Assembly: GCA_937120475.1 (NCBI GenBank)
Contig: CAKZJV010000007.1
Span: 1,318,068-1,382,067 of the forward strand
Origin: an uncultured Cryomorphaceae bacterium
GTDB lineage: Bacteria; Bacteroidota; Bacteroidia; Flavobacteriales; Schleiferiaceae
Direction of reading: 5' to 3'
Length of the DNA: 64,000 nt
Positions 1 to 64,000 of the stretch are shown here, piece by piece. The position numbers were made by a program, and so were the translations under genes. How positions within the stretch are numbered: the first letter of the stretch is position 1; every line of letters starts with the position of its first letter. The notes beneath the pieces are model-generated. The model made no database searches. It worked only from the letters and a program-made list of their open reading frames with translations, and was not told the DNA's origin.

Positions 1-741
1 AAAGCGGTAAGGCCGTTCTTCAAAGGAAAAATCAAGTTCGGTTTGGTGGTCGGTAGTCCAGAAGAGGACCACCTCGTGTTTGTTGTACTTTAAATGTTGT
101 AGTGCATCCAGCACCGCTTCTTCATTTTCCTGCATTTCAAAAAGATCGGAAAAAAGGAGCACCATCGAGCGTTTTGGGATGCGCTCCGCCAAAACGTGCA
201 GACTTTCCGCGAGGCCGACTTTGGGCTCCTTTTTCACCTCCGGATCGTGATCCATGAGTGCTTTGCCAAGTTCAACGGTGATAGCCTTGTGATGCTGCCG
301 GGTGGAACGGGCATCGGTCTTCACATCCGACCGACCGAAAAGTGTTAGTCCTACGGCATCGCGCTGCTTGCGCATCAGTTGCATTATAGCAAGAGCCGAA
401 ACGGAAGAAAATAAAACCTTATTAGGCTCTTGCGCATTCCACAAACGCTCTACCGGGTAAAACATACTCCCGGAAGTATCGATCACCATGTGGCAACGCA
501 GATTGGTCTCTTCCTCGTAACGCTTGGTATATAAACGGTCGGTGCGGCCGTACAACTTCCAGTCAATGTTACGGGTACTTTCTCCGGGATTGTAAATACG
601 GTGTTCCGAAAATTCCACTGAAAAACCATGGTAAGGACTTTTATGCAAACCGGTAATAAACCCTTCCACTACTTGACGGGCATAAAGCTCCAGGTGTTCC
701 AGGTCGCGGTATTTTTGCAAGTCAAAAGTTCCTTTATCCAT
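1..741 (-). CDS. DUF58 domain protein, 3' end outside window (partial)
   Basis: The minus strand is open from an ATG at 741 to the window edge (247 codons) with no stop, so the C-terminus is missing. The translation carries the DUF58 hallmark, a segment like SVEFSEHRIYNPGE followed by RNIDWKLYGRTDR, and then a von Willebrand A-like stretch beginning VIDTSGSM (a MIDAS-type DxSxS motif). DUF58 proteins usually lie next to MoxR ATPases and vWA/BatA membrane proteins in Bacteroidota, in a poorly defined chaperone or envelope-stress system; those partners would lie beyond the left edge and cannot be seen. Family assignment is firm, biological role is not. Confidence 0.88.
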   Translation of the reverse strand, partial: MDKGTFDLQKYRDLEHLELYARQVVEGFITGLHKSPYHGFSVEFSEHRIYNPGESTRNIDWKLYGRTDRLYTKRYEEETNLRCHMVIDTSGSMFYPVERLWNAQEPNKVLFSSVSALAIMQLMRKQRDAVGLTLFGRSDVKTDARSTRQHHKAITVELGKALMDHDPEVKKEPKVGLAESLHVLAERIPKRSMVLLFSDLFEMQENEEAVLDALQHLKYNKHEVVLFWTTDHQTELDFSFEERPYRF

Positions 742-831
742 CGATCAAATAAAGTGGGAATATAAGAGGTTTAGGATGAATTTCACCACCTACTTTATTA
801 GAAGGTAATTCACTGAGGCAAGGGTAAACAA

Positions 832-861
832 AAAAGCCTCCCGGTTTCCCGGGAGGCTTTT
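832..861 (-). terminator. Intrinsic terminator after trxA
   Basis: A 13-bp perfect stem (832-844 with 849-861) has a 4-nt loop and A/T-rich flanks. On the minus strand it ends in a U-run just after the trxA stop. Its A and T runs on both sides could also let it stop plus-strand transcripts. Confidence 0.85.
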
Positions 862-879
862 TAAATTTATGTTTACGGC

Positions 880-1200
880 TTAAGCCATTTGCGCATCCAG
901 TTTACCGGATAATACGGTTTTAGGAGCTACACCTACTTGTTTATCTACAATTTCTCCGTTTTTAAATACGAGAAGCGTAGGGATGTTACGGATACCATAC
1001 TTCATGGAAATTTCCTGGTTTTCATCCACATTCACTTTGCCAATAACGGCCTTACCGTCATAATCCTTCGATAATTCTTCAACAATAGGACCTACCATTC
1101 TACAGGGGCCACACCATTCTGCCCAAAAGTCCACTAATACGGGCTTATCGGATTTCAATACTACATCTTCGAAGTTAGCATCGGTTATTTCAACTGCCAT
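880..1200 (-). CDS. trxA: Thioredoxin
   Basis: A 106-residue single-domain cytoplasmic thioredoxin, the usual family length. The redox-active motif WCGPC is at residues 29-33, preceded by VDFWAE, and the cis-proline loop IPT is at 73-75. It reduces protein disulfides and supplies electrons to enzymes such as ribonucleotide reductase and methionine sulfoxide reductase. There is no signal peptide. It lies downstream of dnaE on the same strand with a gap of about 96 nt and ends at a strong terminator, so it may be transcribed alone or read through from dnaE. Confidence 0.97.
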
Positions 1201-1296
1201 TCTTGAGTTATTCTGATTAATAAATAATTAAGTGTTCAAATATCTAACAAACAACGAACCAAAAAAGTCGTTTTCACGACCTTATGCCAATATGGC

Positions 1297-4200
1297 TTAG
1301 GCGTTCAGTTGCATTTTCACAAAAGGTGTTTCATTCAAAGTATCCAGGAGTTCTCTCGATATCTCCACTCCACTGCTTCTTCGCGGCATCTTCACGTTCA
1401 CCTTTGGCTTTTCAGGGTCAAAGATCATTAAATTTAGCCTTTTCTTCCCCTTATGTTTTTCAACTATACCATTGATAAGCTCTATATTATCCTTGGTAAC
1501 ATCATTTAAAGCTATGGTAAGGCTTACAGATTGGCCCATTTGTTCCATCACATCCTGTAATAAGGTTACCTGTTTTAACTTGGGTTCCACCCGAGGCTGG
1601 GCACCTTCGTAGCTGGGTGTATAGCGATTGATAAAGCCTTTTACCATGAGCATTACATTGGTATCCAGGTAGGGTTTAAAGTTCAGGTATTCTTCCCCGA
1701 AAAGGGCAAACTCATGGTTGCCGGAAAAATCTTCGAGGGTAAATACACCAAAGGGTTTTCCTCTTTTTGTGGTAGCATGACGTACCTCTGAAATAATACC
1801 GGCTACCGTAAAGTCGGTAATACCATCCAGGCTGGCAAAACTCTTTAGCTCATGCGAGCAAAGCATTTTCAGTTCATACTTAAAATCATCCAGGGGGTGA
1901 CTGCTCAGGTAAATACCATTCACTTCCTTTTCCTTACCGAGAAGCATTAGGCGAGGCCAAGGGGTAACAGTAGGAATTTCCGGTTCGGGTAAGCTCACTT
2001 CCTGGGCACCACCAAATAAGGAGACCTGAGAGGATTCTTCCTGTGCCTTTAAGGTTTGGGCGTACTTCATAGCCCGTTCCAGGAAAGTACGTTCTTCACC
2101 ATTTTGGTAAAAGTACACCGCACGATGCTCATTGGGAAAACCATCAAAGGCTCCGCCCAAAGCCAGGTTTTCAAGAGTTTTCTTGTTTACAGAGCGAAGG
2201 TCCACACGTGTAAGCAGGTCAAAAATATTACGGTATGCTCCGTTTTCCAGGCGTTCGTGTACAATAGCCATTACCGCTCCTTCCCCTACTCCTTTCATTC
2301 CCCCCAGGCCAAAGCGTATCTCGCCCCGGGTGTTTACGGTAAACTTGAGCTGAGACTCATTTACATCCGGCCCCAGTACCGGGATACCCATGCGCTTACA
2401 TTCTTCCATAAAGAAGGTAACCTTCTTAATGTCGCTCATATTATGGGTCAATACCGAGGCCATATATTCAGCCGGATAATTGGCTTTGAGGTAGCCGGTA
2501 TGGAAAGCCACCACTGAATAGCAGGTAGAGTGGGATTTATTGAACGCATAGGCCGCAAAAGCCTCCCAATCTTTCCAGATTTTTTCCAGTATTTCCGGAT
2601 CATGGCCACGCTCTTTACCCTGATCAATGAACTGGGGTTTCATTTTATCCAGTACATCGCGCTTCTTCTTACCCATCGCTTTTCGCAAAACGTCCGCCTC
2701 ACCTTTGGTGAAACCGGCTAACTTCTGCGATAGCAGCATCACTTGCTCCTGGTAAACCGTAATGCCGTAGGTTTCAGCTAGGTACTCCTCCATTTCGGGG
2801 AGATCATAGGAGATTTCCTCCTCCCCGTGTTTACGCTTTACGAAGTTGGGAATGTATTCCAGCGGACCGGGGCGGTACAGGGCGTTCATCGCAATAAGAT
2901 CCTCAAACTTATCCGGTTTTAAGGCCTTGAGGTGCTTTTGCATACCAGCACTTTCAAACTGGAAGGTGCCGTTGGTTTCACCACGCTGGTACAGCTCCAG
3001 GGTTTTAGGATCGTCCAGGGGAATCTCGTCTGTATCAATCTCTATATTGTGCCGGTCTTTAACAATCACAATGGCATCCTTGATAATGCTCAGCGTTTTC
3101 AGCCCCAGGAAGTCCATCTTCAGCATACCGGCCGATTCTACCACTGAGTTGTCAAACTGGGTAACCAGCAGTTCCGAGTCTTTGGCGGTTCCTACGGGGA
3201 TGAACTTCGTAATATCGTCAGGTGTGATAATTACACCACAGGCGTGGGTACCGGTATTACGAACCGAACCTTCCAGTATGCGCGCCTGGTTTACCACCTC
3301 GGCTTCGGGACCCTGGCCAGCGGCCAGTTCTTTCAATTGTTTACCCATCTGGTAGGCATCACCATTGAGTTGAGACCCCATTTGCTTATCGTCCCAACTA
3401 AACAGTTTGGCAAGCTTGGTATCGGGCACCAGCTTGGCAATACGATCTGTATCGGAAAGGGGTAACTGTAGCACCCTGCCGGTATCACGAATAGCCGATT
3501 TAGCGGCCATAGTACCATAGGTAATGATCTGTGCTACCTGACTTTTTCCGTACTTATTTACCACCCAGTCAATGATCTTTCCACGGCCCTCATCATCAAA
3601 GTCAATATCGATATCCGGTAGCGATACCCGGTCCGGATTCAGGAAACGCTCAAACAGCAGGTCGTACTCTATAGGATCTACATTGGTGATGCCTATGCAA
3701 TAGGCCACGGCCGAACCGGCTGCCGAACCCCTTCCCGGTCCTACACTTACGCCCATTTTACGGGCCTGACTGGTAAAGTCCTGAACAATTAAGAAGTAAC
3801 CGGGGTAACCGGTATTGGCAATGGTTTCCAGCTCAAAATCCAGGCGTTCCCTTATTTCATCGGTTATTTCACCATAGCGCTCTTTAGCCCCTTCGTAGGT
3901 AAGATGACGCAGATATGCGTTTTCTCCTCTTTTGCCTCCGTCCTCATCATCCTGCGGGTCTTTAAACTCCTCCGGAATTTCAAATTTGGGCAATAACACG
4001 TCCCGGGCCAGTGAATAGCTTTCAATTTTACCGGCAATCTCCACGGTAGCGGATATGGCTTCGGGTAAATCCTTAAAGAGCTCCTGCATTTCCGTAGAAC
4101 TCTTGAAATAAAACTCATCGTTAGGAAATCCGAAACGAAACCCTCGCCCGCGACCCTTGGGTGTGGATTGGTACTCTGAATCTTTAACGCAAAGAAGAAT

Positions 4201-5610
4201 GTCGTGGGCGTTGGCATCTTCCTTACCGAGGTAATACACGTTGTTAGAGGCAAAATACTTTACCCCGTATTTTTCGGCAAACCGCAACAAGGTTTGATTG
4301 ACCACATCTTCGCGCTCTCTTTCTTCATCAGTAGCATCACCGTGACGCATCAGTTCCACGTAAAAGTCTTCTCCAAACTGCTGGTGGTACCAAACGAAGG
4401 CTTCTTCGGCCTGTTTTTCTCCCACGTTCAGTATGAGCGATGGAATTTCCCCGTAAAGGTTACCAGTAATGGCAATGAGGTCCTCCTTATACTCCACCAG
4501 CAATTCCTTATCGATACGAGGCACGTAGTAAAAACCATCTACAAAACCGATGGACGACAACTTGGCTAGATTGTGATAGCCATTTTTATTTTTAGCCAGG
4601 AAAACCTGTTGATACCCATTATCCTTAACCGTTTTATCGGCATGAGCACGGCATACCTGCAACTCGCAGCCGAGAATCGGTTTAATATCATTGGCCAACG
4701 CGGTTTGTACAAACTGAAAGGCACCGTACAGATTGTAATGATCGGTTATCGCCACTGCGGGCATACCTAACTCTTTGGCCTTTGCGATGAGGGTATCTAT
4801 TTCGCAGGTAGCCTGTAAAATGGAATACTGAGTATGTAGGTGCAGGTGCACAAAATCCTGGGTGGCGTCCACCTTTTCCTGCACCACTTCCGAATCGTCA
4901 GAGCCTTGCTTTTCCTTGAGCTTTCGTGCCAGTTCTTTAAACGACTCTACTTTGAGGCCGATTGGCTGTACCGTTTCCGGGTAATTGCGGAGAAATGCCT
5001 TTTTGTCTTCCGGTGAAAAGCCGAGGCGTTCATTGGTAAAAACCCCGATGCGAATCAATTCGAGAAAAGCCCGGGTAGTGGCTTCCACATCGGCTGCCGC
5101 ATTGTGCGCCTCGGCAAAACCTTCATTGAATAGTTTGCGATACAGCTCCTCCAGCCTGGGATACTTATAGCCTCCCCCCTTACCCCCCGGCAACTGGCAA
5201 AAATCGGTGGTTTCGTTGCTGGTATCAATATCGGGCATACCTTCCAAGCGGTTATCTTGCCCCAAACGAAGGTATTCACAACCTAAAATATTGATATCGA
5301 AACGGATATTATGGCCCACCAGAAAGGTTGCCTTTTCAACCGCCTGGCTGAATTCGGCCATCGCCTCTTCCAGGGGTACCCCGTAATGTTCAGCTACCTC
5401 GGTGGTAATACCATGAATTTTGGAAGAGTTGAGCGGAATGTTAAACCCATCGGGTTTGATCACAAAATCCTTAACCTCCACCAGCTTACCCTCCAGGTCG
5501 TGCAACTGCCAGGAAATCTGAACGGCACGGGGCCAGTTCTCAAAATCCGTTAAGGGAGCATCATCACGTAAGGGAAGACCGGTGGTTTCGGTATCAAAGA
5601 TTAAAAACAT
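1297..5610 (-). CDS. dnaE: DNA polymerase III alpha subunit with N-terminal DEDDh exonuclease domain
   Basis: Replicative DNA polymerase, about 1437 residues, much longer than E. coli DnaE (1160). The extra N-terminal part is an epsilon-like 3'-5' exonuclease: FDTETTG (Exo I), GHNIRFDIN near residue 100 (Exo II) and HNAAADVEAT near 170 (Exo III). A PHP domain starts near 255 (FVHLHLHTQYS). The palm follows, with GPGRGSAAGSAVAYC and the catalytic aspartates in PDIDIDFDD (about 666-672); then come the fingers, HhH and OB regions. A TTG at 5616 would add two residues, but I chose the ATG at 5610 because it opens directly into the exonuclease motif. Proofreading and polymerisation are thus in one chain. 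The Exo domain is full length with its acidic residues, so it looks active. Confidence 0.96.
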   Translation of the reverse strand: MFLIFDTETTGLPLRDDAPLTDFENWPRAVQISWQLHDLEGKLVEVKDFVIKPDGFNIPLNSSKIHGITTEVAEHYGVPLEEAMAEFSQAVEKATFLVGHNIRFDINILGCEYLRLGQDNRLEGMPDIDTSNETTDFCQLPGGKGGGYKYPRLEELYRKLFNEGFAEAHNAAADVEATTRAFLELIRIGVFTNERLGFSPEDKKAFLRNYPETVQPIGLKVESFKELARKLKEKQGSDDSEVVQEKVDATQDFVHLHLHTQYSILQATCEIDTLIAKAKELGMPAVAITDHYNLYGAFQFVQTALANDIKPILGCELQVCRAHADKTVKDNGYQQVFLAKNKNGYHNLAKLSSIGFVDGFYYVPRIDKELLVEYKEDLIAITGNLYGEIPSLILNVGEKQAEEAFVWYHQQFGEDFYVELMRHGDATDEEREREDVVNQTLLRFAEKYGVKYFASNNVYYLGKEDANAHDILLCVKDSEYQSTPKGRGRGFRFGFPNDEFYFKSSTEMQELFKDLPEAISATVEIAGKIESYSLARDVLLPKFEIPEEFKDPQDDEDGGKRGENAYLRHLTYEGAKERYGEITDEIRERLDFELETIANTGYPGYFLIVQDFTSQARKMGVSVGPGRGSAAGSAVAYCIGITNVDPIEYDLLFERFLNPDRVSLPDIDIDFDDEGRGKIIDWVVNKYGKSQVAQIITYGTMAAKSAIRDTGRVLQLPLSDTDRIAKLVPDTKLAKLFSWDDKQMGSQLNGDAYQMGKQLKELAAGQGPEAEVVNQARILEGSVRNTGTHACGVIITPDDITKFIPVGTAKDSELLVTQFDNSVVESAGMLKMDFLGLKTLSIIKDAIVIVKDRHNIEIDTDEIPLDDPKTLELYQRGETNGTFQFESAGMQKHLKALKPDKFEDLIAMNALYRPGPLEYIPNFVKRKHGEEEISYDLPEMEEYLAETYGITVYQEQVMLLSQKLAGFTKGEADVLRKAMGKKKRDVLDKMKPQFIDQGKERGHDPEILEKIWKDWEAFAAYAFNKSHSTCYSVVAFHTGYLKANYPAEYMASVLTHNMSDIKKVTFFMEECKRMGIPVLGPDVNESQLKFTVNTRGEIRFGLGGMKGVGEGAVMAIVHERLENGAYRNIFDLLTRVDLRSVNKKTLENLALGGAFDGFPNEHRAVYFYQNGEERTFLERAMKYAQTLKAQEESSQVSLFGGAQEVSLPEPEIPTVTPWPRLMLLGKEKEVNGIYLSSHPLDDFKYELKMLCSHELKSFASLDGITDFTVAGIISEVRHATTKRGKPFGVFTLEDFSGNHEFALFGEEYLNFKPYLDTNVMLMVKGFINRYTPSYEGAQPRVEPKLKQVTLLQDVMEQMGQSVSLTIALNDVTKDNIELINGIVEKHKGKKRLNLMIFDPEKPKVNVKMPRRSSGVEISRELLDTLNETPFVKMQLNA

Positions 5611-5745
5611 TGACAACTAAGGATTTATGTATTTCCAGATCAAGTTTTAAAGTTATGTAAATGTTACCAGCGTACAAGCTATGTTAATAAGCTTTGAAAA
5701 GTTGCTCCAGACAATCCTGAAAGTGAATCCACCTCCATCTAATTG

Positions 5746-5818
5746 TTGTTTTTCAATAATTTTTTACCGATTTGCTTGGTGGTTTACAACTTTCACCATA
5801 ATATTGTTTTTCAATAAT
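5746..5818 (+). promoter_or_regulatory. Pair of 15-nt direct repeats, candidate operator of the DUF2975/HTH operon
   Basis: The sequence TTGTTTTTCAATAAT occurs exactly at 5746-5760 and again at 5804-5818. Each copy is also a short palindrome (TTG or ATTG, five T, CAAT). The second copy overlaps a near-match to the Bacteroidota -7 element (TAATATTG, 5799-5806) and ends 15 nt before the chosen ATG. Repeats of this kind just upstream of an operon encoding a small HTH protein suggest autoregulation. That role is inferred. Confidence 0.45.
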
Positions 5819-5833
5819 AAATTTCTATTTATC

Positions 5834-6436
5834 ATGAATAAACTTAAAATTATCAGCGGTACCCTGATCTTCTTTAAATGGGCCAGCATCATTGTTGGTG
5901 CACTGGCCCTGGTAGTAATGCTATTTATCAGGGATGAGCCTATTATTGTAGAATCACCGCTTGTGTCTATCACCAATGAAAAGTTACAAGGTCAGTTAAA
6001 CCAAATGCTTACTACGTCCAATGGTCTTGAACTTACGGTTGGTGGCATTGATGCCGAAATGCCAATAACCTGGCAACTCAGGTGCCTCAAGGTTTTCGCT
6101 ATAATTACGGTATTCGCTTACATTATATGGATCTTACAGGCTATTTTGAACATTGTGCGAGACGTAAGAGCTAAAAATGTTTTTCGCTACCGGAACATTA
6201 TCCGCCTAAAACGAGTGGCCTGGTTACTGATTCTCGCTCCGCTATTTTCCGGTATTTTAGAGATGATCTTTTTGCTGGTTATTGATCATACCTACCCATT
6301 ACCGGCAGGCCTTACTTATCGCTGGTCCGGTGATATAGACTTCACGCTGATGGTTATTGGCTTTCTGTTATATGCCATTACCATAGCTTTTGGAGAGGCC
6401 CTAAACATGAAGAAAGAACAAGAACTTACTATCTGA
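5834..6436 (+). CDS. DUF2975 family membrane protein
   Basis: A protein of about 200 residues with four predicted membrane helices: residues about 13-35, a segment near 90-110 after a soluble loop, another near 135-155, and a last one near 170-190. The fold and spacing match DUF2975, a family usually encoded beside a YozG-like HTH protein. The open frame extends to 5681, but the upstream part has AT-rich non-coding character and the repeat operators, so I chose the ATG at 5834 (MNKLKIISGTL). Its stop overlaps the start of the HTH gene by one base. DUF2975 function is unknown; a sensor or antagonist of the partner HTH is a plausible inference. Confidence 0.75.
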   Translation: MNKLKIISGTLIFFKWASIIVGALALVVMLFIRDEPIIVESPLVSITNEKLQGQLNQMLTTSNGLELTVGGIDAEMPITWQLRCLKVFAIITVFAYIIWILQAILNIVRDVRAKNVFRYRNIIRLKRVAWLLILAPLFSGILEMIFLLVIDHTYPLPAGLTYRWSGDIDFTLMVIGFLLYAITIAFGEALNMKKEQELTI

Positions 6437-6639
6437 TGGCTATAATCGTAAACCTCGATGTAATGATGGCGAAGCGAAAGGTGCGCTCCAAGGATCTTGC
6501 GGAAAGTATCGGCATCACAGAAGCCAATCTATCCATTTTAAAAACGGGTAAGGCCAGGGCCATACGGTTCTCTACCCTCGAAGCCCTCTGTAAAGAACTT
6601 GATTGTCAACCCGGTGATCTACTGGAATTCAGGGAATAG
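6436..6639 (+). CDS. YozG-like Cro/CI helix-turn-helix regulator
   Basis: A 67-residue protein that is essentially one HTH domain: VRSKDLAESIGITEANLSIL forms helices 2-3, followed by the family motif ALCKELDCQPGDLLEF. This is the YozG/HTH_26 type, often partnered with DUF2975 membrane proteins. The start codon overlaps the preceding stop (TGATG), so translation is probably coupled. It likely binds the repeated elements upstream of the operon (5746-5818). Target genes beyond its own operon cannot be seen. Confidence 0.88.
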   Translation: MAIIVNLDVMMAKRKVRSKDLAESIGITEANLSILKTGKARAIRFSTLEALCKELDCQPGDLLEFRE

Positions 6640-6652
6640 CCCTACGATATCC

Positions 6653-6681
6653 TTTCCCAATTATTATTTTGAATACATTTG
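6653..6681 (+). promoter_or_regulatory. Candidate promoter of the cobalamin-uptake operon
   Basis: A perfect -7 element TACATTTG lies at 6674-6681, with a 3-of-4 match to TTTG (TTTC, 6653-6656) 17 nt upstream. Transcription would begin near 6688, just before the riboswitch. Confidence 0.55.
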
Positions 6682-6699
6682 CCCCGCATTTGGTTTTCA

Positions 6700-6858
6700 A
6701 CGTCAGAACAGGCGTTGGAATTAAAAGGGAATCCGGTGAAAATCCGGGACAGTTCCCGCTGCTGTAAGCACCACCAAGCGCAACCCCTCTTTTGTCACTG
6801 TTCCGGGATAACGGAATGGGAAGACCGGTTGCAGGGTGCAAGTCAGAAGACCTGCCTT
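6700..6858 (+). promoter_or_regulatory. Cobalamin (B12) riboswitch
   Basis: The conserved core is clear. GGGAATCCGGTGAAAATCC begins at 6728, followed by the segment ending in CCCGCTGCTGTAAGC, a central GTCACTG, and at the 3' end the B12-box relative AGTCAGAAGACCTGCC (6841-6856). It precedes a TonB-dependent receptor, the standard context for such switches in Gram-negative bacteria. The distal sequence contains GCAGG (6891-6895) next to an ATG, complementary to CCTGC (6851-6855) of the aptamer 3' strand. I see no U-run terminator, so control is probably at translation initiation. The exact 5' boundary is approximate. Confidence 0.93.
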
Positions 6859-6895
6859 ATGCATAAATCATTACCGCTTTCGGGATAAAAGCAGG

Positions 6896-6976
6896 ATGAA
6901 AAACTACAGGTACGTACTATTCTGTTGCTTTTCCACCTTCGGATATCTGCGGAAGCCATTTTGCAAACATGGCTGA
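6896..6976 (+). CDS. Possible 26-codon leader peptide between riboswitch and btuB
   Basis: An ATG directly preceded by GCAGG opens a 26-residue frame (starts MKNYRYVLFCCFSTF) that ends at 6976, eight bases inside the next gene in another frame. The product looks like a short hydrophobic leader rather than a folded protein. If translated, it would couple riboswitch control of this start to translation of the receptor gene. It could equally be a chance frame. Confidence 0.3.
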   Translation: MKNYRYVLFCCFSTFGYLRKPFCKHG

Positions 6977-8876
6977 ACTGCGAACATTCTTTTTGATACT
7001 TTTTCTCCTGAGTGGGGCATGGCAACTTTCTGCCCAGGAAGACACCCTGAAATTGAAGGCCGTGGACGTGGTAGAAACCCGTGCCCGGGATTTTGCGGTG
7101 GGCAGCGAACTGATTACCCTTGACAGCTCCAGCCTGAAAAGCCGCAAGGGTCAAAATTTAACCGAAGTTCTAAATGCGGAAGGTTTATTATTTATCAAGA
7201 ACTACAGCCCCGGCAACCTGGCCACTACCAGCTTTAGAGGTGCCAATGCCCAGCAAACCGTGGTTACCTGGAATGGCTTTAATATCAATAGCCCCTTGCA
7301 CGGGCAATTCGACCTCAGTTTATTTCCGGTGCAGGCTCTGGACCAGGTACAATTACAACCCGGAGCTTCCAGCGCCCTTTGGGGGAGTGGCGCAGTAGGA
7401 GGTTCCATTCATTTAGGCCATACTCCCGATTTTACACCACACTGGGAACTCTACTTAGCCGGGCAGGCAGGAAGCTTTGATAATTTCAGCCAGAATATAG
7501 GCATGACCTACGGCTCTGCCAACTATTCGGGTCATTTGAACCTGCTGAATCAAAATGCTGAAAATAACTTCCCTTTCACCAACCCTTACACAGGCGAAAC
7601 GCAAACGCAGGAAAACAACCATTTATCCAACCAGGTTTTGACCTCCGCAAACCACTTCAGGCTAAGTTCAAAAGACCTGTTGAACCTTCACCTTTGGTTC
7701 CAGCAAACAGATCGTGACATTCCACCTTCCTTATTTGAAATTTCACGATCCAACCAAAGGGACGATGTAATGCGCATCTCCAGTGAATGGCTCCACTCCT
7801 TTCAAAAAACGGATTTGAAAGTTCGCGCAGCTTACTTTAATGAAGACCAGGTTTTTAATGCCATTACAGCGGACAGCAGCTATCATAACGCCAGCCAAAG
7901 CTTCATTGGAGAGGTGGAATGGAGTTACCAGGCTTTTACACGCCATCGTTTCGACCTGGGTTTTAATCAGTCCGTTTTTTTAGCGGATGTGGATTCCTAC
8001 AACAGCGAAGGGAATATCCAGCAAAACCGACAGGCCATTTTTGCCGGTTACTGCTGGGATATTTCTTCCACCCTGTCTTTTAGCAACATGCTAAGGCAGG
8101 AAATTATCGATGGCCGCGCCACCCCTTTCACTTTTACCACGGGCCTGGCCTGGCAGGCTCTGCCTCAATTACAATTAAAGGGTCAGTTTTCCAAGGTATA
8201 TCGCGCTCCTACCCTGAATGATTTGTACTGGGTACCGGGAGGGCAACGTGATTTACAATCGGAGTATGGCTACGCCCAAGAGCTGAGCGCTACCTGGAAA
8301 TATTCCCTGAAAAAATGGCGGTACCAAATTGGACTTACCGCCTACAATCGCAACATCACAAATTGGGTAGTATGGTTGCCGCAACGGGGAATATGGTCAC
8401 CACAAAACCTATTGGAAGTACACAGCCGGGGGCTGGGAAGCCGCTCCCAATTACAGTGGAAGAAGAAAAACTGGAATATTCTTTTAAATCTCAATACTAA
8501 TTACACGCTCTCCACTAACCAAAAAGCCGTAAGGGCCAATGATGCTTCGGTAGGCAAACAGTTAATCTATACCCCCATTTACAGTGGTGCGGCAGCCCTT
8601 TCTACTTCCTACAAATCGTACACCCTCCGTTACCAACATCAATATACCGGCTATACCTACACCACGTCTGATCACAGCGAATTTTTGGAGCCTTATCACA
8701 TTGGAAGCCTGTATTTGGCCTATGAGCCAGGCTGGAAAAAACTGGACGGTCATTTTTTTGCGCGAATCGACAATATTTGGAATCATCAATACCAGGTGGT
8801 TCGCAACCGGCCTATGCCCGGGGTACAATATAGCATAGGACTTCAATTAAACTTTAAACTCAAACAATTCCGATGA
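6969..8876 (+). CDS. btuB: TonB-dependent outer-membrane receptor, cobalamin (BtuB-like)
   Basis: A 635-residue receptor. It has a signal peptide (residues 1-23, ending WQLSAQ), a plug domain (about 30-150, with SFRGANAQQTVVTWNG and LWGSGAVGGSIHL typical of TonB receptor plugs), and a 22-strand barrel region rich in aromatic, Asn and Thr residues to the C-terminus. The upstream cobalamin riboswitch identifies the likely substrate as cobalamin or another corrinoid; the length matches BtuB (about 600). It works in the outer membrane, powered by TonB-ExbBD. Its stop overlaps the start of the propeller lipoprotein by 4 nt (ATGA), indicating a tight operon. Confidence 0.9.
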   Translation: MAELRTFFLILFLLSGAWQLSAQEDTLKLKAVDVVETRARDFAVGSELITLDSSSLKSRKGQNLTEVLNAEGLLFIKNYSPGNLATTSFRGANAQQTVVTWNGFNINSPLHGQFDLSLFPVQALDQVQLQPGASSALWGSGAVGGSIHLGHTPDFTPHWELYLAGQAGSFDNFSQNIGMTYGSANYSGHLNLLNQNAENNFPFTNPYTGETQTQENNHLSNQVLTSANHFRLSSKDLLNLHLWFQQTDRDIPPSLFEISRSNQRDDVMRISSEWLHSFQKTDLKVRAAYFNEDQVFNAITADSSYHNASQSFIGEVEWSYQAFTRHRFDLGFNQSVFLADVDSYNSEGNIQQNRQAIFAGYCWDISSTLSFSNMLRQEIIDGRATPFTFTTGLAWQALPQLQLKGQFSKVYRAPTLNDLYWVPGGQRDLQSEYGYAQELSATWKYSLKKWRYQIGLTAYNRNITNWVVWLPQRGIWSPQNLLEVHSRGLGSRSQLQWKKKNWNILLNLNTNYTLSTNQKAVRANDASVGKQLIYTPIYSGAAALSTSYKSYTLRYQHQYTGYTYTTSDHSEFLEPYHIGSLYLAYEPGWKKLDGHFFARIDNIWNHQYQVVRNRPMPGVQYSIGLQLNFKLKQFR

Positions 8877-9904
8877 AAAAGTACCTGTTTGGAGGAGCCT
8901 GGTTGCTTCTCACCCTCAGTTCTTGCGAAAAAGACGAACCTAATACGCCTGATCCGGTAGATCCCGGAGTTCAAAATGTTCTGATCTCCAACGAAGGAAA
9001 TTTTCAGGCGGGTAATGCCAGCCTCGGTGTTTACAACCTCGAAACTGAAACCTATGCCGCCAAAGTATTTGAAGCCCGAAACGGCCGTCCGTTGGGAGAT
9101 GTGCTGCAGTCCATCAATAAGATCAATAATCGATTGTACCTGGTAGTAAACAACTCGGGTAAAATTGAGGTGCTTAACCCGGAAGATTACAGCTCAACCG
9201 CCACCATCTCAGGACTTAGCTCTCCCCGCTTTATTTTGGGCGTAGGCAATTCCCTGGCTTATGTATCTGACCTGTATTCCGATAGCCTGGCGGTGGTGGA
9301 TCTTAGCACTAATACCATCGATCATTACATTAATATTTCTACCAACAGTGAACGTATGTTGAAAGTTGGAAATAAGGTTTACGTAGGCCACGGTTATAAA
9401 ACGGTTTCCGGTGTTAGCGTAATCGATATTACTACGGAAACGGTTTCTAAAGTAATACCCACTGCCGACTATCCGCTTGCTATGGAGCAGGATAAGGATG
9501 GCAATGTATGGGTGCTTTGCGGGGGCGATGCCTTTAACGGCACGCCCGGGGCTTTGGAAGTTATAGACCCTGCTACCGATAGCAATATCAAGCAACTTGA
9601 CCTTAATGGCTCATCCTACATTAATCAAATGGTTTTTAATGAAGATCGGGACTCCCTGTATGTTTTGACGGATGCTGTCTATAAAATGTCCGTTTCCGCT
9701 ACGGGTGTTCCCTCTACTCCACTTATAAAAGATGAGAACCGCAGTTTTAATGGTATGGGTTTCTTTTCAGACCGGCAGGAGTTATGGCTCGGTGATGATA
9801 AGGCTTTCAGCCAGGAAGGAGAGGTACTTATTTACAGCCGCTCCGGGAAAGTCAAAAGTAGTTTTGGTACTGGCGTAGGCCCGAATGGTTTTTACTTCGA
9901 TTAA
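8873..9904 (+). CDS. YncE/DUF5074-like beta-propeller lipoprotein, probable cobalamin-capture protein (BtuG-like)
   Basis: A 343-residue lipoprotein with Cys18 in LTLSSC and a linker rich in Asp and Pro. Repeated blades follow, each pairing a phrase such as NRLYLVVNNSGKIEVLNP or DSLAVVDLSTNTI with a glycine turn, typical of seven-bladed YncE-type propellers. In Bacteroides thetaiotaomicron the propeller lipoprotein BtuG sits on BtuB and captures B12 at the surface; gene pairing, riboswitch and fold all match that arrangement. Orthology is inferred, not proven from sequence. The 4-nt overlap with btuB supports co-translation. Confidence 0.78.
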   Translation: MKKYLFGGAWLLLTLSSCEKDEPNTPDPVDPGVQNVLISNEGNFQAGNASLGVYNLETETYAAKVFEARNGRPLGDVLQSINKINNRLYLVVNNSGKIEVLNPEDYSSTATISGLSSPRFILGVGNSLAYVSDLYSDSLAVVDLSTNTIDHYINISTNSERMLKVGNKVYVGHGYKTVSGVSVIDITTETVSKVIPTADYPLAMEQDKDGNVWVLCGGDAFNGTPGALEVIDPATDSNIKQLDLNGSSYINQMVFNEDRDSLYVLTDAVYKMSVSATGVPSTPLIKDENRSFNGMGFFSDRQELWLGDDKAFSQEGEVLIYSRSGKVKSSFGTGVGPNGFYFD

Positions 9905-9913
9905 AAATAAGTG

Positions 9914-9943
9914 TTTGGCTTTGAATTAAAAGGATTACATTTG
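9914..9943 (+). promoter_or_regulatory. Promoter of rpsP operon
   Basis: TTTG at 9914-9917, an 18-nt spacer, and TACATTTG at 9936-9943 form a full match to the Bacteroidota vegetative promoter. The start site would be near 9950, giving a leader of about 55 nt. Confidence 0.75.
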
Positions 9944-9950
9944 CAGCCCT

Positions 9951-9992
9951 TTTTAGAAAAATTAATTAACCGGGTCGCGCACCCTTCTAAAA
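9951..9992 (+). promoter_or_regulatory. Structured rpsP leader
   Basis: TTTTAGAA (9951-9958) is perfectly complementary to TTCTAAAA (9985-9992). Between them, next to the 3' arm, lies a small hairpin GGGT-CGCGC-ACCC (9972-9984). The structure occupies nearly the whole 5' leader of the ribosomal protein operon, ahead of the ATG at 10006. It resembles the compact structures used for feedback by ribosomal proteins, but no known class is recognised. Confidence 0.4.
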
Positions 9993-10005
9993 CAATTAAT
10001 GATTT

Positions 10006-10614
10006 ATGGCAACAAGAATCAGATTACAACGCCACGGTCGTAAAGGCCACGCTTTTTTTCACATCGTAGTAGCCGATGCCCGCGCCAAAAGAGATGGCCG
10101 CCTCATCGAAAAACTCGGAACTTACAACCCCAACACCAATCCTGCCACCATCGAAATTAATTTCGACAGTGCGGTGAATTGGGTGATGAACGGTGCACAG
10201 CCGAGTGATACTGCCCGTGCTATTTTAAAGTACAAGGGAGTGATGATGAAGAAACACCTTTTGGAAGGTGTGCGTAAAGGCGCGCACAGTGAGGAAGAAG
10301 CTGAAAAGAAATTTGAAGCCTGGCTTACTGACAAAACGCAAAAAATCCAGGGCAAAAAAGAATCCTTGAGCAAGGCTGAGGAGGAAGCCCGTGCTAAAGC
10401 TTTGGAAGCTGAAGCTGAAGTGAACAAAACCCGTGCGGCTGCCCGCGTAGAAGCTGAAGCTCCGGCCGAAGAGGAAGTAGCCGAAGGTGAAGAAGCTCCG
10501 GCCGCTGAAGCAACTGAAGAAGCTGCAGCTGAAGCTCCTGCCGAGGAAACCAAAGCAGAGGCCACCGATGAGGCTCCCGCTGAAGAAGCTTCTGAGGAAG
10601 AAAAGAAAGACTGA
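10006..10614 (+). CDS. rpsP: 30S ribosomal protein S16 with acidic Ala/Glu-rich tail
   Basis: Residues 1-80 form S16 ([46 protein letters not shown]), which binds 16S rRNA early in assembly of the 30S body. At 202 residues it is more than twice the usual 80-90. The extra C-terminal part (about 110-202) is a charged helix followed by a low-complexity Ala/Glu/Pro tract. Such tails are common in Bacteroidota S16. It heads an operon with rimM (3-nt gap) and trmN6. Confidence 0.97.
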
Positions 10615-10617
10615 TGA

Positions 10618-11148
10618 ATGCGTAAAGAGGATTGCTTTTACCTCGGCCATATCAGCCGCAAGCACGGTTACAAAGGTGAGGTTATAGCGGTTTTCGATAC
10701 CGATCAGAAGGAAAATTACAACGAACTGGAATCAGTGCTCGTGGAAACCCACGGAGAACTGGTTCCTTTTTTTATTGAAGAGATGGCTGTTAACTCTAAA
10801 GGCCATTTTATACTCCGCTTTGAAGATACAAATAGCGAAGAGGCGGCTGAAGCCCTAATCGGACGCGAGTTATATCTCCCTATTGACATCCTTCCCCCCT
10901 TACAGGGTAAATCCTTCTACTTTCACGAAGTAGTGGGCTTTGAAATGATGGATCATGAAGCCGGTTTCATAGGTATTTGCGAAGGGGTTATTGACCAATC
11001 GGCACAGCCCATTTTCCTCATCCGCCAAAATGAGCTGGAAATACTGGTACCGGCCGTGGATGAGTTTATTGAGTCCATCGACCGCAAGGGTCGGAAAATT
11101 TTCCTGAAAACCCCTCCGGGCTTATTAGACCTTTACCGGAATGCCTAA
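10618..11148 (+). CDS. rimM: 16S rRNA processing/maturation factor RimM
   Basis: A 176-residue two-domain factor, the usual length. The N-terminal RimM domain is seen in DCFYLGHISRKHGYKGEV and the C-terminal PRC-barrel in EVVGFEMMD to ILVPAVDEFI. It assists maturation of the 30S head around 16S helices 31 and 33. It follows rpsP as in most bacteria, but here the next gene is a tRNA methyltransferase rather than trmD-rplS. It overlaps that gene by 8 nt. Confidence 0.96.
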   Translation: MRKEDCFYLGHISRKHGYKGEVIAVFDTDQKENYNELESVLVETHGELVPFFIEEMAVNSKGHFILRFEDTNSEEAAEALIGRELYLPIDILPPLQGKSFYFHEVVGFEMMDHEAGFIGICEGVIDQSAQPIFLIRQNELEILVPAVDEFIESIDRKGRKIFLKTPPGLLDLYRNA

Positions 11149-11845
11149 TTCCTGGTTCCGCTTTAAGCAGTTTGCCATTCACCATGACCGTTGTGCCCAT
11201 AAAGTGGGTACCGATGGAGTTTTGCTGGGCGCCTGGGTGCGGGCTTCCAACCCACTAAACATTTTGGATATTGGGAGTGGCAGCGGCTTAATTAGCCTGA
11301 TGATGGCCCTGCGCTTTGCAAATGCTTCAGTTACCGGTATTGAATTGGACTTTGAGTCGTACCAACAAAGCCTCGAAAATGTAAAAGCTTCTCCCTTTGC
11401 CAACCGGGTAAGTATATTCCAAGGTGATTTTTTGGAATACAATTTTGGTGCTCAGCAATTTGACCTCATCCTGAGTAATCCGCCTTTTTTCAACCAGGCT
11501 TTTCTATCCGGCCATCAAAGCCGGGATCAGGCCCGCCATACCGCTCACCTCTCTCACCACCATCTCCTCCAAAAGGCCTCCGCTCTTTTGAAGGATACGG
11601 GCTCCATTAACCTGATTTTACCGGTAAATGAATCAGTAGCAATCCTGGCGGATACAGAGCTCAGCCTAAGCCGTAAAACCAGCGTTTACAATAAGCCGCA
11701 AGGTGAACTCAAAAGATTTTTATTGGAGTTTAAACCAACGGGTAACGGTATAATGGAAGAGTCTTCAATAGCCATCCGGAATGAAGATGGCGACTTTTCA
11801 ACTGAATACCAAAACCTCACCCGCCACTTTTACCTGCACTTTTAG
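11141..11845 (+). CDS. trmN6: tRNA1(Val) (adenine37-N6)-methyltransferase-like protein
   Basis: A 234-residue class I SAM-dependent methyltransferase. SAM-binding motif I is ILDIGSGSGLISLMMALRF, the acidic motif II residue is in TGIELDFES, and the catalytic N6-adenine motif NPPF appears in DLILSNPPFFN. The opening FRFKQFAIHHDRCAHKVGTD is characteristic of the YfiC/TrmN6 family, which modifies A37 of tRNA-Val. It ends the rpsP-rimM operon and is convergent with the DinB-like gene 6 nt away. Confidence 0.9.
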   Translation: MPNSWFRFKQFAIHHDRCAHKVGTDGVLLGAWVRASNPLNILDIGSGSGLISLMMALRFANASVTGIELDFESYQQSLENVKASPFANRVSIFQGDFLEYNFGAQQFDLILSNPPFFNQAFLSGHQSRDQARHTAHLSHHHLLQKASALLKDTGSINLILPVNESVAILADTELSLSRKTSVYNKPQGELKRFLLEFKPTGNGIMEESSIAIRNEDGDFSTEYQNLTRHFYLHF

Positions 11846-11851
11846 CGAAGG

Positions 11852-12388
11852 CTACCCCTCACGTAAAGCTGTTTCAATGTGTGCCAGGTGGTGCTCCCCG
11901 TGCCAAGCGTACAAACCGGTTTGCTCGGCCACACTCACATGCACTTTATTATCAGGGTGATAAAAGGTCCGTTTCAGTTCGGCCGTATTCAAACTTTGCA
12001 CCAGCGTTACCCAACGGTGGTGTAGATTTTTAAGCAGTTCAACCGAAACTTTCACGTCCACCTCGCGCACATCCGCCAGACCCGACCAGGCCTTTTCATG
12101 GTAAGCTTTAATGGTGGGATTGTCCTCAGTAAGCGCCCATTTTAAACGGATGTAACCGTTGACATGGCTATCTGCAATATGGTGTACAATCTGCTGAACC
12201 GTCCAGCTATCCGGGCGGTATTGCAACAAAAGCCGGTCAGCCGTAATATTTTCCAGCACTTTTTCAAGCCGTTCCGGCAAACTGCTGAAGGAAGCCAGCC
12301 ACTTTTGAAAAAGCTCGTTGTGGATAGTTTCCGGACGCTCAAACTTTCCTATCGGGTACTTTTTAAGTTCCAAAGCGGTTTTATCCAT
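11852..12388 (-). CDS. DinB/YfiT-like putative metal-dependent hydrolase or thiol transferase
   Basis: A 178-residue four-helix-bundle protein of the YfiT branch of DinB. It begins with the subfamily motif YPIGKFERP and carries conserved histidines that would bind a metal: HHIADSH near residue 68-74 and HGEHHLAHI near 163-171. Family members include bacillithiol transferases that conjugate electrophiles, but many are uncharacterised. It starts 2 nt downstream of the saccharopine dehydrogenase-like gene on the same strand and is probably cotranscribed with it. Confidence 0.85.
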   Translation of the reverse strand: MDKTALELKKYPIGKFERPETIHNELFQKWLASFSSLPERLEKVLENITADRLLLQYRPDSWTVQQIVHHIADSHVNGYIRLKWALTEDNPTIKAYHEKAWSGLADVREVDVKVSVELLKNLHHRWVTLVQSLNTAELKRTFYHPDNKVHVSVAEQTGLYAWHGEHHLAHIETALREG

Positions 12389-12390
12389 AT

Positions 12391-13737
12391 CTAATAACCT
12401 TTATAGGATACTTCTTTCTCTTTAAAACGTATGCCATACTCTTCCAATTCCTGCAGCATGGGTTCGTAAATTTCGCGTGTAATGGGTATTTGAACACCCG
12501 GAGTATTGATGGCTCCTTCCAAAATGTGCCGGGTAGCAATACCCACCGGCAAACCTACCGTGCGTGCCATGGCGGTATGATCACTATCGTGACCCAGGCT
12601 TACCATGGATGATTCAATCATCTTTTTCTCCCCGTTCAATTCATAACCGAATTTATGGTACATCACAATCATATCCTTATCCTCGGGTTGTAAGGTCCAT
12701 TTTTGCTCCAGTATATGCTGCAGTATTTGGGCGGGAGTCGCATTTTTAAGCCCCACCTTCGTATCCTCGAACATCCCCGTCCAGCTTAGTTTATCCATCA
12801 ACTCTGAGTCTTGCGGAATATTGAGGTAATGCATCAGTTTAAGCTCTACCGAATCATTGGGATTGTATGCCAAAAAGGTATTGGTGAACTGCCGGTAAGT
12901 CATATCCTCACTATTTTCAAGGGTATAGCTATCGTCCGTCATACCGAGCTTCACAAAAACGTCCCAGGCGCGGCAAAAGCCAGGCCTTCTAAAAGTACCC
13001 CGGTATATGGTTGGAATGTCTTTTAATCCATATACATCGCGGTATTTCAGGGAGTCACGGTTGGCATAACCTTCAAACCGGCCGTAACCTTCTATTTGTA
13101 CCAACTCCGTTCTACGGAAAAGTTGGTGGTAGGGAATGTATTTGTACTGCCCCTCCTGGATAAATTTCACCGCTCCCCCGGAACCGGCCATAACCACATT
13201 TCTGGGGTTCCAGGTGAATTTGTAATTCCAGGGGTTATCGTCACTTTCGGGAGCAACCAGGCCACCGGTAAAAGATTCGAAAATGAGCATCCTGCCTCCT
13301 TCCGCTTTAATTTTATCCAAAACCCGCATGGCACTTAAATGATCAATGCCCGGATCTACACCTATTTCATTGATCATTACCACACCCGCATCCTTAGCTT
13401 GCTGGTCCAATGCCTTCATTTCATCCGAAATATAGGATGCCGTTACCATGTGTTTTTGGAGCGCTATACAATCCTTGGCCACCGGGATATGCATGTGAGC
13501 CGGTAACATACTTATGACCAGGCTGGCCTCCCCGATCAGCTCCTTTCTTTTTTCATGGTCGCGAACATCCAGGGCCACCGCCTTGGTGCGCACATGATCT
13601 CCCGCCCTCCTGTTGGCCAGCTCCAAAGACTGGTCGGCTATGGTGATTTGCCAGTTTTGCTTTTCCGCCTGTTCTTGTAAATAAGTAATTAAACTGAGGG
13701 TGGAGCGACCAGCTCCTATAATCAGAATTTGTTTCAT
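12391..13737 (-). CDS. Saccharopine dehydrogenase family protein
   Basis: A protein of 448 residues with an N-terminal Rossmann domain (MKQILIIGAGRST) and the Sacchrp_dh_NADP and C-terminal catalytic/dimer domains (ASYISDEMKALDQQAKDAG, NEIGVDPGIDHLSAM). The frame continues 21 codons upstream, but those codons overlap the divergent DUF4476 gene and lie ahead of the Rossmann strand, so I chose the ATG at 13737. The family forms or splits saccharopine in lysine metabolism; related enzymes make carboxynorspermidine. The phrase GIDHLSAM and the overall layout fit the lysine-degradation branch common in Bacteroidota, but substrate is not proven. Confidence 0.88.
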   Translation of the reverse strand: MKQILIIGAGRSTLSLITYLQEQAEKQNWQITIADQSLELANRRAGDHVRTKAVALDVRDHEKRKELIGEASLVISMLPAHMHIPVAKDCIALQKHMVTASYISDEMKALDQQAKDAGVVMINEIGVDPGIDHLSAMRVLDKIKAEGGRMLIFESFTGGLVAPESDDNPWNYKFTWNPRNVVMAGSGGAVKFIQEGQYKYIPYHQLFRRTELVQIEGYGRFEGYANRDSLKYRDVYGLKDIPTIYRGTFRRPGFCRAWDVFVKLGMTDDSYTLENSEDMTYRQFTNTFLAYNPNDSVELKLMHYLNIPQDSELMDKLSWTGMFEDTKVGLKNATPAQILQHILEQKWTLQPEDKDMIVMYHKFGYELNGEKKMIESSMVSLGHDSDHTAMARTVGLPVGIATRHILEGAINTPGVQIPITREIYEPMLQELEEYGIRFKEKEVSYKGY

Positions 13738-13817
13738 CGATTTTCTTACTAAGCCAGCAAATTTAGAATTATTGAACAGCCATGCAATTGAAGCTTTCAA
13801 GCCTTAATTTTGCGCCC

Positions 13818-14663
13818 ATGCGTTATTTAGGCCTCCTCGTATTAATCCTGCAACCTTATATGCACCGGGCACAGGTGAATATTATGGTTACCGATGAAAC
13901 GGAAAATTCATTTGTACTGGGTTTGGACGGTTACCTTCAAAACACCCAACCGGTACAAGGACTGATCATCCAAAAAATGAAGGCCGGTTCTCATGTATTG
14001 AACATCCACATCTACAAGGATAAAGATACGGTAAGGCTTGCCCGCCCATTGAAATTGGAGCAAAGTGGAAATTACCAATATGTAATTATGCGGAATTTTG
14101 AAGGACGTTACCAGCTGCGTTACCGTGGAAAAACCACCTCCTTCCCGGCCGGAATACAAGCTATAGAACAACAAAAAATAATGGAGTGGCCTGCCGCTGA
14201 AATTCGCAATCTGGCCTTAAAACAACCGGAACCGGTACAAGTGTCCACTGCGCTTCCACCCCCTACCGGTGAAAAAAAGCCGGAACCAAAAGCCGAGAAA
14301 CCCAACCCCACGGTTACCAAGGCTCCACCGCCAAAAACCGCGATGACCAAAGCAGCGGAAAAAGCCCCCGCCAAACCTCCCGTTGTTCCTGCACCTGAAC
14401 CTTTTGAAAAGCTGGTTAAGAACCTCCGTGAAGCTGAGTTTGAATTTGTAAGGCTGAATACGGCTAAAGAATACACCAATCAAAACCCTTTAACAGTAAA
14501 CGAGGTGAAAACAGTTTTTAGCTATTTCAGTTATGACAACACGCGTTTACAGTTTTTAAACCACGCTCACGAAAAAATCAAGGATAAGGAAAACATAAAA
14601 CAGCTTTTGGAAACGTTAGATTTTGAGTTGAGTAAGGAGCAATTTAAAAAGAAGTATTTGTGA
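13818..14663 (+). CDS. DUF4476 domain secreted protein
   Basis: A 281-residue exported protein. The signal peptide is MRYLGLLVLILQPYMHRAQ; the ATG at 13818 places it at the N-terminus, whereas the in-frame ATG at 13782 would bury it. A beta-rich N-terminal half is followed by a Pro/Lys/Ala linker (about 135-205) and a C-terminal DUF4476 helical domain (PFEKLVKNLREAEFEFVRL to LSKEQFKKKYL). DUF4476 is found almost only in Bacteroidota and has no known function. Its stop overlaps the GTG start of the DUF423 gene. Confidence 0.8.
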   Translation: MRYLGLLVLILQPYMHRAQVNIMVTDETENSFVLGLDGYLQNTQPVQGLIIQKMKAGSHVLNIHIYKDKDTVRLARPLKLEQSGNYQYVIMRNFEGRYQLRYRGKTTSFPAGIQAIEQQKIMEWPAAEIRNLALKQPEPVQVSTALPPPTGEKKPEPKAEKPNPTVTKAPPPKTAMTKAAEKAPAKPPVVPAPEPFEKLVKNLREAEFEFVRLNTAKEYTNQNPLTVNEVKTVFSYFSYDNTRLQFLNHAHEKIKDKENIKQLLETLDFELSKEQFKKKYL

Positions 14664-15052
14664 GTAATAGGAATATCCTGATGAGTGCAGGCATGCTTGG
14701 CTTTGTCGCGGTTATACTGGGAGCTTTTGGAGCCCACGCTCTTAAGGCAAACCTGGAGCCGGGTGCCCTGGAAAGTTATACCACCGGAGTGAGGTACCAG
14801 GCCTGGCATAGCATAGCTTTACTGGCTATTAGTTTTTCACCGGAAAATTTCCCGCTTAAAAAACGCGTTTTTCAATGCTGGTTGATAGGCATTATCCTGT
14901 TTTCAGGCAGTATCTACCTGCTTTCGCTGGATGCGCTTATGAATACCGACCTGAGTGTGCTTGGGCCGGTTACTCCTATTGGCGGACTTTTTTTGATTTT
15001 GGGTTGGTTTCTGATTTTTTGGGGAAGCTTTCGCTATTCCGATTATCGATGA
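14660..15052 (+). CDS. DUF423 (YgdD/TMEM256-type) inner-membrane protein
   Basis: A 130-residue protein with four predicted membrane helices. The family signature LGAFGAHALKANLEPG is followed by YTTGVRYQAWHSIALLAISF, and then three further hydrophobic segments. It starts with GTG in a GTGA overlap with the previous stop, so its translation is probably coupled to the DUF4476 gene. The family is widespread; its function is unknown. Confidence 0.9.
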   Translation: MSNRNILMSAGMLGFVAVILGAFGAHALKANLEPGALESYTTGVRYQAWHSIALLAISFSPENFPLKKRVFQCWLIGIILFSGSIYLLSLDALMNTDLSVLGPVTPIGGLFLILGWFLIFWGSFRYSDYR

Positions 15053-15120
15053 ATTGAATCGATTGAGCCTTTAAAAGGCAAAATTCGACCGTCATTTTTA
15101 TTCCTTCTTTTAAATAAGTC

Positions 15121-15128
15121 TAACTTTG
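15121..15128 (+). promoter_or_regulatory. Candidate pckA promoter -7 element
   Basis: TAACTTTG matches TAnnTTTG and lies 40 nt before the pckA ATG. No clear TTTG is at the expected -33 distance; T-rich sequence is there instead. Confidence 0.4.
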
Positions 15129-15167
15129 CTGCCTTAATTTTTGTGAAACAAACTTTTCAGACTAAAT

Positions 15168-16781
15168 ATGAATTTCACTGAAATAAAACCTTCAAATCCC
15201 TCGCTTGAAAAATACGGTATCAAAGATGCCGTTACCCGCTGGAACCTGAAGCCTTCTGACCTTGAGGAGATTGCCATTGAAAAAAACATGGCCGTACGCT
15301 CGCAGTCCGGAGCCATTGCCATTGATACCGGAGAATTTACCGGGCGCTCCCCTAAAGACCGTTTCATTGTAGAAGACGAGTTGACCAAAGATGCCGTTTG
15401 GTGGGGTGATATCAACATTAAATTTGATGCGGATAAATTTGATAGCCTGCAGGGAAAGATTACCGATTACCTGAGTGGCAAGGAAATATACGTTCGTGAC
15501 GTGTATGCCTGTGCTGATGAGCGCTACAAATTGAAGATCAGGGTGATCAATGAATACCCCTGGTCCAATATGTTTGCCTATAATATGTTCCTCCGCCCCA
15601 GTGAGGAAGAATTGGAAAATTTTGAACCGGATTGGGTGGTAATCAATGCCCCCGGCTTTGAGGCTGACCCTGCAATAGATGGCACCCGCCAACACAACTT
15701 TGCCATTCTCAATTTTAGCAAGCAAACCGCCATTATTGGTGGAACCGGTTATACCGGTGAAATCAAAAAGGGTATTTTCTCTGCTTTAAACTTTATTCTC
15801 CCTCACCAACGCGATGTGTTGAGTATGCACTGTTCGGCCAACGTGGGTGAAAAAGGTGATACATCCCTTTTCTTTGGACTTTCCGGAACCGGAAAAACCA
15901 CCCTTTCAGCTGATCCGAATCGCAAATTGATTGGCGATGATGAGCATGGCTGGACTAAAGACAACGTAATCTTCAATTTTGAAGGAGGATGTTATGCCAA
16001 AGTAATAGACCTCAGCGAAGAAAAGGAACCCGATATATTCCGCGCCATTAAACCCGGAGCCCTCCTGGAAAATATAACCTTCAAGGCGGGTACTGATGAG
16101 GTGGATTACGAGGACGGTAGCAAAACCCAGAATACCCGGGTTAGCTATCCTATTTACCACATCGATAATATTCAAAAACCTTCGTACGGAGAAAATCCGA
16201 AGAATATATTCTTTTTAACCTGTGATGCTTACGGAGTTTTACCTCCCATTTCAAAGCTCACGCCCGGCCAGGCGGCTTTCCATTTTATAAGTGGCTATAC
16301 CGCCAAAGTTGCCGGTACCGAAGCAGGGGTAAATGAGCCGCAAACTACTTTCTCCGCCTGTTTTGGAGCACCTTTCATGCCTTTGCATCCCACCAAATAT
16401 GCAGACATGCTTAGCAGCAAAATGCAGGAAGCCGGAGTAAATGTTTGGTTGATAAATACGGGATGGTCCGCAGGACCTTACGGAGTTGGCCAGCGTATGA
16501 AATTGAAATACACCCGTGCCATGATCACAGCTGCACTGAATGGTGAACTGGAAAACGTGGACTACACCGAGCACGAAGTATTCGGATTAATGATGCCGGA
16601 TACCTGCCCCAATGTTCCTCAGGATATCCTTCACCCACGCAACACCTGGGAAGATAAGGATGCCTATGATAAAACCGCTACATCACTGGCACGCAAATTC
16701 ATCAACAACTTTGAGAAGTTTGCGGATTATGCCAATGATGAAATTATGGCCGGTGCGCCTAAGCTTACCGAAAAGGTATAG
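15168..16781 (+). CDS. pckA: Phosphoenolpyruvate carboxykinase (ATP)
   Basis: A 537-residue ATP-dependent PEPCK, which converts oxaloacetate and ATP to phosphoenolpyruvate, CO2 and ADP in gluconeogenesis. The kinase-1a P-loop GLSGTGKTT is at residues 237-245, followed by the metal-binding kinase-2 motif IGDDEHGW. TGRSPKDRF near residue 53 contacts oxaloacetate. Length and motifs are intact. It stands alone between its promoter-like element and a terminator, so expression is probably monocistronic. Confidence 0.98.
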   Translation: MNFTEIKPSNPSLEKYGIKDAVTRWNLKPSDLEEIAIEKNMAVRSQSGAIAIDTGEFTGRSPKDRFIVEDELTKDAVWWGDINIKFDADKFDSLQGKITDYLSGKEIYVRDVYACADERYKLKIRVINEYPWSNMFAYNMFLRPSEEELENFEPDWVVINAPGFEADPAIDGTRQHNFAILNFSKQTAIIGGTGYTGEIKKGIFSALNFILPHQRDVLSMHCSANVGEKGDTSLFFGLSGTGKTTLSADPNRKLIGDDEHGWTKDNVIFNFEGGCYAKVIDLSEEKEPDIFRAIKPGALLENITFKAGTDEVDYEDGSKTQNTRVSYPIYHIDNIQKPSYGENPKNIFFLTCDAYGVLPPISKLTPGQAAFHFISGYTAKVAGTEAGVNEPQTTFSACFGAPFMPLHPTKYADMLSSKMQEAGVNVWLINTGWSAGPYGVGQRMKLKYTRAMITAALNGELENVDYTEHEVFGLMMPDTCPNVPQDILHPRNTWEDKDAYDKTATSLARKFINNFEKFADYANDEIMAGAPKLTEKV

Positions 16782-16806
16782 CAGGCCCTAAAATTTAATG
16801 TATCTT

Positions 16807-16833
16807 AATCCCGGTGCTTTTAGTGCCGGGATT
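16807..16833 (+). terminator. Intrinsic terminator after pckA
   Basis: An 8-bp stem AATCCCGG/CCGGGATT with an 11-nt loop is followed by a T-run, just after the pckA stop. Confidence 0.8.
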
Positions 16834-16850
16834 TTTTATTTAAAGCCGCC

Positions 16851-17816
16851 ATGAAAAAAATTTTAGCCCTCGCCTCATTATTGGCCTGTACCCTTACTTA
16901 CGCCCAAAAAATTCGGGTAGAAGTAGAGCAACCTATTTTAAACGGTGAAAAAGACACTGTTTTCGGCACCTTGCTCTCACAAGGTGAAAGTCTGGTTGAC
17001 TACCATGACGTTCCATTGGTAATTATCATTCCCGGCAGTGGCCCTACTGATCGCGATGGCAACTCAGCCGTTTTACAAGGACCTAACGATAGTTATAAGC
17101 AATTGGCCGACTCTCTGCTGGAAAGAGGTATTGCCACCTTCCGCTACGATAAACCGGCCGTAGGCAAATCCACCTTCTCCAAAAAGGAAGAAGATATGCG
17201 CTTTGAAGACCATGTCTCGCTTACGGGAGCGATTATAAGCAAAATGGATCAGCTCGGTTTCAATGAAATCTTTTTGCTGGGACATTCGCAGGGTTCATTG
17301 GTTTCCATGTTAGCGGCCCAGGAGTTTAAAGAGGTGGATGGTGTAATCAGCCTGGCGGGCCCGGGTGTTAATTCACACACTCTTATTAAAGAGCAAGTTA
17401 AAGGTCAGTTACCTCCAACCCTGGAAAACCAGACTTTCCAAAAGCTGGATAGTATAAAAGCAGGATATACCGTAGAAAAATACAATTCAGCCATTGCCAC
17501 CCTAGTTCGCAAACCGCTGCAACCCTACCTGCACGGATATTTTAAGTACACGCCCAGTGAAGAAATCAAAAAGTTAAAAGTGCCCGTACTCATACTACAG
17601 GGAGGTCGTGATTTACAGATTAAGGAGAAAGAAGGCATCCTGCTTAGTGAGGCCCGGCCGAAGGCCCGTTACATACTTTACCCCGAAATGAACCACGTTT
17701 TAAAAAGGGTGGATGGTTCACAGGAACAAAATATGGCCTCCTACTCTGACCCTGATTTCCCTTTGGTGAAGGCACTACCTGAGGACATAGCCGAATGGGT
17801 AAAGTCCGTAAAGTAA
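16851..17816 (+). CDS. Secreted alpha/beta hydrolase
   Basis: A 321-residue exported hydrolase with signal peptide MKKILALASLLACTLTYAQ. The oxyanion region is IIIPGSGPTDRDGN. The nucleophile elbow is GHSQGS with Ser146, the acid is probably the Asp in LILQGGRDLQI, and the catalytic His lies in EMNHVLK. The layout resembles periplasmic esterase/peptidase-like hydrolases of the YqiA/BAAT group; the substrate is unknown. It is convergent with phoH (4-nt gap). Confidence 0.85.
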   Translation: MKKILALASLLACTLTYAQKIRVEVEQPILNGEKDTVFGTLLSQGESLVDYHDVPLVIIIPGSGPTDRDGNSAVLQGPNDSYKQLADSLLERGIATFRYDKPAVGKSTFSKKEEDMRFEDHVSLTGAIISKMDQLGFNEIFLLGHSQGSLVSMLAAQEFKEVDGVISLAGPGVNSHTLIKEQVKGQLPPTLENQTFQKLDSIKAGYTVEKYNSAIATLVRKPLQPYLHGYFKYTPSEEIKKLKVPVLILQGGRDLQIKEKEGILLSEARPKARYILYPEMNHVLKRVDGSQEQNMASYSDPDFPLVKALPEDIAEWVKSVK

Positions 17817-17820
17817 ACCT

Positions 17821-19191
17821 TTACAACAGCTCGTTCGCCAGGTTCGCCAACTCCGACCGTTCTCCTTTTTCAAGGGTAACGTGCGCAAAGAGTGAATTAC
17901 CCTTTATTTTATCGATGAGGTAAGAAAGGCCGTTGGATTGCTCATCCAGATATGGCGTGTCTATTTGCCGCACATCACCGGTAAATATGAACTTGGAATT
18001 TTCACCCGCCCTGGTAATAATGGTTTTTATTTCGTGGGGAGTAAGGTTTTGGGCCTCATCTACAATGAAAATCACGTTGGAAAGGCTGCGCCCCCTAATG
18101 TAGGCCAATGGCGTTACCATAAGCTTTTCCTGGTTTACCATCTCATCAATCTGCTTGAACTCTTTATCCTTTTCGTTAAACTGGTTCTTGATGAATTTAA
18201 GGTTGTCCCAAAGCGGCTGCATATAGGGGTTGATCTTGGCTTTCATGTCCCCCGGCAGGTAACCGATATCTTTATTGCTCAATGGCACAATGGGCCGCGC
18301 CAGGTAAATTTGTTTGAAATCCCTTCTCTGTTCCAATGAGCCCGCCAGGGCCAGCAGGGTTTTACCCGTTCCGGCCACCCCGCTGAGCGTTACCAGCTTT
18401 ACATCAGGATTACCTACTGCATGCAGGGCAAAGGCCTGTTCGGCATTGCGAGGTTTAATGCCGTAATAACTCTTTTTCTCTACCTGATCCAGGGTTTGCG
18501 TATGGGCGTTGTAATAAGCCAGGGTGCTGCTTTTGGATCCTTTGAGGATGTAAAAGTGGTTATTGAGTTCCTTGAAGTCCTTCTGTTTTTCCTTTACCGC
18601 ATCAATTTCCACCGATTTGCTTTTGTAAAGGGCATCAACAACTGTTTGGTCAAAATTATTCACCTGGCTTTTGCCGGTGTACAGCGATTCCACATCCTGC
18701 ACCTTGCCGGTTTCATAATCTTCGGCATTGAGTTCAAGGGCCTTGGCTTTTAATCGCAGGTTAATATCCTTGGTAACCAGTATTACCTTTTTACTGGTTT
18801 CTTCCTCGGCCAGTTTTAAAGCTGCATTTAAGATGCGATGGTCGTTTTTGGATAGTCCGAAAATACGGTTGGCATCCAGGTTATAGGTGGTATTCATGAT
18901 CACCTTGAAGCGACCTTTGCTACCCCCGTTTAAGGATATCCAGTCCTGCAGACCCCGCTCACCGGCTTTTTTATCGAGAAAGCGAATGAACTGCCGCGCC
19001 TCGTAGTTTTTGGTGTCGCTGCCCTTCTTGAATTCATCCAACTCTTCCAGCACCGTTATAGGTATAGCCACATCGTGCTCGTCAAAGTTGTTTATGGAAT
19101 TATGATCATAAAGTATTACCGAAGTGTCCAGGACAAAAATCTTCTTTTGATTTTTGCTCTTCCGGGTGGGGGTCGTAGCGCGTTTCGCCAT
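17821..19191 (-). CDS. PhoH family protein with N-terminal PIN domain (PhoH2 type)
   Basis: A 456-residue cytoplasmic protein. The PIN RNase domain occupies about 17-150 (FVLDTSVILYD with Asp22, PITVLEELDEFK, and VILVTKDINLR). The PhoH ATPase occupies about 245-456, with Walker A GVAGTGKT at 271-278, PIVPLSNKDIGYLPGD, and Walker B FIVDEAQN. PhoH2 proteins couple RNA unwinding to RNA cleavage. The active-site acidic residues of the PIN domain appear present. No antitoxin gene (phoAT type) is adjacent, so I do not call it a toxin-antitoxin pair. Confidence 0.93.
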   Translation of the reverse strand: MAKRATTPTRKSKNQKKIFVLDTSVILYDHNSINNFDEHDVAIPITVLEELDEFKKGSDTKNYEARQFIRFLDKKAGERGLQDWISLNGGSKGRFKVIMNTTYNLDANRIFGLSKNDHRILNAALKLAEEETSKKVILVTKDINLRLKAKALELNAEDYETGKVQDVESLYTGKSQVNNFDQTVVDALYKSKSVEIDAVKEKQKDFKELNNHFYILKGSKSSTLAYYNAHTQTLDQVEKKSYYGIKPRNAEQAFALHAVGNPDVKLVTLSGVAGTGKTLLALAGSLEQRRDFKQIYLARPIVPLSNKDIGYLPGDMKAKINPYMQPLWDNLKFIKNQFNEKDKEFKQIDEMVNQEKLMVTPLAYIRGRSLSNVIFIVDEAQNLTPHEIKTIITRAGENSKFIFTGDVRQIDTPYLDEQSNGLSYLIDKIKGNSLFAHVTLEKGERSELANLANELL

Positions 19192-19516
19192 GAAGTCAAT
19201 TTCTGTTTAAGAACGGGTTTATACCTTGATAAAAATAGCCATTTGAAAATGCGGATACCAGAAATAAGGCGGCTATGTTTCCACAAAAAAGGCCTCTAAG
19301 CTGTTGATAAAATTTGGCAAACAGGAACACTTCGGCCAATAACCTTAAATTTGTACCGGTATTTATTGGTTAAAGGGGGGAAAGTATTCCACGATGATGG
19401 AATTTCTTCCCATATTTGGAATAATGATTTTTTAAAATTTAATCAATTTCCTGAATTTAAGATAGTTACATTTTGGCGCAATTCTTACAAAGTACTTATT
19501 ACTCTATTTAACTTTT
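19192..19516. other. Intergenic region with LruC-gene promoter and leader
   Basis: There is no gene in these 325 nt. TAAATTTG at 19346-19353 matches the Bacteroidota -7 element on the plus strand, so the downstream lipoprotein mRNA would have a leader of about 155 nt. That leader holds a 6-bp hairpin (ATTCCA, 19386-19391, with TGGAAT, 19398-19403). I recognise no riboswitch class in it. Confidence 0.45.
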
Positions 19517-21235
19517 ATGATAATGAACAGATTCTTAAGCTTTGCATTCGTCACCTTAATATTGGCATCGTGTACAGAAGTACAAAAGCCCACTGATTTA
19601 AACCCTAATAATTCCAACGATCTGGGCTCTTTGGTAATCCCGGCCGATTTTAACTGGAGTAGCAGTATTAAAGGTGTTCTTACCATTAATGTAGTACCTG
19701 ATACGGCCATTTTTGAAGTGAACGGACGCGATATTTACCTGATGAACGCCCAGGATGAAATTTTAAACCGTGCCGTAGTTTCGAATGGTCTAGCTGAATT
19801 TTATTTTAACCGCCCACAGGTAGGAGGTTCGGTATTCGCTTACCTGCCAAGTACCGGTGACCGCATGGAGATTACCAGACCGGGGAATGTTACCATGAAT
19901 GTAAGGTCTAACCTGTTTAATGTAGATTATGCCACCGCACTGGCCAGTATCAACAACGGCAGCGGTAAAAAATCTTCCCTGAAAGCAAAATCTACCCGCG
20001 CTGATTTAATTGTAAACGGTGATTTTGAAACCAATGACTTTACCAATGTACCCAATAACTTCAACCTGGCTTTAGGTAAATGGTACGTTCACAGTTCCGG
20101 CAAGTATAAATGGTCCACCAAAAACGGTAGTAAGGTATTTGAGTCCAATAACAATAGCAAAGGCTATGCTTACCAGTTGGTTACTGTAAGCGGTGGCGAC
20201 CTCTATACCACTACTGCTAATACGAGTGGGGACTTCTGTATTTTTATATTTTATTATAGTGGTAGCGGCTCCTACCTGGGCTACCATGGTTATGCCCCCG
20301 GCTCTAATGATAATATTGACGAAAATGGCACAATCCCTTCCGGTGCAGATTATGCCTTGATTAAGATTCATGGTGATAAAGATGAGTGGATTGATAACGT
20401 TACTTTCAATACAGCACCTCCCATTCAAGACGCGGATGGTGATGGAGTGGATGACAACACGGATGAATACCCGAACGATGCCAGTCGTGCCTATACCTCC
20501 TACTTCCCTACCAGTGGATACCAAACCGTAGCTTTTGAGGACTTATGGCCTGAAAAAGGGGATTACGACTTCAACGACATGGTATTGACTAACAATGTGG
20601 TTTATACTTTGGATGCGAATAATGACCTGGTTGACGCTACCTTCACCATTGAACTGGATGCGGTAGGTTCCGGCTTCGCCAACGGTTTAGCCATCGTTTT
20701 TGTAGATGACAACGCCAACTTTATTGCCCAGGATATTATCCAGAGTGTAAGCGGTGATGTTATTGAAGACCCCAATGTAACCAATGGTTTAATAGTATTT
20801 GACCACGTTTACAACGCCCAAAGCGAGTACTATCAAAACAATGGCGTGGGACCATCCAAAACCCCGGATGTATTCACCTTTACAGTGACTTTCAATAGCA
20901 ACGCCAGCAACCAGAATATTGTACCGGATGTTTACATTTTCCGCAGCAACGACCGTGGCCTTGAAATACATTTAGATGGTTTTTCCGGTACATCGGCCGC
21001 CAATAGTAGCTATTACAATACCGGTGATGATGTAAACGGTACCTATGAAACGGCTTCGGGTTTACCCTGGGTGCTGGAAGTAGTTACCCCGGATAAATCG
21101 TTTGAGCACCCCATTGAAAAAGTGGACATCCTGGTGGCTTACCCGGAATTCCAGGTATGGGCTGAATCAGGCGGTTCACAAAACCAAAACTGGATGAGCT
21201 CAGCCGTAACGAGCCAGATTTTTGATTTGTTTTAA
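19517..21235 (+). CDS. LruC domain lipoprotein with thrombospondin type 3-like repeat
   Basis: A 572-residue lipoprotein: MIMNRFLSFAFVTLILASC with lipobox Cys19 (the start could also be the second ATG, 6 nt on). Residues about 155-300 form a carbohydrate-binding-like beta-sandwich (LIVNGDFETNDF to WIDNVTF). A calcium-binding repeat DADGDGVDDNTDEYPNDASR follows at about 306-325. The C-terminal LruC/DUF4842 domain begins at PTSGYQTVAFEDLWPEKGDY. LruC proteins are surface or outer-membrane lipoproteins of Bacteroidota and spirochaetes with unclear roles. It is monocistronic: its own promoter and terminator flank it. Confidence 0.88.
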   Translation: MIMNRFLSFAFVTLILASCTEVQKPTDLNPNNSNDLGSLVIPADFNWSSSIKGVLTINVVPDTAIFEVNGRDIYLMNAQDEILNRAVVSNGLAEFYFNRPQVGGSVFAYLPSTGDRMEITRPGNVTMNVRSNLFNVDYATALASINNGSGKKSSLKAKSTRADLIVNGDFETNDFTNVPNNFNLALGKWYVHSSGKYKWSTKNGSKVFESNNNSKGYAYQLVTVSGGDLYTTTANTSGDFCIFIFYYSGSGSYLGYHGYAPGSNDNIDENGTIPSGADYALIKIHGDKDEWIDNVTFNTAPPIQDADGDGVDDNTDEYPNDASRAYTSYFPTSGYQTVAFEDLWPEKGDYDFNDMVLTNNVVYTLDANNDLVDATFTIELDAVGSGFANGLAIVFVDDNANFIAQDIIQSVSGDVIEDPNVTNGLIVFDHVYNAQSEYYQNNGVGPSKTPDVFTFTVTFNSNASNQNIVPDVYIFRSNDRGLEIHLDGFSGTSAANSSYYNTGDDVNGTYETASGLPWVLEVVTPDKSFEHPIEKVDILVAYPEFQVWAESGGSQNQNWMSSAVTSQIFDLF

Positions 21236-21257
21236 CCGAACGTATTTATAGAAAACC

Positions 21258-21284
21258 AAAAGGCCGCACAATGTGCGGCCTTTT
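21258..21284 (+). terminator. Intrinsic terminator after LruC gene
   Basis: A 12-bp stem (AGGCCGCAC paired with GTGCGGCCT plus flanking A-T pairs), a 3-nt AAT loop and an eight-T run. The A-run on its other side may also serve metF from the minus strand. Confidence 0.9.
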
Positions 21285-21304
21285 TTTTGAACGAGGCTTT
21301 ACCC

Positions 21305-22258
21305 CTAAAATATGGCGCGGGCAATCGCCTGGATATTATCTACTTTACCCATCGAGTAAAAATGGATTACCGGAACTCCACTCTCTTTAAGTTCCTTGCA
21401 TTGCTCAATGGCCCACTCAATACCTACCTCTCTTACCTCGGCATTATCCTTACAATTAATCACGGCCTTTACCAAATCGTCTGGTATATCTACGTGAAAA
21501 CGGTGCGGCAATACACTCAAATGTCTTTTGGTAGCAATCGGCTTAATACCCGGTATAATAGGGACGGTGATACCGGCCTTCCGGCATTTATCTACGTAAT
21601 TGAAGTAACTCTTGTTATCGAAAAACAACTGGGTTACGATATAATCGGCCCCCGCCTCCACTTTGCGGATGGTATTCTCGATATCATTATTGATACTCGG
21701 TGCTTCAAAATGCTTCTCCGGGTAACCGGCTACACCCACACAAAAATTGGTGGGTGTATTGTTCTTTAATTCTTCATCCAGGTAAATTCCCTTGTTCATA
21801 CCGGTAATTTGTCCCACCAGCTCACTGGCGTAGGTATGGCCGTTTTTTTCCGCTACAAAGTAGGTTTCACCTTTAATGGAGTCACCACGCAGGGCCAGCA
21901 CATTTTCAATACCTAAAAAATCCAGGTCGATCAAGGCATTTTCGGTATCCTCCCGGGAGAAACCTCCACAAAGGATATGCGGAACGGCATCAATTTTATA
22001 GCGGTTTTGTACGGCTGCACATATACCCACGGTTCCGGGGCGCTTACGCACTACCTTTTGCTCCAGCAAACCACTGTCCAGCCGCTTGTACACCACTTCT
22101 TCACGGTGATAGGTTACATTAACAAAGGGCGGTTTGAACTCCATCAACGGATCAATGGTATCGTAAATGTTACGGATGTTCTGACCTTTTAAAGGAGGCA
22201 GTATTTCAAATGAAAAAATAGTCTCCCTGGCATTATGGATATGGTCAATTACTCTCAT
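21305..22258 (-). CDS. metF: 5,10-methylenetetrahydrofolate reductase
   Basis: A 317-residue MTHFR, close to E. coli MetF (296). It reduces methylene-THF to methyl-THF with FAD and NAD(P)H, making the methyl donor for methionine synthase. Visible motifs include the N-terminal catalytic Glu region FSFEILPPLKG, VTYHRE, ALRGDS, and DYIVTQLFFD, all typical of the TIM barrel. It starts 10 nt downstream of metH2 and is the last gene of the SAM-I controlled operon metH1-metH2-metF. Confidence 0.97.
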   Translation of the reverse strand: MRVIDHIHNARETIFSFEILPPLKGQNIRNIYDTIDPLMEFKPPFVNVTYHREEVVYKRLDSGLLEQKVVRKRPGTVGICAAVQNRYKIDAVPHILCGGFSREDTENALIDLDFLGIENVLALRGDSIKGETYFVAEKNGHTYASELVGQITGMNKGIYLDEELKNNTPTNFCVGVAGYPEKHFEAPSINNDIENTIRKVEAGADYIVTQLFFDNKSYFNYVDKCRKAGITVPIIPGIKPIATKRHLSVLPHRFHVDIPDDLVKAVINCKDNAEVREVGIEWAIEQCKELKESGVPVIHFYSMGKVDNIQAIARAIF

Positions 22259-22268
22259 GTATTAAAAT

Positions 22269-24926
22269 CTAATTATCATAGTTGAGGTTAGGGCGAAGCC
22301 ACCTTACTGCTTCATCGTAGCTTATCCCTTTACGTTGGGCATAGTCTTCTACCTGGTCGCGGCTGATTTTTCCTAAACCAAAGTATTTGGCATCCGGGTG
22401 GGCGAAGTAGTAACCGGAAACGGAAGAGGCCGGGAACATGGCCAGGTTTTCTGTTAAGGTGATGCCCACTTTTTCGGCTTCCAGCAGTTTAAAAATGGTT
22501 TGCTTTTCCAAGTGATCGGGACATGCGGGATAGCCGGGCGCAGGACGAATTCCACGGTACTTTTCCTTTATCAGCTCCTCATTTTCAAGGTGCTCATCTT
22601 TAGTATAGCCCCAATACCGGGTACGCACTTCACGGTGCAGCCATTCGGCCGTAGCTTCTGCCAGACGGTCGGCCAGGGCCTGCACCATAATGGCGTGGTA
22701 ATCGTCCAGATCATTCTTGTATTTCTCCACCAGTTTATCTGCACCAAGGCCGGCCGTAACGGCAAAACAGCCTGCGTAATCCGTTTGTGTGCTTTCCCGG
22801 GGTGCTACAAAATCACTCAGAGCCAGGTTATGGGCCGCTGCCGCTTTTTGGGTTTGCTGCCGCAGCGTACGGAAGGTTTCGAGGGGTTGCCCGTTTTCAT
22901 AAAGCTCGATGTCATCGCCCAGTGAGTTGGCCTCCCAAATCCCAAAAACAGCATTGGCTTTCAGGCTTTTGCTGGAGATTATTTCATCCAACATAGCGTT
23001 GGCATCTTTGTAAAGTGCCGTGGCCTCTTCCCCGACCACTTGGTCTTCCAGTATTTTGGGGAACCTTCCATGTAACTCCCAGGTAATGAAAAATGGCGTC
23101 CAGTCAATGTAGTTCCGGATTTCAGATAGGTCGAGGTCTTCCATTACTTTAACCCCCAAAAAATCAGGTCTGGCAATGGTTTCTTCATTAAAATCCAGCT
23201 CCGGTTTATTGGCACGGGCATCTTGGATGGAAAGGTATTCTTTGGTATCGCCTTTCTTGAGGTAGCCATTGCGCAATTTGGTGTATTCCGCAGCCAGTTT
23301 CTTTTTGAAATCAAGGTGCGAAGCTTTATTACTAAGCGTTTGCGCCACCGGTACACTGCGGCTGGCATCGTTTACATGTACGGCTATTCCGGAATACTCG
23401 GGGTAAATTTTTACGGCTGTATGTGCCCGTGAAGTGGTGGCACCGCCAATCATCAGCGGAAGTGTCATCTGCTGGCGCTCCATCTCACGCGCCACGTAAA
23501 TCATCTCGTCCAGTGAAGGCGTTATGAGTCCGCTCAGGCCGATCGCATCTACATCCTCACTTTTGGCGGTTTCCAGAATTTTCTCCAGCGGCACCATCAC
23601 ACCCAGGTCCACAATATCAAAATTGTTGCAGGCCAGTACCACGCCTACTATGTTTTTACCAATGTCGTGCACATCACCCTTTACAGTTGCCAAAAGGATT
23701 TTTCCTTTTTTACGGTTGTCGGGGTTTTTCAATTTTTCAGCTTCCAGGTAGGGCTGCAGGTAGGCCACGGCCTTTTTCATCACCCGTGCTGATTTTACCA
23801 CTTGGGGCAAAAACATCTTACCGGAGCCAAACAGGTCGCCTACTACGTTCATGCCATCCATCAACGGTCCTTCAATCACCTCGAGCGGGGTCGCAAACTG
23901 CTGCCGAGCCTCCTCGGTATCTTCCTCAATAAAATCCACGATTCCCTTTACCAGCGCGTGTTCTATCCTTTTTCCCACCGGATCTTCACGCCAGGCGATA
24001 TCTTTTTCGCGGGTTTTGGTTTCGCCTTTAAAGCTTTCCGCAAAATCCAAAAGACGTTCGGTGGCATCATCACGCCTGTTGAGCAAAACGTCTTCCACCC
24101 GCTCCATCAAATCCTTGGGCACTTCTTCGTACACCTCAAGCATGGTGGGGTTTACAATGCCCATATCCATACCGTTTTTAATGGCGTGGTACAAAAAGGC
24201 CGCGTGCATGGCTTCGCGTACGGGCTGGTTTCCACGGAAGCTGAACGATACGTTGCTCACCCCCCCACTCACCTTAGCACCCGGCAGGTTTTCCTTGATC
24301 CATTTAGTAGCCTCAAAAAAGTCAAGCGCATTTCTACGATGCTCTTCAATACCCGTTGCCACCGGAAAAATATTGGGGTCAAAAATGATATCATCCTTCG
24401 GGAAACCGACCTCGTTTACTAGAATGCCGTAGGAGCGTTTGCAGATGTCGATCCTGCGTTGGTAGTTGTCGGCCTGGCCATCCTCATCAAAAGCCATCAC
24501 AATTACTGCCGCGCCATAGCGCTTTACCAGCTTGGCCTGGCGCACAAATTCCTCCTCCCCGCCTTTCAGGCTAATCGAGTTTACAATGGGTTTGCCCTGC
24601 ACGCATTTGAGGCCGGCTTCAATAATTTCCCACTTAGAGGAATCGATCATTACCGGCACCCGGCTAATGTCAGGCTCAGCTGCAATCAGGTGAAGAAATT
24701 TTACCATGGCCGCCTTACCGTCCAACATGCCTTCATCCATGTTCACATCAATCACCTGGGCTCCGCCTTCTACCTGCTCGCGGGCTACTTCCACGGCTTC
24801 TTCATAACGATCTTCCTGGATCAGGCGCAGGAATTTCCGGGAGCCAGTGACATTGGTGCGTTCTCCCACATTGATAAAATTGGAGGCCGTTGATATTACA
24901 AGTGGCTCTAATCCGGATAGCTTCAT
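22269..24926 (-). CDS. metH: Methionine synthase, cobalamin-dependent, C-terminal polypeptide (folate, B12 and activation domains)
   Basis: An 885-residue chain with MetH modules 2-4. The pterin-binding TIM barrel is residues about 10-270 ([22 protein letters not shown]). The cap and B12 domain are about 300-560, with the cobalt-ligating motif DVHDIG (His420) and [11 protein letters not shown]. The C-terminal AdoMet-activation domain includes [12 protein letters not shown]. It transfers methyl from methyl-THF through cob(I)alamin to homocysteine bound on the partner chain. Together the two chains total 1235 residues, matching E. coli MetH (1227). The split falls at the natural linker after the homocysteine domain, so it is not a frameshift. 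Confidence 0.97.
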
Positions 24927-24960
24927 GAAATGTTGAAAATTCTTGAGTTAAGGGAATGGG

Positions 24961-26013
24961 TTAGGATACTTTCAATGCGGCTTCGGACACTTCTTTATGT
25001 TTGCGCGGTTGATACCGGGTCGCCAACCCGGCTATGGCCTTTATATGATCCGGGCCGGTACCGCAACATCCACCGATGATGTTGATCAGGTCCAGTTCCA
25101 GGAACTCTTGAATCTGGGCGGCCATCATTTCCGGGCTTTGATCATATTCACCAAAGGCATTGGGTAAACCTGCATTGGGGTGGGCACTTACCCAAAAGGG
25201 TGATTTACGGGCCAGTATCTGCAAATAAGGCCGTAACTGCTCTGCACCTAATGCACAGTTCAGGCCGATGGAAAATAATGGAATATGCGACAAACTGATG
25301 AGAAAGGCTTCGGTGGTTTGACCGGACAGAGTACGACCACTAGCATCGGTTATAGTACCTGAAACCATAATAGGCAACTGGTAACCCAGGTCATCAAAAA
25401 GTTCGGTAAGCCCAAAAAGAGCGGCTTTGGCGTTAAGAGTGTCGAAAACGGTTTCCACCAACAAAAGATCAACACCGCCTTGCACCAGGTTTTTGGCCTG
25501 CTCCTTATAATTCACTACCAGCGTATCAAAATCAATAGCCCGGTAACCGGGGTCGTTTACATCAGGGGAAATACTAGCCGTTTTGTTGGTAGGTCCAATG
25601 GAACCGGCTACAAAGCGCGGTTTATCAGGTTGCCGCGCACTAAACTCATCGGCTACCTGCCGGGCGATGGTGGCCGCCTGAAAATTGAGTTCCGGCACCA
25701 GGCTTTCCATGTGGTAATCGGCCATTGAAATACGGGTACTATTAAAGGTGTTGGTTTCGATAATATCTGCACCCGCTTCCAGGTATTTGGCGTGTATGGA
25801 TTTGATCATTTCCGGTTGGGTAATACTCAACAAGTCGTTATTACCCTTCAGGTCGTGGGGAAAATCTTTAAAACGTTGCCCCCGGTAATCTTCTTCGGTT
25901 GGTTTAAAAGCCTGGATCATGGTACCCATAGCACCGTCCAGCACCAGGATACGTTTTTTCACTTCTTCATGCAGGCGTTGTATTCTCTCCAACGCAAAAT
26001 TATTTTCTGTCAT
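24961..26013 (-). CDS. metH: Methionine synthase, homocysteine-binding polypeptide
   Basis: A 350-residue homocysteine methyltransferase domain, the first module of MetH as a separate chain. It starts at [14 protein letters not shown], and has the zinc ligands Cys253 (GLNCALG) and Cys316-Cys317 (IIGGCCGTG), which activate homocysteine thiolate. It is followed 34 nt later by the gene for the remaining MetH modules; the two must associate. The SAM-I riboswitch lies in its leader, so expression should fall when SAM is plentiful. Confidence 0.96.
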
Positions 26014-26079
26014 AGTCTTAATTTAAGCTATGACTTACCCGAGCATTATTTTTTAAAGGATTTGTTCTGCGAACTCACC

Positions 26080-26178
26080 TTATCTTTCTTCGATGGCTTT
26101 CGAAGTGGGAGGTAGCACCCGGCTAGCCCGGGTTGCTAAGACATCAAAGGGCCCAATCCCTCAGTCTTTCTGGATAAG
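26080..26178 (-). promoter_or_regulatory. SAM-I (S-box) riboswitch controlling metH-metF operon
   Basis: Read on the minus strand, the element opens with CTTATCCAGAAAGACTGAGG, continues with GATTGGGCCCTTTGATGTC and TTAGCAACCC, has a P3/P4 region ending GGTGCTACCTCCC, and closes with GAAAGATAAG pairing back to CTTATC (P1). These are the invariant parts of SAM-I. It ends 66 nt before metH1. I see no clear U-run terminator in those 66 nt, so the switch may act on translation or use a weak terminator. Confidence 0.93.
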
Positions 26179-26184
26179 TCAATA

Positions 26185-26215
26185 CAAAAGTACACGAGTT
26201 TTGTTAAAATGCAAG
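26185..26215 (-). promoter_or_regulatory. Promoter of the metH operon
   Basis: On the minus strand TACTTTTG (26185-26192) matches TAnnTTTG, and CTTG (26212-26215) lies 19 nt upstream as a 3-of-4 match to TTTG. Transcription would start about 26178-26180, exactly at the 5' end of the riboswitch. Confidence 0.6.
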
Positions 26216-26286
26216 TGGACTGCAAAGCTTTGATAAAGGCGAAACAAGGTGGTTAGGAATAGCGGTAGGTATTCATATTCTTTTTC

Positions 26287-26294
26287 TACATTTG
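26287..26294 (+). promoter_or_regulatory. metK promoter -7 element
   Basis: TACATTTG is a full -7 match. The predicted start near 26300 coincides with the first paired bases of the SAM-II/V element, which supports both calls. No TTTG is seen at -33. Confidence 0.55.
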
Positions 26295-26300
26295 CCGCCC

Positions 26301-26377
26301 CGGTGGAATGATTTGGCTGATTGCAACCACACTAAAAAATGCTAAAGCAGTGTTTTTAGCGTCTAAAGCCAGCCAAA
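26301..26377 (+). promoter_or_regulatory. SAM-II/SAM-V superfamily riboswitch upstream of metK
   Basis: The core GATTTGGCTGATTGCAACCAC (starting 26310), followed by CTAAAAAATGCTAAAG, matches the SAM-II pattern of a stem loop with GATTTnnCTGATTGCAA and a downstream AAAAATG-GCTAAA strand that forms the pseudoknot. P1 would be GTGG (26303-26306) with CCAC (26327-26330). The GGCTGATTGCAACCAC wording is nearer to my recollection of the marine SAM-V variant than classical SAM-II; I cannot settle the class by eye. The position, directly upstream of SAM synthetase and at the predicted transcription start, fits. The downstream segment 26353-26377 contains strands complementary to the aptamer, a likely expression platform. 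Confidence 0.78.
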
Positions 26378-26423
26378 CTCCTTCCCGGATTATTTTTAAG
26401 AAACTGTATAATCTCTTTGCTGT

Positions 26424-27674
26424 ATGGCGTATTTATTTACTTCGGAGTCTGTTTCTGAAGGACATCCCGATAAAATTGCAGATCAAATATCCGATGCTAT
26501 TATCGACCATTTTCTGGCTTACGACCCTCACTCCAAAGTGGCCTGTGAAACTTTGGTTACCACCGGCCAGGTAGTTTTGGCGGGTGAAATAAAGTCGAAT
26601 GCCTACGTTGATGTTCAAAGTGTTGCCCGGGAAGTTATCAAACGTATTGGTTACACCAAGGGGGAATACATGTTTTCAGCCGATAGCTGTGGCGTGCTTT
26701 CTGCCCTGCACGAGCAATCGCCCGACATCAACCGGGGAGTGGATCGCGGTAAACCCGAAGAGCAGGGAGCCGGTGACCAGGGAATGATGTTCGGTTATGC
26801 TACCAACGAAACCGAAAATTACATGCCGCTGGCGCTGGACTTAAGCCATAAGCTTCTCCAAGAGTTGGCGGCCATGCGCAGGGAAAACCGGGAAATTACC
26901 TATCTGCGACCGGATGCCAAATCCCAGGTTACCATTGAGTATTCCGATGATCACGTACCGCAGAAAATAAAAGATATCGTTATCTCAACCCAACACGATG
27001 AGTTCGGTGATGACGAAACCATGGCCCGCCAGATACGCAAGGATATGGTGGAACTTTTGATACCCCGCGTTAAAGCTCAGTTGAAACCTGAGTTGCAAAA
27101 ACTTTTTGAGGGCAACATCAAATACCACATTAACCCCACCGGTAAGTTTGTGATTGGTGGCCCACATGGAGATGCCGGTTTGACCGGAAGAAAAATTATT
27201 GTTGATACCTATGGCGGTAAGGGAGCCCATGGTGGCGGTGCTTTTTCAGGAAAAGACCCCAGCAAGGTGGACCGTTCAGCTGCCTATGCCACCCGTCACA
27301 TTGCTAAAAACCTGGTGGCTGCCGGTGTGGCTGATCAAATACTGGTACAGGTTTCCTACGCCATTGGCGTAGTGGAGCCCATGGGTATTTTTGTAGAGAC
27401 CTACGGCTCCGCCAAAGTGGACATGACCGATGGTGAGATAGCTGAAAAAGTAGCGGGTATATTCGATATGCGCCCCGGTATTATTGAGCAACGCTTAAAG
27501 CTCCGAAACCCCATTTATTCCGAAACGGCCGCTTATGGCCACATGGGAAGAGAGGCTCAAACTACCGCTAAAACTTTTGTCCAAAATGGTGAAGAACTCA
27601 CTAAAGATGTGGAATTGTTTACCTGGGAAAAGCTGGACTACGTGGATAAGGTGAAAGCTGAATTTGGCCTTTAG
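26424..27674 (+). CDS. metK: S-adenosylmethionine synthetase
   Basis: A 416-residue MAT, slightly longer than E. coli MetK (384). It makes SAM from methionine and ATP. Signature motifs are [15 protein letters not shown] near residue 8-22, the loop and hexapeptide [12 protein letters not shown], and the P-loop-like [19 protein letters not shown]. The N-terminus matches the family start exactly. The leader carries a SAM-responsive element, so the product should repress its own synthesis. It is convergent with the XRE gene across a shared terminator. Confidence 0.98.
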
Positions 27675-27707
27675 CTAATAGTTGAATCATCTGTTCTTTA
27701 AAAAATG

Positions 27708-27732
27708 AGAAGCCCGCAGCAAGCGGGCTTCT
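27708..27732. terminator. Bidirectional terminator between metK and the XRE gene
   Basis: A 10-bp perfect stem AGAAGCCCGC/GCGGGCTTCT with a 5-nt loop has a T-run on the plus side and an A-run on the other. It lies between two convergent genes. Confidence 0.88.
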
Positions 27733-27735
27733 TTT

Positions 27736-27930
27736 TTATTCGTCCAACTGAAACAAATCCTCCACCTTAACGGAGAATTCACGTGCCATTTTCAGGGCAA
27801 GAACGGTAGAGGGAACGTATTTTCCGCTTTCAATGGCATGAATGGTTTGCCGACTCACGGAAATAAGCTCCGCCAACTGACTTTGGGTCATGTTTTGTAT
27901 TGCCCGGAACTCCTTTACCCTATTCCTCAT
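27736..27930 (-). CDS. XRE-family transcriptional regulator
   Basis: A 64-residue protein consisting of one HTH_3 domain (NMTQSQLAELISVSRQTIHA). The ending KMAREFSVKVEDLFQLDE is typical of small Cro/CI-like regulators such as YgzD. Its start lies 11 nt inside the end of the upstream membrane-protein gene, so the two are made together. The palindromes at 28406-28444 upstream of the operon are its probable binding sites. Family is clear; targets are inferred. Confidence 0.92.
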   Translation of the reverse strand: MRNRVKEFRAIQNMTQSQLAELISVSRQTIHAIESGKYVPSTVLALKMAREFSVKVEDLFQLDE

Positions 27931-28402
27931 AGCTTATGCTTTTCGTGCGGATAAGCGTCCAATGAAAACGCATCAAAAACAATACGGGAACGCTAAATAT
28001 ATTGGCCACCATTACCAGGAAAAAGGCTACATCGTAAAAAATAAACAGGACTATACATAGCAGGATAATGTTGGCGGTCATAGCCCAGTACATGGCATTC
28101 AAACGTAACCGGCCAATGAACTCATCCTCCTGCCGCTCCGCGCAAAACATCAGGCCTAATAAACTAATTAGCATGAAAAAGGCCGCCAATTCATCCGTTA
28201 GGTTGTTTTGACCGTTACCGAGGGTAATATCTCCGTGAGGCGAACCCACCGTAAAGCGGGTTAGCGGTCCAAAATTAACGTTTAAGAACTCCGGTTGATA
28301 ATCACCGAATAGGTTTGATAAACCTAAAATGGTTGAAAAGAGCAGTAAAGCCAGAAGAGGTAGCTTAAAAGCTGTGCTCAGCAAAAAATTCGGATATTTC
28401 AT
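27920..28402 (-). CDS. Small integral membrane protein paired with XRE regulator
   Basis: A 160-residue protein with four predicted helices: about 10-30, 72-90, 103-125 and 126-145. Helices 1 and 2 are joined by a loop of about 40 residues, rich in Gly, Asn and Asp, likely extracytoplasmic. I do not recognise a named family; the size and HTH pairing recall DUF2178-type proteins. It precedes and overlaps the XRE gene by 11 nt. By analogy with other membrane-protein/HTH pairs it may sense envelope state and control the regulator, but nothing in the sequence proves that. Confidence 0.7.
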   Translation of the reverse strand: MKYPNFLLSTAFKLPLLALLLFSTILGLSNLFGDYQPEFLNVNFGPLTRFTVGSPHGDITLGNGQNNLTDELAAFFMLISLLGLMFCAERQEDEFIGRLRLNAMYWAMTANIILLCIVLFIFYDVAFFLVMVANIFSVPVLFLMRFHWTLIRTKSISYEE

Positions 28403-28405
28403 AAT

Positions 28406-28444
28406 GTAAAGTTTACTTTACCAAATGTAAAACAAACTTTACAT
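28406..28444 (-). promoter_or_regulatory. Two palindromic operators overlapping the promoter of the membrane-protein/XRE operon
   Basis: Palindrome 1 is GTAAAGT-TT-ACTTTAC (28406-28421); palindrome 2 is ATGTAAA-6 nt-TTTACAT (28425-28444). They share the half-site GTAAA/TTTAC. On the minus strand palindrome 2 contains TACATTTG (28422-28429), a perfect -7 element, and palindrome 1 covers the predicted start site about 13 nt before the ATG. A protein bound here would block transcription, as expected for autorepression by the XRE protein. Confidence 0.6.
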
Positions 28445-28458
28445 ATTACCTAACAAAA

Positions 28459-28482
28459 AAACCTGTTTGAGAAAACAGGTTT
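28459..28482 (-). terminator. Terminator after ilvE
   Basis: A 10-bp stem AAACCTGTTT/AAACAGGTTT with a 4-nt GAGA loop, followed on the minus strand by a T-run. It separates ilvE from the downstream membrane-protein operon. Confidence 0.8.
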
Positions 28483-28493
28483 CTTTTAAATGC

Positions 28494-29543
28494 CTAATCA
28501 ATAATCGCCATCCAGTTATAAGGATCTTCTTTTATGCCGGAGCGTATTGCACCTAACTCCTGTTTGATTTTCATAGCGTAACCATCGCTGGGAACGGGTA
28601 TTTCAAAATCTTCTCCTCTAAAGCCAATGGTACAAATCTGGCTCACCACGGCTGCTGTGCCCATTCCAAAGGTTTCCTGCAGGCGACCTTCGCGGGCAGC
28701 CTCTACTACCTCCTGTACTTTTATGGGGCGCTCTTCCACCTTTAAAATACCTGTATCCCGCACCAGGGTTAAAATACTGTCACGTGTGATACCTGCTAAT
28801 ATCCGGTCACTTAAAGGTGGGGTTATTAGGGTATCGTCAATTACAAAGGCCACGTTCATGGTTCCGGACTCTTCCACCAATTCATGATTCTTATGGTCGG
28901 TCCATATTACCTGGGTATAGCCTTCCTTTCGTGCCTGGTCGGTAGCAAAAAAGGCTCCCCCGTAGTTTCCGGCACACTTGGTCGATCCTACTCCGCCCGC
29001 GGCACTGCGGGTGTAGGTTTCTTCCACTTTAACTTTCACCTCTCCCGCGTAATAGGGCCCTACCGGGCTGGTAATAATGCACATGGTGTATTCCTCGGAT
29101 GGCCGGGCCGCTACAAATTCGGAGCTCCCGAACATAAAGGGCCTCAAATACAAAGCATGTCCCTCATTTTGGGGTATCCACTGACGGTCCAGGTTCACCA
29201 ATTCTTTTAAACCTTCCAGGAACCATTCCTCGGGAAATTCCGGCATAAACATTCTTCGGGCAGAATGATTCAGGCGCTTCGCATTCATATCGGGCCTGAA
29301 GATGCCGATGCGGCCATCTTTCATGTAATAGGCCTTCTGGCCCTCAAAAAGAGCTTGCCCATAGTGTAAGGTATGCAAAGCCGGGGTTACCGAAATAGGT
29401 CCGAAGGGTTTGATTTCCGGCTGCTCCCAGGCTCCCTTTCGGTACTTACAAATCAGCATATGGTCGCTAAACTGTGTGCCAAAAGTGGGATTCTTCAGGT
29501 TGGCTTCGCCAATACGCGAGGAAGTAGTTCGGGTGATTTTCAT
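28494..29543 (-). CDS. ilvE: Branched-chain amino acid aminotransferase
   Basis: A 349-residue class IV PLP aminotransferase, the last step of Leu, Ile and Val synthesis and the first of their breakdown. The PLP lysine is in VGSTKCAGNYGGAFFA; the fold-type IV markers include YLRPFMFGSSEF and WTDHKNHELVEESGTMNVAF. The length fits the larger eukaryote-like BCAT branch used by Bacteroidota. A TTG at 29549 would add two residues; I chose the ATG at 29543. It is transcribed divergently from the DUF4920 lipoprotein gene. Confidence 0.96.
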   Translation of the reverse strand: MKITRTTSSRIGEANLKNPTFGTQFSDHMLICKYRKGAWEQPEIKPFGPISVTPALHTLHYGQALFEGQKAYYMKDGRIGIFRPDMNAKRLNHSARRMFMPEFPEEWFLEGLKELVNLDRQWIPQNEGHALYLRPFMFGSSEFVAARPSEEYTMCIITSPVGPYYAGEVKVKVEETYTRSAAGGVGSTKCAGNYGGAFFATDQARKEGYTQVIWTDHKNHELVEESGTMNVAFVIDDTLITPPLSDRILAGITRDSILTLVRDTGILKVEERPIKVQEVVEAAREGRLQETFGMGTAAVVSQICTIGFRGEDFEIPVPSDGYAMKIKQELGAIRSGIKEDPYNWMAIID

Positions 29544-29589
29544 AAACAAGACGGTATGTAGGGGATAGCATTCATCACAAAAGGATTAC

Positions 29590-29597
29590 TATCTTTG
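29590..29597 (+). promoter_or_regulatory. Promoter -7 element for the DUF4920 operon
   Basis: TATCTTTG matches TAnnTTTG and lies 25 nt before the ATG at 29622. The expected -33 TTTG is not present. Confidence 0.45.
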
Positions 29598-29621
29598 AAC
29601 CTTAAAATTTACAGAAATAAA

Positions 29622-30137
29622 ATGAAAAAACTTGCTTTTTTGTTTTTGAGTACTTGCTTCTTAAGCGCGTGCAATAATACTACAAACCAATCGGAGGATA
29701 AAACCGAGACCGCTGAATTGGAAGTTCAAACCGGTCCTACTTATAATTATTACGGTGATACCATTACCGCAAATGGTGCCGTAGAAGCTAATCAGCTGAT
29801 GGCTCAGATGAATGGTAAGGACTCTATGCAGGTTAAAGTGAAGGGAACTATCAATGCCTCTTGTAAGGTTAAAGGTTGCTGGATGAAGATGGATCTTGGC
29901 AATGGTGAGGAGATGCGCGTATCCTTCAAGGATTACGGTTTCTTTGTTCCTACCAACCTTGATGGTGAAGTTGCCGTTATCGATGGTTATGCTACCGTTG
30001 ATACTACCAGTGTTGAAGACCTGAAACATTACGCTATGGATGCTGGCAAATCCAAAGAGGAAATTGCCGCCATTACCAAGCCTGAAGTAGGCATTAATTA
30101 CGTGGCCACCGGTGTAATCATCGAGCCCAAATCGTAG
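29622..30137 (+). CDS. DUF4920 domain lipoprotein
   Basis: A 171-residue lipoprotein, Cys17 in LSAC; the ATG at 29622 puts the signal peptide at the start. Residues about 45-170 form DUF4920 (YGDTITANGAVEANQLM, KVKGTINASCKVKGCWMKM, VSFKDYGFFVPTN). The motif C-x3-x-GCWM is reminiscent of copper or other metal-binding periplasmic domains and holds two conserved cysteines. The family is restricted mostly to Bacteroidota and has no assigned function. It overlaps the next gene by one base. Confidence 0.85.
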   Translation: MKKLAFLFLSTCFLSACNNTTNQSEDKTETAELEVQTGPTYNYYGDTITANGAVEANQLMAQMNGKDSMQVKVKGTINASCKVKGCWMKMDLGNGEEMRVSFKDYGFFVPTNLDGEVAVIDGYATVDTTSVEDLKHYAMDAGKSKEEIAAITKPEVGINYVATGVIIEPKS

Positions 30138-30613
30138 TGAAAAGAAAATCAATAATAGCAGGATGCCTTATTATGGCATCCTTTTTTTTGGCCTGTCAGC
30201 AGCAGTTTTCCAATAATGATGAAGCCGGGGAAAAGGAGTTGGACATGTATTCGGAGAGCGAATTGGCTCAACTTATGGAAAGCATGTACGCCACAAATAT
30301 GGAGTGGCGGGAGTTGATCCTGGCCGATTCCGTACCGGCCAACTTCCCGGAGTACTTTAACTCCATCCATACCGCCCAAATCAGCGAAGGAATGACTAAG
30401 GAGGGTGCTCCCTACGGAGCCTTGGCCGATCAATACCTAAAAGAAGTGGAGGCAATAACCCGCTCTGAGAATGCGGATGAAGCCAAAATTGCCTTCAACC
30501 AAATGGTGAACGCTTGTTCCTCCTGCCATTACTCTTACTGCCCGGGTCCCTTGAGCCGCATCCATAAAATGAAAATCCCGATCCATGAAAAGGGAGATAC
30601 GACTGACCGGTGA
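30137..30613 (+). CDS. Lipoprotein with a C-terminal CxxCH (heme c-like) motif
   Basis: A 158-residue lipoprotein with GTG start shared with the previous TAG; lipobox Cys20 in FFLAC. The middle is helical (ELAQLMESMYATNMEWRELI). Near the end lies CSSCH (127-131), the covalent heme c site, followed by a further Cys and a PGPLSRIHKMKIP stretch that could supply the axial Met. It is likely a periplasmic monoheme cytochrome c'-like electron carrier. The motif is real; heme attachment is inferred. It overlaps mnmD by 29 nt. Confidence 0.72.
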   Translation: MKRKSIIAGCLIMASFFLACQQQFSNNDEAGEKELDMYSESELAQLMESMYATNMEWRELILADSVPANFPEYFNSIHTAQISEGMTKEGAPYGALADQYLKEVEAITRSENADEAKIAFNQMVNACSSCHYSYCPGPLSRIHKMKIPIHEKGDTTDR

Positions 30614-31268
30614 CCATTCCAGTACCCTTTTTGTACCGGAACTGGATGAACACTACCATTCGGTACACGGAGCATTGCAGGAGTCTTTACACGTATTTCT
30701 GCGGTCAGGTCTTGATGAGTTCAAAAACGGTAAATCTCACATACATATACTGGAGGTTGGTTTAGGCACCGGACTTAATGCCTGGCTGAGCCTGGAAGAA
30801 GCCCTGAAACACAGTTTGCATATCCGGTACACCGCCCTGGAGAAATACCCACTGGAAAATCACGAAGTTGAGCAACTTAATTACGCCCATCAATTGGACG
30901 GACATGTGGAATACTTCACGGCTATTCATGAGGCGCAATGGGGCAAAGAGGCCCAACTTTTTAAGTCGGCCAAAGCCAGCTTTAGCCTGCATAAAATTAA
31001 AACCGACCTGAAAGAATTTAAAAGCGAACCCCGGTTTGACCTGATTTACTTTGATGCCTTTGCTCCTTCCGCTCAGCCTGACCTTTGGACTGCATCCATA
31101 TTTACCAATATGTTCCAGGCCCTGAAACCCGGTGGCCTTTTGGTGACCTACTGCGTAAAAGGGGAGGTTCGCAGGGCCATGCAAGAAGCCGGTTTTGCGG
31201 TGGAAAAAATTCCCGGGCCACCAGGGAAACGTGAAATGGCACGTGCCTGGAAAAAAACCGATGTATGA
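30585..31268 (+). CDS. mnmD: tRNA 5-methylaminomethyl-2-thiouridine methyltransferase (MnmD)
   Basis: A 227-residue stand-alone MnmD, equal to the methyltransferase half of E. coli MnmC, without the oxidase half. It finishes mnm5U at the wobble base of some tRNAs using SAM. Motifs: LEVGLGTGLNAWLSL (SAM site) and FDLIYFDAFAPSAQPDLWT (catalytic Asp-Ala-Phe-x-Pro). It overlaps the cytochrome-like gene by 29 nt and the Nudix gene by 4 nt. Confidence 0.93.
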   Translation: MKREIRLTGDHSSTLFVPELDEHYHSVHGALQESLHVFLRSGLDEFKNGKSHIHILEVGLGTGLNAWLSLEEALKHSLHIRYTALEKYPLENHEVEQLNYAHQLDGHVEYFTAIHEAQWGKEAQLFKSAKASFSLHKIKTDLKEFKSEPRFDLIYFDAFAPSAQPDLWTASIFTNMFQALKPGGLLVTYCVKGEVRRAMQEAGFAVEKIPGPPGKREMARAWKKTDV

Positions 31269-31714
31269 CCGTACCTATTACCGTTCGCGTTTACGGAATA
31301 CTGGTGCACCAGCAGCGGTTATTGCTCTCACGTGAAAATGTAAAGGGAACTATTATTACCAAGTTCCCCGGGGGTGGCCTGGAACCTAAAGAGGGTTTAC
31401 TGGACTGCCTGAAGAGGGAATTCAGAGAAGAAGTTTCTATAAATCTTAATCGTACCGAGCGTTTTTATACCACGGAAGACTATTTTCCCTCACAATTTCA
31501 TGCCGACCAAAGGCAGGTATTGAGTATTTACTACCGCGTTTGGACCGATCAGGTGGAAGAGATCAGCACTGGAAACCCCAATGATAACAGCTTACTTCAA
31601 AAGGACGATGACCAGGTACTTTATTGGTTACCTATATCTGAATTAAAGGATGAGCCCATCCCATTACCTATAGATCGTATTGTAGTTGGGAAACTACTGG
31701 AACAATTTAGCTAA
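31265..31714 (+). CDS. Nudix hydrolase
   Basis: A 149-residue single-domain Nudix protein. The Nudix box begins FPGGGLEPKEG and continues LKREFREEV, giving the metal-binding REFREE glutamates; the last Gly of the consensus is replaced by Ser. Family members hydrolyse nucleoside diphosphates linked to other groups. The substrate cannot be told from sequence. ATGA overlap with mnmD; convergent 8-nt overlap with the next gene. Confidence 0.92.
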   Translation: MTVPITVRVYGILVHQQRLLLSRENVKGTIITKFPGGGLEPKEGLLDCLKREFREEVSINLNRTERFYTTEDYFPSQFHADQRQVLSIYYRVWTDQVEEISTGNPNDNSLLQKDDDQVLYWLPISELKDEPIPLPIDRIVVGKLLEQFS

Positions 31715-32273
31715 GCCGGTTTTCCACCAGCCTTCTAACTGAAGAAAACACCTTTTGTGGTGCCCATCTTCGCCAATTCAATTCATCCAGTTCACCGCCT
31801 ATCACCATGTAATAATCCAAATGGTATTGTTGGATTTCTTCACGCAGATGCTTCCTGAAATTTACCAGGGCAATCCACCCGCCCTCCAGTTCATCGAACC
31901 ACTCTTCATAATAATCGGACTGGTCGGCATGAAAGTTCAGGAGGTTATCACCTATTAAAATAAAGTAACGGATGCCCTCTTGCATCATCGGTTCCAACAC
32001 ATCGCGTTTCAGGGTCATCACATCATTGTGCAACACATCATTCCACTCGCCAATAAACTCCAATAGGGTATAGCCCTCCTCATAATCCGTATAAAGTTGC
32101 TTCATAAAAAGGGTTTCCGCCCCAAAGTTGTCCCATTGCGGATGTATCCAGTGGTTGTAAATGGTATCGGTAAAATACACTTCGTTATTCTGGTGCCCGT
32201 AAAAAGGAGACCGCTCATCTTCTACCGCCAGGTATAATTCACGCCACATATAGTGTGGCTCTACATCGTGCAT
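31707..32273 (-). CDS. Conserved hypothetical protein
   Basis: A 188-residue soluble protein rich in Trp, Tyr, Asp and Glu (HDVEPHYMWRELYLAVEDE, VLHNDVMTLKRDVLEPMMQE, GIRYFILIGDNLLNFH). I do not recognise the family. Alternating hydrophobic strands and helices suggest an alpha/beta fold, and there is no signal peptide or membrane segment. It is convergent with the Nudix gene, overlapping 8 nt, and stands alone. Confidence 0.75.
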   Translation of the reverse strand: MHDVEPHYMWRELYLAVEDERSPFYGHQNNEVYFTDTIYNHWIHPQWDNFGAETLFMKQLYTDYEEGYTLLEFIGEWNDVLHNDVMTLKRDVLEPMMQEGIRYFILIGDNLLNFHADQSDYYEEWFDELEGGWIALVNFRKHLREEIQQYHLDYYMVIGGELDELNWRRWAPQKVFSSVRRLVENRLS

Positions 32274-32330
32274 AATTCCATTTTCTCCTTAATGATTAAC
32301 TTGCTGTTTTTGTTTTAAACCTTAACTTTT

Positions 32331-32576
32331 ATGAGTTTTTCCAACAATTGGGGGCACCTCAAATACAACCTGAGTAAGCTAAAGTCTAAGATAGATCTCA
32401 AGCAACACAAGGCGCGCAATACTCATTCCCCCCCGGCCTTGAATGCAGCGGCCCGTAACCGCAAGCGAATAAGCCTGGTAGCCATCCGCAATCGTGAAAT
32501 GCGGAAAGTAAGACTGGTAGCTTTAGTATTAATGATGGTGGCTATTGCCCTTTTATATTATCTCAATACCCCTTAG
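32331..32576 (+). CDS. Small basic protein with a C-terminal membrane helix
   Basis: An 81-residue protein: a Lys/Arg/Asn-rich stretch of 57 residues followed by one hydrophobic helix (LVALVLMMVAIALLYYLN) at the end. This makes it a tail-anchored inner-membrane protein with its positive end in the cytoplasm. No family is recognised. It lies between divergent and downstream genes with normal codon usage, so I think it is real. Confidence 0.6.
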   Translation: MSFSNNWGHLKYNLSKLKSKIDLKQHKARNTHSPPALNAAARNRKRISLVAIRNREMRKVRLVALVLMMVAIALLYYLNTP

Positions 32577-32617
32577 AACTGAAAGCCAGTGGAGACGTTA
32601 TTTTTCAAACACGCTTT

Positions 32618-33517
32618 ATGAAAGTGATTATTACCGGAGGTACCGGTCTTATTGGCACGGAAATATCCAGGCAGCTTTTGGAGAAGGGGCATGAAGTAGT
32701 TTACCTGAGTCGTCACCCCCGTTCCAATAAGCTCAATATTAAGGAGTACCATTGGGATCCGGATACCGCTACCATTGACCTGGAAGCCTTTAAAAACACC
32801 CAGGGTATTATCAACCTGGCCGGGGCACCTATTAATAAAAAATGGACCCCGGAGTACAAGAGCGAAATTTTAAGAAGTCGTGTGGATGGCACCCGCCTTT
32901 TATTCGATACCATTCAATCCCAACAATTTCCGATAGATTTCCTGGTATCCGCTTCCGCCAGTGGCTATTATGCCAATAGTAAGGAAATGGAATACAAGGA
33001 AGATTCACCACCCGGCAGTGATTTTCTTTCTGTAGTTTGCCAGAAGTGGGAGCAGGAAGCGCAGCTTTTTGAAAAGATCGGTATCCGTACGGTGCGCTTG
33101 CGGGTGGGGATAGTGCTGAGCGATGCCGGTGGTGCCTTGCCCGAAATTGCCCGCCCGGTTCGTTTGGGCTTAGGGGCTCCCTTAGGTAGTGGTGAGCAGT
33201 GGATGCCCTGGATTCATATTAAAGATATCGCTGCCATGTTTGTATGGGCGGCCACCCAAAACACCCTAAGCGGGGTTTACAATGCCGGGGGGCCCTATAA
33301 TGTAACCAACGAGGAGCTTTCCAAACAGGTAGCCCGTGTTTTGGAAAAGCCCTTTTTTATGCCCAACATCCCTAAGTTTCTTTTAAAACTGGCTTTGGGT
33401 GAAATGGCCGAAACCGCCCTGGCCAGTACTAAAATAAATACCGACAAAATACAGGCTACCGGTTTCAAATACACCTACCCTGAACTTACCGGTGCTTTAA
33501 AAGATATCCTCAAATAA
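32618..33517 (+). CDS. TIGR01777/YfcH family NAD(P)-dependent epimerase
   Basis: A 299-residue extended SDR. The dinucleotide motif TGGTGLIG is at the start, with NLAGAPI, SASASGYYANS and the family segment LRVGIVLSDAGGALPEI, and a C-terminal DUF1731 domain ending PELTGALKDIL. The family is found almost everywhere; substrates are unknown, though human SDR39U1 is related. It is 41 nt after the small membrane protein gene. Confidence 0.93.
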   Translation: MKVIITGGTGLIGTEISRQLLEKGHEVVYLSRHPRSNKLNIKEYHWDPDTATIDLEAFKNTQGIINLAGAPINKKWTPEYKSEILRSRVDGTRLLFDTIQSQQFPIDFLVSASASGYYANSKEMEYKEDSPPGSDFLSVVCQKWEQEAQLFEKIGIRTVRLRVGIVLSDAGGALPEIARPVRLGLGAPLGSGEQWMPWIHIKDIAAMFVWAATQNTLSGVYNAGGPYNVTNEELSKQVARVLEKPFFMPNIPKFLLKLALGEMAETALASTKINTDKIQATGFKYTYPELTGALKDILK

Positions 33518-33520
33518 AAA

Positions 33521-33544
33521 AGCCCCCTGCTTTCGCAGAGGGCT
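33521..33544 (-). terminator. Terminator after rpsT
   Basis: Stem AGCCCCCTGC/GCAGAGGGCT (9 of 10 paired) with a TTTC loop. On the minus strand it is followed by a T-run. Confidence 0.75.
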
Positions 33545-33568
33545 CTCTATAATTGTATATCCAAAGTC

Positions 33569-33823
33569 TTAGGCTATCTCACTCACGTGACGGCTCAGGC
33601 TCGACTTCAGGTTAGCGGCCTTGTTGCGGTGAATGATGTTTTTCTTTGCCAGTTTATCAATCATTGAAAAAACCTCGGGAAGTTTCTTTTCCGCTTCTTC
33701 CTTATTTCCATTCTTACGCAAGTCGCGGATAGCATTACGGGTAGTTTTATGCTGGTAGCGATTGCGATCACGTTTTTTCTGATCGGATCTTACTCTTTTT
33801 AACGCTGACTTATGATTCGCCAT
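33569..33823 (-). CDS. rpsT: 30S ribosomal protein S20
   Basis: An 84-residue S20 (MANHKSALKRVRSDQKKRDRN), the usual length, binding the 16S rRNA body. It lies 24 nt downstream of tRNA-Glu on the same strand, with no terminator or promoter between, so the two are probably one transcript. It ends at a terminator. Confidence 0.98.
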   Translation of the reverse strand: MANHKSALKRVRSDQKKRDRNRYQHKTTRNAIRDLRKNGNKEEAEKKLPEVFSMIDKLAKKNIIHRNKAANLKSSLSRHVSEIA

Positions 33824-33847
33824 AATATTTTAAAACTTAAAGTTTTG

Positions 33848-33919
33848 CAGCCCATAGGGGAATCGAACCCCTCTTTCCAGAATGAAAATCTGGCGTCCTA
33901 GCCGATAGACGAATGGGCC
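33848..33919 (-). tRNA. tRNA-Glu (anticodon TTC)
   Basis: Read on the minus strand: acceptor 5' GGCCCAT pairs with 3' ATGGGCT (G1 pairs with U72). The D arm contains TCTATCGGCTAGGAC, the anticodon stem-loop is CCAGA-TTTTCAT-TCTGG with anticodon TTC, and the T arm is GAGGGGTTCGATTCCCCT. The discriminator is G, and CCA is not encoded. It is 72 nt long. Confidence 0.96.
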
Positions 33920-33949
33920 TTGTCCATCACCCAAAAAATTTTGGGACTG

Positions 33950-33980
33950 CAAATGTAGGTCAAAATTTGTTTTTAGCAAA
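33950..33980 (-). promoter_or_regulatory. Promoter of tRNA-Glu/rpsT
   Basis: On the minus strand TTTG (33977-33980), a 19-nt spacer and TACATTTG (33950-33957) give a full consensus promoter. The start is near 33944, followed by a small hairpin (33930-33945) before the tRNA. Confidence 0.8.
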
Positions 33981-33998
33981 TAACCTGAAAAAATTATT

Positions 33999-34694
33999 TC
34001 ATTCCTCTTTTTCCATTCTAGTATGGAACTTGAAACCCAGGTTTTTTGAGGTCTTCAACAATATCTCATTACTGAGCTTTTGAACCTGCCCTACACTGGC
34101 CAGTAACACTTCTTCCAGGGGCGGGGCGGTCAGGTCGTACTCCAGGGCGTAAATAATGGCCGTATCTATAATTTTCTTTAAATGCTCATCGGTAATGGCT
34201 CCCTGATCCAACTGGTTATATAAAAAGCCTAATTGCCGTTTTCCTTCTATAAAAAAGTGCCCTTCGTGATTAATAAAAATCCGGCCCAGCAATACCCCCA
34301 CGTCATTCACCCGATTAAACCGGAAACTATCCGCGAGGAAATTATAAATATTGATCATCCCGAAATAGGCCCTGCGTTTGTCCTCCTTGATGTAAGACAT
34401 CTTCCATATCTGGTGTTCCTTTTCAAAGGTAAAAACGTTGGTGTGCATATGGAAGAGCAGCACATCACCACTGAATTGGATTTCAGCCTCGTATTTACTC
34501 TTATGTCGGTATTCCAGCTTTACATGATCGTCCACCTTACAAATTTCCCCTTCAAGAGAATCGGATACACCGGTCAATTGCAACTGTAGCCGCTCAAAAA
34601 CCGACATGGTTTCCCGGTAAACTTTCTGTTTAATAGCGGACTTGTTTTGCAACAACTCCATTATGCGGCTGTTGCAAGGAAACTCTTCTGCCAT
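33999..34694 (-). CDS. Conserved hypothetical protein downstream of proS
   Basis: A protein of 231 residues from the ATG at 34694 (MAEEFPCNSRIM), which lies 1 nt after the proS stop; an upstream start at 34712 would overlap proS by 17 nt. Seen features: helical N-terminus, beta-rich middle (HVKLEYRHKSKYEAEIQFSGDVLLFHMHTN), helical C-terminus. No signal peptide, no membrane segment, and no family I recognise. It is surely cotranslated with proS. Confidence 0.75.
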   Translation of the reverse strand: MAEEFPCNSRIMELLQNKSAIKQKVYRETMSVFERLQLQLTGVSDSLEGEICKVDDHVKLEYRHKSKYEAEIQFSGDVLLFHMHTNVFTFEKEHQIWKMSYIKEDKRRAYFGMINIYNFLADSFRFNRVNDVGVLLGRIFINHEGHFFIEGKRQLGFLYNQLDQGAITDEHLKKIIDTAIIYALEYDLTAPPLEEVLLASVGQVQKLSNEILLKTSKNLGFKFHTRMEKEE

Positions 34695-34695
34695 T

Positions 34696-36171
34696 TTAAT
34701 ACGCTTTAGCAAAAATTACACGTCCTGTTGAGGGTTTTCCGGTACGAATACACTTGCCTTCTTCTTTCTCACCCTTCAACGGAATGCACCGGATGGTGGC
34801 TTTGGTTTCCTGCTTAATGCGTTCTTCCGTTTCCGCAGTACCATCCCAATGAGCCACGGCAAAGCCACCCTTTTTTTCAATCACTTCCAAAAACTCATCC
34901 CAACTATCCACCGGGTACATATTGGCTTCCCTGAAATCCAGTGCTTTTTTATAGAGGTTAGTCTGAATTTGCTCCAACTCATCCAAAACCTTAGCAATTA
35001 AGCCATCCATAGACACCACTTCTTTTTGGAGAGTATCCCTACGGGCCAGTTCCACCGAGTTGTTTTTAAGGTCACGCGGGCCGATGGCAATGCGCAAGGG
35101 CACGCCCTTTAATTCATATTCATTGAATTTCCAGCCGGGCTTATGTGTATCCCGGTTGTCATATTTAACCGAAATACCGGCCTGTTCCAGGCTTTGTTTT
35201 ATCTCACTCACTTTAATATTGATCTCCTCCAACTCATCTTCTCCCCTGTAAATAGGTACAATCACCACCTGGAAAGGTGCTAACTTAGGTGGTAGTACCA
35301 GTCCGTTATCATCGGAATGCGTCATAATCAGGGCTCCCATTAAGCGGGTAGATACGCCCCATGAAGTAGCCCATACATACTCCTCTTTTCCTTCCCGGGT
35401 TGCGTACTTAACATCGAAGGCTTTAGCAAAATTTTGTCCTAAAAAATGGCTGGTGCCCGCTTGCAGGGCTTTACCATCCTGCATTAAGGCTTCAATACAA
35501 TAGGTATCTAAAGCACCGGCAAAACGCTCACTCTCGGTTTTAACACCTTTAATTACGGGCATGGCCATAAAACCTTCCGCAAAATCCGCGTACAGGTCCA
35601 GTATCATGCGAGTTTCCTCTTCGGCTTCCTGACGGGTTGCGTGGGCGGTATGCCCCTCCTGCCAGAGAAATTCGGCCGTACGCAAAAACAAGCGTGTACG
35701 CATTTCCCAACGCACCACATTGGCCCACTGATTTATCAAAATGGGTAGGTCGCGGTAACTCTGTATCCAGTTGCGATAGGTATCCCATATAATGGTTTCC
35801 GAAGTTGGGCGTACTATTAGCTCTTCTTCCAGGCGTGCTTCCTCATCTACAATTATACCGCTGCCATCATCGGCATTTTTAAGACGGTAATGAGTTACCA
35901 CGGCACATTCCTTGGCAAAGCCATCCACATGTGAAGCTTCTTTGGAAAAGTAAGACTTAGGTATAAAAAGCGGAAAATAGGCATTCACATGTCCTGTAGC
36001 CTTAAACTTCCGGTCCAGTTCGGCCTGCATCTTCTCCCAAATGGCAAAACCATAGGGCTTTATCACCATAGAACCTCTTACCCCGGAATTCTCGGCTAAA
36101 TCGGCCTTTACCACCAATTCATTATACCATTTGGAGTAATCCTCAGCTCTTTTTGTAAGGTTTTTCGACAT
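34696..36171 (-). CDS. proS: Prolyl-tRNA synthetase (archaeal/eukaryotic type)
   Basis: A 491-residue class IIa synthetase without the editing INS domain, so of the eukaryote/archaea-like type. Motif 2 has the Arg in [23 protein letters not shown]; the proline-binding region is [15 protein letters not shown]; the C-terminal domain ends [24 protein letters not shown]. It charges tRNA-Pro. A TAGTTTTG -7 match (36215-36222, minus) lies upstream. It is transcribed divergently from the Gly/Trp-rich lipoprotein. Confidence 0.97.
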
Positions 36172-36253
36172 CTCTTGGGTATCTTGGTATAGAGTTTGTT
36201 TTATTTGGAACGAACAAAACTACTTATTAATAGTCCTTATAAAGTCGTCCATC

Positions 36254-37774
36254 ATGAAAAAGTTCTTATTCCTTCCCGCCACTCTGATCGCACTACTTTT
36301 TAGCAGTTGCGACAGCACCAAAAACACCACCGCTAATTATTATGATGACGGTATTTACGCTGACCCCAGCGATCAGCGATATGCTCCTCCTTCTAATACT
36401 ACCACCAGCCCGTCTAACTCTTCTTTCGATCTGAACAGTATTGAAAACCCCGAGCAAAGTACTACCACTAATCCAAATGCTAATCCTGAATATTATGGTA
36501 ATGCCGGAACTACCGAGGATTATTACAACCCTAATGACCAGTACTATGACAGCAATGGCGATGTAATTGTGAATAATTATTACAATACCCCTTCCTTTCG
36601 CAACTTTAACCCCAATGCCGGTTTTTACTGGAACAACTGGGGCGGTTGGGGTGCCGGTTGGGGCTGGGGTGGTTTCTACGATCCCTTTTTCGACCCCTGG
36701 TTTAACCCCTGGAACCGGCCCTGGGGCTGGGGCGGTGGCTTCGGCTGGGGAGGCGGTTTTGGTTGGGGTGGCGGCTTCGGCTGGGGCGTAGGCTTCGGTG
36801 GTGGCTGGGGAGCACCCGGCTGGGGTGGTGGCTGGGGCTATAACTCCTACTGGGCCGGATTTTACAATGGATATTTTTACGGAAGCAACGATGCCTTTAT
36901 CGGGAACAACCGAACTTATATAGGTTACACTCCCATAGCCTCCAGGACTAACAGTTACAACAGCAGAAACTTAACCCGCACCGGGCGAAAAAGTACTATC
37001 GCCAGTAGCGGCAGTGGGCGCAGTGCTTCAACTGCTACCCGAACCCGGGGTAAAACTACTACCAATACAAATACCCGACTGGCTACTGTTGATAGTAGAA
37101 GAACGGCTTCCAGTGCAGTTCCGGCTTCACGCTCGGCAACCACTTCAAGAACCAATGCCACCCGCTCATCAATGGATAGGAGTGCAACCTCCAGCTCCGT
37201 TACCCGTGGAAACGCTTACTCTAAGAATACCTATGATTATGTGCGGGGACGTACTTCGGAAGAAACGGTAAGCCGAAGCCGTGCGAACGATATACGGAAT
37301 ACAAACGGTAACCGCAGCACCACCAACAGCCGTGCTACCGAAGGCCGTACCCGTAGTGAAATACCTTCCAGAAGTACCCCTTCCAATACTCCGCAAACGC
37401 AGAGCAGATCCAAAGAGGAATACTTCAATCAGAATCGTTCTAACTCCAATAGCCGCAACAGTGTGCCTTCGCAAAGGTCTCGTGACGATATGTACGTGCC
37501 TTCTCAGCAGAGGAACCGCGCCTACGAACAACGTTCTAACCAACGTAAGCAACAACAGAATACACAGCCTTCTGTCCCGAACAGGAATTACACACCTTCT
37601 TCTACGCCCAGCCGGTCGTACACTCCTTCACGAGGCAGTAGTCCTTCCGGTTCGGGAAGCTCCAGGAGTTATACACCCAGCCGGTCATACACACCCTCTT
37701 CATCCGGAATGGGCCGCGGCTCTGGCGGTGGCAGCCGTTCATCAGGAGGTCGTTCCGGTGGAGGAAGGCGTTAA
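36254..37774 (+). CDS. Low-complexity lipoprotein: Gly/Trp repeats and Ser/Arg-rich tail
   Basis: A 506-residue lipoprotein (Cys19 in LLFSSC). Residues 20-115 are rich in Asn, Ser, Thr, Asp and Tyr. Residues about 125-205 are a Gly/Trp/Phe tract with tandem GWGGGF units. The rest (210-506) is a basic Ser/Arg/Thr tract with YTPSRS repeats near the end and a GRGSGGGSRSSGGRSGGGRR tail. Such proteins sit before the FadL-like gene in other Flavobacteriia, and I know no function. The composition suggests a disordered, adhesive or polyanion-binding surface protein; that is speculation. 22 nt separate it from the next gene. Confidence 0.72.
   Translation: MKKFLFLPATLIALLFSSCDSTKNTTANYYDDGIYADPSDQRYAPPSNTTTSPSNSSFDLNSIENPEQSTTTNPNANPEYYGNAGTTEDYYNPNDQYYDSNGDVIVNNYYNTPSFRNFNPNAGFYWNNWGGWGAGWGWGGFYDPFFDPWFNPWNRPWGWGGGFGWGGGFGWGGGFGWGVGFGGGWGAPGWGGGWGYNSYWAGFYNGYFYGSNDAFIGNNRTYIGYTPIASRTNSYNSRNLTRTGRKSTIASSGSGRSASTATRTRGKTTTNTNTRLATVDSRRTASSAVPASRSATTSRTNATRSSMDRSATSSSVTRGNAYSKNTYDYVRGRTSEETVSRSRANDIRNTNGNRSTTNSRATEGRTRSEIPSRSTPSNTPQTQSRSKEEYFNQNRSNSNSRNSVPSQRSRDDMYVPSQQRNRAYEQRSNQRKQQQNTQPSVPNRNYTPSSTPSRSYTPSRGSSPSGSGSSRSYTPSRSYTPSSSGMGRGSGGGSRSSGGRSGGGRR
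36725..36796 (+). repeat. Four tandem 18-nt repeats inside the lipoprotein gene
   Basis: Four in-frame copies of GGCTGGGGnGGnGGnTTy at 36725, 36743, 36761 and 36779, encoding GWGGGF (last copy GWGVGF). The copies differ at synonymous third positions, so they are old and maintained by selection, but a repeat-number change is possible. Confidence 0.9.
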
Positions 37775-37796
37775 TTAACTATCAACGGAAATTAAA

Positions 37797-39338
37797 ATGA
37801 AAAAACTATATCAAGCCCTGGCCATCACGCTGTTAACAGGAAGCGCGGTATGGGCACAAACCTTGGATGATGTCGAGCTTTTTAATACGCGCGGCCTGCA
37901 CGGCACGCCCCGCTTTGTAGGAATGGGGGGAGCCTTTACCGCTTTGGGTAATGACCTTTCAGCCATTCACCTCAACCCGGCATCCTCTTCCGTGTTTAGA
38001 AATGATAATTTCGGACTATCCCTGGGCTTTCAAACCCGTAGTGGCGATCAGAGCTTTTACGATGGCAATGCCACCTCTTCCAATTTCAATTTTTTGCTTG
38101 AAAATATAGGAGTGGTTAAAAAGTTTGAGGTAGGAGGTTACAACAATAAGTCTGAACTGGCTTTTTCCGCAGGTTACAATAAAATTGCCGAGTTCAACCG
38201 CAATTACACGGTGACCGCAGACCGCAACATCGGGGAATTCGGTGCAGGCTCTTTGCTGGACTATTGGTTCATGCGTGAATTATCAGACGGTAGCCTGGAT
38301 GGTGCTTTTGATTTATCACCCGCTCAACTACAACAATTCGGACTGTTTGAAGAACTGGCCGCTTATGAAGCAGGTCTTTTTTATGCTCCGGACGATACAG
38401 TAAGGGATATCGCCATGGGCAACGCCAACACTTCCACCACGGCTAAAGCCCGTTACATTCGCAGGGAGCAAGGTTCTTTTAACGAAGCCCACATCGGTTT
38501 AGCAGGAGAGGTCAATGAATTTTTGCACCTGGGTGGTGCCATCGGCTTTCCCACGCTCAACTATTACAATGAAGACCTAGTTTCAGAATACAGCCTTCCA
38601 ACGGATACTTTCCCCTTTGATGCCAACGCCTACACCCTAACCCGCTATAATGACATTTATGCTACCGGTATTAACCTGAAAATAGGCGCTATTTTGCGGC
38701 CTGCACAATGGTTACGCCTGGGAGCATCCTATGAATCACCCAGTTGGTACACCGTGGTTCAACTTTATGAATTCGATGTAAGCGGTGATTTTGACAACGG
38801 TGATTTCCTGCGAAGCGATGTATTTTCAACCGGGGAATACTCCTATAAACTGCGTACCCCTTCTATTTACCGGGCCGGTGCCGCCTTTATTTTTGGAAAA
38901 CAGGGTTTGATCAGCTTTGATTACGAATACACCGACCCATCAAGTACTCGCACCTATACCGGCCGCAGAAGCTATAACGTTCTGGAAGATGATCTTCAAA
39001 ACTCCAATACTACGGTAGAGCAAGTGATGACCGCTACACAAACCTTCAGGGCCGGTGGTGAATACCGCCTGGGCCCTATCATGTTCCGGGCCGGTTACAA
39101 TCATCGCCAAAGTATTTATGAAAATGCGGAAGATTTTGCCAGCAGCCTGACCACCATCAGCGGTGGCCTGGGTTACCACAACGAATCGTTCAGTATCGAC
39201 CTATCATATTCCCGCACCACCTTAAGCCGTCAGGATTTTGTACACCCCTTTTATACCGACAATACCGGTGCAGAGGAATTGGTGGATTCGGATATGGTAC
39301 GTTCCAACCTCATCCTGGGTGTGGGCATTCGTTTTTAA
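37797..39338 (+). CDS. OmpP1/FadL-like outer-membrane transport protein
   Basis: A 513-residue beta-barrel protein with signal peptide MKKLYQALAITLLTGSAVWAQ. The N-terminus has the FadL-type phrase FVGMGGAFTALGNDLSAIHLNPAS (a plug and hatch region), followed by alternating aromatic strands to the end, which finishes in SNLILGVGIRF (C-terminal Phe, as for BAM recognition). Hydrophobic-compound uptake is the family role. It shares the 22-nt gap with the lipoprotein before it and is followed by a terminator. Confidence 0.88.
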   Translation: MKKLYQALAITLLTGSAVWAQTLDDVELFNTRGLHGTPRFVGMGGAFTALGNDLSAIHLNPASSSVFRNDNFGLSLGFQTRSGDQSFYDGNATSSNFNFLLENIGVVKKFEVGGYNNKSELAFSAGYNKIAEFNRNYTVTADRNIGEFGAGSLLDYWFMRELSDGSLDGAFDLSPAQLQQFGLFEELAAYEAGLFYAPDDTVRDIAMGNANTSTTAKARYIRREQGSFNEAHIGLAGEVNEFLHLGGAIGFPTLNYYNEDLVSEYSLPTDTFPFDANAYTLTRYNDIYATGINLKIGAILRPAQWLRLGASYESPSWYTVVQLYEFDVSGDFDNGDFLRSDVFSTGEYSYKLRTPSIYRAGAAFIFGKQGLISFDYEYTDPSSTRTYTGRRSYNVLEDDLQNSNTTVEQVMTATQTFRAGGEYRLGPIMFRAGYNHRQSIYENAEDFASSLTTISGGLGYHNESFSIDLSYSRTTLSRQDFVHPFYTDNTGAEELVDSDMVRSNLILGVGIRF

Positions 39339-39366
39339 ACGCAGTAAATTTTTTAAGAATAACGGG

Positions 39367-39389
39367 AAAGCGTGGTTGAACCACGCTTT
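39367..39389 (+). terminator. Terminator after FadL-like gene
   Basis: A 10-bp perfect stem AAAGCGTGGT/ACCACGCTTT with a TGA loop and a T-run. Confidence 0.9.
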
Positions 39390-39433
39390 TTTTGTGATTA
39401 GTTCTATTTTTGGGTTTCCACAAAAATCCGATC

Positions 39434-42400
39434 ATGATCAAAAATATTCTAACGGTACTTTTTACAGCTACGTTCTTCATAAGCATTGCGCAGGATAAAA
39501 ATTCTGACGACAATAAGCCCCTGGTAGAAAAAACTTCCGTTTCGGCACTCAAATTCCGCAGCATAGGCCCGGCCCTTACCTCTGGTCGTATAGCCGACTT
39601 TGCCATAAATCCGAACAATTATGCTGAGTACTATGTGGCCACAGCCAGTGGTGGGGTTTGGAAAACCAATAACCACGGTACTACCTACCAGCCCATTTTT
39701 GATGGACAGGGCTCCTACTCCATTGGTTGTATAAGCCTGAACCCCAAAAACCCCAACGTAGTATGGGTAGGTACCGGTGAAAACAACAACCAGCGCAGCG
39801 TAGCCTATGGAGATGGTGTTTACAAAAGTGAAGACGGTGGTAAAAGCTGGGAAAACGTAGGACTTAAAAGTTCCGAACACATCGGTATGATCGCCATTCA
39901 CCCTGAAAACACGGATATTGTTTACGTAGCGGCTTACGGCCCTTTATGGAGCAGCGGTGGTGACCGGGGTATTTACAAGACCACCGATGGCGGTAAAAAC
40001 TGGGAAAAAGTACTGGAAGTATCTGAAAACACGGGTTTTAACGAAATACACATGGACCCACGCAATCCTGAAGTATTATATGCCACAGCTCATCAACGCA
40101 GAAGGCATGTTTGGACTTACATCTCCGGAGGCCCTGAAAGTGCGATTTACAAATCCACCGATGGCGGTAAAAACTGGAAAGAACTGAAAAACGGCATCCC
40201 TTCCGGAGATAAAGGCCGTATAGCCCTGGCCATTCCACCTACAGACCCCGACCGCATTTACGCCATGATAGAGGGGCACGGTGTTTACCTCTCCACCGAC
40301 CGGGGTGCCTCCTTCAGCTTCCGTAATAAATACGAAACCAGTGGCAACTATTACGTAGAGTTGGTACCTCACCCCTCTAATCCTGAGATGGTTTACAGCA
40401 TGGATACCTATATGCATGCTTCAAGGGACGGTGGTAAAAGCTGGGAGCGGGTACCTGAGGATAAAAAACACGTGGATAATCACTGCCTGTGGATCAATCC
40501 ACAAAATCCCGATCACATGATTGCGGGTTGTGACGGTGGTATTTATGAAACCTACGACAATGCCCAAAACTGGCACTTCAAGCCCAACCTTCCCATAACT
40601 CAGTTTTACAAGGTGGCGGTGGATAACGACCTGCCTTTTTACAATGTATATGGTGGCACCCAGGATAACTTTAGTTTAGGCGGGCCTTCCCGTACTACCA
40701 ATCGCAGCGGCATTACCAATGCCGATTGGTTTGTTACCAATACCGGTGATGGTTTTGAGAGTGCCATTGATCCTACCAATCCCAATATAATATATGCGCA
40801 AAGCCAGTACGGTGGTTTAGTACGCTACGATCGTAAAAGTGGCGAAAGCGTAGGCATTCAGCCTTCACCCGGTTACGGGGAAGCAGCCTATCGCTGGAAC
40901 TGGGATGCCCCGCTTTTAATCAGTCCTCACAATCCCAGCCGGTTATACTTCGCAGCCAACAAGGTGTTTCGCAGTAACGACCGGGGTGATAACTGGAAAG
41001 AGATCAGTGGTGACCTCAGCCAGCAAATTGACCGGCACACCCTGCCCGTGATGGGTAAAATATGGAGTGTGGATGCCGTGGCTTATGACCGCTCCACCAG
41101 TAACTATGGCAATATTGTAGCCCTGGATGAATCGCCCCGGCAAGAAGGCCTCTTGTATGCCGGAACCGATGATGGCTTAATACACGTAAGTGTGGATGGT
41201 GGTGAAAACTGGACGAAATACGAAAGCTTTCCGGGCATACCCAAAAACACTTACGTCAATATGCTGGTAGCATCGCTTCATGAAGCCAATACGGTTTTTG
41301 CGGTGTTCAACAATCATAAAAACGGTGACTTTAAACCCTACATCCTGAAGAGTTCTGACAAGGGGAATACGTGGATCAACATTAGCGGTGACCTCCCAGA
41401 GCGGGGTTCCGTATATGCTCTGGCGCAGGACCACGTTAATAAAGACCTGCTTTTTGCCGGTACGGAGTTCGGGGCCTATTTTTCCTATGACGGTGGTAAG
41501 CACTGGAAAACCCTGAAGAGCGGATTACCGACCATTGCCGTTCGTGATATCGCCCTGCAACGGAGGGAAAATGATGTGGTACTCGCTACTATGGGCCGTG
41601 GTTTTTACATTTTGGATGATTATACGGCCCTGCGGGAGTACAGTGATGCCAACCTCAAAAAGTCATCCCACATTTTTCCCGTTAAGGATGGTTTGGTTTA
41701 CTTACAAGCCTCACCACTGGGCTATAACGAAGTTGGCTTTCAGGGTGCTTCCTACTACTTTGATAAAAACCCGGCACCGGGTGTTGATATCACCTACTAC
41801 ATCAAGGAAGATGTGAAATCACTGAAAGAGCAGCGCAAGGAAAGGGAGAAAAAGATAAAAGATGAAAAAGGCACCCTCTCCTACCCTGATGCTGAGGCGC
41901 TGCGCGCTGAAGACCGTGAGGAACAGGCTTATCATTTGTTTGTGATTCAAAACGATGAAGGTCGTGAAGTGAGCCGTTTTTCAAAAAGTGCCTCGTCCGG
42001 TATTCAACAGGTACACTGGGACGGGCGGATGAGTAGCATGTCATACCTCAATACCGGTGGCAGCCCGGTTACCAAGGCGGGTGATGCTCAATTGGCCTTG
42101 CCCGGAACTTATTCCGTAAGTATTTACCAAAGTAAAGACGGTGATTTGGAGTTATTAGCCGGTCCTGAAAACTTTGAGATCAACTGGCTGGACCAGGGAG
42201 TTATGGCGGCTTCTGACCGATTGGCATTAGCTGACTTCCAGGCGCAAATAGAAGACACCAGGCGTAAAATAGTAGCCGTAAATCATTTTAAAGGGCACCT
42301 GGAAAAGCGCATAGAAAAGTTAAAAGCCAATACCCGTAATACTCCGGGAGCACCACTAAACTTTTTAGATAGCCTTCGTAAAATGGAATACCGTATTTAT

Positions 42401-42682
42401 GAGCTGGAAGTGGAATTGAACGGTGATAAGAGTCTGGCCGAACGAAATTTCGATACTCCTCCATCGCTGATGAACCGCATAAACAGCGCGGTATGGAATT
42501 CTTACTACACCACCATGCCTCCTACCGGGGAGCAGCAGAAAAACCTGCGAATAGTTCAGCAACAACTTGGAGAATTGATCGATACGCTGGCTGACATCCG
42601 CCACAAAACCGATGCTATAAACACCAACCTGGTAAAAGCCGGAGCTCCTTACCTGGAAGATGAGCTTCCCAACAGACCCTGA
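39434..42682 (+). CDS. Large secreted BNR/VPS10-like beta-propeller protein
   Basis: A protein of about 1082 residues with signal peptide MIKNILTVLFTATFFISIAQ; I start it at 39434. Two propellers of sialidase-type repeats follow, with many Asp boxes: YKSEDGGKSWENV, YKTTDGGKNWEKV, YKSTDGGKNWKEL, SRDGGKSWERV, and more to about residue 710. The C-terminal part has a beta domain and a charged helical hairpin (about 930-1080). The family is annotated as glycosyl hydrolase/VPS10 in Bacteroidota; catalysis has not been shown. TATTTTTG at 39405-39412 may be its promoter. Confidence 0.85.
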   Translation: MIKNILTVLFTATFFISIAQDKNSDDNKPLVEKTSVSALKFRSIGPALTSGRIADFAINPNNYAEYYVATASGGVWKTNNHGTTYQPIFDGQGSYSIGCISLNPKNPNVVWVGTGENNNQRSVAYGDGVYKSEDGGKSWENVGLKSSEHIGMIAIHPENTDIVYVAAYGPLWSSGGDRGIYKTTDGGKNWEKVLEVSENTGFNEIHMDPRNPEVLYATAHQRRRHVWTYISGGPESAIYKSTDGGKNWKELKNGIPSGDKGRIALAIPPTDPDRIYAMIEGHGVYLSTDRGASFSFRNKYETSGNYYVELVPHPSNPEMVYSMDTYMHASRDGGKSWERVPEDKKHVDNHCLWINPQNPDHMIAGCDGGIYETYDNAQNWHFKPNLPITQFYKVAVDNDLPFYNVYGGTQDNFSLGGPSRTTNRSGITNADWFVTNTGDGFESAIDPTNPNIIYAQSQYGGLVRYDRKSGESVGIQPSPGYGEAAYRWNWDAPLLISPHNPSRLYFAANKVFRSNDRGDNWKEISGDLSQQIDRHTLPVMGKIWSVDAVAYDRSTSNYGNIVALDESPRQEGLLYAGTDDGLIHVSVDGGENWTKYESFPGIPKNTYVNMLVASLHEANTVFAVFNNHKNGDFKPYILKSSDKGNTWINISGDLPERGSVYALAQDHVNKDLLFAGTEFGAYFSYDGGKHWKTLKSGLPTIAVRDIALQRRENDVVLATMGRGFYILDDYTALREYSDANLKKSSHIFPVKDGLVYLQASPLGYNEVGFQGASYYFDKNPAPGVDITYYIKEDVKSLKEQRKEREKKIKDEKGTLSYPDAEALRAEDREEQAYHLFVIQNDEGREVSRFSKSASSGIQQVHWDGRMSSMSYLNTGGSPVTKAGDAQLALPGTYSVSIYQSKDGDLELLAGPENFEINWLDQGVMAASDRLALADFQAQIEDTRRKIVAVNHFKGHLEKRIEKLKANTRNTPGAPLNFLDSLRKMEYRIYELEVELNGDKSLAERNFDTPPSLMNRINSAVWNSYYTTMPPTGEQQKNLRIVQQQLGELIDTLADIRHKTDAINTNLVKAGAPYLEDELPNRP

Positions 42683-42730
42683 TAAAGAATAGATTCTGAT
42701 TAAGGAGCTATCATAGAGATGGATAAACCA

Positions 42731-42760
42731 TTTAAAGATGGTGCGTGTTCTGTACCTTTG
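42731..42760 (+). promoter_or_regulatory. folE promoter
   Basis: TTTA (42731-42734), an 18-nt spacer and TACCTTTG (42753-42760); one mismatch from the consensus. Start near 42766. Confidence 0.6.
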
Positions 42761-42814
42761 CACCCCAATTTTAGTTTCGGAACGCGAATTCCGAAGCCAT
42801 TGTAAACAAGCGGA

Positions 42815-43513
42815 ATGGAGATTAAAAAGAATACCAGTGCCTTACGTGCCTTGGCCGAAGAGCAGGGTGATATGCATATTTCCAGCGGAAATGCTAAAAC
42901 CCCTTTGCGTGATGGAGCCTTTGACCGTACGGATGATGAGAAAATAGAGATCATAAGAGCGCACTTTGAAAAAATACTGGATACCCTGGGTATGGACCTT
43001 ACGGACGACAGCCTGAAGGGTACCCCACTGCGGGTGGCTAAAATGTTTGTAAAGGAAATATTTGGCGGCCTTAGCCCCGAGCGCAAACCCAGTACCAGCA
43101 CTTTTGAAAACAAGTACCAGTACGGTGAAATGCTGGTGGAAAAAAATATCGTGGTTTATTCCACCTGTGAGCACCACTTGTTGCCCATCGTAGGGCGGGC
43201 CCATGTGGCCTACATTTCCAACGGTACAGTGATAGGACTGAGCAAAATGAACCGCATTGTGGATTATTTTGCCAAACGCCCGCAGGTACAGGAGCGTATG
43301 ACCAAGCAAATTGTTATTGCCCTGCAGGAAGCTTTAGGTACACAAGACGTAGCCTGCGTGATAGATGCCAAACATTTATGCGTAAATTCACGTGGAATCC
43401 GGGACATCGAAAGCAGCACCGTTACCGCTGAATTTGGAGGAAAATTCAAAGAAGAAAGTGCCAAGCGTGATTTTCTGGATTACATTAACATGAAAACAAC
43501 GTTTGACGCTTAA
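42815..43513 (+). CDS. folE: GTP cyclohydrolase I
   Basis: A 232-residue enzyme for the first step of tetrahydrofolate (or tetrahydrobiopterin/queuosine) synthesis, GTP to dihydroneopterin triphosphate. The zinc/active-site segment is [21 protein letters not shown], and the C-terminal motif is [15 protein letters not shown]. The first 40 residues are variable. It is followed 11 nt later by cysS. Folate from this pathway feeds MetF elsewhere in the window. Confidence 0.97.
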
Positions 43514-43524
43514 ACCCTTGCTCT

Positions 43525-45009
43525 ATGCCCTTGTACGAAGAAAACCAGCTCTTCCTGTACAATTCCCTCAACCGTAAAAAGGAAAAATTCGAACCGCTGA
43601 ATGCACCTCATGTGGGGATGTACGTATGTGGCCCTACCGTGTACAGTGATGTTCACCTGGGTAACTGCCGCACCTTTATTTCCTTTGACCTGGTTTACCG
43701 ATACCTTACCCATTTGGGATATAAAGTGCGTTACGTACGCAATATTACCGATGCCGGTCACCTGGTGGATGATGCCGATGAGGGCGAAGATAAGATTGGT
43801 AAAAAGGCCCGGCTGGAATCACTGGAACCCATGGAAATAGTGCAACGCTATACCCTGGGATTTCACAGTGTAATGGCCCGCTTTAATGCCATACCCCCCA
43901 GTATAGAACCTACGGCCACCGGCCACATTGTAGAGCAGATTGATACGGTTAAAAAAATACTGGCAGCCGGTTTGGCTTACGAGGTAAACGGCTCCGTTTA
44001 TTTTGACGTGCCCAAATTCAACGAGTCACACGACTACGGTAAACTTTCGGGCCGTAAAATTGAAGAGCTGATCAGTGGAACCCGTGAACTGGATGGGCAG
44101 TCGGAAAAGCGTAGCCCGCTGGATTTTGCCATCTGGAAAAAAGCCGACCCCTCTCACATTATGCGTTGGAATTCGCCCTGGGGCGAAGGTTTCCCGGGCT
44201 GGCACCTGGAGTGTTCGGTAATGAGTACCAAATACCTGGGTGAACAATTCGATATTCATGGTGGTGGTATGGATTTGAAATTCCCGCACCACGAATGTGA
44301 GATTGCCCAAAATACCGCCTCCAACGGTAACCCGGCCGTACGCTACTGGTTACACGGTAATATGCTTACCCTTAACGGGGCCCGCATGAGCAAATCTACC
44401 GGAAACACTTTGCTGCCACAGGAACTGTTTTCCGGCAATACCGATAAACTGGAAAAGGGCTTTGCGCCCAGCGTAGTGCGCTTTTTTATGATGCAGGCCC
44501 ATTACCGCAGTCAACTGGATTTTAGCAATGAAGCGCTACTGGCCGCGGAAAAAGGTTATTTACGATTAATGGAAGCCCTCCGTAAGTTATCTCAATTACA
44601 GGCAGGTGGTTCTTCAGAATCAGATTTTGATCTGACCGAATGGAAGAAGAACTGTTATACGGCCATGAACGATGATTTTAACAGCCCCATTCTAATCGCC
44701 CACCTCTTTGATGCAGTTCGTTTTATAAACGGTGCCAACCCTGCAGCTTGTGGCTTATCGCAACCGGATTTGGAAGATTTTACCCAAACCATAAATGCTT
44801 TTGTTACAGATGTATTAGGCCTGGAAGATGCATCAGCCGATGACGGAGGCACCAAGCTGGATGAGGTGATGCAAATGTTGATTGATGTGCGTGCGCAGGC
44901 GAGGGCTGATAAGGACTGGGCACTTTCCGATAAAATCCGTGACCAACTGGCCGCCATCGGTGTCCAGCTTAAAGACGGAGCCGAAGGGACTACTTACAGT
45001 TTGCAATAA
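43525..45009 (+). CDS. cysS: Cysteinyl-tRNA synthetase
   Basis: A 494-residue class I synthetase. Zinc and HIGH region: [17 protein letters not shown], where HLGN replaces HIGH, and further zinc ligands in WHLECSVMS and HHECEIAQ. The KMSKS loop is RMSKSTGN. All are standard for CysRS. It makes Cys-tRNA. It lies between folE (11-nt gap) and yidD (2-nt gap). Confidence 0.98.
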
Positions 45010-45011
45010 TA

Positions 45012-45260
45012 TTGATCCGTTTTTTTCGAAATATCCTTTCTTCCTTTTTGATATTCCTGGTAAAGGTTTATCAAACCCTTTTATCGCCCCTGCTTCCCAA
45101 CAGTTGTCGGCATACCCCTACTTGTTCTCAATACACCGTTCAAGCCATACAGGTATGGGGGCCAATAAAGGGACTATGGTTGGGCTTGAAAAGATTATCC
45201 AAATGTCACCCCTGGGGAACCCATGGTTACGACCCGGTTCCTCCCAAAAATTCTAAATAA
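45012..45260 (+). CDS. yidD: Membrane protein insertion efficiency factor YidD
   Basis: An 82-residue YidD/DUF37 protein. Three conserved Cys and a Pro-rich membrane-surface segment are visible: [23 protein letters not shown] and [12 protein letters not shown]. It helps insertion of inner-membrane proteins with YidC. No ATG is available before the conserved region, so TTG at 45012 is the start. It is tucked between cysS and the next lipoprotein. Confidence 0.95.
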
Positions 45261-45262
45261 AT

Positions 45263-46387
45263 ATGAAGTACTTACCCTTATTCTTGAGTATCGGTTTTTT
45301 AATGAGTGGAGCCTGGGCCTGTCAGCAGGCGACTGAATCCGGAGCGGAAGAAGAAGTTCAAAGCGACTCCACGGCTGTGGAAAGTAAGGCCAACAGCCTG
45401 CTTTTGCAGGGTGAAACCCATCTTAGGAATATCCGTCAATTGACCGATGGAGGGGATAACGCAGAGGCTTATTTTTCCTTTGATAATTCTATGGCCGTAT
45501 TTCAATCCAATTACCAGGATTGGGGCGTAGGCTGTGACCAGATTTTTTACTTTGATATTGCCCATGATAATCTCATGGCTAGGCCGCCCAAAATGTTGAG
45601 CACCGGCAAAGGGCGCACCACTTGCAGCTACTTTTTGCCTGGCGACTCTACTATAGTATACGCCAGCACTCACCTTGGTGGTGAAACCTGCCCGCCCGAA
45701 CCCGGCCGGGAGGAAGGTTACGTTTGGCCCATCTACCCCAGCTTCGATATTTTTACAGCCGACCTTAACGGCAATATCACCGGCCAGTTGACCAACGCAC
45801 CGGGCTATGATGCAGAAGCCACCGTTTCACCACAAGGCGATAAGATTGTATTTACTTCCACCCGCTCCGGTGACCTGGAATTATGGACCATGAACATTGA
45901 TGGGTCGGATAAAAAGCAGGTTACCACCGGCCTGGGCTACGATGGCGGGGCCTTCTTTTCACCAGATGGTACTAAACTGATCTTCCGTGCTTCCCGCCCA
46001 AAAACCGAAGCGGACCAAAAAGAGTACAAGGATTTACTGGCCAAAGGCTTGGTGAAACCCACTAATATGGAACTTTACGTTTGTAATGTAGATGGTAGCG
46101 AATTACGGCAGATTACCCAATTGGGCAATGCTAACTGGGCGCCCTTCTTCCACCCTTCCGGTGAAAAAGTGATCTTCTCCTCCAATCATAAATCCGAAAG
46201 AGGCTTTCCATTTAACCTGTTCATGATCAACCTGGACGGTACCGGTTTGGAGCAAATTACTTTCGATGAGCAGTTTGATAGTTTCCCGATGTTCAGTTAC
46301 GATGGCAAAAAGCTGATCTTTTCTTCCAACCGCAACAACGGTGGAACCCGTAACACCAATTTGTTTATCGCGGATTGGGTGGAGTAA
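45263..46387 (+). CDS. TolB-like PD40 beta-propeller lipoprotein
   Basis: A 374-residue lipoprotein, Cys20 in GAWAC. Propeller blades of PD40 type recur: AEATVSPQGDKIVFTSTRSGDLELWTM, GGAFFSPDGTKLIFRASRP, WAPFFHPSGEKVIFSSNHK, and FSYDGKKLIFSSNRNNG. Such periplasmic propellers bind proteins or peptides; this one has no extra catalytic domain. It starts 2 nt after yidD and is likely the last gene of the folE operon. Confidence 0.88.
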   Translation: MKYLPLFLSIGFLMSGAWACQQATESGAEEEVQSDSTAVESKANSLLLQGETHLRNIRQLTDGGDNAEAYFSFDNSMAVFQSNYQDWGVGCDQIFYFDIAHDNLMARPPKMLSTGKGRTTCSYFLPGDSTIVYASTHLGGETCPPEPGREEGYVWPIYPSFDIFTADLNGNITGQLTNAPGYDAEATVSPQGDKIVFTSTRSGDLELWTMNIDGSDKKQVTTGLGYDGGAFFSPDGTKLIFRASRPKTEADQKEYKDLLAKGLVKPTNMELYVCNVDGSELRQITQLGNANWAPFFHPSGEKVIFSSNHKSERGFPFNLFMINLDGTGLEQITFDEQFDSFPMFSYDGKKLIFSSNRNNGGTRNTNLFIADWVE

Positions 46388-46434
46388 AATGCTGGTGTTA
46401 TCCAAAGCAGATATTTAATTACTATTTTTGGATA

Positions 46435-46593
46435 ATGTTCCCCAATTCAGAGAATCCTGGAATTTCAAATAAGTATTCCATCCTTCCAGAGGTAGCAGAA
46501 CTGCGTGGTGTTTTTAAGCACGGGAAACCGGATAAACGGAATTATAAGATCCGGCTTGAAGAGGCTCTTACAGAAAAATACCGGTCTATTTAG
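46435..46593 (+). CDS. Possible small protein of 52 residues
   Basis: From the ATG at 46435 the frame gives MFPNSENPGISNKYSILPE to LEEALTEKYRSI, polar and charged, with no signal or membrane segment. An earlier ATG at 46375 would overlap the lipoprotein end. Its 3' end overlaps the convergent methyltransferase by 8 nt. A promoter-like TATTTTTG at 46423-46430 ends only 4 nt before it, too close for a start upstream of the ATG. I am unsure it is a gene. Confidence 0.4.
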   Translation: MFPNSENPGISNKYSILPEVAELRGVFKHGKPDKRNYKIRLEEALTEKYRSI

Positions 46594-47356
46594 TGCATAC
46601 GTACAAAACCTCCCCCTCTGGTAAACGATAGCGATCGAACATCTCGGGGCTTAACTTTTCAGAATAATCTACCGGGGTGACTTTAAAGCCGGCCGCTTTC
46701 AGGCGATCGGGATAGTCCTGTCCATACATGCGTACGTGATCATACTGGCCAAAACGCCTCTTTCGCTCCTCCGGGTCTTGCAGTGAAGGATCTTCATCGG
46801 TTTTTTCCATGGTTGGGTCCAAAGGCACCTGCATAATGGCCAGGCCTCCCGGCTTTAAAACCCTGCGTAACTCACGCATGCATTGCAGGTCATCGATAAC
46901 ATGCTCTAAAACATGATTGCAAAAAACCACGTCAAAAGTATGGTCATCAAACTGTATGTTGTGGATATCCATCTTTACATCGGCAATGGGAGAATCCAGG
47001 TCGGCTGTGAGGTAGTTCAGATTTTTCATTTTACGGAAACGCGCGTAAAAACCCTGTTCGGGGGCTACGTGCAACACCTTGTGCCGGGCCGTAAAGAAGT
47101 CGGTTTCCTCCTTGAGGTACAACCAAAGCAGGCGGTGCCTTTCCAGCGACATGCTTCCCGGAGCCAGGGCGTTTTCACGCTGCCTGCCTTCGTAACCGTA
47201 CGGCAGTAATTTTTTATACGTACGCCCGTCAATCGGGTCTTCGTAACGATCACCGGCATACATCCTGGCCAAAACGGGCCGTACGGCATAACTTAGCCGT
47301 ATCAACATGGGTCTTGGTATTACCTTCAATGCCAGGCGAAAAACGGACTTGATCAT
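46586..47356 (-). CDS. Class I SAM-dependent methyltransferase
   Basis: A 256-residue methyltransferase of the Methyltransf_11/UbiE-like type: VLHVAPEQGFYARF (a degenerate motif I), DIHNIQFDDHTFDVVFCNHVLEHV, and RVLKPGGLAIMQVPL. The N-terminal 60 residues are an extra helical part. Motif I lacks the usual GxGxG, so the SAM site is divergent. It overlaps map by 4 nt and ends the gpmI-HAD-map operon. The substrate is unknown. Confidence 0.85.
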   Translation of the reverse strand: MIKSVFRLALKVIPRPMLIRLSYAVRPVLARMYAGDRYEDPIDGRTYKKLLPYGYEGRQRENALAPGSMSLERHRLLWLYLKEETDFFTARHKVLHVAPEQGFYARFRKMKNLNYLTADLDSPIADVKMDIHNIQFDDHTFDVVFCNHVLEHVIDDLQCMRELRRVLKPGGLAIMQVPLDPTMEKTDEDPSLQDPEERKRRFGQYDHVRMYGQDYPDRLKAAGFKVTPVDYSEKLSPEMFDRYRLPEGEVLYVCTK

Positions 47357-48138
47357 AGCGTTTCGGTTATACCCAGTGCTTCATAAATATAATCGAAGGT
47401 GGAGAGAATGTCCGGCTCTCCGTTCACAATGGCTACATCATGCTCAAAATGGGCGGCCGGTTTACCGTCAACGGTATTAATGGTCCAGCCGTCACCCAGT
47501 TGTTTAATGCGATGCGTTCCCATGGTAATCATGGGTTCAATGGCAATTACCAAACCTTCCTGGAATTTTTTACCCCGGCCCTGGCGTCCATAATTGGGCA
47601 CCTGGGGATCTTCGTGCATACTGGTGCCCAAACCGTGACCTACCAATTCACGCACCACACCATAACTATGATCTTCAGCGTGTTTCTGGATGGCATAGCT
47701 CAAATCACCCATACGGTTACCCGTTCGCAACTGTTCAATGCCTTTGTACAGGCACTCTTTGGTTACTTTCAATAACTGCTTCACTTCCGGATCTACCTCC
47801 CCTACTTCAAAAGTGTAGGCATGGTCGCCATAATAACCGTTCAGGATAGCCCCACAATCAATACTTACAATATCACCGTCTTCCAGCGGCTTTTCGATAG
47901 GCAGTCCGTGCACTACAGTTTCATTTCTTGAAATCAACAGCGTACTGGGACAATCGTATAGACCCAGAAAACCCGGTATGGCTCCCTGGTCGCGTATAAA
48001 TTCCTCGGCCATTTTATCGAGTTGGGTGGGTACCGCTCCCGGTTTAATTTCAGAGGCCAGCATACCCAAGGTACGGCTAACTACCTGGGCCGCCTGGCGC
48101 ATTAATTCAATCTCTTCCCTGCTTTTGTACTTTATCAA
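47353..48138 (-). CDS. map: Methionine aminopeptidase, type I
   Basis: A 261-residue enzyme that removes the initiator methionine. The five metal ligands are visible: two Asp in SIDCGAILNGYYGDHAY, His in GHGLGTSMHEDPQVPNYG, Glu in AIEPMITMG, and Glu in HFEHDVAIV. Type I length, with no zinc-finger extension. It overlaps both flanking genes by 4 nt. Confidence 0.97.
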   Translation of the reverse strand: MIKYKSREEIELMRQAAQVVSRTLGMLASEIKPGAVPTQLDKMAEEFIRDQGAIPGFLGLYDCPSTLLISRNETVVHGLPIEKPLEDGDIVSIDCGAILNGYYGDHAYTFEVGEVDPEVKQLLKVTKECLYKGIEQLRTGNRMGDLSYAIQKHAEDHSYGVVRELVGHGLGTSMHEDPQVPNYGRQGRGKKFQEGLVIAIEPMITMGTHRIKQLGDGWTINTVDGKPAAHFEHDVAIVNGEPDILSTFDYIYEALGITETL

Positions 48139-48554
48139 AATCTAAATAATCCTTTTCGTTTTTTCTTTTCTTGAGCGGGGGCATCTTCGCTCCACTCTTC
48201 ACCGTTTAGCATTTGGTACACCTTGCCCCATCCGGGAAAGCCACCCACGTTGCGGTCATCAATAAACCAATCGGCATTCACTTTTCGGCTGGCCTTGGCA
48301 GGGTCAAATTCTTCTTCGGAAAAACTGGCATTTACCGCGTAAAACTCAATGCCATTTTCTGCGCAAAAGTCCACCGCCTCTTTTAACTTTTGTCCATAGC
48401 GATAGGTCCATAATATCAGGCGGTGCCCGTCCTTTTGAAGCTTCTTAAGAGTATCAAAGGCAAAGAGCATGGGTTTACCAATGTCCGGGTATCTATCTTC
48501 CACTATGGTACCGTCAAAGTCAACGGCAATAATCTTTGAATTTTCATTTATCAT
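48135..48554 (-). CDS. HAD-like hydrolase, BT0820 type
   Basis: A 139-residue HAD-superfamily protein, start MINENSKIIAVDFDGTIVED with the nucleophile motif DFDGT and the acidic C-terminal motif in NADWFIDDRN. Short members of this type lack a cap domain; the Bacteroides BT0820 structure is the reference. Phosphatase activity is likely, with unknown substrate. It overlaps gpmI by 11 nt and map by 4 nt. Confidence 0.88.
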   Translation of the reverse strand: MINENSKIIAVDFDGTIVEDRYPDIGKPMLFAFDTLKKLQKDGHRLILWTYRYGQKLKEAVDFCAENGIEFYAVNASFSEEEFDPAKASRKVNADWFIDDRNVGGFPGWGKVYQMLNGEEWSEDAPAQEKKKRKGLFRF

Positions 48555-50061
48555 AGGTCAACAATGATTTTCCGGTCATTTCTTTAGGTTTTTTTATATC
48601 CATCCTATGCAGAATGGTTGGTGCAATATCGCCTAAAATTCCGTTTTGCAAACCCGCTTCATAATCCTCACTTACAAAAAAGAAAGGTACCGGCTGGGTG
48701 GTATGTGCAGTATTGGGTGAACCGTCCGGGTTGATCATGCAATCGGAGTTACCGTGGTCGGCTATAATCAAAAAGGTGTAGCCTTGCTTTAACCCGGCCT
48801 GTACCACATCGCGTGTACAGCTATCTACAGTTTCACAGGCTTTTATGGCCGCTTCCATATTACCGGTATGCCCAACCATATCGGGGTTGGCAAAGTTCAG
48901 GCATATAAAGTCCACCTCTGCTTTTTCCAACTCGGGGATAATGGCATCACGAATATCATAGGCACTCATTTCCGGTTGCAGATCGTAAGTAGCCACTTTG
49001 GGTGAAGGGCATAAAATACGTTGCTCGCCTTCAAACTCCTGCTCACGCCCCCCGGAAAAGAAAAAGGTTACGTGGGGGTATTTTTCAGTTTCGGCAATGC
49101 GTATTTGTGTTTTACCGGCATTGGAAAGCACCTCACCCAGGGTTTGGCTGAGGTTGTCTTTTTCATAAATCACCTGAATGCCTTTAAAACTATCGTCATA
49201 GCGGGTCATCGTTACGTAGTGCAGGTTTAGCTTTTGCATATCCTGTTCCGGGAAATCCTTTTGGGTAAGGGCCATGGTAATTTGCCGTCCCCGATCCGTA
49301 CGGAAGTTGAAACAGATGACCACATCGCCTTCTTCTACCTTTCCTTGCGGATCAATAAGCGCGGGTTTGATGAACTCATCGGTAATACCTTCCTGGTAAG
49401 AGGATTGTATAGCTTCCTCAGCCGTATCAAACTTCTCACCTTTGCCCTTTACCAAAAGGTCATAAGCCAGCTTTACCCGTTCCCAGCGGTTATCACGGTC
49501 CATAGCATAATAACGGCCGATAACGGTGGCTATTTTACCAGTGGTTTGCGAAAGGTGCTGTTCCATTTCTGCGGTGTAAGCCAACCCACCCTTGGGGTCG
49601 GTATCGCGGCCATCGGTAAAAACGTGTACATAAACTTCTTTGATTTCTTCGTCAGCGGCTGCCGAGCATATCCCCTTTAAATGATCAATATGGGAATGCA
49701 CCCCACCATCCGAAAGCAGACCCATAAGGTGAACCTTCTTTCCATTTTGCCGGGCGTACTGCAGTGCCTCTTTCAAGGTTTTTTCACGGGCCAGGGAACC
49801 ATCTTTTACCGCCAGATTGATCTTTACCAAGTCCTGGTACACCACGCGCCCTGCGCCCAGGTTCATGTGGCCTACTTCGCTGTTGCCCATCTGTCCTTCC
49901 GGCAGACCCACGGCCAGGCCAGAAGCTTCCAGGCGCGCGTTGGGATAGTTGTGGTACAGGGAATCTATAAAAGGGGTGTTGGCCCGGTCAATAGCGGATA
50001 CCTCAGGGTTTTTGGCAATACCCCAACCATCCAGTATAATCAATGCGGTTTTATGGCTCAT
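48544..50061 (-). CDS. gpmI: Phosphoglycerate mutase, 2,3-bisphosphoglycerate-independent
   Basis: A 505-residue iPGM interconverting 3- and 2-phosphoglycerate in glycolysis and gluconeogenesis. The catalytic Ser is in EGQMGNSEVGHMNLGAG; metal motifs include LIILDGWG at the start and ADHGNSDCMI and NTAHTTQPVPFF near the end. The open frame extends 22 codons upstream, but the family start MSHKTALIILDGWG at 50061 fits. It begins the operon gpmI-HAD-map-methyltransferase. Confidence 0.97.
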   Translation of the reverse strand: MSHKTALIILDGWGIAKNPEVSAIDRANTPFIDSLYHNYPNARLEASGLAVGLPEGQMGNSEVGHMNLGAGRVVYQDLVKINLAVKDGSLAREKTLKEALQYARQNGKKVHLMGLLSDGGVHSHIDHLKGICSAAADEEIKEVYVHVFTDGRDTDPKGGLAYTAEMEQHLSQTTGKIATVIGRYYAMDRDNRWERVKLAYDLLVKGKGEKFDTAEEAIQSSYQEGITDEFIKPALIDPQGKVEEGDVVICFNFRTDRGRQITMALTQKDFPEQDMQKLNLHYVTMTRYDDSFKGIQVIYEKDNLSQTLGEVLSNAGKTQIRIAETEKYPHVTFFFSGGREQEFEGEQRILCPSPKVATYDLQPEMSAYDIRDAIIPELEKAEVDFICLNFANPDMVGHTGNMEAAIKACETVDSCTRDVVQAGLKQGYTFLIIADHGNSDCMINPDGSPNTAHTTQPVPFFFVSEDYEAGLQNGILGDIAPTILHRMDIKKPKEMTGKSLLTYDK

Positions 50062-50201
50062 CGGTAAAAAAATAGTCCCGCTACAGCGGGAAAATGCAAA
50101 GATACTCAATCGGATAGAGAGCACCACGTCCTCTGCCCCACCGGTACAACCCTGCTTAAAAAAACATTTACCTTCGCATCCGTTTAATAAACCTTAACCG
50201 G

Positions 50202-51233
50202 ATGTTATTTAAAGCCAATTTTTGGGTGGTATTGTTCACCCTTGCCAGTTTTTTCAGCCAGGCGCAAAAGTTCTACGAATTAGAAATGAACCTCAACGAT
50301 CCCCCGGAGATCGTAAACCGCAAATTCTATATCCATAAAGTGGTAGATAAACGTACCAGCACTTTTAAGGTGGGTACGGTACAAACCGGGCTGTTGAACC
50401 ACAAAAGGCCCGCAAAATTCCAAAACGGCTTGGCCACAGATATTGAATACTACCTGGAAACCACCCTACCCAACGAGATGGACATGGTTCCGTTAAGTCT
50501 TATTATAGAAGAGTTGGAAATAAGTGAGAAAACCAATTTTACCAGTGAGTATGCTGTGGCTCATATCAAGGCCAGCTTTTATTTTGAAGATCGTTTGATT
50601 TACTCCTGTGAAGGAAAAACTCAGCGTTCCGCCATGGATGTTACCATGTACCACGAAGATAATATCCGGGTTTTACTGCAAAACTGCATGAATGAAATGC
50701 AAAGCTCCAGGGCATTCAAGGAAATTTGGGCTTCCTACTCACCCGGGCCTTATGTAGTGAATGATGAACGGGAAAAGCAAAATACCGATACCGAAACGCC
50801 CTTATCCAACGATAAGGTTCTGCAGCCCCAGTTTTACAAGAACCGAAATATTGTGGCCATTGGCTACCAGATAGGTGGCTGGAACCTGATCGGCATTAAT
50901 TACGAATTGCGGGCTACCGATTACCTGGGTATCCATTTTGGAGTGGGATTTATCGGTTATACGACCGGTCTCAAATTCCATTTTGGCAAAGAAAAGAACA
51001 GCCCTTTTATCAACCTTAGTTATAAAGACGGTGGGTTCGGACTTCTTTCCACCCTGGGTGCCGAATATGGTGCGCGTATTCCCCTTTCCCCAAACCAGGA
51101 TGGCTTTGCGCTGCACCTGCAGGTAGGTATTGCCTCCATAATAGATATTGACCCGATTTTTGAAGCCACTCTTTATAACGGCAATCCCGCACCACCCGTA
51201 ATGCTTTCCATAGGCGGGGGATTCAGTTTTTAA
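50202..51233 (+). CDS. Secreted protein of unknown function
   Basis: A 343-residue exported protein with signal peptide MLFKANFWVVLFTLASFFSQAQ and no lipobox. The N-terminal half (about 25-185) has alternating strands and helices (VDKRTSTFKVGTVQTGLL, IIEELEISEKTNF). The C-terminal third (about 210-343) has strands and Gly/Pro turns and ends GGGFSF, as in an outer-membrane barrel. No family is recognised. It may be an eight-strand barrel fused to a periplasmic domain. Confidence 0.72.
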   Translation: MLFKANFWVVLFTLASFFSQAQKFYELEMNLNDPPEIVNRKFYIHKVVDKRTSTFKVGTVQTGLLNHKRPAKFQNGLATDIEYYLETTLPNEMDMVPLSLIIEELEISEKTNFTSEYAVAHIKASFYFEDRLIYSCEGKTQRSAMDVTMYHEDNIRVLLQNCMNEMQSSRAFKEIWASYSPGPYVVNDEREKQNTDTETPLSNDKVLQPQFYKNRNIVAIGYQIGGWNLIGINYELRATDYLGIHFGVGFIGYTTGLKFHFGKEKNSPFINLSYKDGGFGLLSTLGAEYGARIPLSPNQDGFALHLQVGIASIIDIDPIFEATLYNGNPAPPVMLSIGGGFSF

Positions 51234-51372
51234 GGATAAGACTAAAAATTCGATTTACGGAATTACTAAGGGCTTGCCCTGGTCTCTTGTTCTTTTTCCA
51301 AATCACAGGTTTAAGGCCTCCGGCATCAACTGGCCAAAAAAGTAGTAAACCGACTTCTATTTTTAGTAAGCG

Positions 51373-51405
51373 TTTGATATGGAGCACCAAAAGCTTATAA
51401 ATTTG
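51373..51405 (+). promoter_or_regulatory. Promoter of the 51428 lipoprotein gene
   Basis: TTTG (51373-51376), a 21-nt spacer and TAAATTTG (51398-51405) match the consensus fully. Start near 51411. Confidence 0.7.
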
Positions 51406-51427
51406 GGGTTAACCAAACTTTACAATC

Positions 51428-52156
51428 ATGATCCGAAGCTTCATACTCCTGGCCTGCCTTGGGCTATTAAGTAGCTGTGGCACCCGCTTTCCTAATTCAA
51501 CCGGCAGCACCCAGGCAGAACAATACCAAAACGCCATTGCCAATGCCATGTCACCGGAACCAGATAAGATAGTGCGTAACCTCATCCCCATTACCCGCAG
51601 CAACTCCTACCTCACCTGGAAAAATTTTGATGGGGAAGATTATGTGCTGGTCGTAAGCTGGAAGGGTAACGATTCTATTTACCGCCCGTACCTGGATTCG
51701 GCTTTTTTTCCTACTCAAAAATGGCCGATATGGATCAGCGCATCACCGGAACTGAAAATGCGAATGGAGAGTGAAACCTATGCCGATACCAACCTGCGGC
51801 TTTTGCAGTTACTGGGTTTACCGCCTAACGCCAGTTATAACTACTTTATAGAGTTTTGGGTAAGGCCGAAAGACCTTTTCCGACCCTGCCCCGATGCGGA
51901 AATTACCGATCAACAATGTGCCTTATGTTTTCCGAAAAGTGCTACGCAGGCCCATCAAGACTGGATCAATGGTAATCGTATCAGCCGTTATTATAACTGT
52001 GAATTATACGATAAATACCCCTGGACCCAGTTGGGTTATACCTACGATTGGGACCCGGCCAACCCGCGCCACGTGGGCTTAAGCGAATTTGTAATCGGGC
52101 CCAACGCTTTTATCAAGGTGAATGCTATTTATACCACGCAGGAATATCTGCGCTAA
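51428..52156 (+). CDS. Lipoprotein of unknown function
   Basis: A 242-residue lipoprotein: MIRSFILLACLGLLSSC with Cys17 as the lipid site. The body is rich in aromatic residues and Asp. Four cysteines besides the lipobox appear near the end, in RPCPDAEITDQQCALCFP and YYNCELYDKYPW, probably disulfide-bonded in the periplasm. There is no recognisable domain. A strong promoter lies upstream; the next lipoprotein starts 37 nt downstream. Confidence 0.7.
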   Translation: MIRSFILLACLGLLSSCGTRFPNSTGSTQAEQYQNAIANAMSPEPDKIVRNLIPITRSNSYLTWKNFDGEDYVLVVSWKGNDSIYRPYLDSAFFPTQKWPIWISASPELKMRMESETYADTNLRLLQLLGLPPNASYNYFIEFWVRPKDLFRPCPDAEITDQQCALCFPKSATQAHQDWINGNRISRYYNCELYDKYPWTQLGYTYDWDPANPRHVGLSEFVIGPNAFIKVNAIYTTQEYLR

Positions 52157-52193
52157 AAGTGCGTTTACCGTACTTTAACACCAAAATCAAATT

Positions 52194-52649
52194 ATGGCCT
52201 TACCCCCGTTTTCAAAGCATGTTTACGCACCATTATGGCTGCTTATGCTATTTACCGCCTGTACCAAAAACAACACTATTAATGCTCCTGGTAACAACAT
52301 CAATCAAATTATGGCCGTGGTGAACGGAGAGGATTGGCAATCGGGGGTTAACAACACGGCTAATACCGGTATTGACCGCCAGGTATTTGCCCTAAGGCCG
52401 GATAGCAGTTCTATTCAGCTTTATTTTCCGCTTGATACGCTGGGGAGCTACGACCTGGCTACCGACTCCAGGGCAACGGTGGCTTACCGCAAAGGCAACG
52501 TACTTTGGAGCACCGAACTTTCGGGTAACCTCACCCTGCTGGAAAACAGCCCAAACACGCTGGAAGGTAACTTTTCAGCGGTTTTGGTATCGGTATTTAA
52601 CAGTGATACCGTGTTTATAGAGAACGGACACTTTACTTGGCGTTTCTGA
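52194..52649 (+). CDS. Small lipoprotein of unknown function
   Basis: A 151-residue lipoprotein with a long polar N-region before the signal helix, MALPPFSKHVYAPLWLLMLFTAC, lipobox Cys23. The mature part (about 128 residues) is a beta-rich domain with NGEDWQSG, VFALRPDSSSIQLYFPL and LEGNFSAVLVSVFNSDTVF. The style resembles the small calycin-like or DUF6252-like lipoproteins of Bacteroidota, but I cannot assign it. Confidence 0.65.
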   Translation: MALPPFSKHVYAPLWLLMLFTACTKNNTINAPGNNINQIMAVVNGEDWQSGVNNTANTGIDRQVFALRPDSSSIQLYFPLDTLGSYDLATDSRATVAYRKGNVLWSTELSGNLTLLENSPNTLEGNFSAVLVSVFNSDTVFIENGHFTWRF

Positions 52650-52735
52650 GTAACACGCATTCACTAAAAGTTAAAATAAGGTTAAGCCAAGCCTGATGGG
52701 CCTGGCTTGTTGTGCTTTTGTAACAACTTGTACAC

Positions 52736-53683
52736 ATGAAAATTTTGATCAGCCTTATACTAGCCTTATTAAGCAGCGGCTTATTCGCTCAGAAAAGCAC
52801 CTATGTGTACCGCAATCCCCAGGACAGATCCTTCAATTGCTACCTGAAAGTAGTACCGGAAAAGGGAGCGATCAAAGGGTTGATCATTCGTGATTTCAGC
52901 CGACTTCCCGACACCAGCCAGAAGAGTCCGTACCGATTGTTGGACCTGGCCCTGCAATCAGGGTTTATTACGGTGTACACCGTAAGTTCTCCCTTTTTCC
53001 CGGAGCTCTACTACGATGATAGCGGCCCGGCCTTGCTGGATGAAATGGTAAACGAAGTTCTTCAGGAACATCAAATTGAAGACAAGCCCGTCTTTATAGG
53101 TGGCATTTCCGCCAGTGGTACCCGTGCTCTACGCTACGCGCAATACTGTGCCAGCGGGAAATCCCTTTACGGAACTGTACTGTGCGGGGTGTTTGCCGTG
53201 GACCCTCCCCTGGATATCGAACGCTTTTACTACTCTGCCGAACGTATTGACCAACGTCAATTGGAAGGCAGCATGACGGAGGAGGCAGGATTGGTTTTAA
53301 AAGCTTTCCGCGAAAAAGTGGGTGGCACTCCGCAGCAGGTACCGGAAGCTTACGCTAAGGCCTCCGTTTATTCGCATCGCGATCCAGATATCGCTATGTT
53401 GAAAAAGCTCCTGAAAATCCCGATTATTATCTACCATGAACCGGATATGGACTGGTGGATACGCGAACGCAAAGCCGATTATTACGATATCAATGCCATA
53501 GACATTGTGGCTTTTGTGAACGAATTGAAAATACTGGGGCACCGTGACCTCAACCTGATTAATACCACCGGTAAGGGTTTTGACCGTCAGGGACAGCGAA
53601 AACCCCACTCATGGACTATAGTGGATGAGGAGGAACTGATGCAATGGATCGTTGAGCGCAGCCTTTCCTTTTCCGGTAACTGA
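52736..53683 (+). CDS. Secreted alpha/beta hydrolase-like protein
   Basis: A 315-residue exported protein with signal peptide MKILISLILALLSSGLFAQ. A nucleophile elbow GGISASGT (Ser125) follows a strand KPVFIGG, as in serine hydrolases. IPIIIYHEPDMDWW could supply the acid; the catalytic His may be in KPHSW near the end. It is of the size of esterase/peptidase hydrolases. The substrate is unknown. Confidence 0.65.
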   Translation: MKILISLILALLSSGLFAQKSTYVYRNPQDRSFNCYLKVVPEKGAIKGLIIRDFSRLPDTSQKSPYRLLDLALQSGFITVYTVSSPFFPELYYDDSGPALLDEMVNEVLQEHQIEDKPVFIGGISASGTRALRYAQYCASGKSLYGTVLCGVFAVDPPLDIERFYYSAERIDQRQLEGSMTEEAGLVLKAFREKVGGTPQQVPEAYAKASVYSHRDPDIAMLKKLLKIPIIIYHEPDMDWWIRERKADYYDINAIDIVAFVNELKILGHRDLNLINTTGKGFDRQGQRKPHSWTIVDEEELMQWIVERSLSFSGN

Positions 53684-53707
53684 TTCCCTCATACCAGTGG
53701 CAATTCC

Positions 53708-53715
53708 TAAATTTG
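53708..53715 (+). promoter_or_regulatory. Promoter -7 element for the SpoIIAA-like gene
   Basis: TAAATTTG matches TAnnTTTG, 22 nt before the ATG at 53738. No TTTG at -33. Confidence 0.4.
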
Positions 53716-53737
53716 TAGTGCTAAAATTTGCAGTCCC

Positions 53738-54121
53738 ATGCAGTGGTTCACGGCTTCCATGAATGTAGAGTTGAAGGAGGATGGTATTCTTCTTATCCAT
53801 CCACCCACGGATTTCAAAGGCCCGGAAACCATCGAATATGCCCGGGAAAATATTGATTTGCTGAGGAACGAGATTGGCATTGACCGTGTGTTGGGAATTA
53901 TTGCGCACATGCCTGCTCACTACGTAAATGCCGAAGCTTCCCGGCATTACCGGAAAAATGCCCCTCCAGTGCCTACGGCTATGGTGGCCGATTCCTTTTT
54001 TACCCGTATGATGGGGAATTTTTTACTGGCCCTCAACAGCCGGGAACGGCCCATGAAATTATTTGCCACCGAAGCAGAAGGGCGGCAGTGGGTAAGGGAA
54101 AAAGTAGCTTCCTCCCGCTAA
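53738..54121 (+). CDS. SpoIIAA/STAS-like small protein
   Basis: A 127-residue soluble protein with alternating strands and helices (VELKEDGILLIHPPTDFKGP, ARENIDLLRNEIGIDRVLGII, FFTRMMGNFLLALNSRE, LFATEAEGRQWVREKV). This pattern and the final ATEAEGRQWV turn fit the SpoIIAA-like/STAS fold of 'Lipid-binding STAS' proteins in Bacteroidota. No phosphorylatable Ser is placed as in anti-sigma antagonists, so I do not call it a sigma-factor regulator. Fold assignment is moderate. Confidence 0.55.
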   Translation: MQWFTASMNVELKEDGILLIHPPTDFKGPETIEYARENIDLLRNEIGIDRVLGIIAHMPAHYVNAEASRHYRKNAPPVPTAMVADSFFTRMMGNFLLALNSRERPMKLFATEAEGRQWVREKVASSR

Positions 54122-54187
54122 TTGTGGTTTGCTGCAAAGCGGTACCACCCTTACTTTTGACTTTCTAAATCCTAAATTCCCGAAATC

Positions 54188-54715
54188 ATGCAACTACTGG
54201 CTCCCGGCTCACGTATCAACCACCCTGAATATGGCAAAGGCGTAGTAACCAACGTAACCACCCGTCATTACTTTGTGAGTTTCATTGAAAAAGGTGTGGA
54301 AACCATTGACCTGGATGCGGATTTTGAGGTAATCGAAGCCCTGGAATACGACCTGGACCTGGTAAGTTTTTACGAGGTGGAAAGCACCCTGAAGAAACTC
54401 TTACAACGCTGGTCGGATGTGAGTGAAAAAGTCACCATTGGTGACCGCTGGAAAGGCGGCAAGCTCATTATGGAACCGGGTGAGGCAGGCCTGGCCAATA
54501 AGGAAGTGCCTATCGATACTTTTTTCCATAAGATTGTAATGGTGCGCGACCGTATTCGCGTAATGGAGCAAAAAATCAATTCCAGCAAGGAGTTGGATGA
54601 TGCCACCAAAGTGGATTTACAACAATACATCACCCGTATTTACGGGAGCCTTACCACTTTTAACGTACTCTTCAAATACAAGGAGGATTACTTTGTAGGA
54701 GAACGGAGTAAATAG
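54188..54715 (+). CDS. Conserved hypothetical protein with N-terminal tudor/CarD-like segment
   Basis: A 175-residue soluble protein. The start MQLLAPGSRINHPEYGKGVVTNV resembles the SH3-like module of UvrD/PcrA C-termini and CarD proteins (GxxVxHxxxGxGxV). The rest is helical with charged segments (SFYEVESTLKKLLQRWSDV, DATKVDLQQYITRIYGSL). The first module may bind a nucleic-acid enzyme; no known family covers the full length. Confidence 0.65.
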   Translation: MQLLAPGSRINHPEYGKGVVTNVTTRHYFVSFIEKGVETIDLDADFEVIEALEYDLDLVSFYEVESTLKKLLQRWSDVSEKVTIGDRWKGGKLIMEPGEAGLANKEVPIDTFFHKIVMVRDRIRVMEQKINSSKELDDATKVDLQQYITRIYGSLTTFNVLFKYKEDYFVGERSK

Positions 54716-54866
54716 CTGCCGCTGGTTGGTTCGAGGTTCAAGGTTGAAAGCCTGCTTACCGAAGGTAAGTTCACTGTTGAAGATTGAAGGTTGAAAGTTT
54801 AAGATGATTGTAAACCTGTCTGCAGAAAGCAGGGTTCAAAGTTGAACCGGGTTATAAGGTTTTAAA

Positions 54867-54903
54867 GGAAAGTCATCCTGAGCGCAGTCGAAGGAGGCTT
54901 TCC
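54867..54903 (+). repeat. Interspersed repeat copy 1 (AGCGCAGTCGAAGG core, arms GGAAAG/CTTTCC)
   Basis: A core containing CCTGAGCGCAGTCGAAGG is flanked by 6-nt complementary arms, GGAAAG (54867-54872) and CTTTCC (54898-54903). Inner TCCT/AGGA can extend the stem. Orientation relative to any function is unknown. Confidence 0.7.
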
Positions 54904-54913
54904 CCGATCTTGT

Positions 54914-54961
54914 ACCAATTCATGGTCACTCTAAGCGCAGTCGAAGGGTAAATGAATTGGT
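54914..54961 (+). repeat. Interspersed repeat copy 2 (same core, different complementary arms)
   Basis: The core CTAAGCGCAGTCGAAGGG is flanked by ACCAATTCAT (54914-54923) and ATGAATTGGT (54952-54961), a perfect 10-bp stem with sequence unrelated to that of copy 1. Confidence 0.7.
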
Positions 54962-54997
54962 TGAAATACCTGGTTTCAACTACACTATCCATTCCGT

Positions 54998-55684
54998 TTA
55001 GTGCACCAAACCCAACCGCTGTTTCACCTTGTCACTTTCCAATTCCCGCAAGGCGTCACGGGCTATCCAGTGCGCGGGTTTGGAATCGGTTTGCAAGAGG
55101 CACTCACAAAGGTTAAGCATCACCGGATAATGATTTACACTGCGCTTCCCCAGTTCGCGGATGGCCCAGTTCACGGCCTTTTTCACAAAGTTGCGTTCAT
55201 CGGTGGCGTATTTTTCCAGCAGGTAAAAGAAGGGTTCAAAATCGCTGTCACCGGCTTTTTTATCGTGAATACGTAAAGCCACAATCATCACCAACCCTAC
55301 CCTGCGCACGTATTCGGCTTCCTCATGCGCCCAGCGTTCAGGCAACTGCCAGCGTTCCTCCAGCTTCACCAAAAGGTTGATGCACAACTGATCGCACACG
55401 TCCCAGGAGTAAATGGCGTTTACCCAGCTATCCATTTGGTTTAGTGTAGTGCGTTGGGGTTCGGCTATAAGGGTAGCCAATAGTTTACATTCGTGGTGGC
55501 CTTCGTCCCAAAGTTGCAAAGCCAGGTCGTGATCTTTACCCACTTCCTTCGCCATTTTACGCAGTACGGGCAGTTTTACCCCAAAGGCCTGTGCTGCCGA
55601 AATACCAAAACGACTCATGGATTTGGCGTGAGGGTCGCTGGCTTCTTCTTCCAGCCGCTGCAGGATACCGGCCAGGGTTTTCAC
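54998..55684 (-). CDS. DNA alkylation repair protein, AlkD-like
   Basis: A 228-residue all-helical HEAT-like repeat protein of the AlkD/DUF4375 type: FGISAAQAFGVKLPVLRKMAKE near the N-terminus, WVNAIYSWDVCDQLC in the middle, and FVKKAVNWAIRELGKRS. AlkD glycosylases excise 3- and 7-alkylpurines without base flipping. The Trp and Asp of the active site (SWDVCD, NWAIRE) are retained. It overlaps pepE by 4 nt. Confidence 0.88.
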   Translation of the reverse strand: MKTLAGILQRLEEEASDPHAKSMSRFGISAAQAFGVKLPVLRKMAKEVGKDHDLALQLWDEGHHECKLLATLIAEPQRTTLNQMDSWVNAIYSWDVCDQLCINLLVKLEERWQLPERWAHEEAEYVRRVGLVMIVALRIHDKKAGDSDFEPFFYLLEKYATDERNFVKKAVNWAIRELGKRSVNHYPVMLNLCECLLQTDSKPAHWIARDALRELESDKVKQRLGLVH

Positions 55685-56394
55685 AACAGGAAGGAAACAT
55701 CACCTGGCTCTACCTCGCGTGGTTCCTTTCCGGCCTCAAACAAGCGGGCGGTATGTTCGCCCCTCAATTCCAGTTTTCTTTTCTCCAGGCGCAGCCAGCT
55801 TCCTTCCCGAATGCCGATCACGGGCTGGGTATTGAAGTGATGAAACTCTTTAATGCGCGTTTCCCGGGTTTCGCCCTGGTGTTTGGAATCAGGATCGGGA
55901 TCGAGATAGTGCGGGTTAATATTGAAAGGCACGAATTGCAGGGCTTCAAAGGAAGGTGGATACACTATGGGCATATCATTGGTAGTGCTGATGGAGAGCC
56001 CGGTAATATTACTCCCGGCACTGGAACCCATATAGGGCGTACCCCTACCTACCACTTCACGCAATACATGAATCAGATCGTTTTCATACAGGGTTTTCAG
56101 CAACAAAAAAGTATTGCCACCACCGGTAAAAATGCCTTTGGCATGGCGCAAAGCCTCAGCCGCATCTTCAAACTCGTGCAAGCCTTTTACCTTGATGCCT
56201 ATCTCCGCAAAAGCCTTACGGGGTGCTGCAGTATATTCATCGTAGCTAATACCGGAAGGGCGGGCATAGGGGATAAAAACAATTTCATCGGTGCGAAAAA
56301 AATCCTTCACCTCATCCAGCAGGTAGCTCATGTACTCGCTGCCATGAATCTTACTGGTGGAAACGATGAGCAGGCGCATACGGTTCTTATCCAT
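55681..56394 (-). CDS. pepE: Dipeptidase E (peptidase family S51)
   Basis: A 237-residue peptidase cleaving N-terminal aspartyl dipeptides. The nucleophile Ser125 lies in MGSSAGSN; GIFTGGGNTFLL forms the neighbouring loop, and the catalytic His would be in the ISTTNDMPIVYPPSF to INPHYLD region. The length equals that of S51 dipeptidases. The start may be Met6 (MRLLIVSTS); both are in frame. 4-nt overlap with the AlkD gene. Confidence 0.92.
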   Translation of the reverse strand: MDKNRMRLLIVSTSKIHGSEYMSYLLDEVKDFFRTDEIVFIPYARPSGISYDEYTAAPRKAFAEIGIKVKGLHEFEDAAEALRHAKGIFTGGGNTFLLLKTLYENDLIHVLREVVGRGTPYMGSSAGSNITGLSISTTNDMPIVYPPSFEALQFVPFNINPHYLDPDPDSKHQGETRETRIKEFHHFNTQPVIGIREGSWLRLEKRKLELRGEHTARLFEAGKEPREVEPGDVSFLL

Positions 56395-56399
56395 AAAGT

Positions 56400-57671
56400 T
56401 TAGTCTTTTTTATTGATCAGGGCGGTCCAGATGCTGGTGCGCCCCCCCTTGTCATAGCGCGTCCAGATGGGGCGTACCACGCCATCATAGGCATCAATGT
56501 GGTTGTAGTCACCAAAAAATACGTTGGGGTTGGGCTTAAAAGCCTCTTCGCTAATTTTTTCGTTGAGCCAGGTTCTGCCCCCATCCTCACTAGTGGCCAG
56601 GTACACCTCGGTTTGGGTATCCTCAAAATTGCGCCTGTCGTAAAACACGCAGTACAGGTTTCCGGTGGCCTGATCACAGGTGAGCCAGGAAAAAAACTGG
56701 TCGGTTTGGGTTTTATCATCGTTCACGCGCAGGGGTCCCGTCCAAGTTTCCCCGCCATCGCTACTGCGTACAAACCAAACATCGTAATTGCCGTTGCGGT
56801 TGTCCACCCAATTGATGTAAATTTCTCCTTCCCGTTCTCCCGGGTGTTTATTCACCACCGTAACCGGCATACCATTGGCCCGCATTAAACCTTCAATTTT
56901 AATATCCCAGCCCCCGGGTTGGTGTGCTACCTGAATATCCCTTTCCAGCCAGGTTTTACCTCCGTCCTTCGAGCGGTCAAAATAAATGCGTTCATCGTAG
57001 GCCCAGGCCACGTATAAACTACCATCATTGGCCACAGCGGGCACCGCGCCTTCCGTGGTTTGATCTCCATCCAGGCAATTGCCCGCAAACTGGTTAATGC
57101 GTACACTTTCAGTCCAGTTGAGGCCTCCATCCGCAGATTTGGCAAAAAGAATATTGGAATGCATTGCGGTATCCTTACTGCCATAGTCGTCAAACTGGGT
57201 CCAGGTAGCATAAAGGTTTCCTTCCATATCGGCCACCGCCCATTGCTTATCCTGGTCTTTGGGGTGGTGATAGCCCATGTAACCGCCATCGTTCCAGGTT
57301 TTACCGTTATCCTCACTTTTTTGGCATACGATGCGATCCAGTATTTCCTCACTGCTCCAATTCTCACCGGTAGGATCGGAAAGGTGTAAAAAGTAAAAAT
57401 TCCCCTGGTAATCAGAGATCAGCACCGGGTCGCCCCACACTCCATAGGAGCTGGTGAGCGTATCGCGCGTCCAGGTTTTACCGGAGTCGGATGAATAAAA
57501 AACCTGGTCCAGTATGGCTCCTGCCACCTGGTAAGCCGGGTTGGCCTTGCTCACGGCCAGCGAAGGTTCGCATAGCCCGCGCATTTGGGCCACGGAAAAA
57601 CCTAATTCAACGTTGGGGTATTGGGCCCAGAGGCTGGAAGAGATCAGAAGTAAAAGAACTGTTTTGCGCAT
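56400..57671 (-). CDS. Secreted sialidase-fold (BNR repeat) protein
   Basis: A 423-residue exported protein with signal peptide MRKTVLLLLISSSLWAQ. The six-bladed propeller shows Asp boxes: YSSDSGKTWTRD, SEDNGKTWNDG, SADGGLNWTES, SKDGGKTWLER, SSDGGETWTGP and SEDGGRTWLNE. The catalytic Arg triad of true sialidases is not apparent, and there is no FRIP motif, so exo-sialidase activity is not assured. It starts an operon-like row with pepE (5-nt gap) and the AlkD gene. Confidence 0.85.
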   Translation of the reverse strand: MRKTVLLLLISSSLWAQYPNVELGFSVAQMRGLCEPSLAVSKANPAYQVAGAILDQVFYSSDSGKTWTRDTLTSSYGVWGDPVLISDYQGNFYFLHLSDPTGENWSSEEILDRIVCQKSEDNGKTWNDGGYMGYHHPKDQDKQWAVADMEGNLYATWTQFDDYGSKDTAMHSNILFAKSADGGLNWTESVRINQFAGNCLDGDQTTEGAVPAVANDGSLYVAWAYDERIYFDRSKDGGKTWLERDIQVAHQPGGWDIKIEGLMRANGMPVTVVNKHPGEREGEIYINWVDNRNGNYDVWFVRSSDGGETWTGPLRVNDDKTQTDQFFSWLTCDQATGNLYCVFYDRRNFEDTQTEVYLATSEDGGRTWLNEKISEEAFKPNPNVFFGDYNHIDAYDGVVRPIWTRYDKGGRTSIWTALINKKD

Positions 57672-57774
57672 ATTTTAAAAGCTGAAACCACAAATATAGG
57701 CAGCCGGAATAGAACGAAAAACAGAGTGATTTAAGCGACAGATTTGTATTTTTAGCACTTTATCAACGCGCCAA

Positions 57775-58251
57775 ATGATGATCCTCAAACTGATGGTTTT
57801 CCTGAATACGCTGTTCTGGACTACCCATCCTTTCCATACCTCCATAACGGATTGTAAATACAACACCGAGAGCAAAAACCTTGAAATAACGGTACGGGTT
57901 TTTACCGATGACATGGAATTGGCCATCGGCCAGGTGCTACCTCCCAGCAAACCTTCCACCTCCACGGTACAGGACAGTGCTTTGATAGAATATCTTCAAC
58001 GAAATTTTGGTTTTAAAGCCGGAGGGGTACAACTCAAGCCTATTTACCTGGGCCGCGAAACGGAATATGACATCACTTACCTTTACCTGGAGATAACTTC
58101 ATTTCCTCTCAAGGAGCCCTACCAGGTGAAGCAAAGCCTGCTTTTCGACCAGTTTGAAGATCAATCCAATATTGTACATCTTACGGTAAACGGCCAAAGT
58201 GCTTCGGCCTTTTTTTCGGGAAGTGAAACCTATAAAAACCTCAACTTTTAA
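57775..58251 (+). CDS. DUF6702 family protein
   Basis: A 158-residue protein with an N-terminal hydrophobic signal MMILKLMVFLNTLFW and a mature domain rich in strands. The phrase HPFHTSITDCKYNTESKNLEITVRVFTDDMELAIGQ matches DUF6702 (formerly part of 'HupE-associated' annotations). Its stop overlaps the HupE/UreJ start (TAATG). Exported, function unknown; the tight coupling to HupE suggests a periplasmic partner. Confidence 0.78.
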   Translation: MMILKLMVFLNTLFWTTHPFHTSITDCKYNTESKNLEITVRVFTDDMELAIGQVLPPSKPSTSTVQDSALIEYLQRNFGFKAGGVQLKPIYLGRETEYDITYLYLEITSFPLKEPYQVKQSLLFDQFEDQSNIVHLTVNGQSASAFFSGSETYKNLNF

Positions 58252-58826
58252 TGGGCTCTTTTAATACCTACCTGCGCCTGGGTTACGAGCATATTTTAAG
58301 CCTTAACGCCCTCGATCATATTCTTTTTGTAATTGTGCTGATGGCCGCTTACCAAACCCGGTACTGGTTGCGCATTGTTATTGCCGTGAGTTTATTTACC
58401 GTAGGCCACATGGTTTCGCTGGTGACTGCCAGCTACGACCTCATTAAGGTGGATAAAGAAATGGTGGAGTTCCTTATTCCCTTTACCATTGTTTTTACCG
58501 CCTTGTACAACCTTACCTCGGCCGGGCAGCGTTCGCAGGGGCGCTTCAAGTATTTTCTGGCCCTGGTATTCGGTATTATTCACGGACTGGGCTTTTCCAG
58601 CTACCTGGGTATGCTCATCATGGGTGACGGTGACCTGTGGTCGGCTTTATTACCCTTTAGCCTGGGGGTGGAAATAGGGCAACTGGTAGTGGTTTTTGTC
58701 ACCTATATATTCATGCTTATCCTGCTGGTTTTAATGCGGAAAAATGCCCGCGACTGGAACCTTTTCATATCCGGCACCGCCTTTGGGCTTTCACTTATTA
58801 TGTGCATTGAAAACTGGCCCTGGTAA
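58251..58826 (+). CDS. HupE/UreJ family membrane protein
   Basis: A 191-residue polytopic protein with about six helices. HupE/UreJ features: LRLGYEHILSLNALDHILFVIVL at the start, VGHMVSLVTASY with conserved His, FGIIHGLGFSSYLG, and GVEIGQLVVVF. The family is linked to nickel or other metal uptake for hydrogenase or urease in some bacteria; Bacteroidota members lack those enzymes nearby and may have another role. It overlaps the DUF6702 gene and precedes the M1 peptidase. Confidence 0.88.
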   Translation: MGSFNTYLRLGYEHILSLNALDHILFVIVLMAAYQTRYWLRIVIAVSLFTVGHMVSLVTASYDLIKVDKEMVEFLIPFTIVFTALYNLTSAGQRSQGRFKYFLALVFGIIHGLGFSSYLGMLIMGDGDLWSALLPFSLGVEIGQLVVVFVTYIFMLILLVLMRKNARDWNLFISGTAFGLSLIMCIENWPW

Positions 58827-58831
58827 GTAAC

Positions 58832-58864
58832 TTTGGTGGTTTCACTTCGCAGCCGTTATCTTTG
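58832..58864 (+). promoter_or_regulatory. M1 peptidase promoter
   Basis: TTTG (58832-58835), a 21-nt spacer and TATCTTTG (58857-58864). The start near 58870 gives a leader of about 22 nt. Confidence 0.7.
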
Positions 58865-58891
58865 GGTTTCTTTTTTGAAAACGGAACCCCT

Positions 58892-61183
58892 ATGACCAAA
58901 AGATTCCTAACGGCATTGATCTGCTTTTTAAGCTTAGGGCTCAGTGCCCAGAATTACAACCAAAGCAAATTCAAACAACTGTATGAAGAACTGCCAACGC
59001 CCAATATGTACCGCACCGGAGGCGGGGCTCCCGGTTCTTTTTACTACCAGCAGCAGGCCGATTACCAAATGGACGTTCGCCTGGATGATGCCACCCAACG
59101 CATTTACGGTGAAGAGGTAATCACCTACACCAATAATTCCCCCGATCCGCTGGAATATTTGTGGATACAACTGGACCAGAATATGCGGGCGAAAAACAGC
59201 ATGCGCCAAAAAACTGTGAGCAAGGGGATTCATCAAAAATCATCGTACTACGACCTCAAGTATTTGTTTTATGATTTTGACGGGGGCTTTAAGATTGATT
59301 ATGTGAAAGATGCCAATGATGCACCCATTCCCTTTTACATCAACAACACTATGCTACGTGTAAACCTGGATAAGCCACTGACCAACGGAGAATCCAAGGT
59401 TTTAAAGATCAAGTGGTGGTACAACATTAACGACCGTATGCAAATTGGGGGGCGTTCGGGTTACGAATATTTTAAAGACGAGGATAACTACCTCTACACC
59501 ATTGCCCAGTTTTTCCCTCGAATGGCTGTTTACAATGATGTGGATGGCTGGCAAAACAAGCAGTTTTTAGGACGTGGTGAGTTTACCCTGCCTTTTGGGA
59601 ATTACGATGTAAAACTCACCGTTCCGGCCGATCATGTGGTAGGAGCTACCGGGAAGCTGCAAAACCCCAATGAAGTGCTTACCGAAAAGCAGCGCGAACG
59701 TTGGGAGGAAGCTCAAAAAAACACCACCGACCCGGTATTTATCGTAACCGAGGGCGAGGCCAAAAAAGCGGAAAAGAGCAAGAGTAAAGAGGAAAAAACC
59801 TGGCATTTCAAAGCTGAAAATGTGCGCGACTTTGCCTTTGCCTCATCCCGTAAATTTATTTGGGACGCTATGGCGGTTAAGTTCGGTGGCCGCACGGTAA
59901 TGGCCGTTTCCTATTACCCCAAGGAGGGAAACCCCCTTTGGGAGCGGTACTCCACCCGGGTGGTGGCGCACACCTTAAAAGTGTATAGTAAATACACCTT
60001 CGATTACCCTTATCACAAGGCTATATCGGTACACACCGACCGCATTGGTATGGAGTACCCCATGATTTGTTTCAACGGTGGTCGCCCGGAAGCAGACGGT
60101 ACCTATTCCAAGCGGACTAAATACGGTATGATTGGCGTGATTATCCACGAAGTAGGTCATAACTACTTCCCGATGATTGTAAACTCGGATGAGCGGCAGT
60201 GGACGTGGATGGATGAAGGCCTTAACACCTTTGTACAATACCTCACGGAAGTGGAATGGGAAAAAGATTACCCCAGCCGCAGGGGTCCGGCCTATAAAAT
60301 CACGGATTATATGAAGGTGGAAAAAGACTTGCAAATGCCCATTATGACCAATTCGGAATCTATCCTGCAATTCGGAAACAACGCTTACGGCAAGCCGGCC
60401 ACTGCGTTGAACATATTGAGGGAAACCATTTTAGGGCGCGAGCTTTTTGATTATGCATTCCGCATTTATTGCCAGCGGTGGATGTTCAAACATCCCACCC
60501 CGGCCGACTTATTCCGTACTATGGAAGATGCTTCGGGTACCGACCTGGATTGGTTTTTCAGGGGTTGGTTTTACACTACCGATCACGTGGATATTGCCCT
60601 GGAAGATGTAAAATGGTTTAAACTGGATACCAAGGACCCGGATGTGGAAATGGCCCGGGAACGCAGGGAGGCTCAAAACCGGTTTATCGGAGATGCCCGT
60701 AACGATTCTGCACTGGCCGGCAAGCGTTATGCTGACCGCTACCCATCCATGAACGATTTTTACAATGAGAATGATGACTACGTGGTACTGGGTACCAATC
60801 GTGACCGTTACCACCAATACCGTGAAATGCTGAGTTCAAGTGAAAAGGAGCTTTTGGCGAATAACTATAACTTTTACGAGTTGAGCTTTCGCAATGAGGG
60901 TGGCCTGGTAATGCCGCTCATACTGGAATTTACTTTTACCGATGGCAGCAAGGAAGTGCAACGCATTCCAGCCGAGGTATGGCTAAAAAACGAAGAGGCC
61001 TTTGCCAAGGTATTTGTATTTAAAAAGGAACTTAAGAGTGTGGAGTTAGACCCTTTCCTGGAAACGGCCGATACCGATCGGGATGATAATTACTGGCCTC
61101 CGCAACAAGAGCCCTCCCGTTTTGAACTCTTCAAAGAGAAAAAGGAAAAAGAACAAAACCGTATGCAGGAAGCCGGTCAATAA
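58892..61183 (+). CDS. M1 family metallopeptidase
   Basis: A 763-residue exported aminopeptidase-like protein with signal peptide MTKRFLTALICFLSLGLSAQ; I prefer the ATG at 58892 to the upstream in-frame ATG at 58862. The zinc site is HEVGH at 419-423 with the third ligand Glu442 after 18 residues, as in M1. The exopeptidase GxMEN motif is replaced by RIGMEYPM, which keeps the key ME. The C-terminal 150 residues are acidic and Lys-rich. It lies in the periplasm or on the outer membrane. Confidence 0.93.
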   Translation: MTKRFLTALICFLSLGLSAQNYNQSKFKQLYEELPTPNMYRTGGGAPGSFYYQQQADYQMDVRLDDATQRIYGEEVITYTNNSPDPLEYLWIQLDQNMRAKNSMRQKTVSKGIHQKSSYYDLKYLFYDFDGGFKIDYVKDANDAPIPFYINNTMLRVNLDKPLTNGESKVLKIKWWYNINDRMQIGGRSGYEYFKDEDNYLYTIAQFFPRMAVYNDVDGWQNKQFLGRGEFTLPFGNYDVKLTVPADHVVGATGKLQNPNEVLTEKQRERWEEAQKNTTDPVFIVTEGEAKKAEKSKSKEEKTWHFKAENVRDFAFASSRKFIWDAMAVKFGGRTVMAVSYYPKEGNPLWERYSTRVVAHTLKVYSKYTFDYPYHKAISVHTDRIGMEYPMICFNGGRPEADGTYSKRTKYGMIGVIIHEVGHNYFPMIVNSDERQWTWMDEGLNTFVQYLTEVEWEKDYPSRRGPAYKITDYMKVEKDLQMPIMTNSESILQFGNNAYGKPATALNILRETILGRELFDYAFRIYCQRWMFKHPTPADLFRTMEDASGTDLDWFFRGWFYTTDHVDIALEDVKWFKLDTKDPDVEMARERREAQNRFIGDARNDSALAGKRYADRYPSMNDFYNENDDYVVLGTNRDRYHQYREMLSSSEKELLANNYNFYELSFRNEGGLVMPLILEFTFTDGSKEVQRIPAEVWLKNEEAFAKVFVFKKELKSVELDPFLETADTDRDDNYWPPQQEPSRFELFKEKKEKEQNRMQEAGQ

Positions 61184-61186
61184 GCA

Positions 61187-61321
61187 GTGAAATTCCGCAT
61201 CAGTGCCTATTGCCTTATGGTTGTGTTACACCCGCTTTTGCGCTGGCCCTATCGTGAAAAACTTTATGGAAAACTAGCCGGTACTTCCCCTGAAAGAAAA
61301 AAGCCGGTTGCCGTATTTTAG
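61187..61321 (+). CDS. Possible 44-residue protein after the M1 peptidase gene
   Basis: GTG at 61187, 3 nt after the M1 stop, opens a 44-codon frame: MKFRISAYCLMVVLHPLLRW, then YREKLYGKLAGTSPERKKPVAVF. A short hydrophobic N-terminus followed by basic residues is seen. The spacing fits a coupled small gene, but with no homology check it may be chance. Confidence 0.3.
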   Translation: MKFRISAYCLMVVLHPLLRWPYREKLYGKLAGTSPERKKPVAVF

Positions 61322-61345
61322 TTAAGTCAATATGAAAGATAAGCG

Positions 61346-61921
61346 ATGCAGAAGTTTTTTGGTGGTACCGCATTAGTTCTTGGTCTGTTGTTTCTCAGCT
61401 CTTGCGGAAACACAAAAAAAACTACCTCTACCTCTCGCCCGCCCAGTTTCCATGAGCAAAAGCGACTGCGATTTAAGCATGAAACCCTGAAAGACGATGC
61501 GGAAGCTTTACCCAGAAACGAAAGTACCGGCCTGGAGGCCTACGAAAGTAACCCTGAACTATATTCTTTTATCGATGAATGGGAAGGCACTCCCCACCGT
61601 ATGGGGGGCAATACCAAAAAGGGCGTGGATTGCTCCGGATTTGTAATCAACTGTTACAACGAGGTGTACCGCAACCCCTTCCAGGGCAGGCGCGCGGAGG
61701 ATTTATTTTCGGAAACCCAACCGGTGCGGCAAAGTGATTTGCAGGAAGGTGATTTGGTATTTTTCAAGATCAATGGCCGCAGGATCGACCATGTAGGCAT
61801 TTACCTTTCCAAGGGTAACTTTGTGCACGCCAGCTCTTCGCAGGGTGTAATAATCAGTAACCTGGAGGAGACCTACTATAAAAAACGTTTTTTTATGGGT
61901 GGCCGCAGAAGTGATAGTTGA
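61346..61921 (+). CDS. NlpC/P60 family lipoprotein endopeptidase
   Basis: A 191-residue lipoprotein (Cys20 in LFLSSC) with a NlpC/P60 domain at about 70-190. The catalytic Cys96 is in DCSGFV, His149 is in IDHVGIYL, and the third polar residue is His161 in FVHASSSQGV. Such enzymes cut the peptide stems of peptidoglycan (D-Glu to diamino acid). Here it is anchored in the envelope. A terminator follows. Confidence 0.93.
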   Translation: MQKFFGGTALVLGLLFLSSCGNTKKTTSTSRPPSFHEQKRLRFKHETLKDDAEALPRNESTGLEAYESNPELYSFIDEWEGTPHRMGGNTKKGVDCSGFVINCYNEVYRNPFQGRRAEDLFSETQPVRQSDLQEGDLVFFKINGRRIDHVGIYLSKGNFVHASSSQGVIISNLEETYYKKRFFMGGRRSDS

Positions 61922-61952
61922 GAATTGAGCTGGGCCTCTCATTTAAGATTTT

Positions 61953-61971
61953 AAAGGGCTTGGAGCCCTTT
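61953..61971. terminator. Terminator between NlpC/P60 and DUF192 genes
   Basis: An 8-bp stem AAAGGGCT/AGCCCTTT, loop TGG, with T-run. The genes are convergent, so it likely serves the plus strand and possibly both. Confidence 0.8.
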
Positions 61972-61972
61972 T

Positions 61973-62497
61973 TTATTGCTCGGAAAAGTAAACCTGGTTT
62001 CCCTTTTCAAAACCATACGTATCTGAAATGCCCCCGGCTACTTCCAGAACGTAAGAGGCATTTCCCATGGAGGGCAGGCTTTCCTCAGATAAAGGTTTGG
62101 CATTTTTCTGAATGCTCACAATTTGTTGGTTGGCATTAATGAAAATGATATCCAGCGGAACGTAGGTATTTTTCATCCAAAAGGACTGGGGGCGTTCCTC
62201 GCCCATAAAAAACAGCATACCATGATCTTCCTCCAGGCTTTTGCGATACATCATTCCATATTGGATTTTCTCAGGGGTATTCGCCAGTTCAATCTCTATT
62301 TTCTTAAGCGTATCACCTTCCGATACTATGTAAAGGTCACCCTCATCTTTAAACTTGGGCTCATAGGTTTTGTTTTGGGGAGATGCCGGTGCAGAATCGC
62401 CTTCAGGTGCGCCAAAGGGAATTACCGTTATAAACAACCAGCCTATAAAGGCCAGCAGAAGCACAATGGCCACAATGGCGCGGGTGGTTTTATTCAT
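61973..62497 (-). CDS. DUF192 domain protein with membrane anchor
   Basis: A 174-residue protein: one N-terminal membrane helix (AIVAIVLLLAFIGWLFITVI), then an exported DUF192 domain with the family motifs IQYGMMYRKSLEEDHGMLF, PQSFWMKNTYVPLDIIFI and AKPLSEESLPSMGNASYVLEV. The domain is small and beta-rich; function is unknown. It overlaps lgt by 8 nt. Confidence 0.9.
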   Translation of the reverse strand: MNKTTRAIVAIVLLLAFIGWLFITVIPFGAPEGDSAPASPQNKTYEPKFKDEGDLYIVSEGDTLKKIEIELANTPEKIQYGMMYRKSLEEDHGMLFFMGEERPQSFWMKNTYVPLDIIFINANQQIVSIQKNAKPLSEESLPSMGNASYVLEVAGGISDTYGFEKGNQVYFSEQ

Positions 62498-63566
62498 TCT
62501 CTTTTAAAGGTTTTGCGGCAAACATAAAATATAAACCCGCCAATACACAGGGTATGCTCAGGTATTGCCCGATGTTCAAAAGCTGCCCCTCTTCAGAAGA
62601 AACCTGGTTCTCCTTCCAGTACTCGATCATAAAACGGAAGCCAAAAATGAGCACCAGGAACAAACCGAAAATAAATCCTTTGCGCTGCGCCAGATTGGCG
62701 TTCAGGAATATGCGATACAGTACCAGGAAAATGAGAAAATAGCCAATGGCCTCATAAATTTGCGTAGGGTTACGCGGGTAACCGATGGCTTTTATGGAGG
62801 CCCGGTTTTCAATGTCTTCGTCCCATTGCAGCTTGGCCCCTGGCTCAATGATGATGTTCTTTTCTTCTTTGTCAAAATCATTAAGGTAAATACGCATGGT
62901 ATTCTCCACCCTTTGCCGGTACAGTTTCTCATCAATCGGCCGGGTATTATCAAATTCCAGCTCCATTTTGTACAGTGGAAACTCAACGGAATCGGTTATA
63001 ATGCTCTCGTTGGTAAGTTTAAAATCTACCGAGGCCAGCTCTTCAAAGCTGTTTAGTAAACGTTCGCGGGTAGGATTGGTAAATACGGTTTCCATGGTAC
63101 TGTTTTCCACCGCACCGTATATCTCACTATTAAACCAATTACCCATACGGATAAGTGCCCCGGCCAGTGCAATGGTAATCACCAGGCGGTCCAACATCCA
63201 AAGTGTAGGCTTTTTCAATACTTTCCGGGAATAGATGATGATGGCAATAATAATGGCCACCACAGCACCATGACTGGCCAGGCCACCTTCCCAAACTTTT
63301 AGTATTTCATGCGGGTGTTTGGAGTAGTAATCCCACTGGTAAAAGAACACATGGCCGAGTCGTGCACCAACAATAGTGGCCACCACCACATAGGTCAATA
63401 AGGTATCCAGCTTTTCCAGGGGAATTCCTTCCTTTCTGAAAATGCGCTTCATCAACAGGTACCCGAGTACAAAACCTGCAGCAAAAAGGAGGCTGTAATA
63501 TCGTAAGGTGAAAAATCCAAGGTCAAGGCCACGGCCCATATCCCAGGTGATCGTCAGTAGGTTCAT
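62490..63566 (-). CDS. lgt: Prolipoprotein diacylglyceryl transferase
   Basis: A 358-residue inner-membrane enzyme that adds diacylglycerol to the lipobox Cys, the first step for all the lipoproteins noted here. Key residues are seen: His99 in GLASHGA, Arg140-Gly142-Asn143-Asn146 in RMGNWFNSEIYG, and Arg265 and Tyr271 in RNPTQIYEA. E. coli Lgt has 291 residues; here the periplasmic head between Gly151 and Arg265 is about 30 residues longer. It heads a two-gene unit with DUF192 downstream. Confidence 0.96.
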   Translation of the reverse strand: MNLLTITWDMGRGLDLGFFTLRYYSLLFAAGFVLGYLLMKRIFRKEGIPLEKLDTLLTYVVVATIVGARLGHVFFYQWDYYSKHPHEILKVWEGGLASHGAVVAIIIAIIIYSRKVLKKPTLWMLDRLVITIALAGALIRMGNWFNSEIYGAVENSTMETVFTNPTRERLLNSFEELASVDFKLTNESIITDSVEFPLYKMELEFDNTRPIDEKLYRQRVENTMRIYLNDFDKEEKNIIIEPGAKLQWDEDIENRASIKAIGYPRNPTQIYEAIGYFLIFLVLYRIFLNANLAQRKGFIFGLFLVLIFGFRFMIEYWKENQVSSEEGQLLNIGQYLSIPCVLAGLYFMFAAKPLKENE

Positions 63567-63626
63567 AGCTCGTGATTGAGGGGGTTAAAATACTAAGTAT
63601 CGCGCAATGCGGCCCAAAGCCTGCGG

Positions 63627-64000
63627 CTAAATTCTGTTCAGGCCGGTTTTGGCCTTTTGATGCAAACCTTCGTAAAACGGAAAGCCTTTAAACGTAAGGG
63701 TTTTTTCGTAATACACGCGGGCCTCCTTCAAATTTCCATTTTCTTCCAACACCGAAGCGAGTTGCAGGGAAGCATTGGCCTGTGGAAAGGTGCTTTCTTC
63801 AAGGGGGAAACTCAAGGCTCTTTTAAAGTATGTAATAGCGGATTGCGCCTCGCGCTTTTCCTGGAATATACGGCCCAGGCGGTAGTAGTATTCCACTTTG
63901 TCTTCCGTTCCGAATTTGCTCAGCATGTTTTCTTTGGAGAGCATATAGGCAGCGGCTTTATCGTACAAGCCACCGTCAAAATAAATTCGTCCTTTAATCA
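63627..64000 (-). CDS. TPR-containing protein, 5' end outside window (partial)
   Basis: The minus strand is open from 63627 to the window edge, so the start is missing. About 124 residues are visible, with TPR signatures (YYYRLGRIFQEKREAQSAITYFKRAL, ASLQLASVLEENGNLKEARVYYEKTL). TPR arrays are protein-binding scaffolds; no enzyme domain is in view. The in-frame TTG at 63968 would be an internal start and is unlikely. Confidence 0.8.
   Translation of the reverse strand, partial: IKGRIYFDGGLYDKAAAYMLSKENMLSKFGTEDKVEYYYRLGRIFQEKREAQSAITYFKRALSFPLEESTFPQANASLQLASVLEENGNLKEARVYYEKTLTFKGFPFYEGLHQKAKTGLNRI

Follow-up and report, generated by a model that had tools for sequence, protein, structure and literature searches.

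The leader of metK in the window (the whole 64,000-nt stretch of DNA analysed here, from the 3.65-Mb genome of a marine bacterium) carries an element that, as predicted from its sequence, is a real SAM-II riboswitch of a known class. Our modelling of RNA folding makes it probable that this long-loop SAM-II riboswitch lowers metK translation when SAM is plentiful. In the mechanism proposed, (i) a leader without the aptamer pseudoknot would, as computed, form one rod in which a downstream anti-aptamer strand is occupied, (ii) SAM would drive a conformational change in which the 5′ half is kept in the aptamer, and (iii) the freed anti-aptamer strand, together with the neighbouring leader, would pair with the start region and in the computed folds make its opening costlier. 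In the absence of SAM metK would be ON, in its presence OFF, with translation initiation as the probable control point in a leader that has no Shine-Dalgarno sequence. The aptamer class is already known; the noteworthy parts are the expression platform and the pairing with a SAM-I riboswitch.

A long-loop SAM-II aptamer predicted before metK

The features of the metK leader are as follows.

26287..26294, + strand: TACATTTG, matching TAnnTTTG, the -7 promoter element of Bacteroidota (sequence; position conserved in the family)
26297..26355, + strand: SAM-II (long loop) riboswitch aptamer (RF01726 match, 64.5 bits)
26303..26306, + strand: P1 5′ strand GTGG, partner CCAC at 26327-26330 (Rfam alignment; invariant in a 28-row alignment)
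26312..26316, + strand: L1, by analogy the third triplex strand; also paired by the anti-aptamer strand in the rod (sequence and analogy)
26317..26324, + strand: putative P2 pseudoknot 5′ strand CTGATTGC, aptamer partner at 26341-26350 (trinucleotide pairing across leaders)
26341..26350, + strand: putative P2 pseudoknot 3′ strand GCTAAAGCAG (same trinucleotide pairing across leaders)
26353..26388, + strand: anti-aptamer strand, whose segments TTTTTAG(C), CAGCCAAA and TCC..CCGG find their partners within 26300-26338 in the SAM-free rod (pair probabilities; swap test)
26372..26375, + strand: GCCA, part of the anti-aptamer strand; in the model of the SAM-bound state it pairs with TGGC at 26425-26428, over the start codon and the one after it (aptamer-free MFE fold of 26351-26480)
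26424..27674, + strand: metK, methionine adenosyltransferase, the controlled gene, ATG at 26424 (TIGR01034, 509.8 bits, cut-off 309.4)

Positions 26297-26355 (+) match the SAM-II long-loop model RF01726 with an E value of 3.9e-10 for the window, well above the gathering cut-off of 44 bits, and the aptamer ends 68 nt from the metK start. The P1 hairpin and the conserved loop of that model (GTGG:CCAC, ATTTG...CTGATTGCAACC) are present in the window and conserved among relatives, and the gene downstream is a SAM gene, metK (TIGR01034). A preliminary description of this DNA had assigned the metK leader an aptamer of SAM-II type, and the RF01726 match bears this out; the two Rfam models that it put forward as a check, however, do not recognise the element, which is instead picked up by a model that it did not name. 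The alpha-proteobacterial SAM-II model RF00521 gave 16.8 bits against a cut-off of 36 (E 0.24) and, over the whole genome, nothing at E<=0.001, as was likewise the case in control genomes; a search of 26000-26500 with the SAM-V model RF01826 came back empty at E values up to 1. An RF00521 or SAM-V identity for the metK aptamer was dropped on these covariance-model scores.

In the window's family, RF01726 is present in 64 of 88 genomes. The aptamer precedes metK in all 63 parsed leaders (L016 was missed by the aptamer pattern), for 62 of which an ATG was found (the contig of L032 lacks a metK start). From sequence, the likeliest pairing for the pseudoknot of the aptamer is that of CTGATTGC with GCTAAAGCAG; an alternative P2 of TTTGGC:GCTAAA was dropped in favour of this pairing. 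The outer P2 trinucleotide finds a three-base partner at most 6 bases after GCTAAA in 60/63 family leaders, in a lenient test that accepts any of four offsets. The trinucleotide pair is CTG:CAG in 41/63 leaders and CCG:CGG in 15/63, with the partner missing in L005, L020 and L040. Our assignment of L1 is modelled on L1/P2b of the metX SAM-II riboswitch (PMC5352136). An 88-aa ORF at 26308-26574 (+), which begins within the aptamer and runs into metK in another frame, is probably spurious.

The promoter-like element TACATTTG is located 8 nt upstream of P1 in the window. Matches to TAnnTTTG, the -7 consensus quoted in PMC7366714, lie 4-9 nt upstream of P1 in 59/63 family leaders, against a background of 123 in 10487 windows of 30 nt, which makes a transcription start immediately upstream of the aptamer probable.

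The leader is predicted to fold as a rod incompatible with the aptamer

The eight stretches from which the preliminary description had drawn its pairings are all present, exact in letters and position: GTGG (26303-26306) and CCAC (26327-26330), TTTGGCTG (26312-26319) and CAGCCAAA (26370-26377), CTAAAAA (26332-26338) and TTTTTAG (26353-26359), and GCTAAA (26341-26346) and TTTAGC (26355-26360). Folded without a pseudoknot, positions 26297-26411 adopt a single rod as their MFE structure (-27.6 kcal/mol), in which the helix TTTGGCTG:CAGCCAAA has pair probabilities of 0.92-1.00, the helix CTAAAAA:TTTTTAG 0.41-0.98, and an outer helix 26300-26303:26385-26388, absent from the earlier list, 0.75-0.98. 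Since this rod occupies P1, L1 and both sides of P2, rod and aptamer cannot coexist. The idea of several mutually exclusive hairpins holds in part, i.e., GCTAAA:TTTAGC is an alternative inner helix whose bases are contested by CTAAAAA:TTTTTAG, and P1 (GTGG:CCAC) competes with the rod; the helices TTTGGCTG:CAGCCAAA and CTAAAAA:TTTTTAG, on the other hand, nest together. The broader proposal of a platform that cannot form alongside the aptamer agrees with these pair probabilities, as well as with the swap test and the start-opening comparison described below.

Duplex formation between the aptamer 5′ half (26295 to before CCAC) and the downstream leader is stronger in the window than in dinucleotide shuffles (z -2.25, p 0.04), and reaches p<=0.05 in 36/62 family leaders. 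For the loop alone paired with the downstream leader, the window value is only p 0.06, and 26/62 family leaders reach p<=0.05.

Aptamer and downstream strand co-evolve

Compensatory change is visible within the window's genus, with TTTGGCTG:CAGCCAAA in the window replaced by TTTGACTG:CAGTCAAA in L015. Elsewhere in the family other registers are found, namely CTGCTTGC with GCAAGCAG in g18, GGCTGATTGC with GCAATTAGCC in g6, and CCGATTGC with GCAATCGG in L059. From the 61 distinct leaders, aligned with MAFFT, RNAalifold retrieved P1 and no other helix, because the anti-aptamer strands lie at differing offsets. The 28-row alignment likewise misaligns these strands, and alignment-free swap tests were therefore used, in which aptamers are exchanged between genera and the gain in fold energy is compared for own versus foreign aptamers; the downstream strand needs no alignment in this design.

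Across 62 family leaders, the window included, the mean fold gain was -14.9 kcal/mol with the own aptamer versus -8.7 kcal/mol with foreign ones, at a mean rank of 0.17 (0.5 expected) and with ranks below 0.5 in 15/15 genera. Leaders thus pair better with their own than with foreign aptamers, which argues that the two halves co-evolve. Swaps scored by RNAduplex energy gave a weaker signal, with a mean rank of 0.26 over 61 distinct leaders; for the 5′ half the duplex-energy mean rank was 0.32 (13/15 genera), and the loop alone gave 10/15 genera. The variable 5′ tip alone carried no swap signal (mean 0.50). The covariation that the preliminary description had called for is thus found by swapping, in every genus compared, and not by RNAalifold on all leaders, where P1 is all that emerges.

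The start region is predicted to close when the aptamer forms

Bacteroidota mostly do without Shine-Dalgarno use. The cost of opening the metK start region was compared between the whole leader folded without the pseudoknot (apo) and the leader with its aptamer deleted (a model of the bound state), the control being leaders shuffled between aptamer and start. Over 62 family leaders the bound-minus-apo difference averaged +3.28 kcal/mol, versus 0.06 in the shuffles; it exceeded 0.3 in 58/62 leaders, fell below -0.3 in 3/62, and reached p<=0.05 in 40/62. The mean z was positive in 13/15 genera, with g8 and g14 opposite. Other flank lengths gave means of 3.56 and 2.85, with 59/62 and 55/62 leaders above 0.3. 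In the window the difference was +5.03 versus -0.18 shuffled (p 0.024), and the congeners L014 and L015 were individually nonsignificant (p 0.122 and 0.171). A leader's own start region also pairs with it better than foreign start regions do (mean rank 0.23, 14/15 genera). The window's start codon is not free in the apo MFE structure either, where a weak local helix (26404-26410:26421-26427) holds it; what is predicted is thus a strengthening of an occlusion already there, from 5.5 to 8.2 kcal/mol. The preliminary description had left the direction of the switch at "freeing or hiding" of the downstream strands; our analysis favours release of the anti-aptamer strand by SAM, a strand that would then hide the start.

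Start occlusion in the bound model and the absence of any terminator-like site (a simple scan found 0 hairpins followed by a T-run in 26050-26500) together make translational control the likeliest mechanism. PMC6061858 and PMC2258182 describe the majority of SAM-II riboswitches as transcriptional, and a switch acting by intrinsic or Rho-dependent termination in place of start hiding would fit that precedent; we hold it to be unlikely here, though less firmly so for the Rho-dependent form, as the same empty scan speaks against it, as does a start-region effect that is specific relative to shuffles in 40/62 leaders and that co-evolves. Less probable still is direct occlusion only, whereby a bound pseudoknot near the 5′ end would block the ribosome and the downstream complementarity would be incidental: the 68 nt between aptamer and metK start, and a downstream strand that co-evolves with the aptamer, both run counter to it.

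One could also suppose that the window's genome retains an aptamer which has ceased to work as a SAM switch, or which senses another ligand. To this we give very little credence, given that the window copy scores far above cut-off and that relatives share its L1/P2 core without variation; in its favour, the SAM-II-negative family genomes with full metK have in 4/4 cases lost the element before that gene or keep it in degraded form, so some lineages tolerate its loss. A SAM-responsive long-loop riboswitch that hides the metK start is the reading that we prefer.

Distribution in the family and beyond

Among the 24 SAM-II-negative family genomes, full-length metK was found in 4, partial pieces in 4 and none in 16, so most negatives are uninformative. 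In one of the four with full-length metK, G058, the SAM-II element before metK is degenerate (L145 1384-1440; 26.3 bits, short of the cut-off), and a strong, divergent SAM-I lies next to it; the metK loci of the other three (L146, L147 and L148) gave no SAM-II match up to E 0.5. SAM-I is retained in L148, and none was matched in L146 or L147; these three are natural losses of possible use for comparison.

Beyond the family, the comparison covered 14 pattern-found aptamers among the best 80 of 594 confirmed named metK loci. These 14 SAM-II metK leaders from other named Bacteroidota (L106, L122-L140 and others) have a strong downstream partner for the 5′ half (p<=0.05 in 10/14), but start occlusion was absent from them (0.55 vs 0.20 shuffled; 0/14 at p<=0.05). 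The anti-aptamer strand may therefore be general beyond the family, as far as sequence complementarity indicates, whereas the modelled start-hiding form of the platform is supported for the window's family only.

A divergent SAM-I riboswitch precedes metH and metF

On the opposite strand, the following features adjoin the metK leader.

26077..26180, - strand: SAM-I (S box) aptamer, divergent to the SAM-II aptamer at a distance of 116 nt (RF00162, 73.9 bits, cut-off 44.4)
24961..26013, - strand: metH N-terminal homocysteine-binding part, a separate 350-aa ORF (TIGR02082 positions 2-327 of 1182, 500.5 bits)
22269..24926, - strand: metH remainder, 885 aa (TIGR02082 positions 328-1181, 1228.3 bits, cut-off 1010.85)
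21305..22258, - strand: metF, methylenetetrahydrofolate reductase (TIGR00676, 319.5 bits, cut-off 293.7)

The SAM-I element precedes metH and metF on this strand. The metH gene is split over two ORFs (window 22269-26013, -); it encodes a B12-dependent methionine synthase, and the window also holds a cobalamin riboswitch at 6674-6873 (+) (RF00174, 107.8 bits).

With the aptamer removed, the cost of opening the metH start in the SAM-I leader (26180-26013, - strand) rises by 6.79 kcal/mol, versus 0.43 in shuffles (p 0.016). The SAM-I P1 strand GACTTATCC is complementary to the downstream stretch GGGTAAGTC, which overlaps GTCATAG, the partner of CTATGAC around the metH ATG. The apo MFE structure of this leader still draws the start hairpin, with only a partial anti-P1 helix, so that this change, too, amounts to altered stability and not to two cleanly exclusive folds. 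All 6 testable SAM-I leaders, the window's included, behave alike, with 0/25 shuffles reaching the observed value; this sample is small and was selected with a strict pattern, comprising those 6 of the 7 pattern-found leaders that had a start (the one taken for L013 is probably internal).

SAM-I and SAM-II are divergent and back to back, 48-190 nt apart, in 30/64 family loci; they are divergent at 1-9.5 kb in 23/64, otherwise placed in 2, and on a contig without SAM-I in 9. SAM-I occurs somewhere in the genome of all 64 SAM-II-bearing family members. A class-wide sample of 149 genomes contained SAM-II in 22 and SAM-I in 107, with both in 18 of the 22. In G221, from another family of the order, the two are again divergent, at 170 nt.

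We tentatively suggest, as one possibility that we would not yet favour, that the back-to-back SAM-I (metH-metF) and SAM-II (metK) elements, although unrelated in structure, form a single homeostatic module conserved in the family. Each anti-aptamer strand would double as an anti-start strand, and differing SAM set points would shut off methionine regeneration before SAM synthesis. The set points take as their basis values for other species' aptamers, ~4 nM for a B. subtilis SAM-I and 10 uM for an A. tumefaciens SAM-II, as given in part of PMC1273637.

Relation to known SAM riboswitches

The window's element is a member of the RF01726 long-loop motif and shares its aptamer sequence and structure; the motif is listed as a cis-regulatory switch found in Bacteroidetes and in marine sequences (Weinberg 2010, PMC2864571). 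The main text of that report gives no expression platform; the rod, the anti-aptamer strand and the predicted start occlusion are added here. Like the alpha-proteobacterial SAM-II of RF00521, as described in the main account of Corbino 2005 (PMC1273637), the element combines a pseudoknot aptamer with a promoter just before P1, but many of those riboswitches have terminators, of which none was found here, and they precede metA/metZ, whereas the present one precedes metK. The translational metX SAM-II and SAM-V switches share with our model the logic of OFF with SAM (the relevant parts of PMC10907184 and PMC6061858); their ribosome-binding site, however, lies within the aptamer, while here the occluding strand would be outside it and the start 68 nt off. 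The modes described for SAM-II in the sections consulted of PMC10907184, PMC6061858 and PMC9373788 are direct occlusion and termination.

Different classes of SAM sensor have been found close together before, in tandem SAM-II/SAM-V and SAM-II/SAM-I-IV riboswitches (portions of PMC9481103). Those tandems share one transcript, unlike the SAM-I and SAM-II elements here, which lie on opposite strands and serve two operons. As of 2007 no species had been found with both the SAM-I and SAM-II classes, according to the relevant part of PMC2258182; SAM-II in tandem with SAM-I/IV came later (PMC9481103). In the main texts of the open-access literature we found neither a description of a long-loop SAM-II expression platform nor one of a divergent SAM-I/SAM-II pair.

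Most known SAM-II riboswitches either come with terminators or have their ribosome-binding site within the aptamer; the long-loop SAM-II of this family appears to act at a distance. In strand-exchange riboswitch platforms, one strand pairs with either the aptamer or the initiation region; unlike the general case, the strand here would compete for a pseudoknot aptamer's entire 5′ half. Its target would be a start without Shine-Dalgarno pairing, and the platform is traceable by covariation across the family. Ultimately, the co-occurrence of SAM-I and SAM-II in this family makes the question of why one cell keeps two classes of SAM sensor directly testable.
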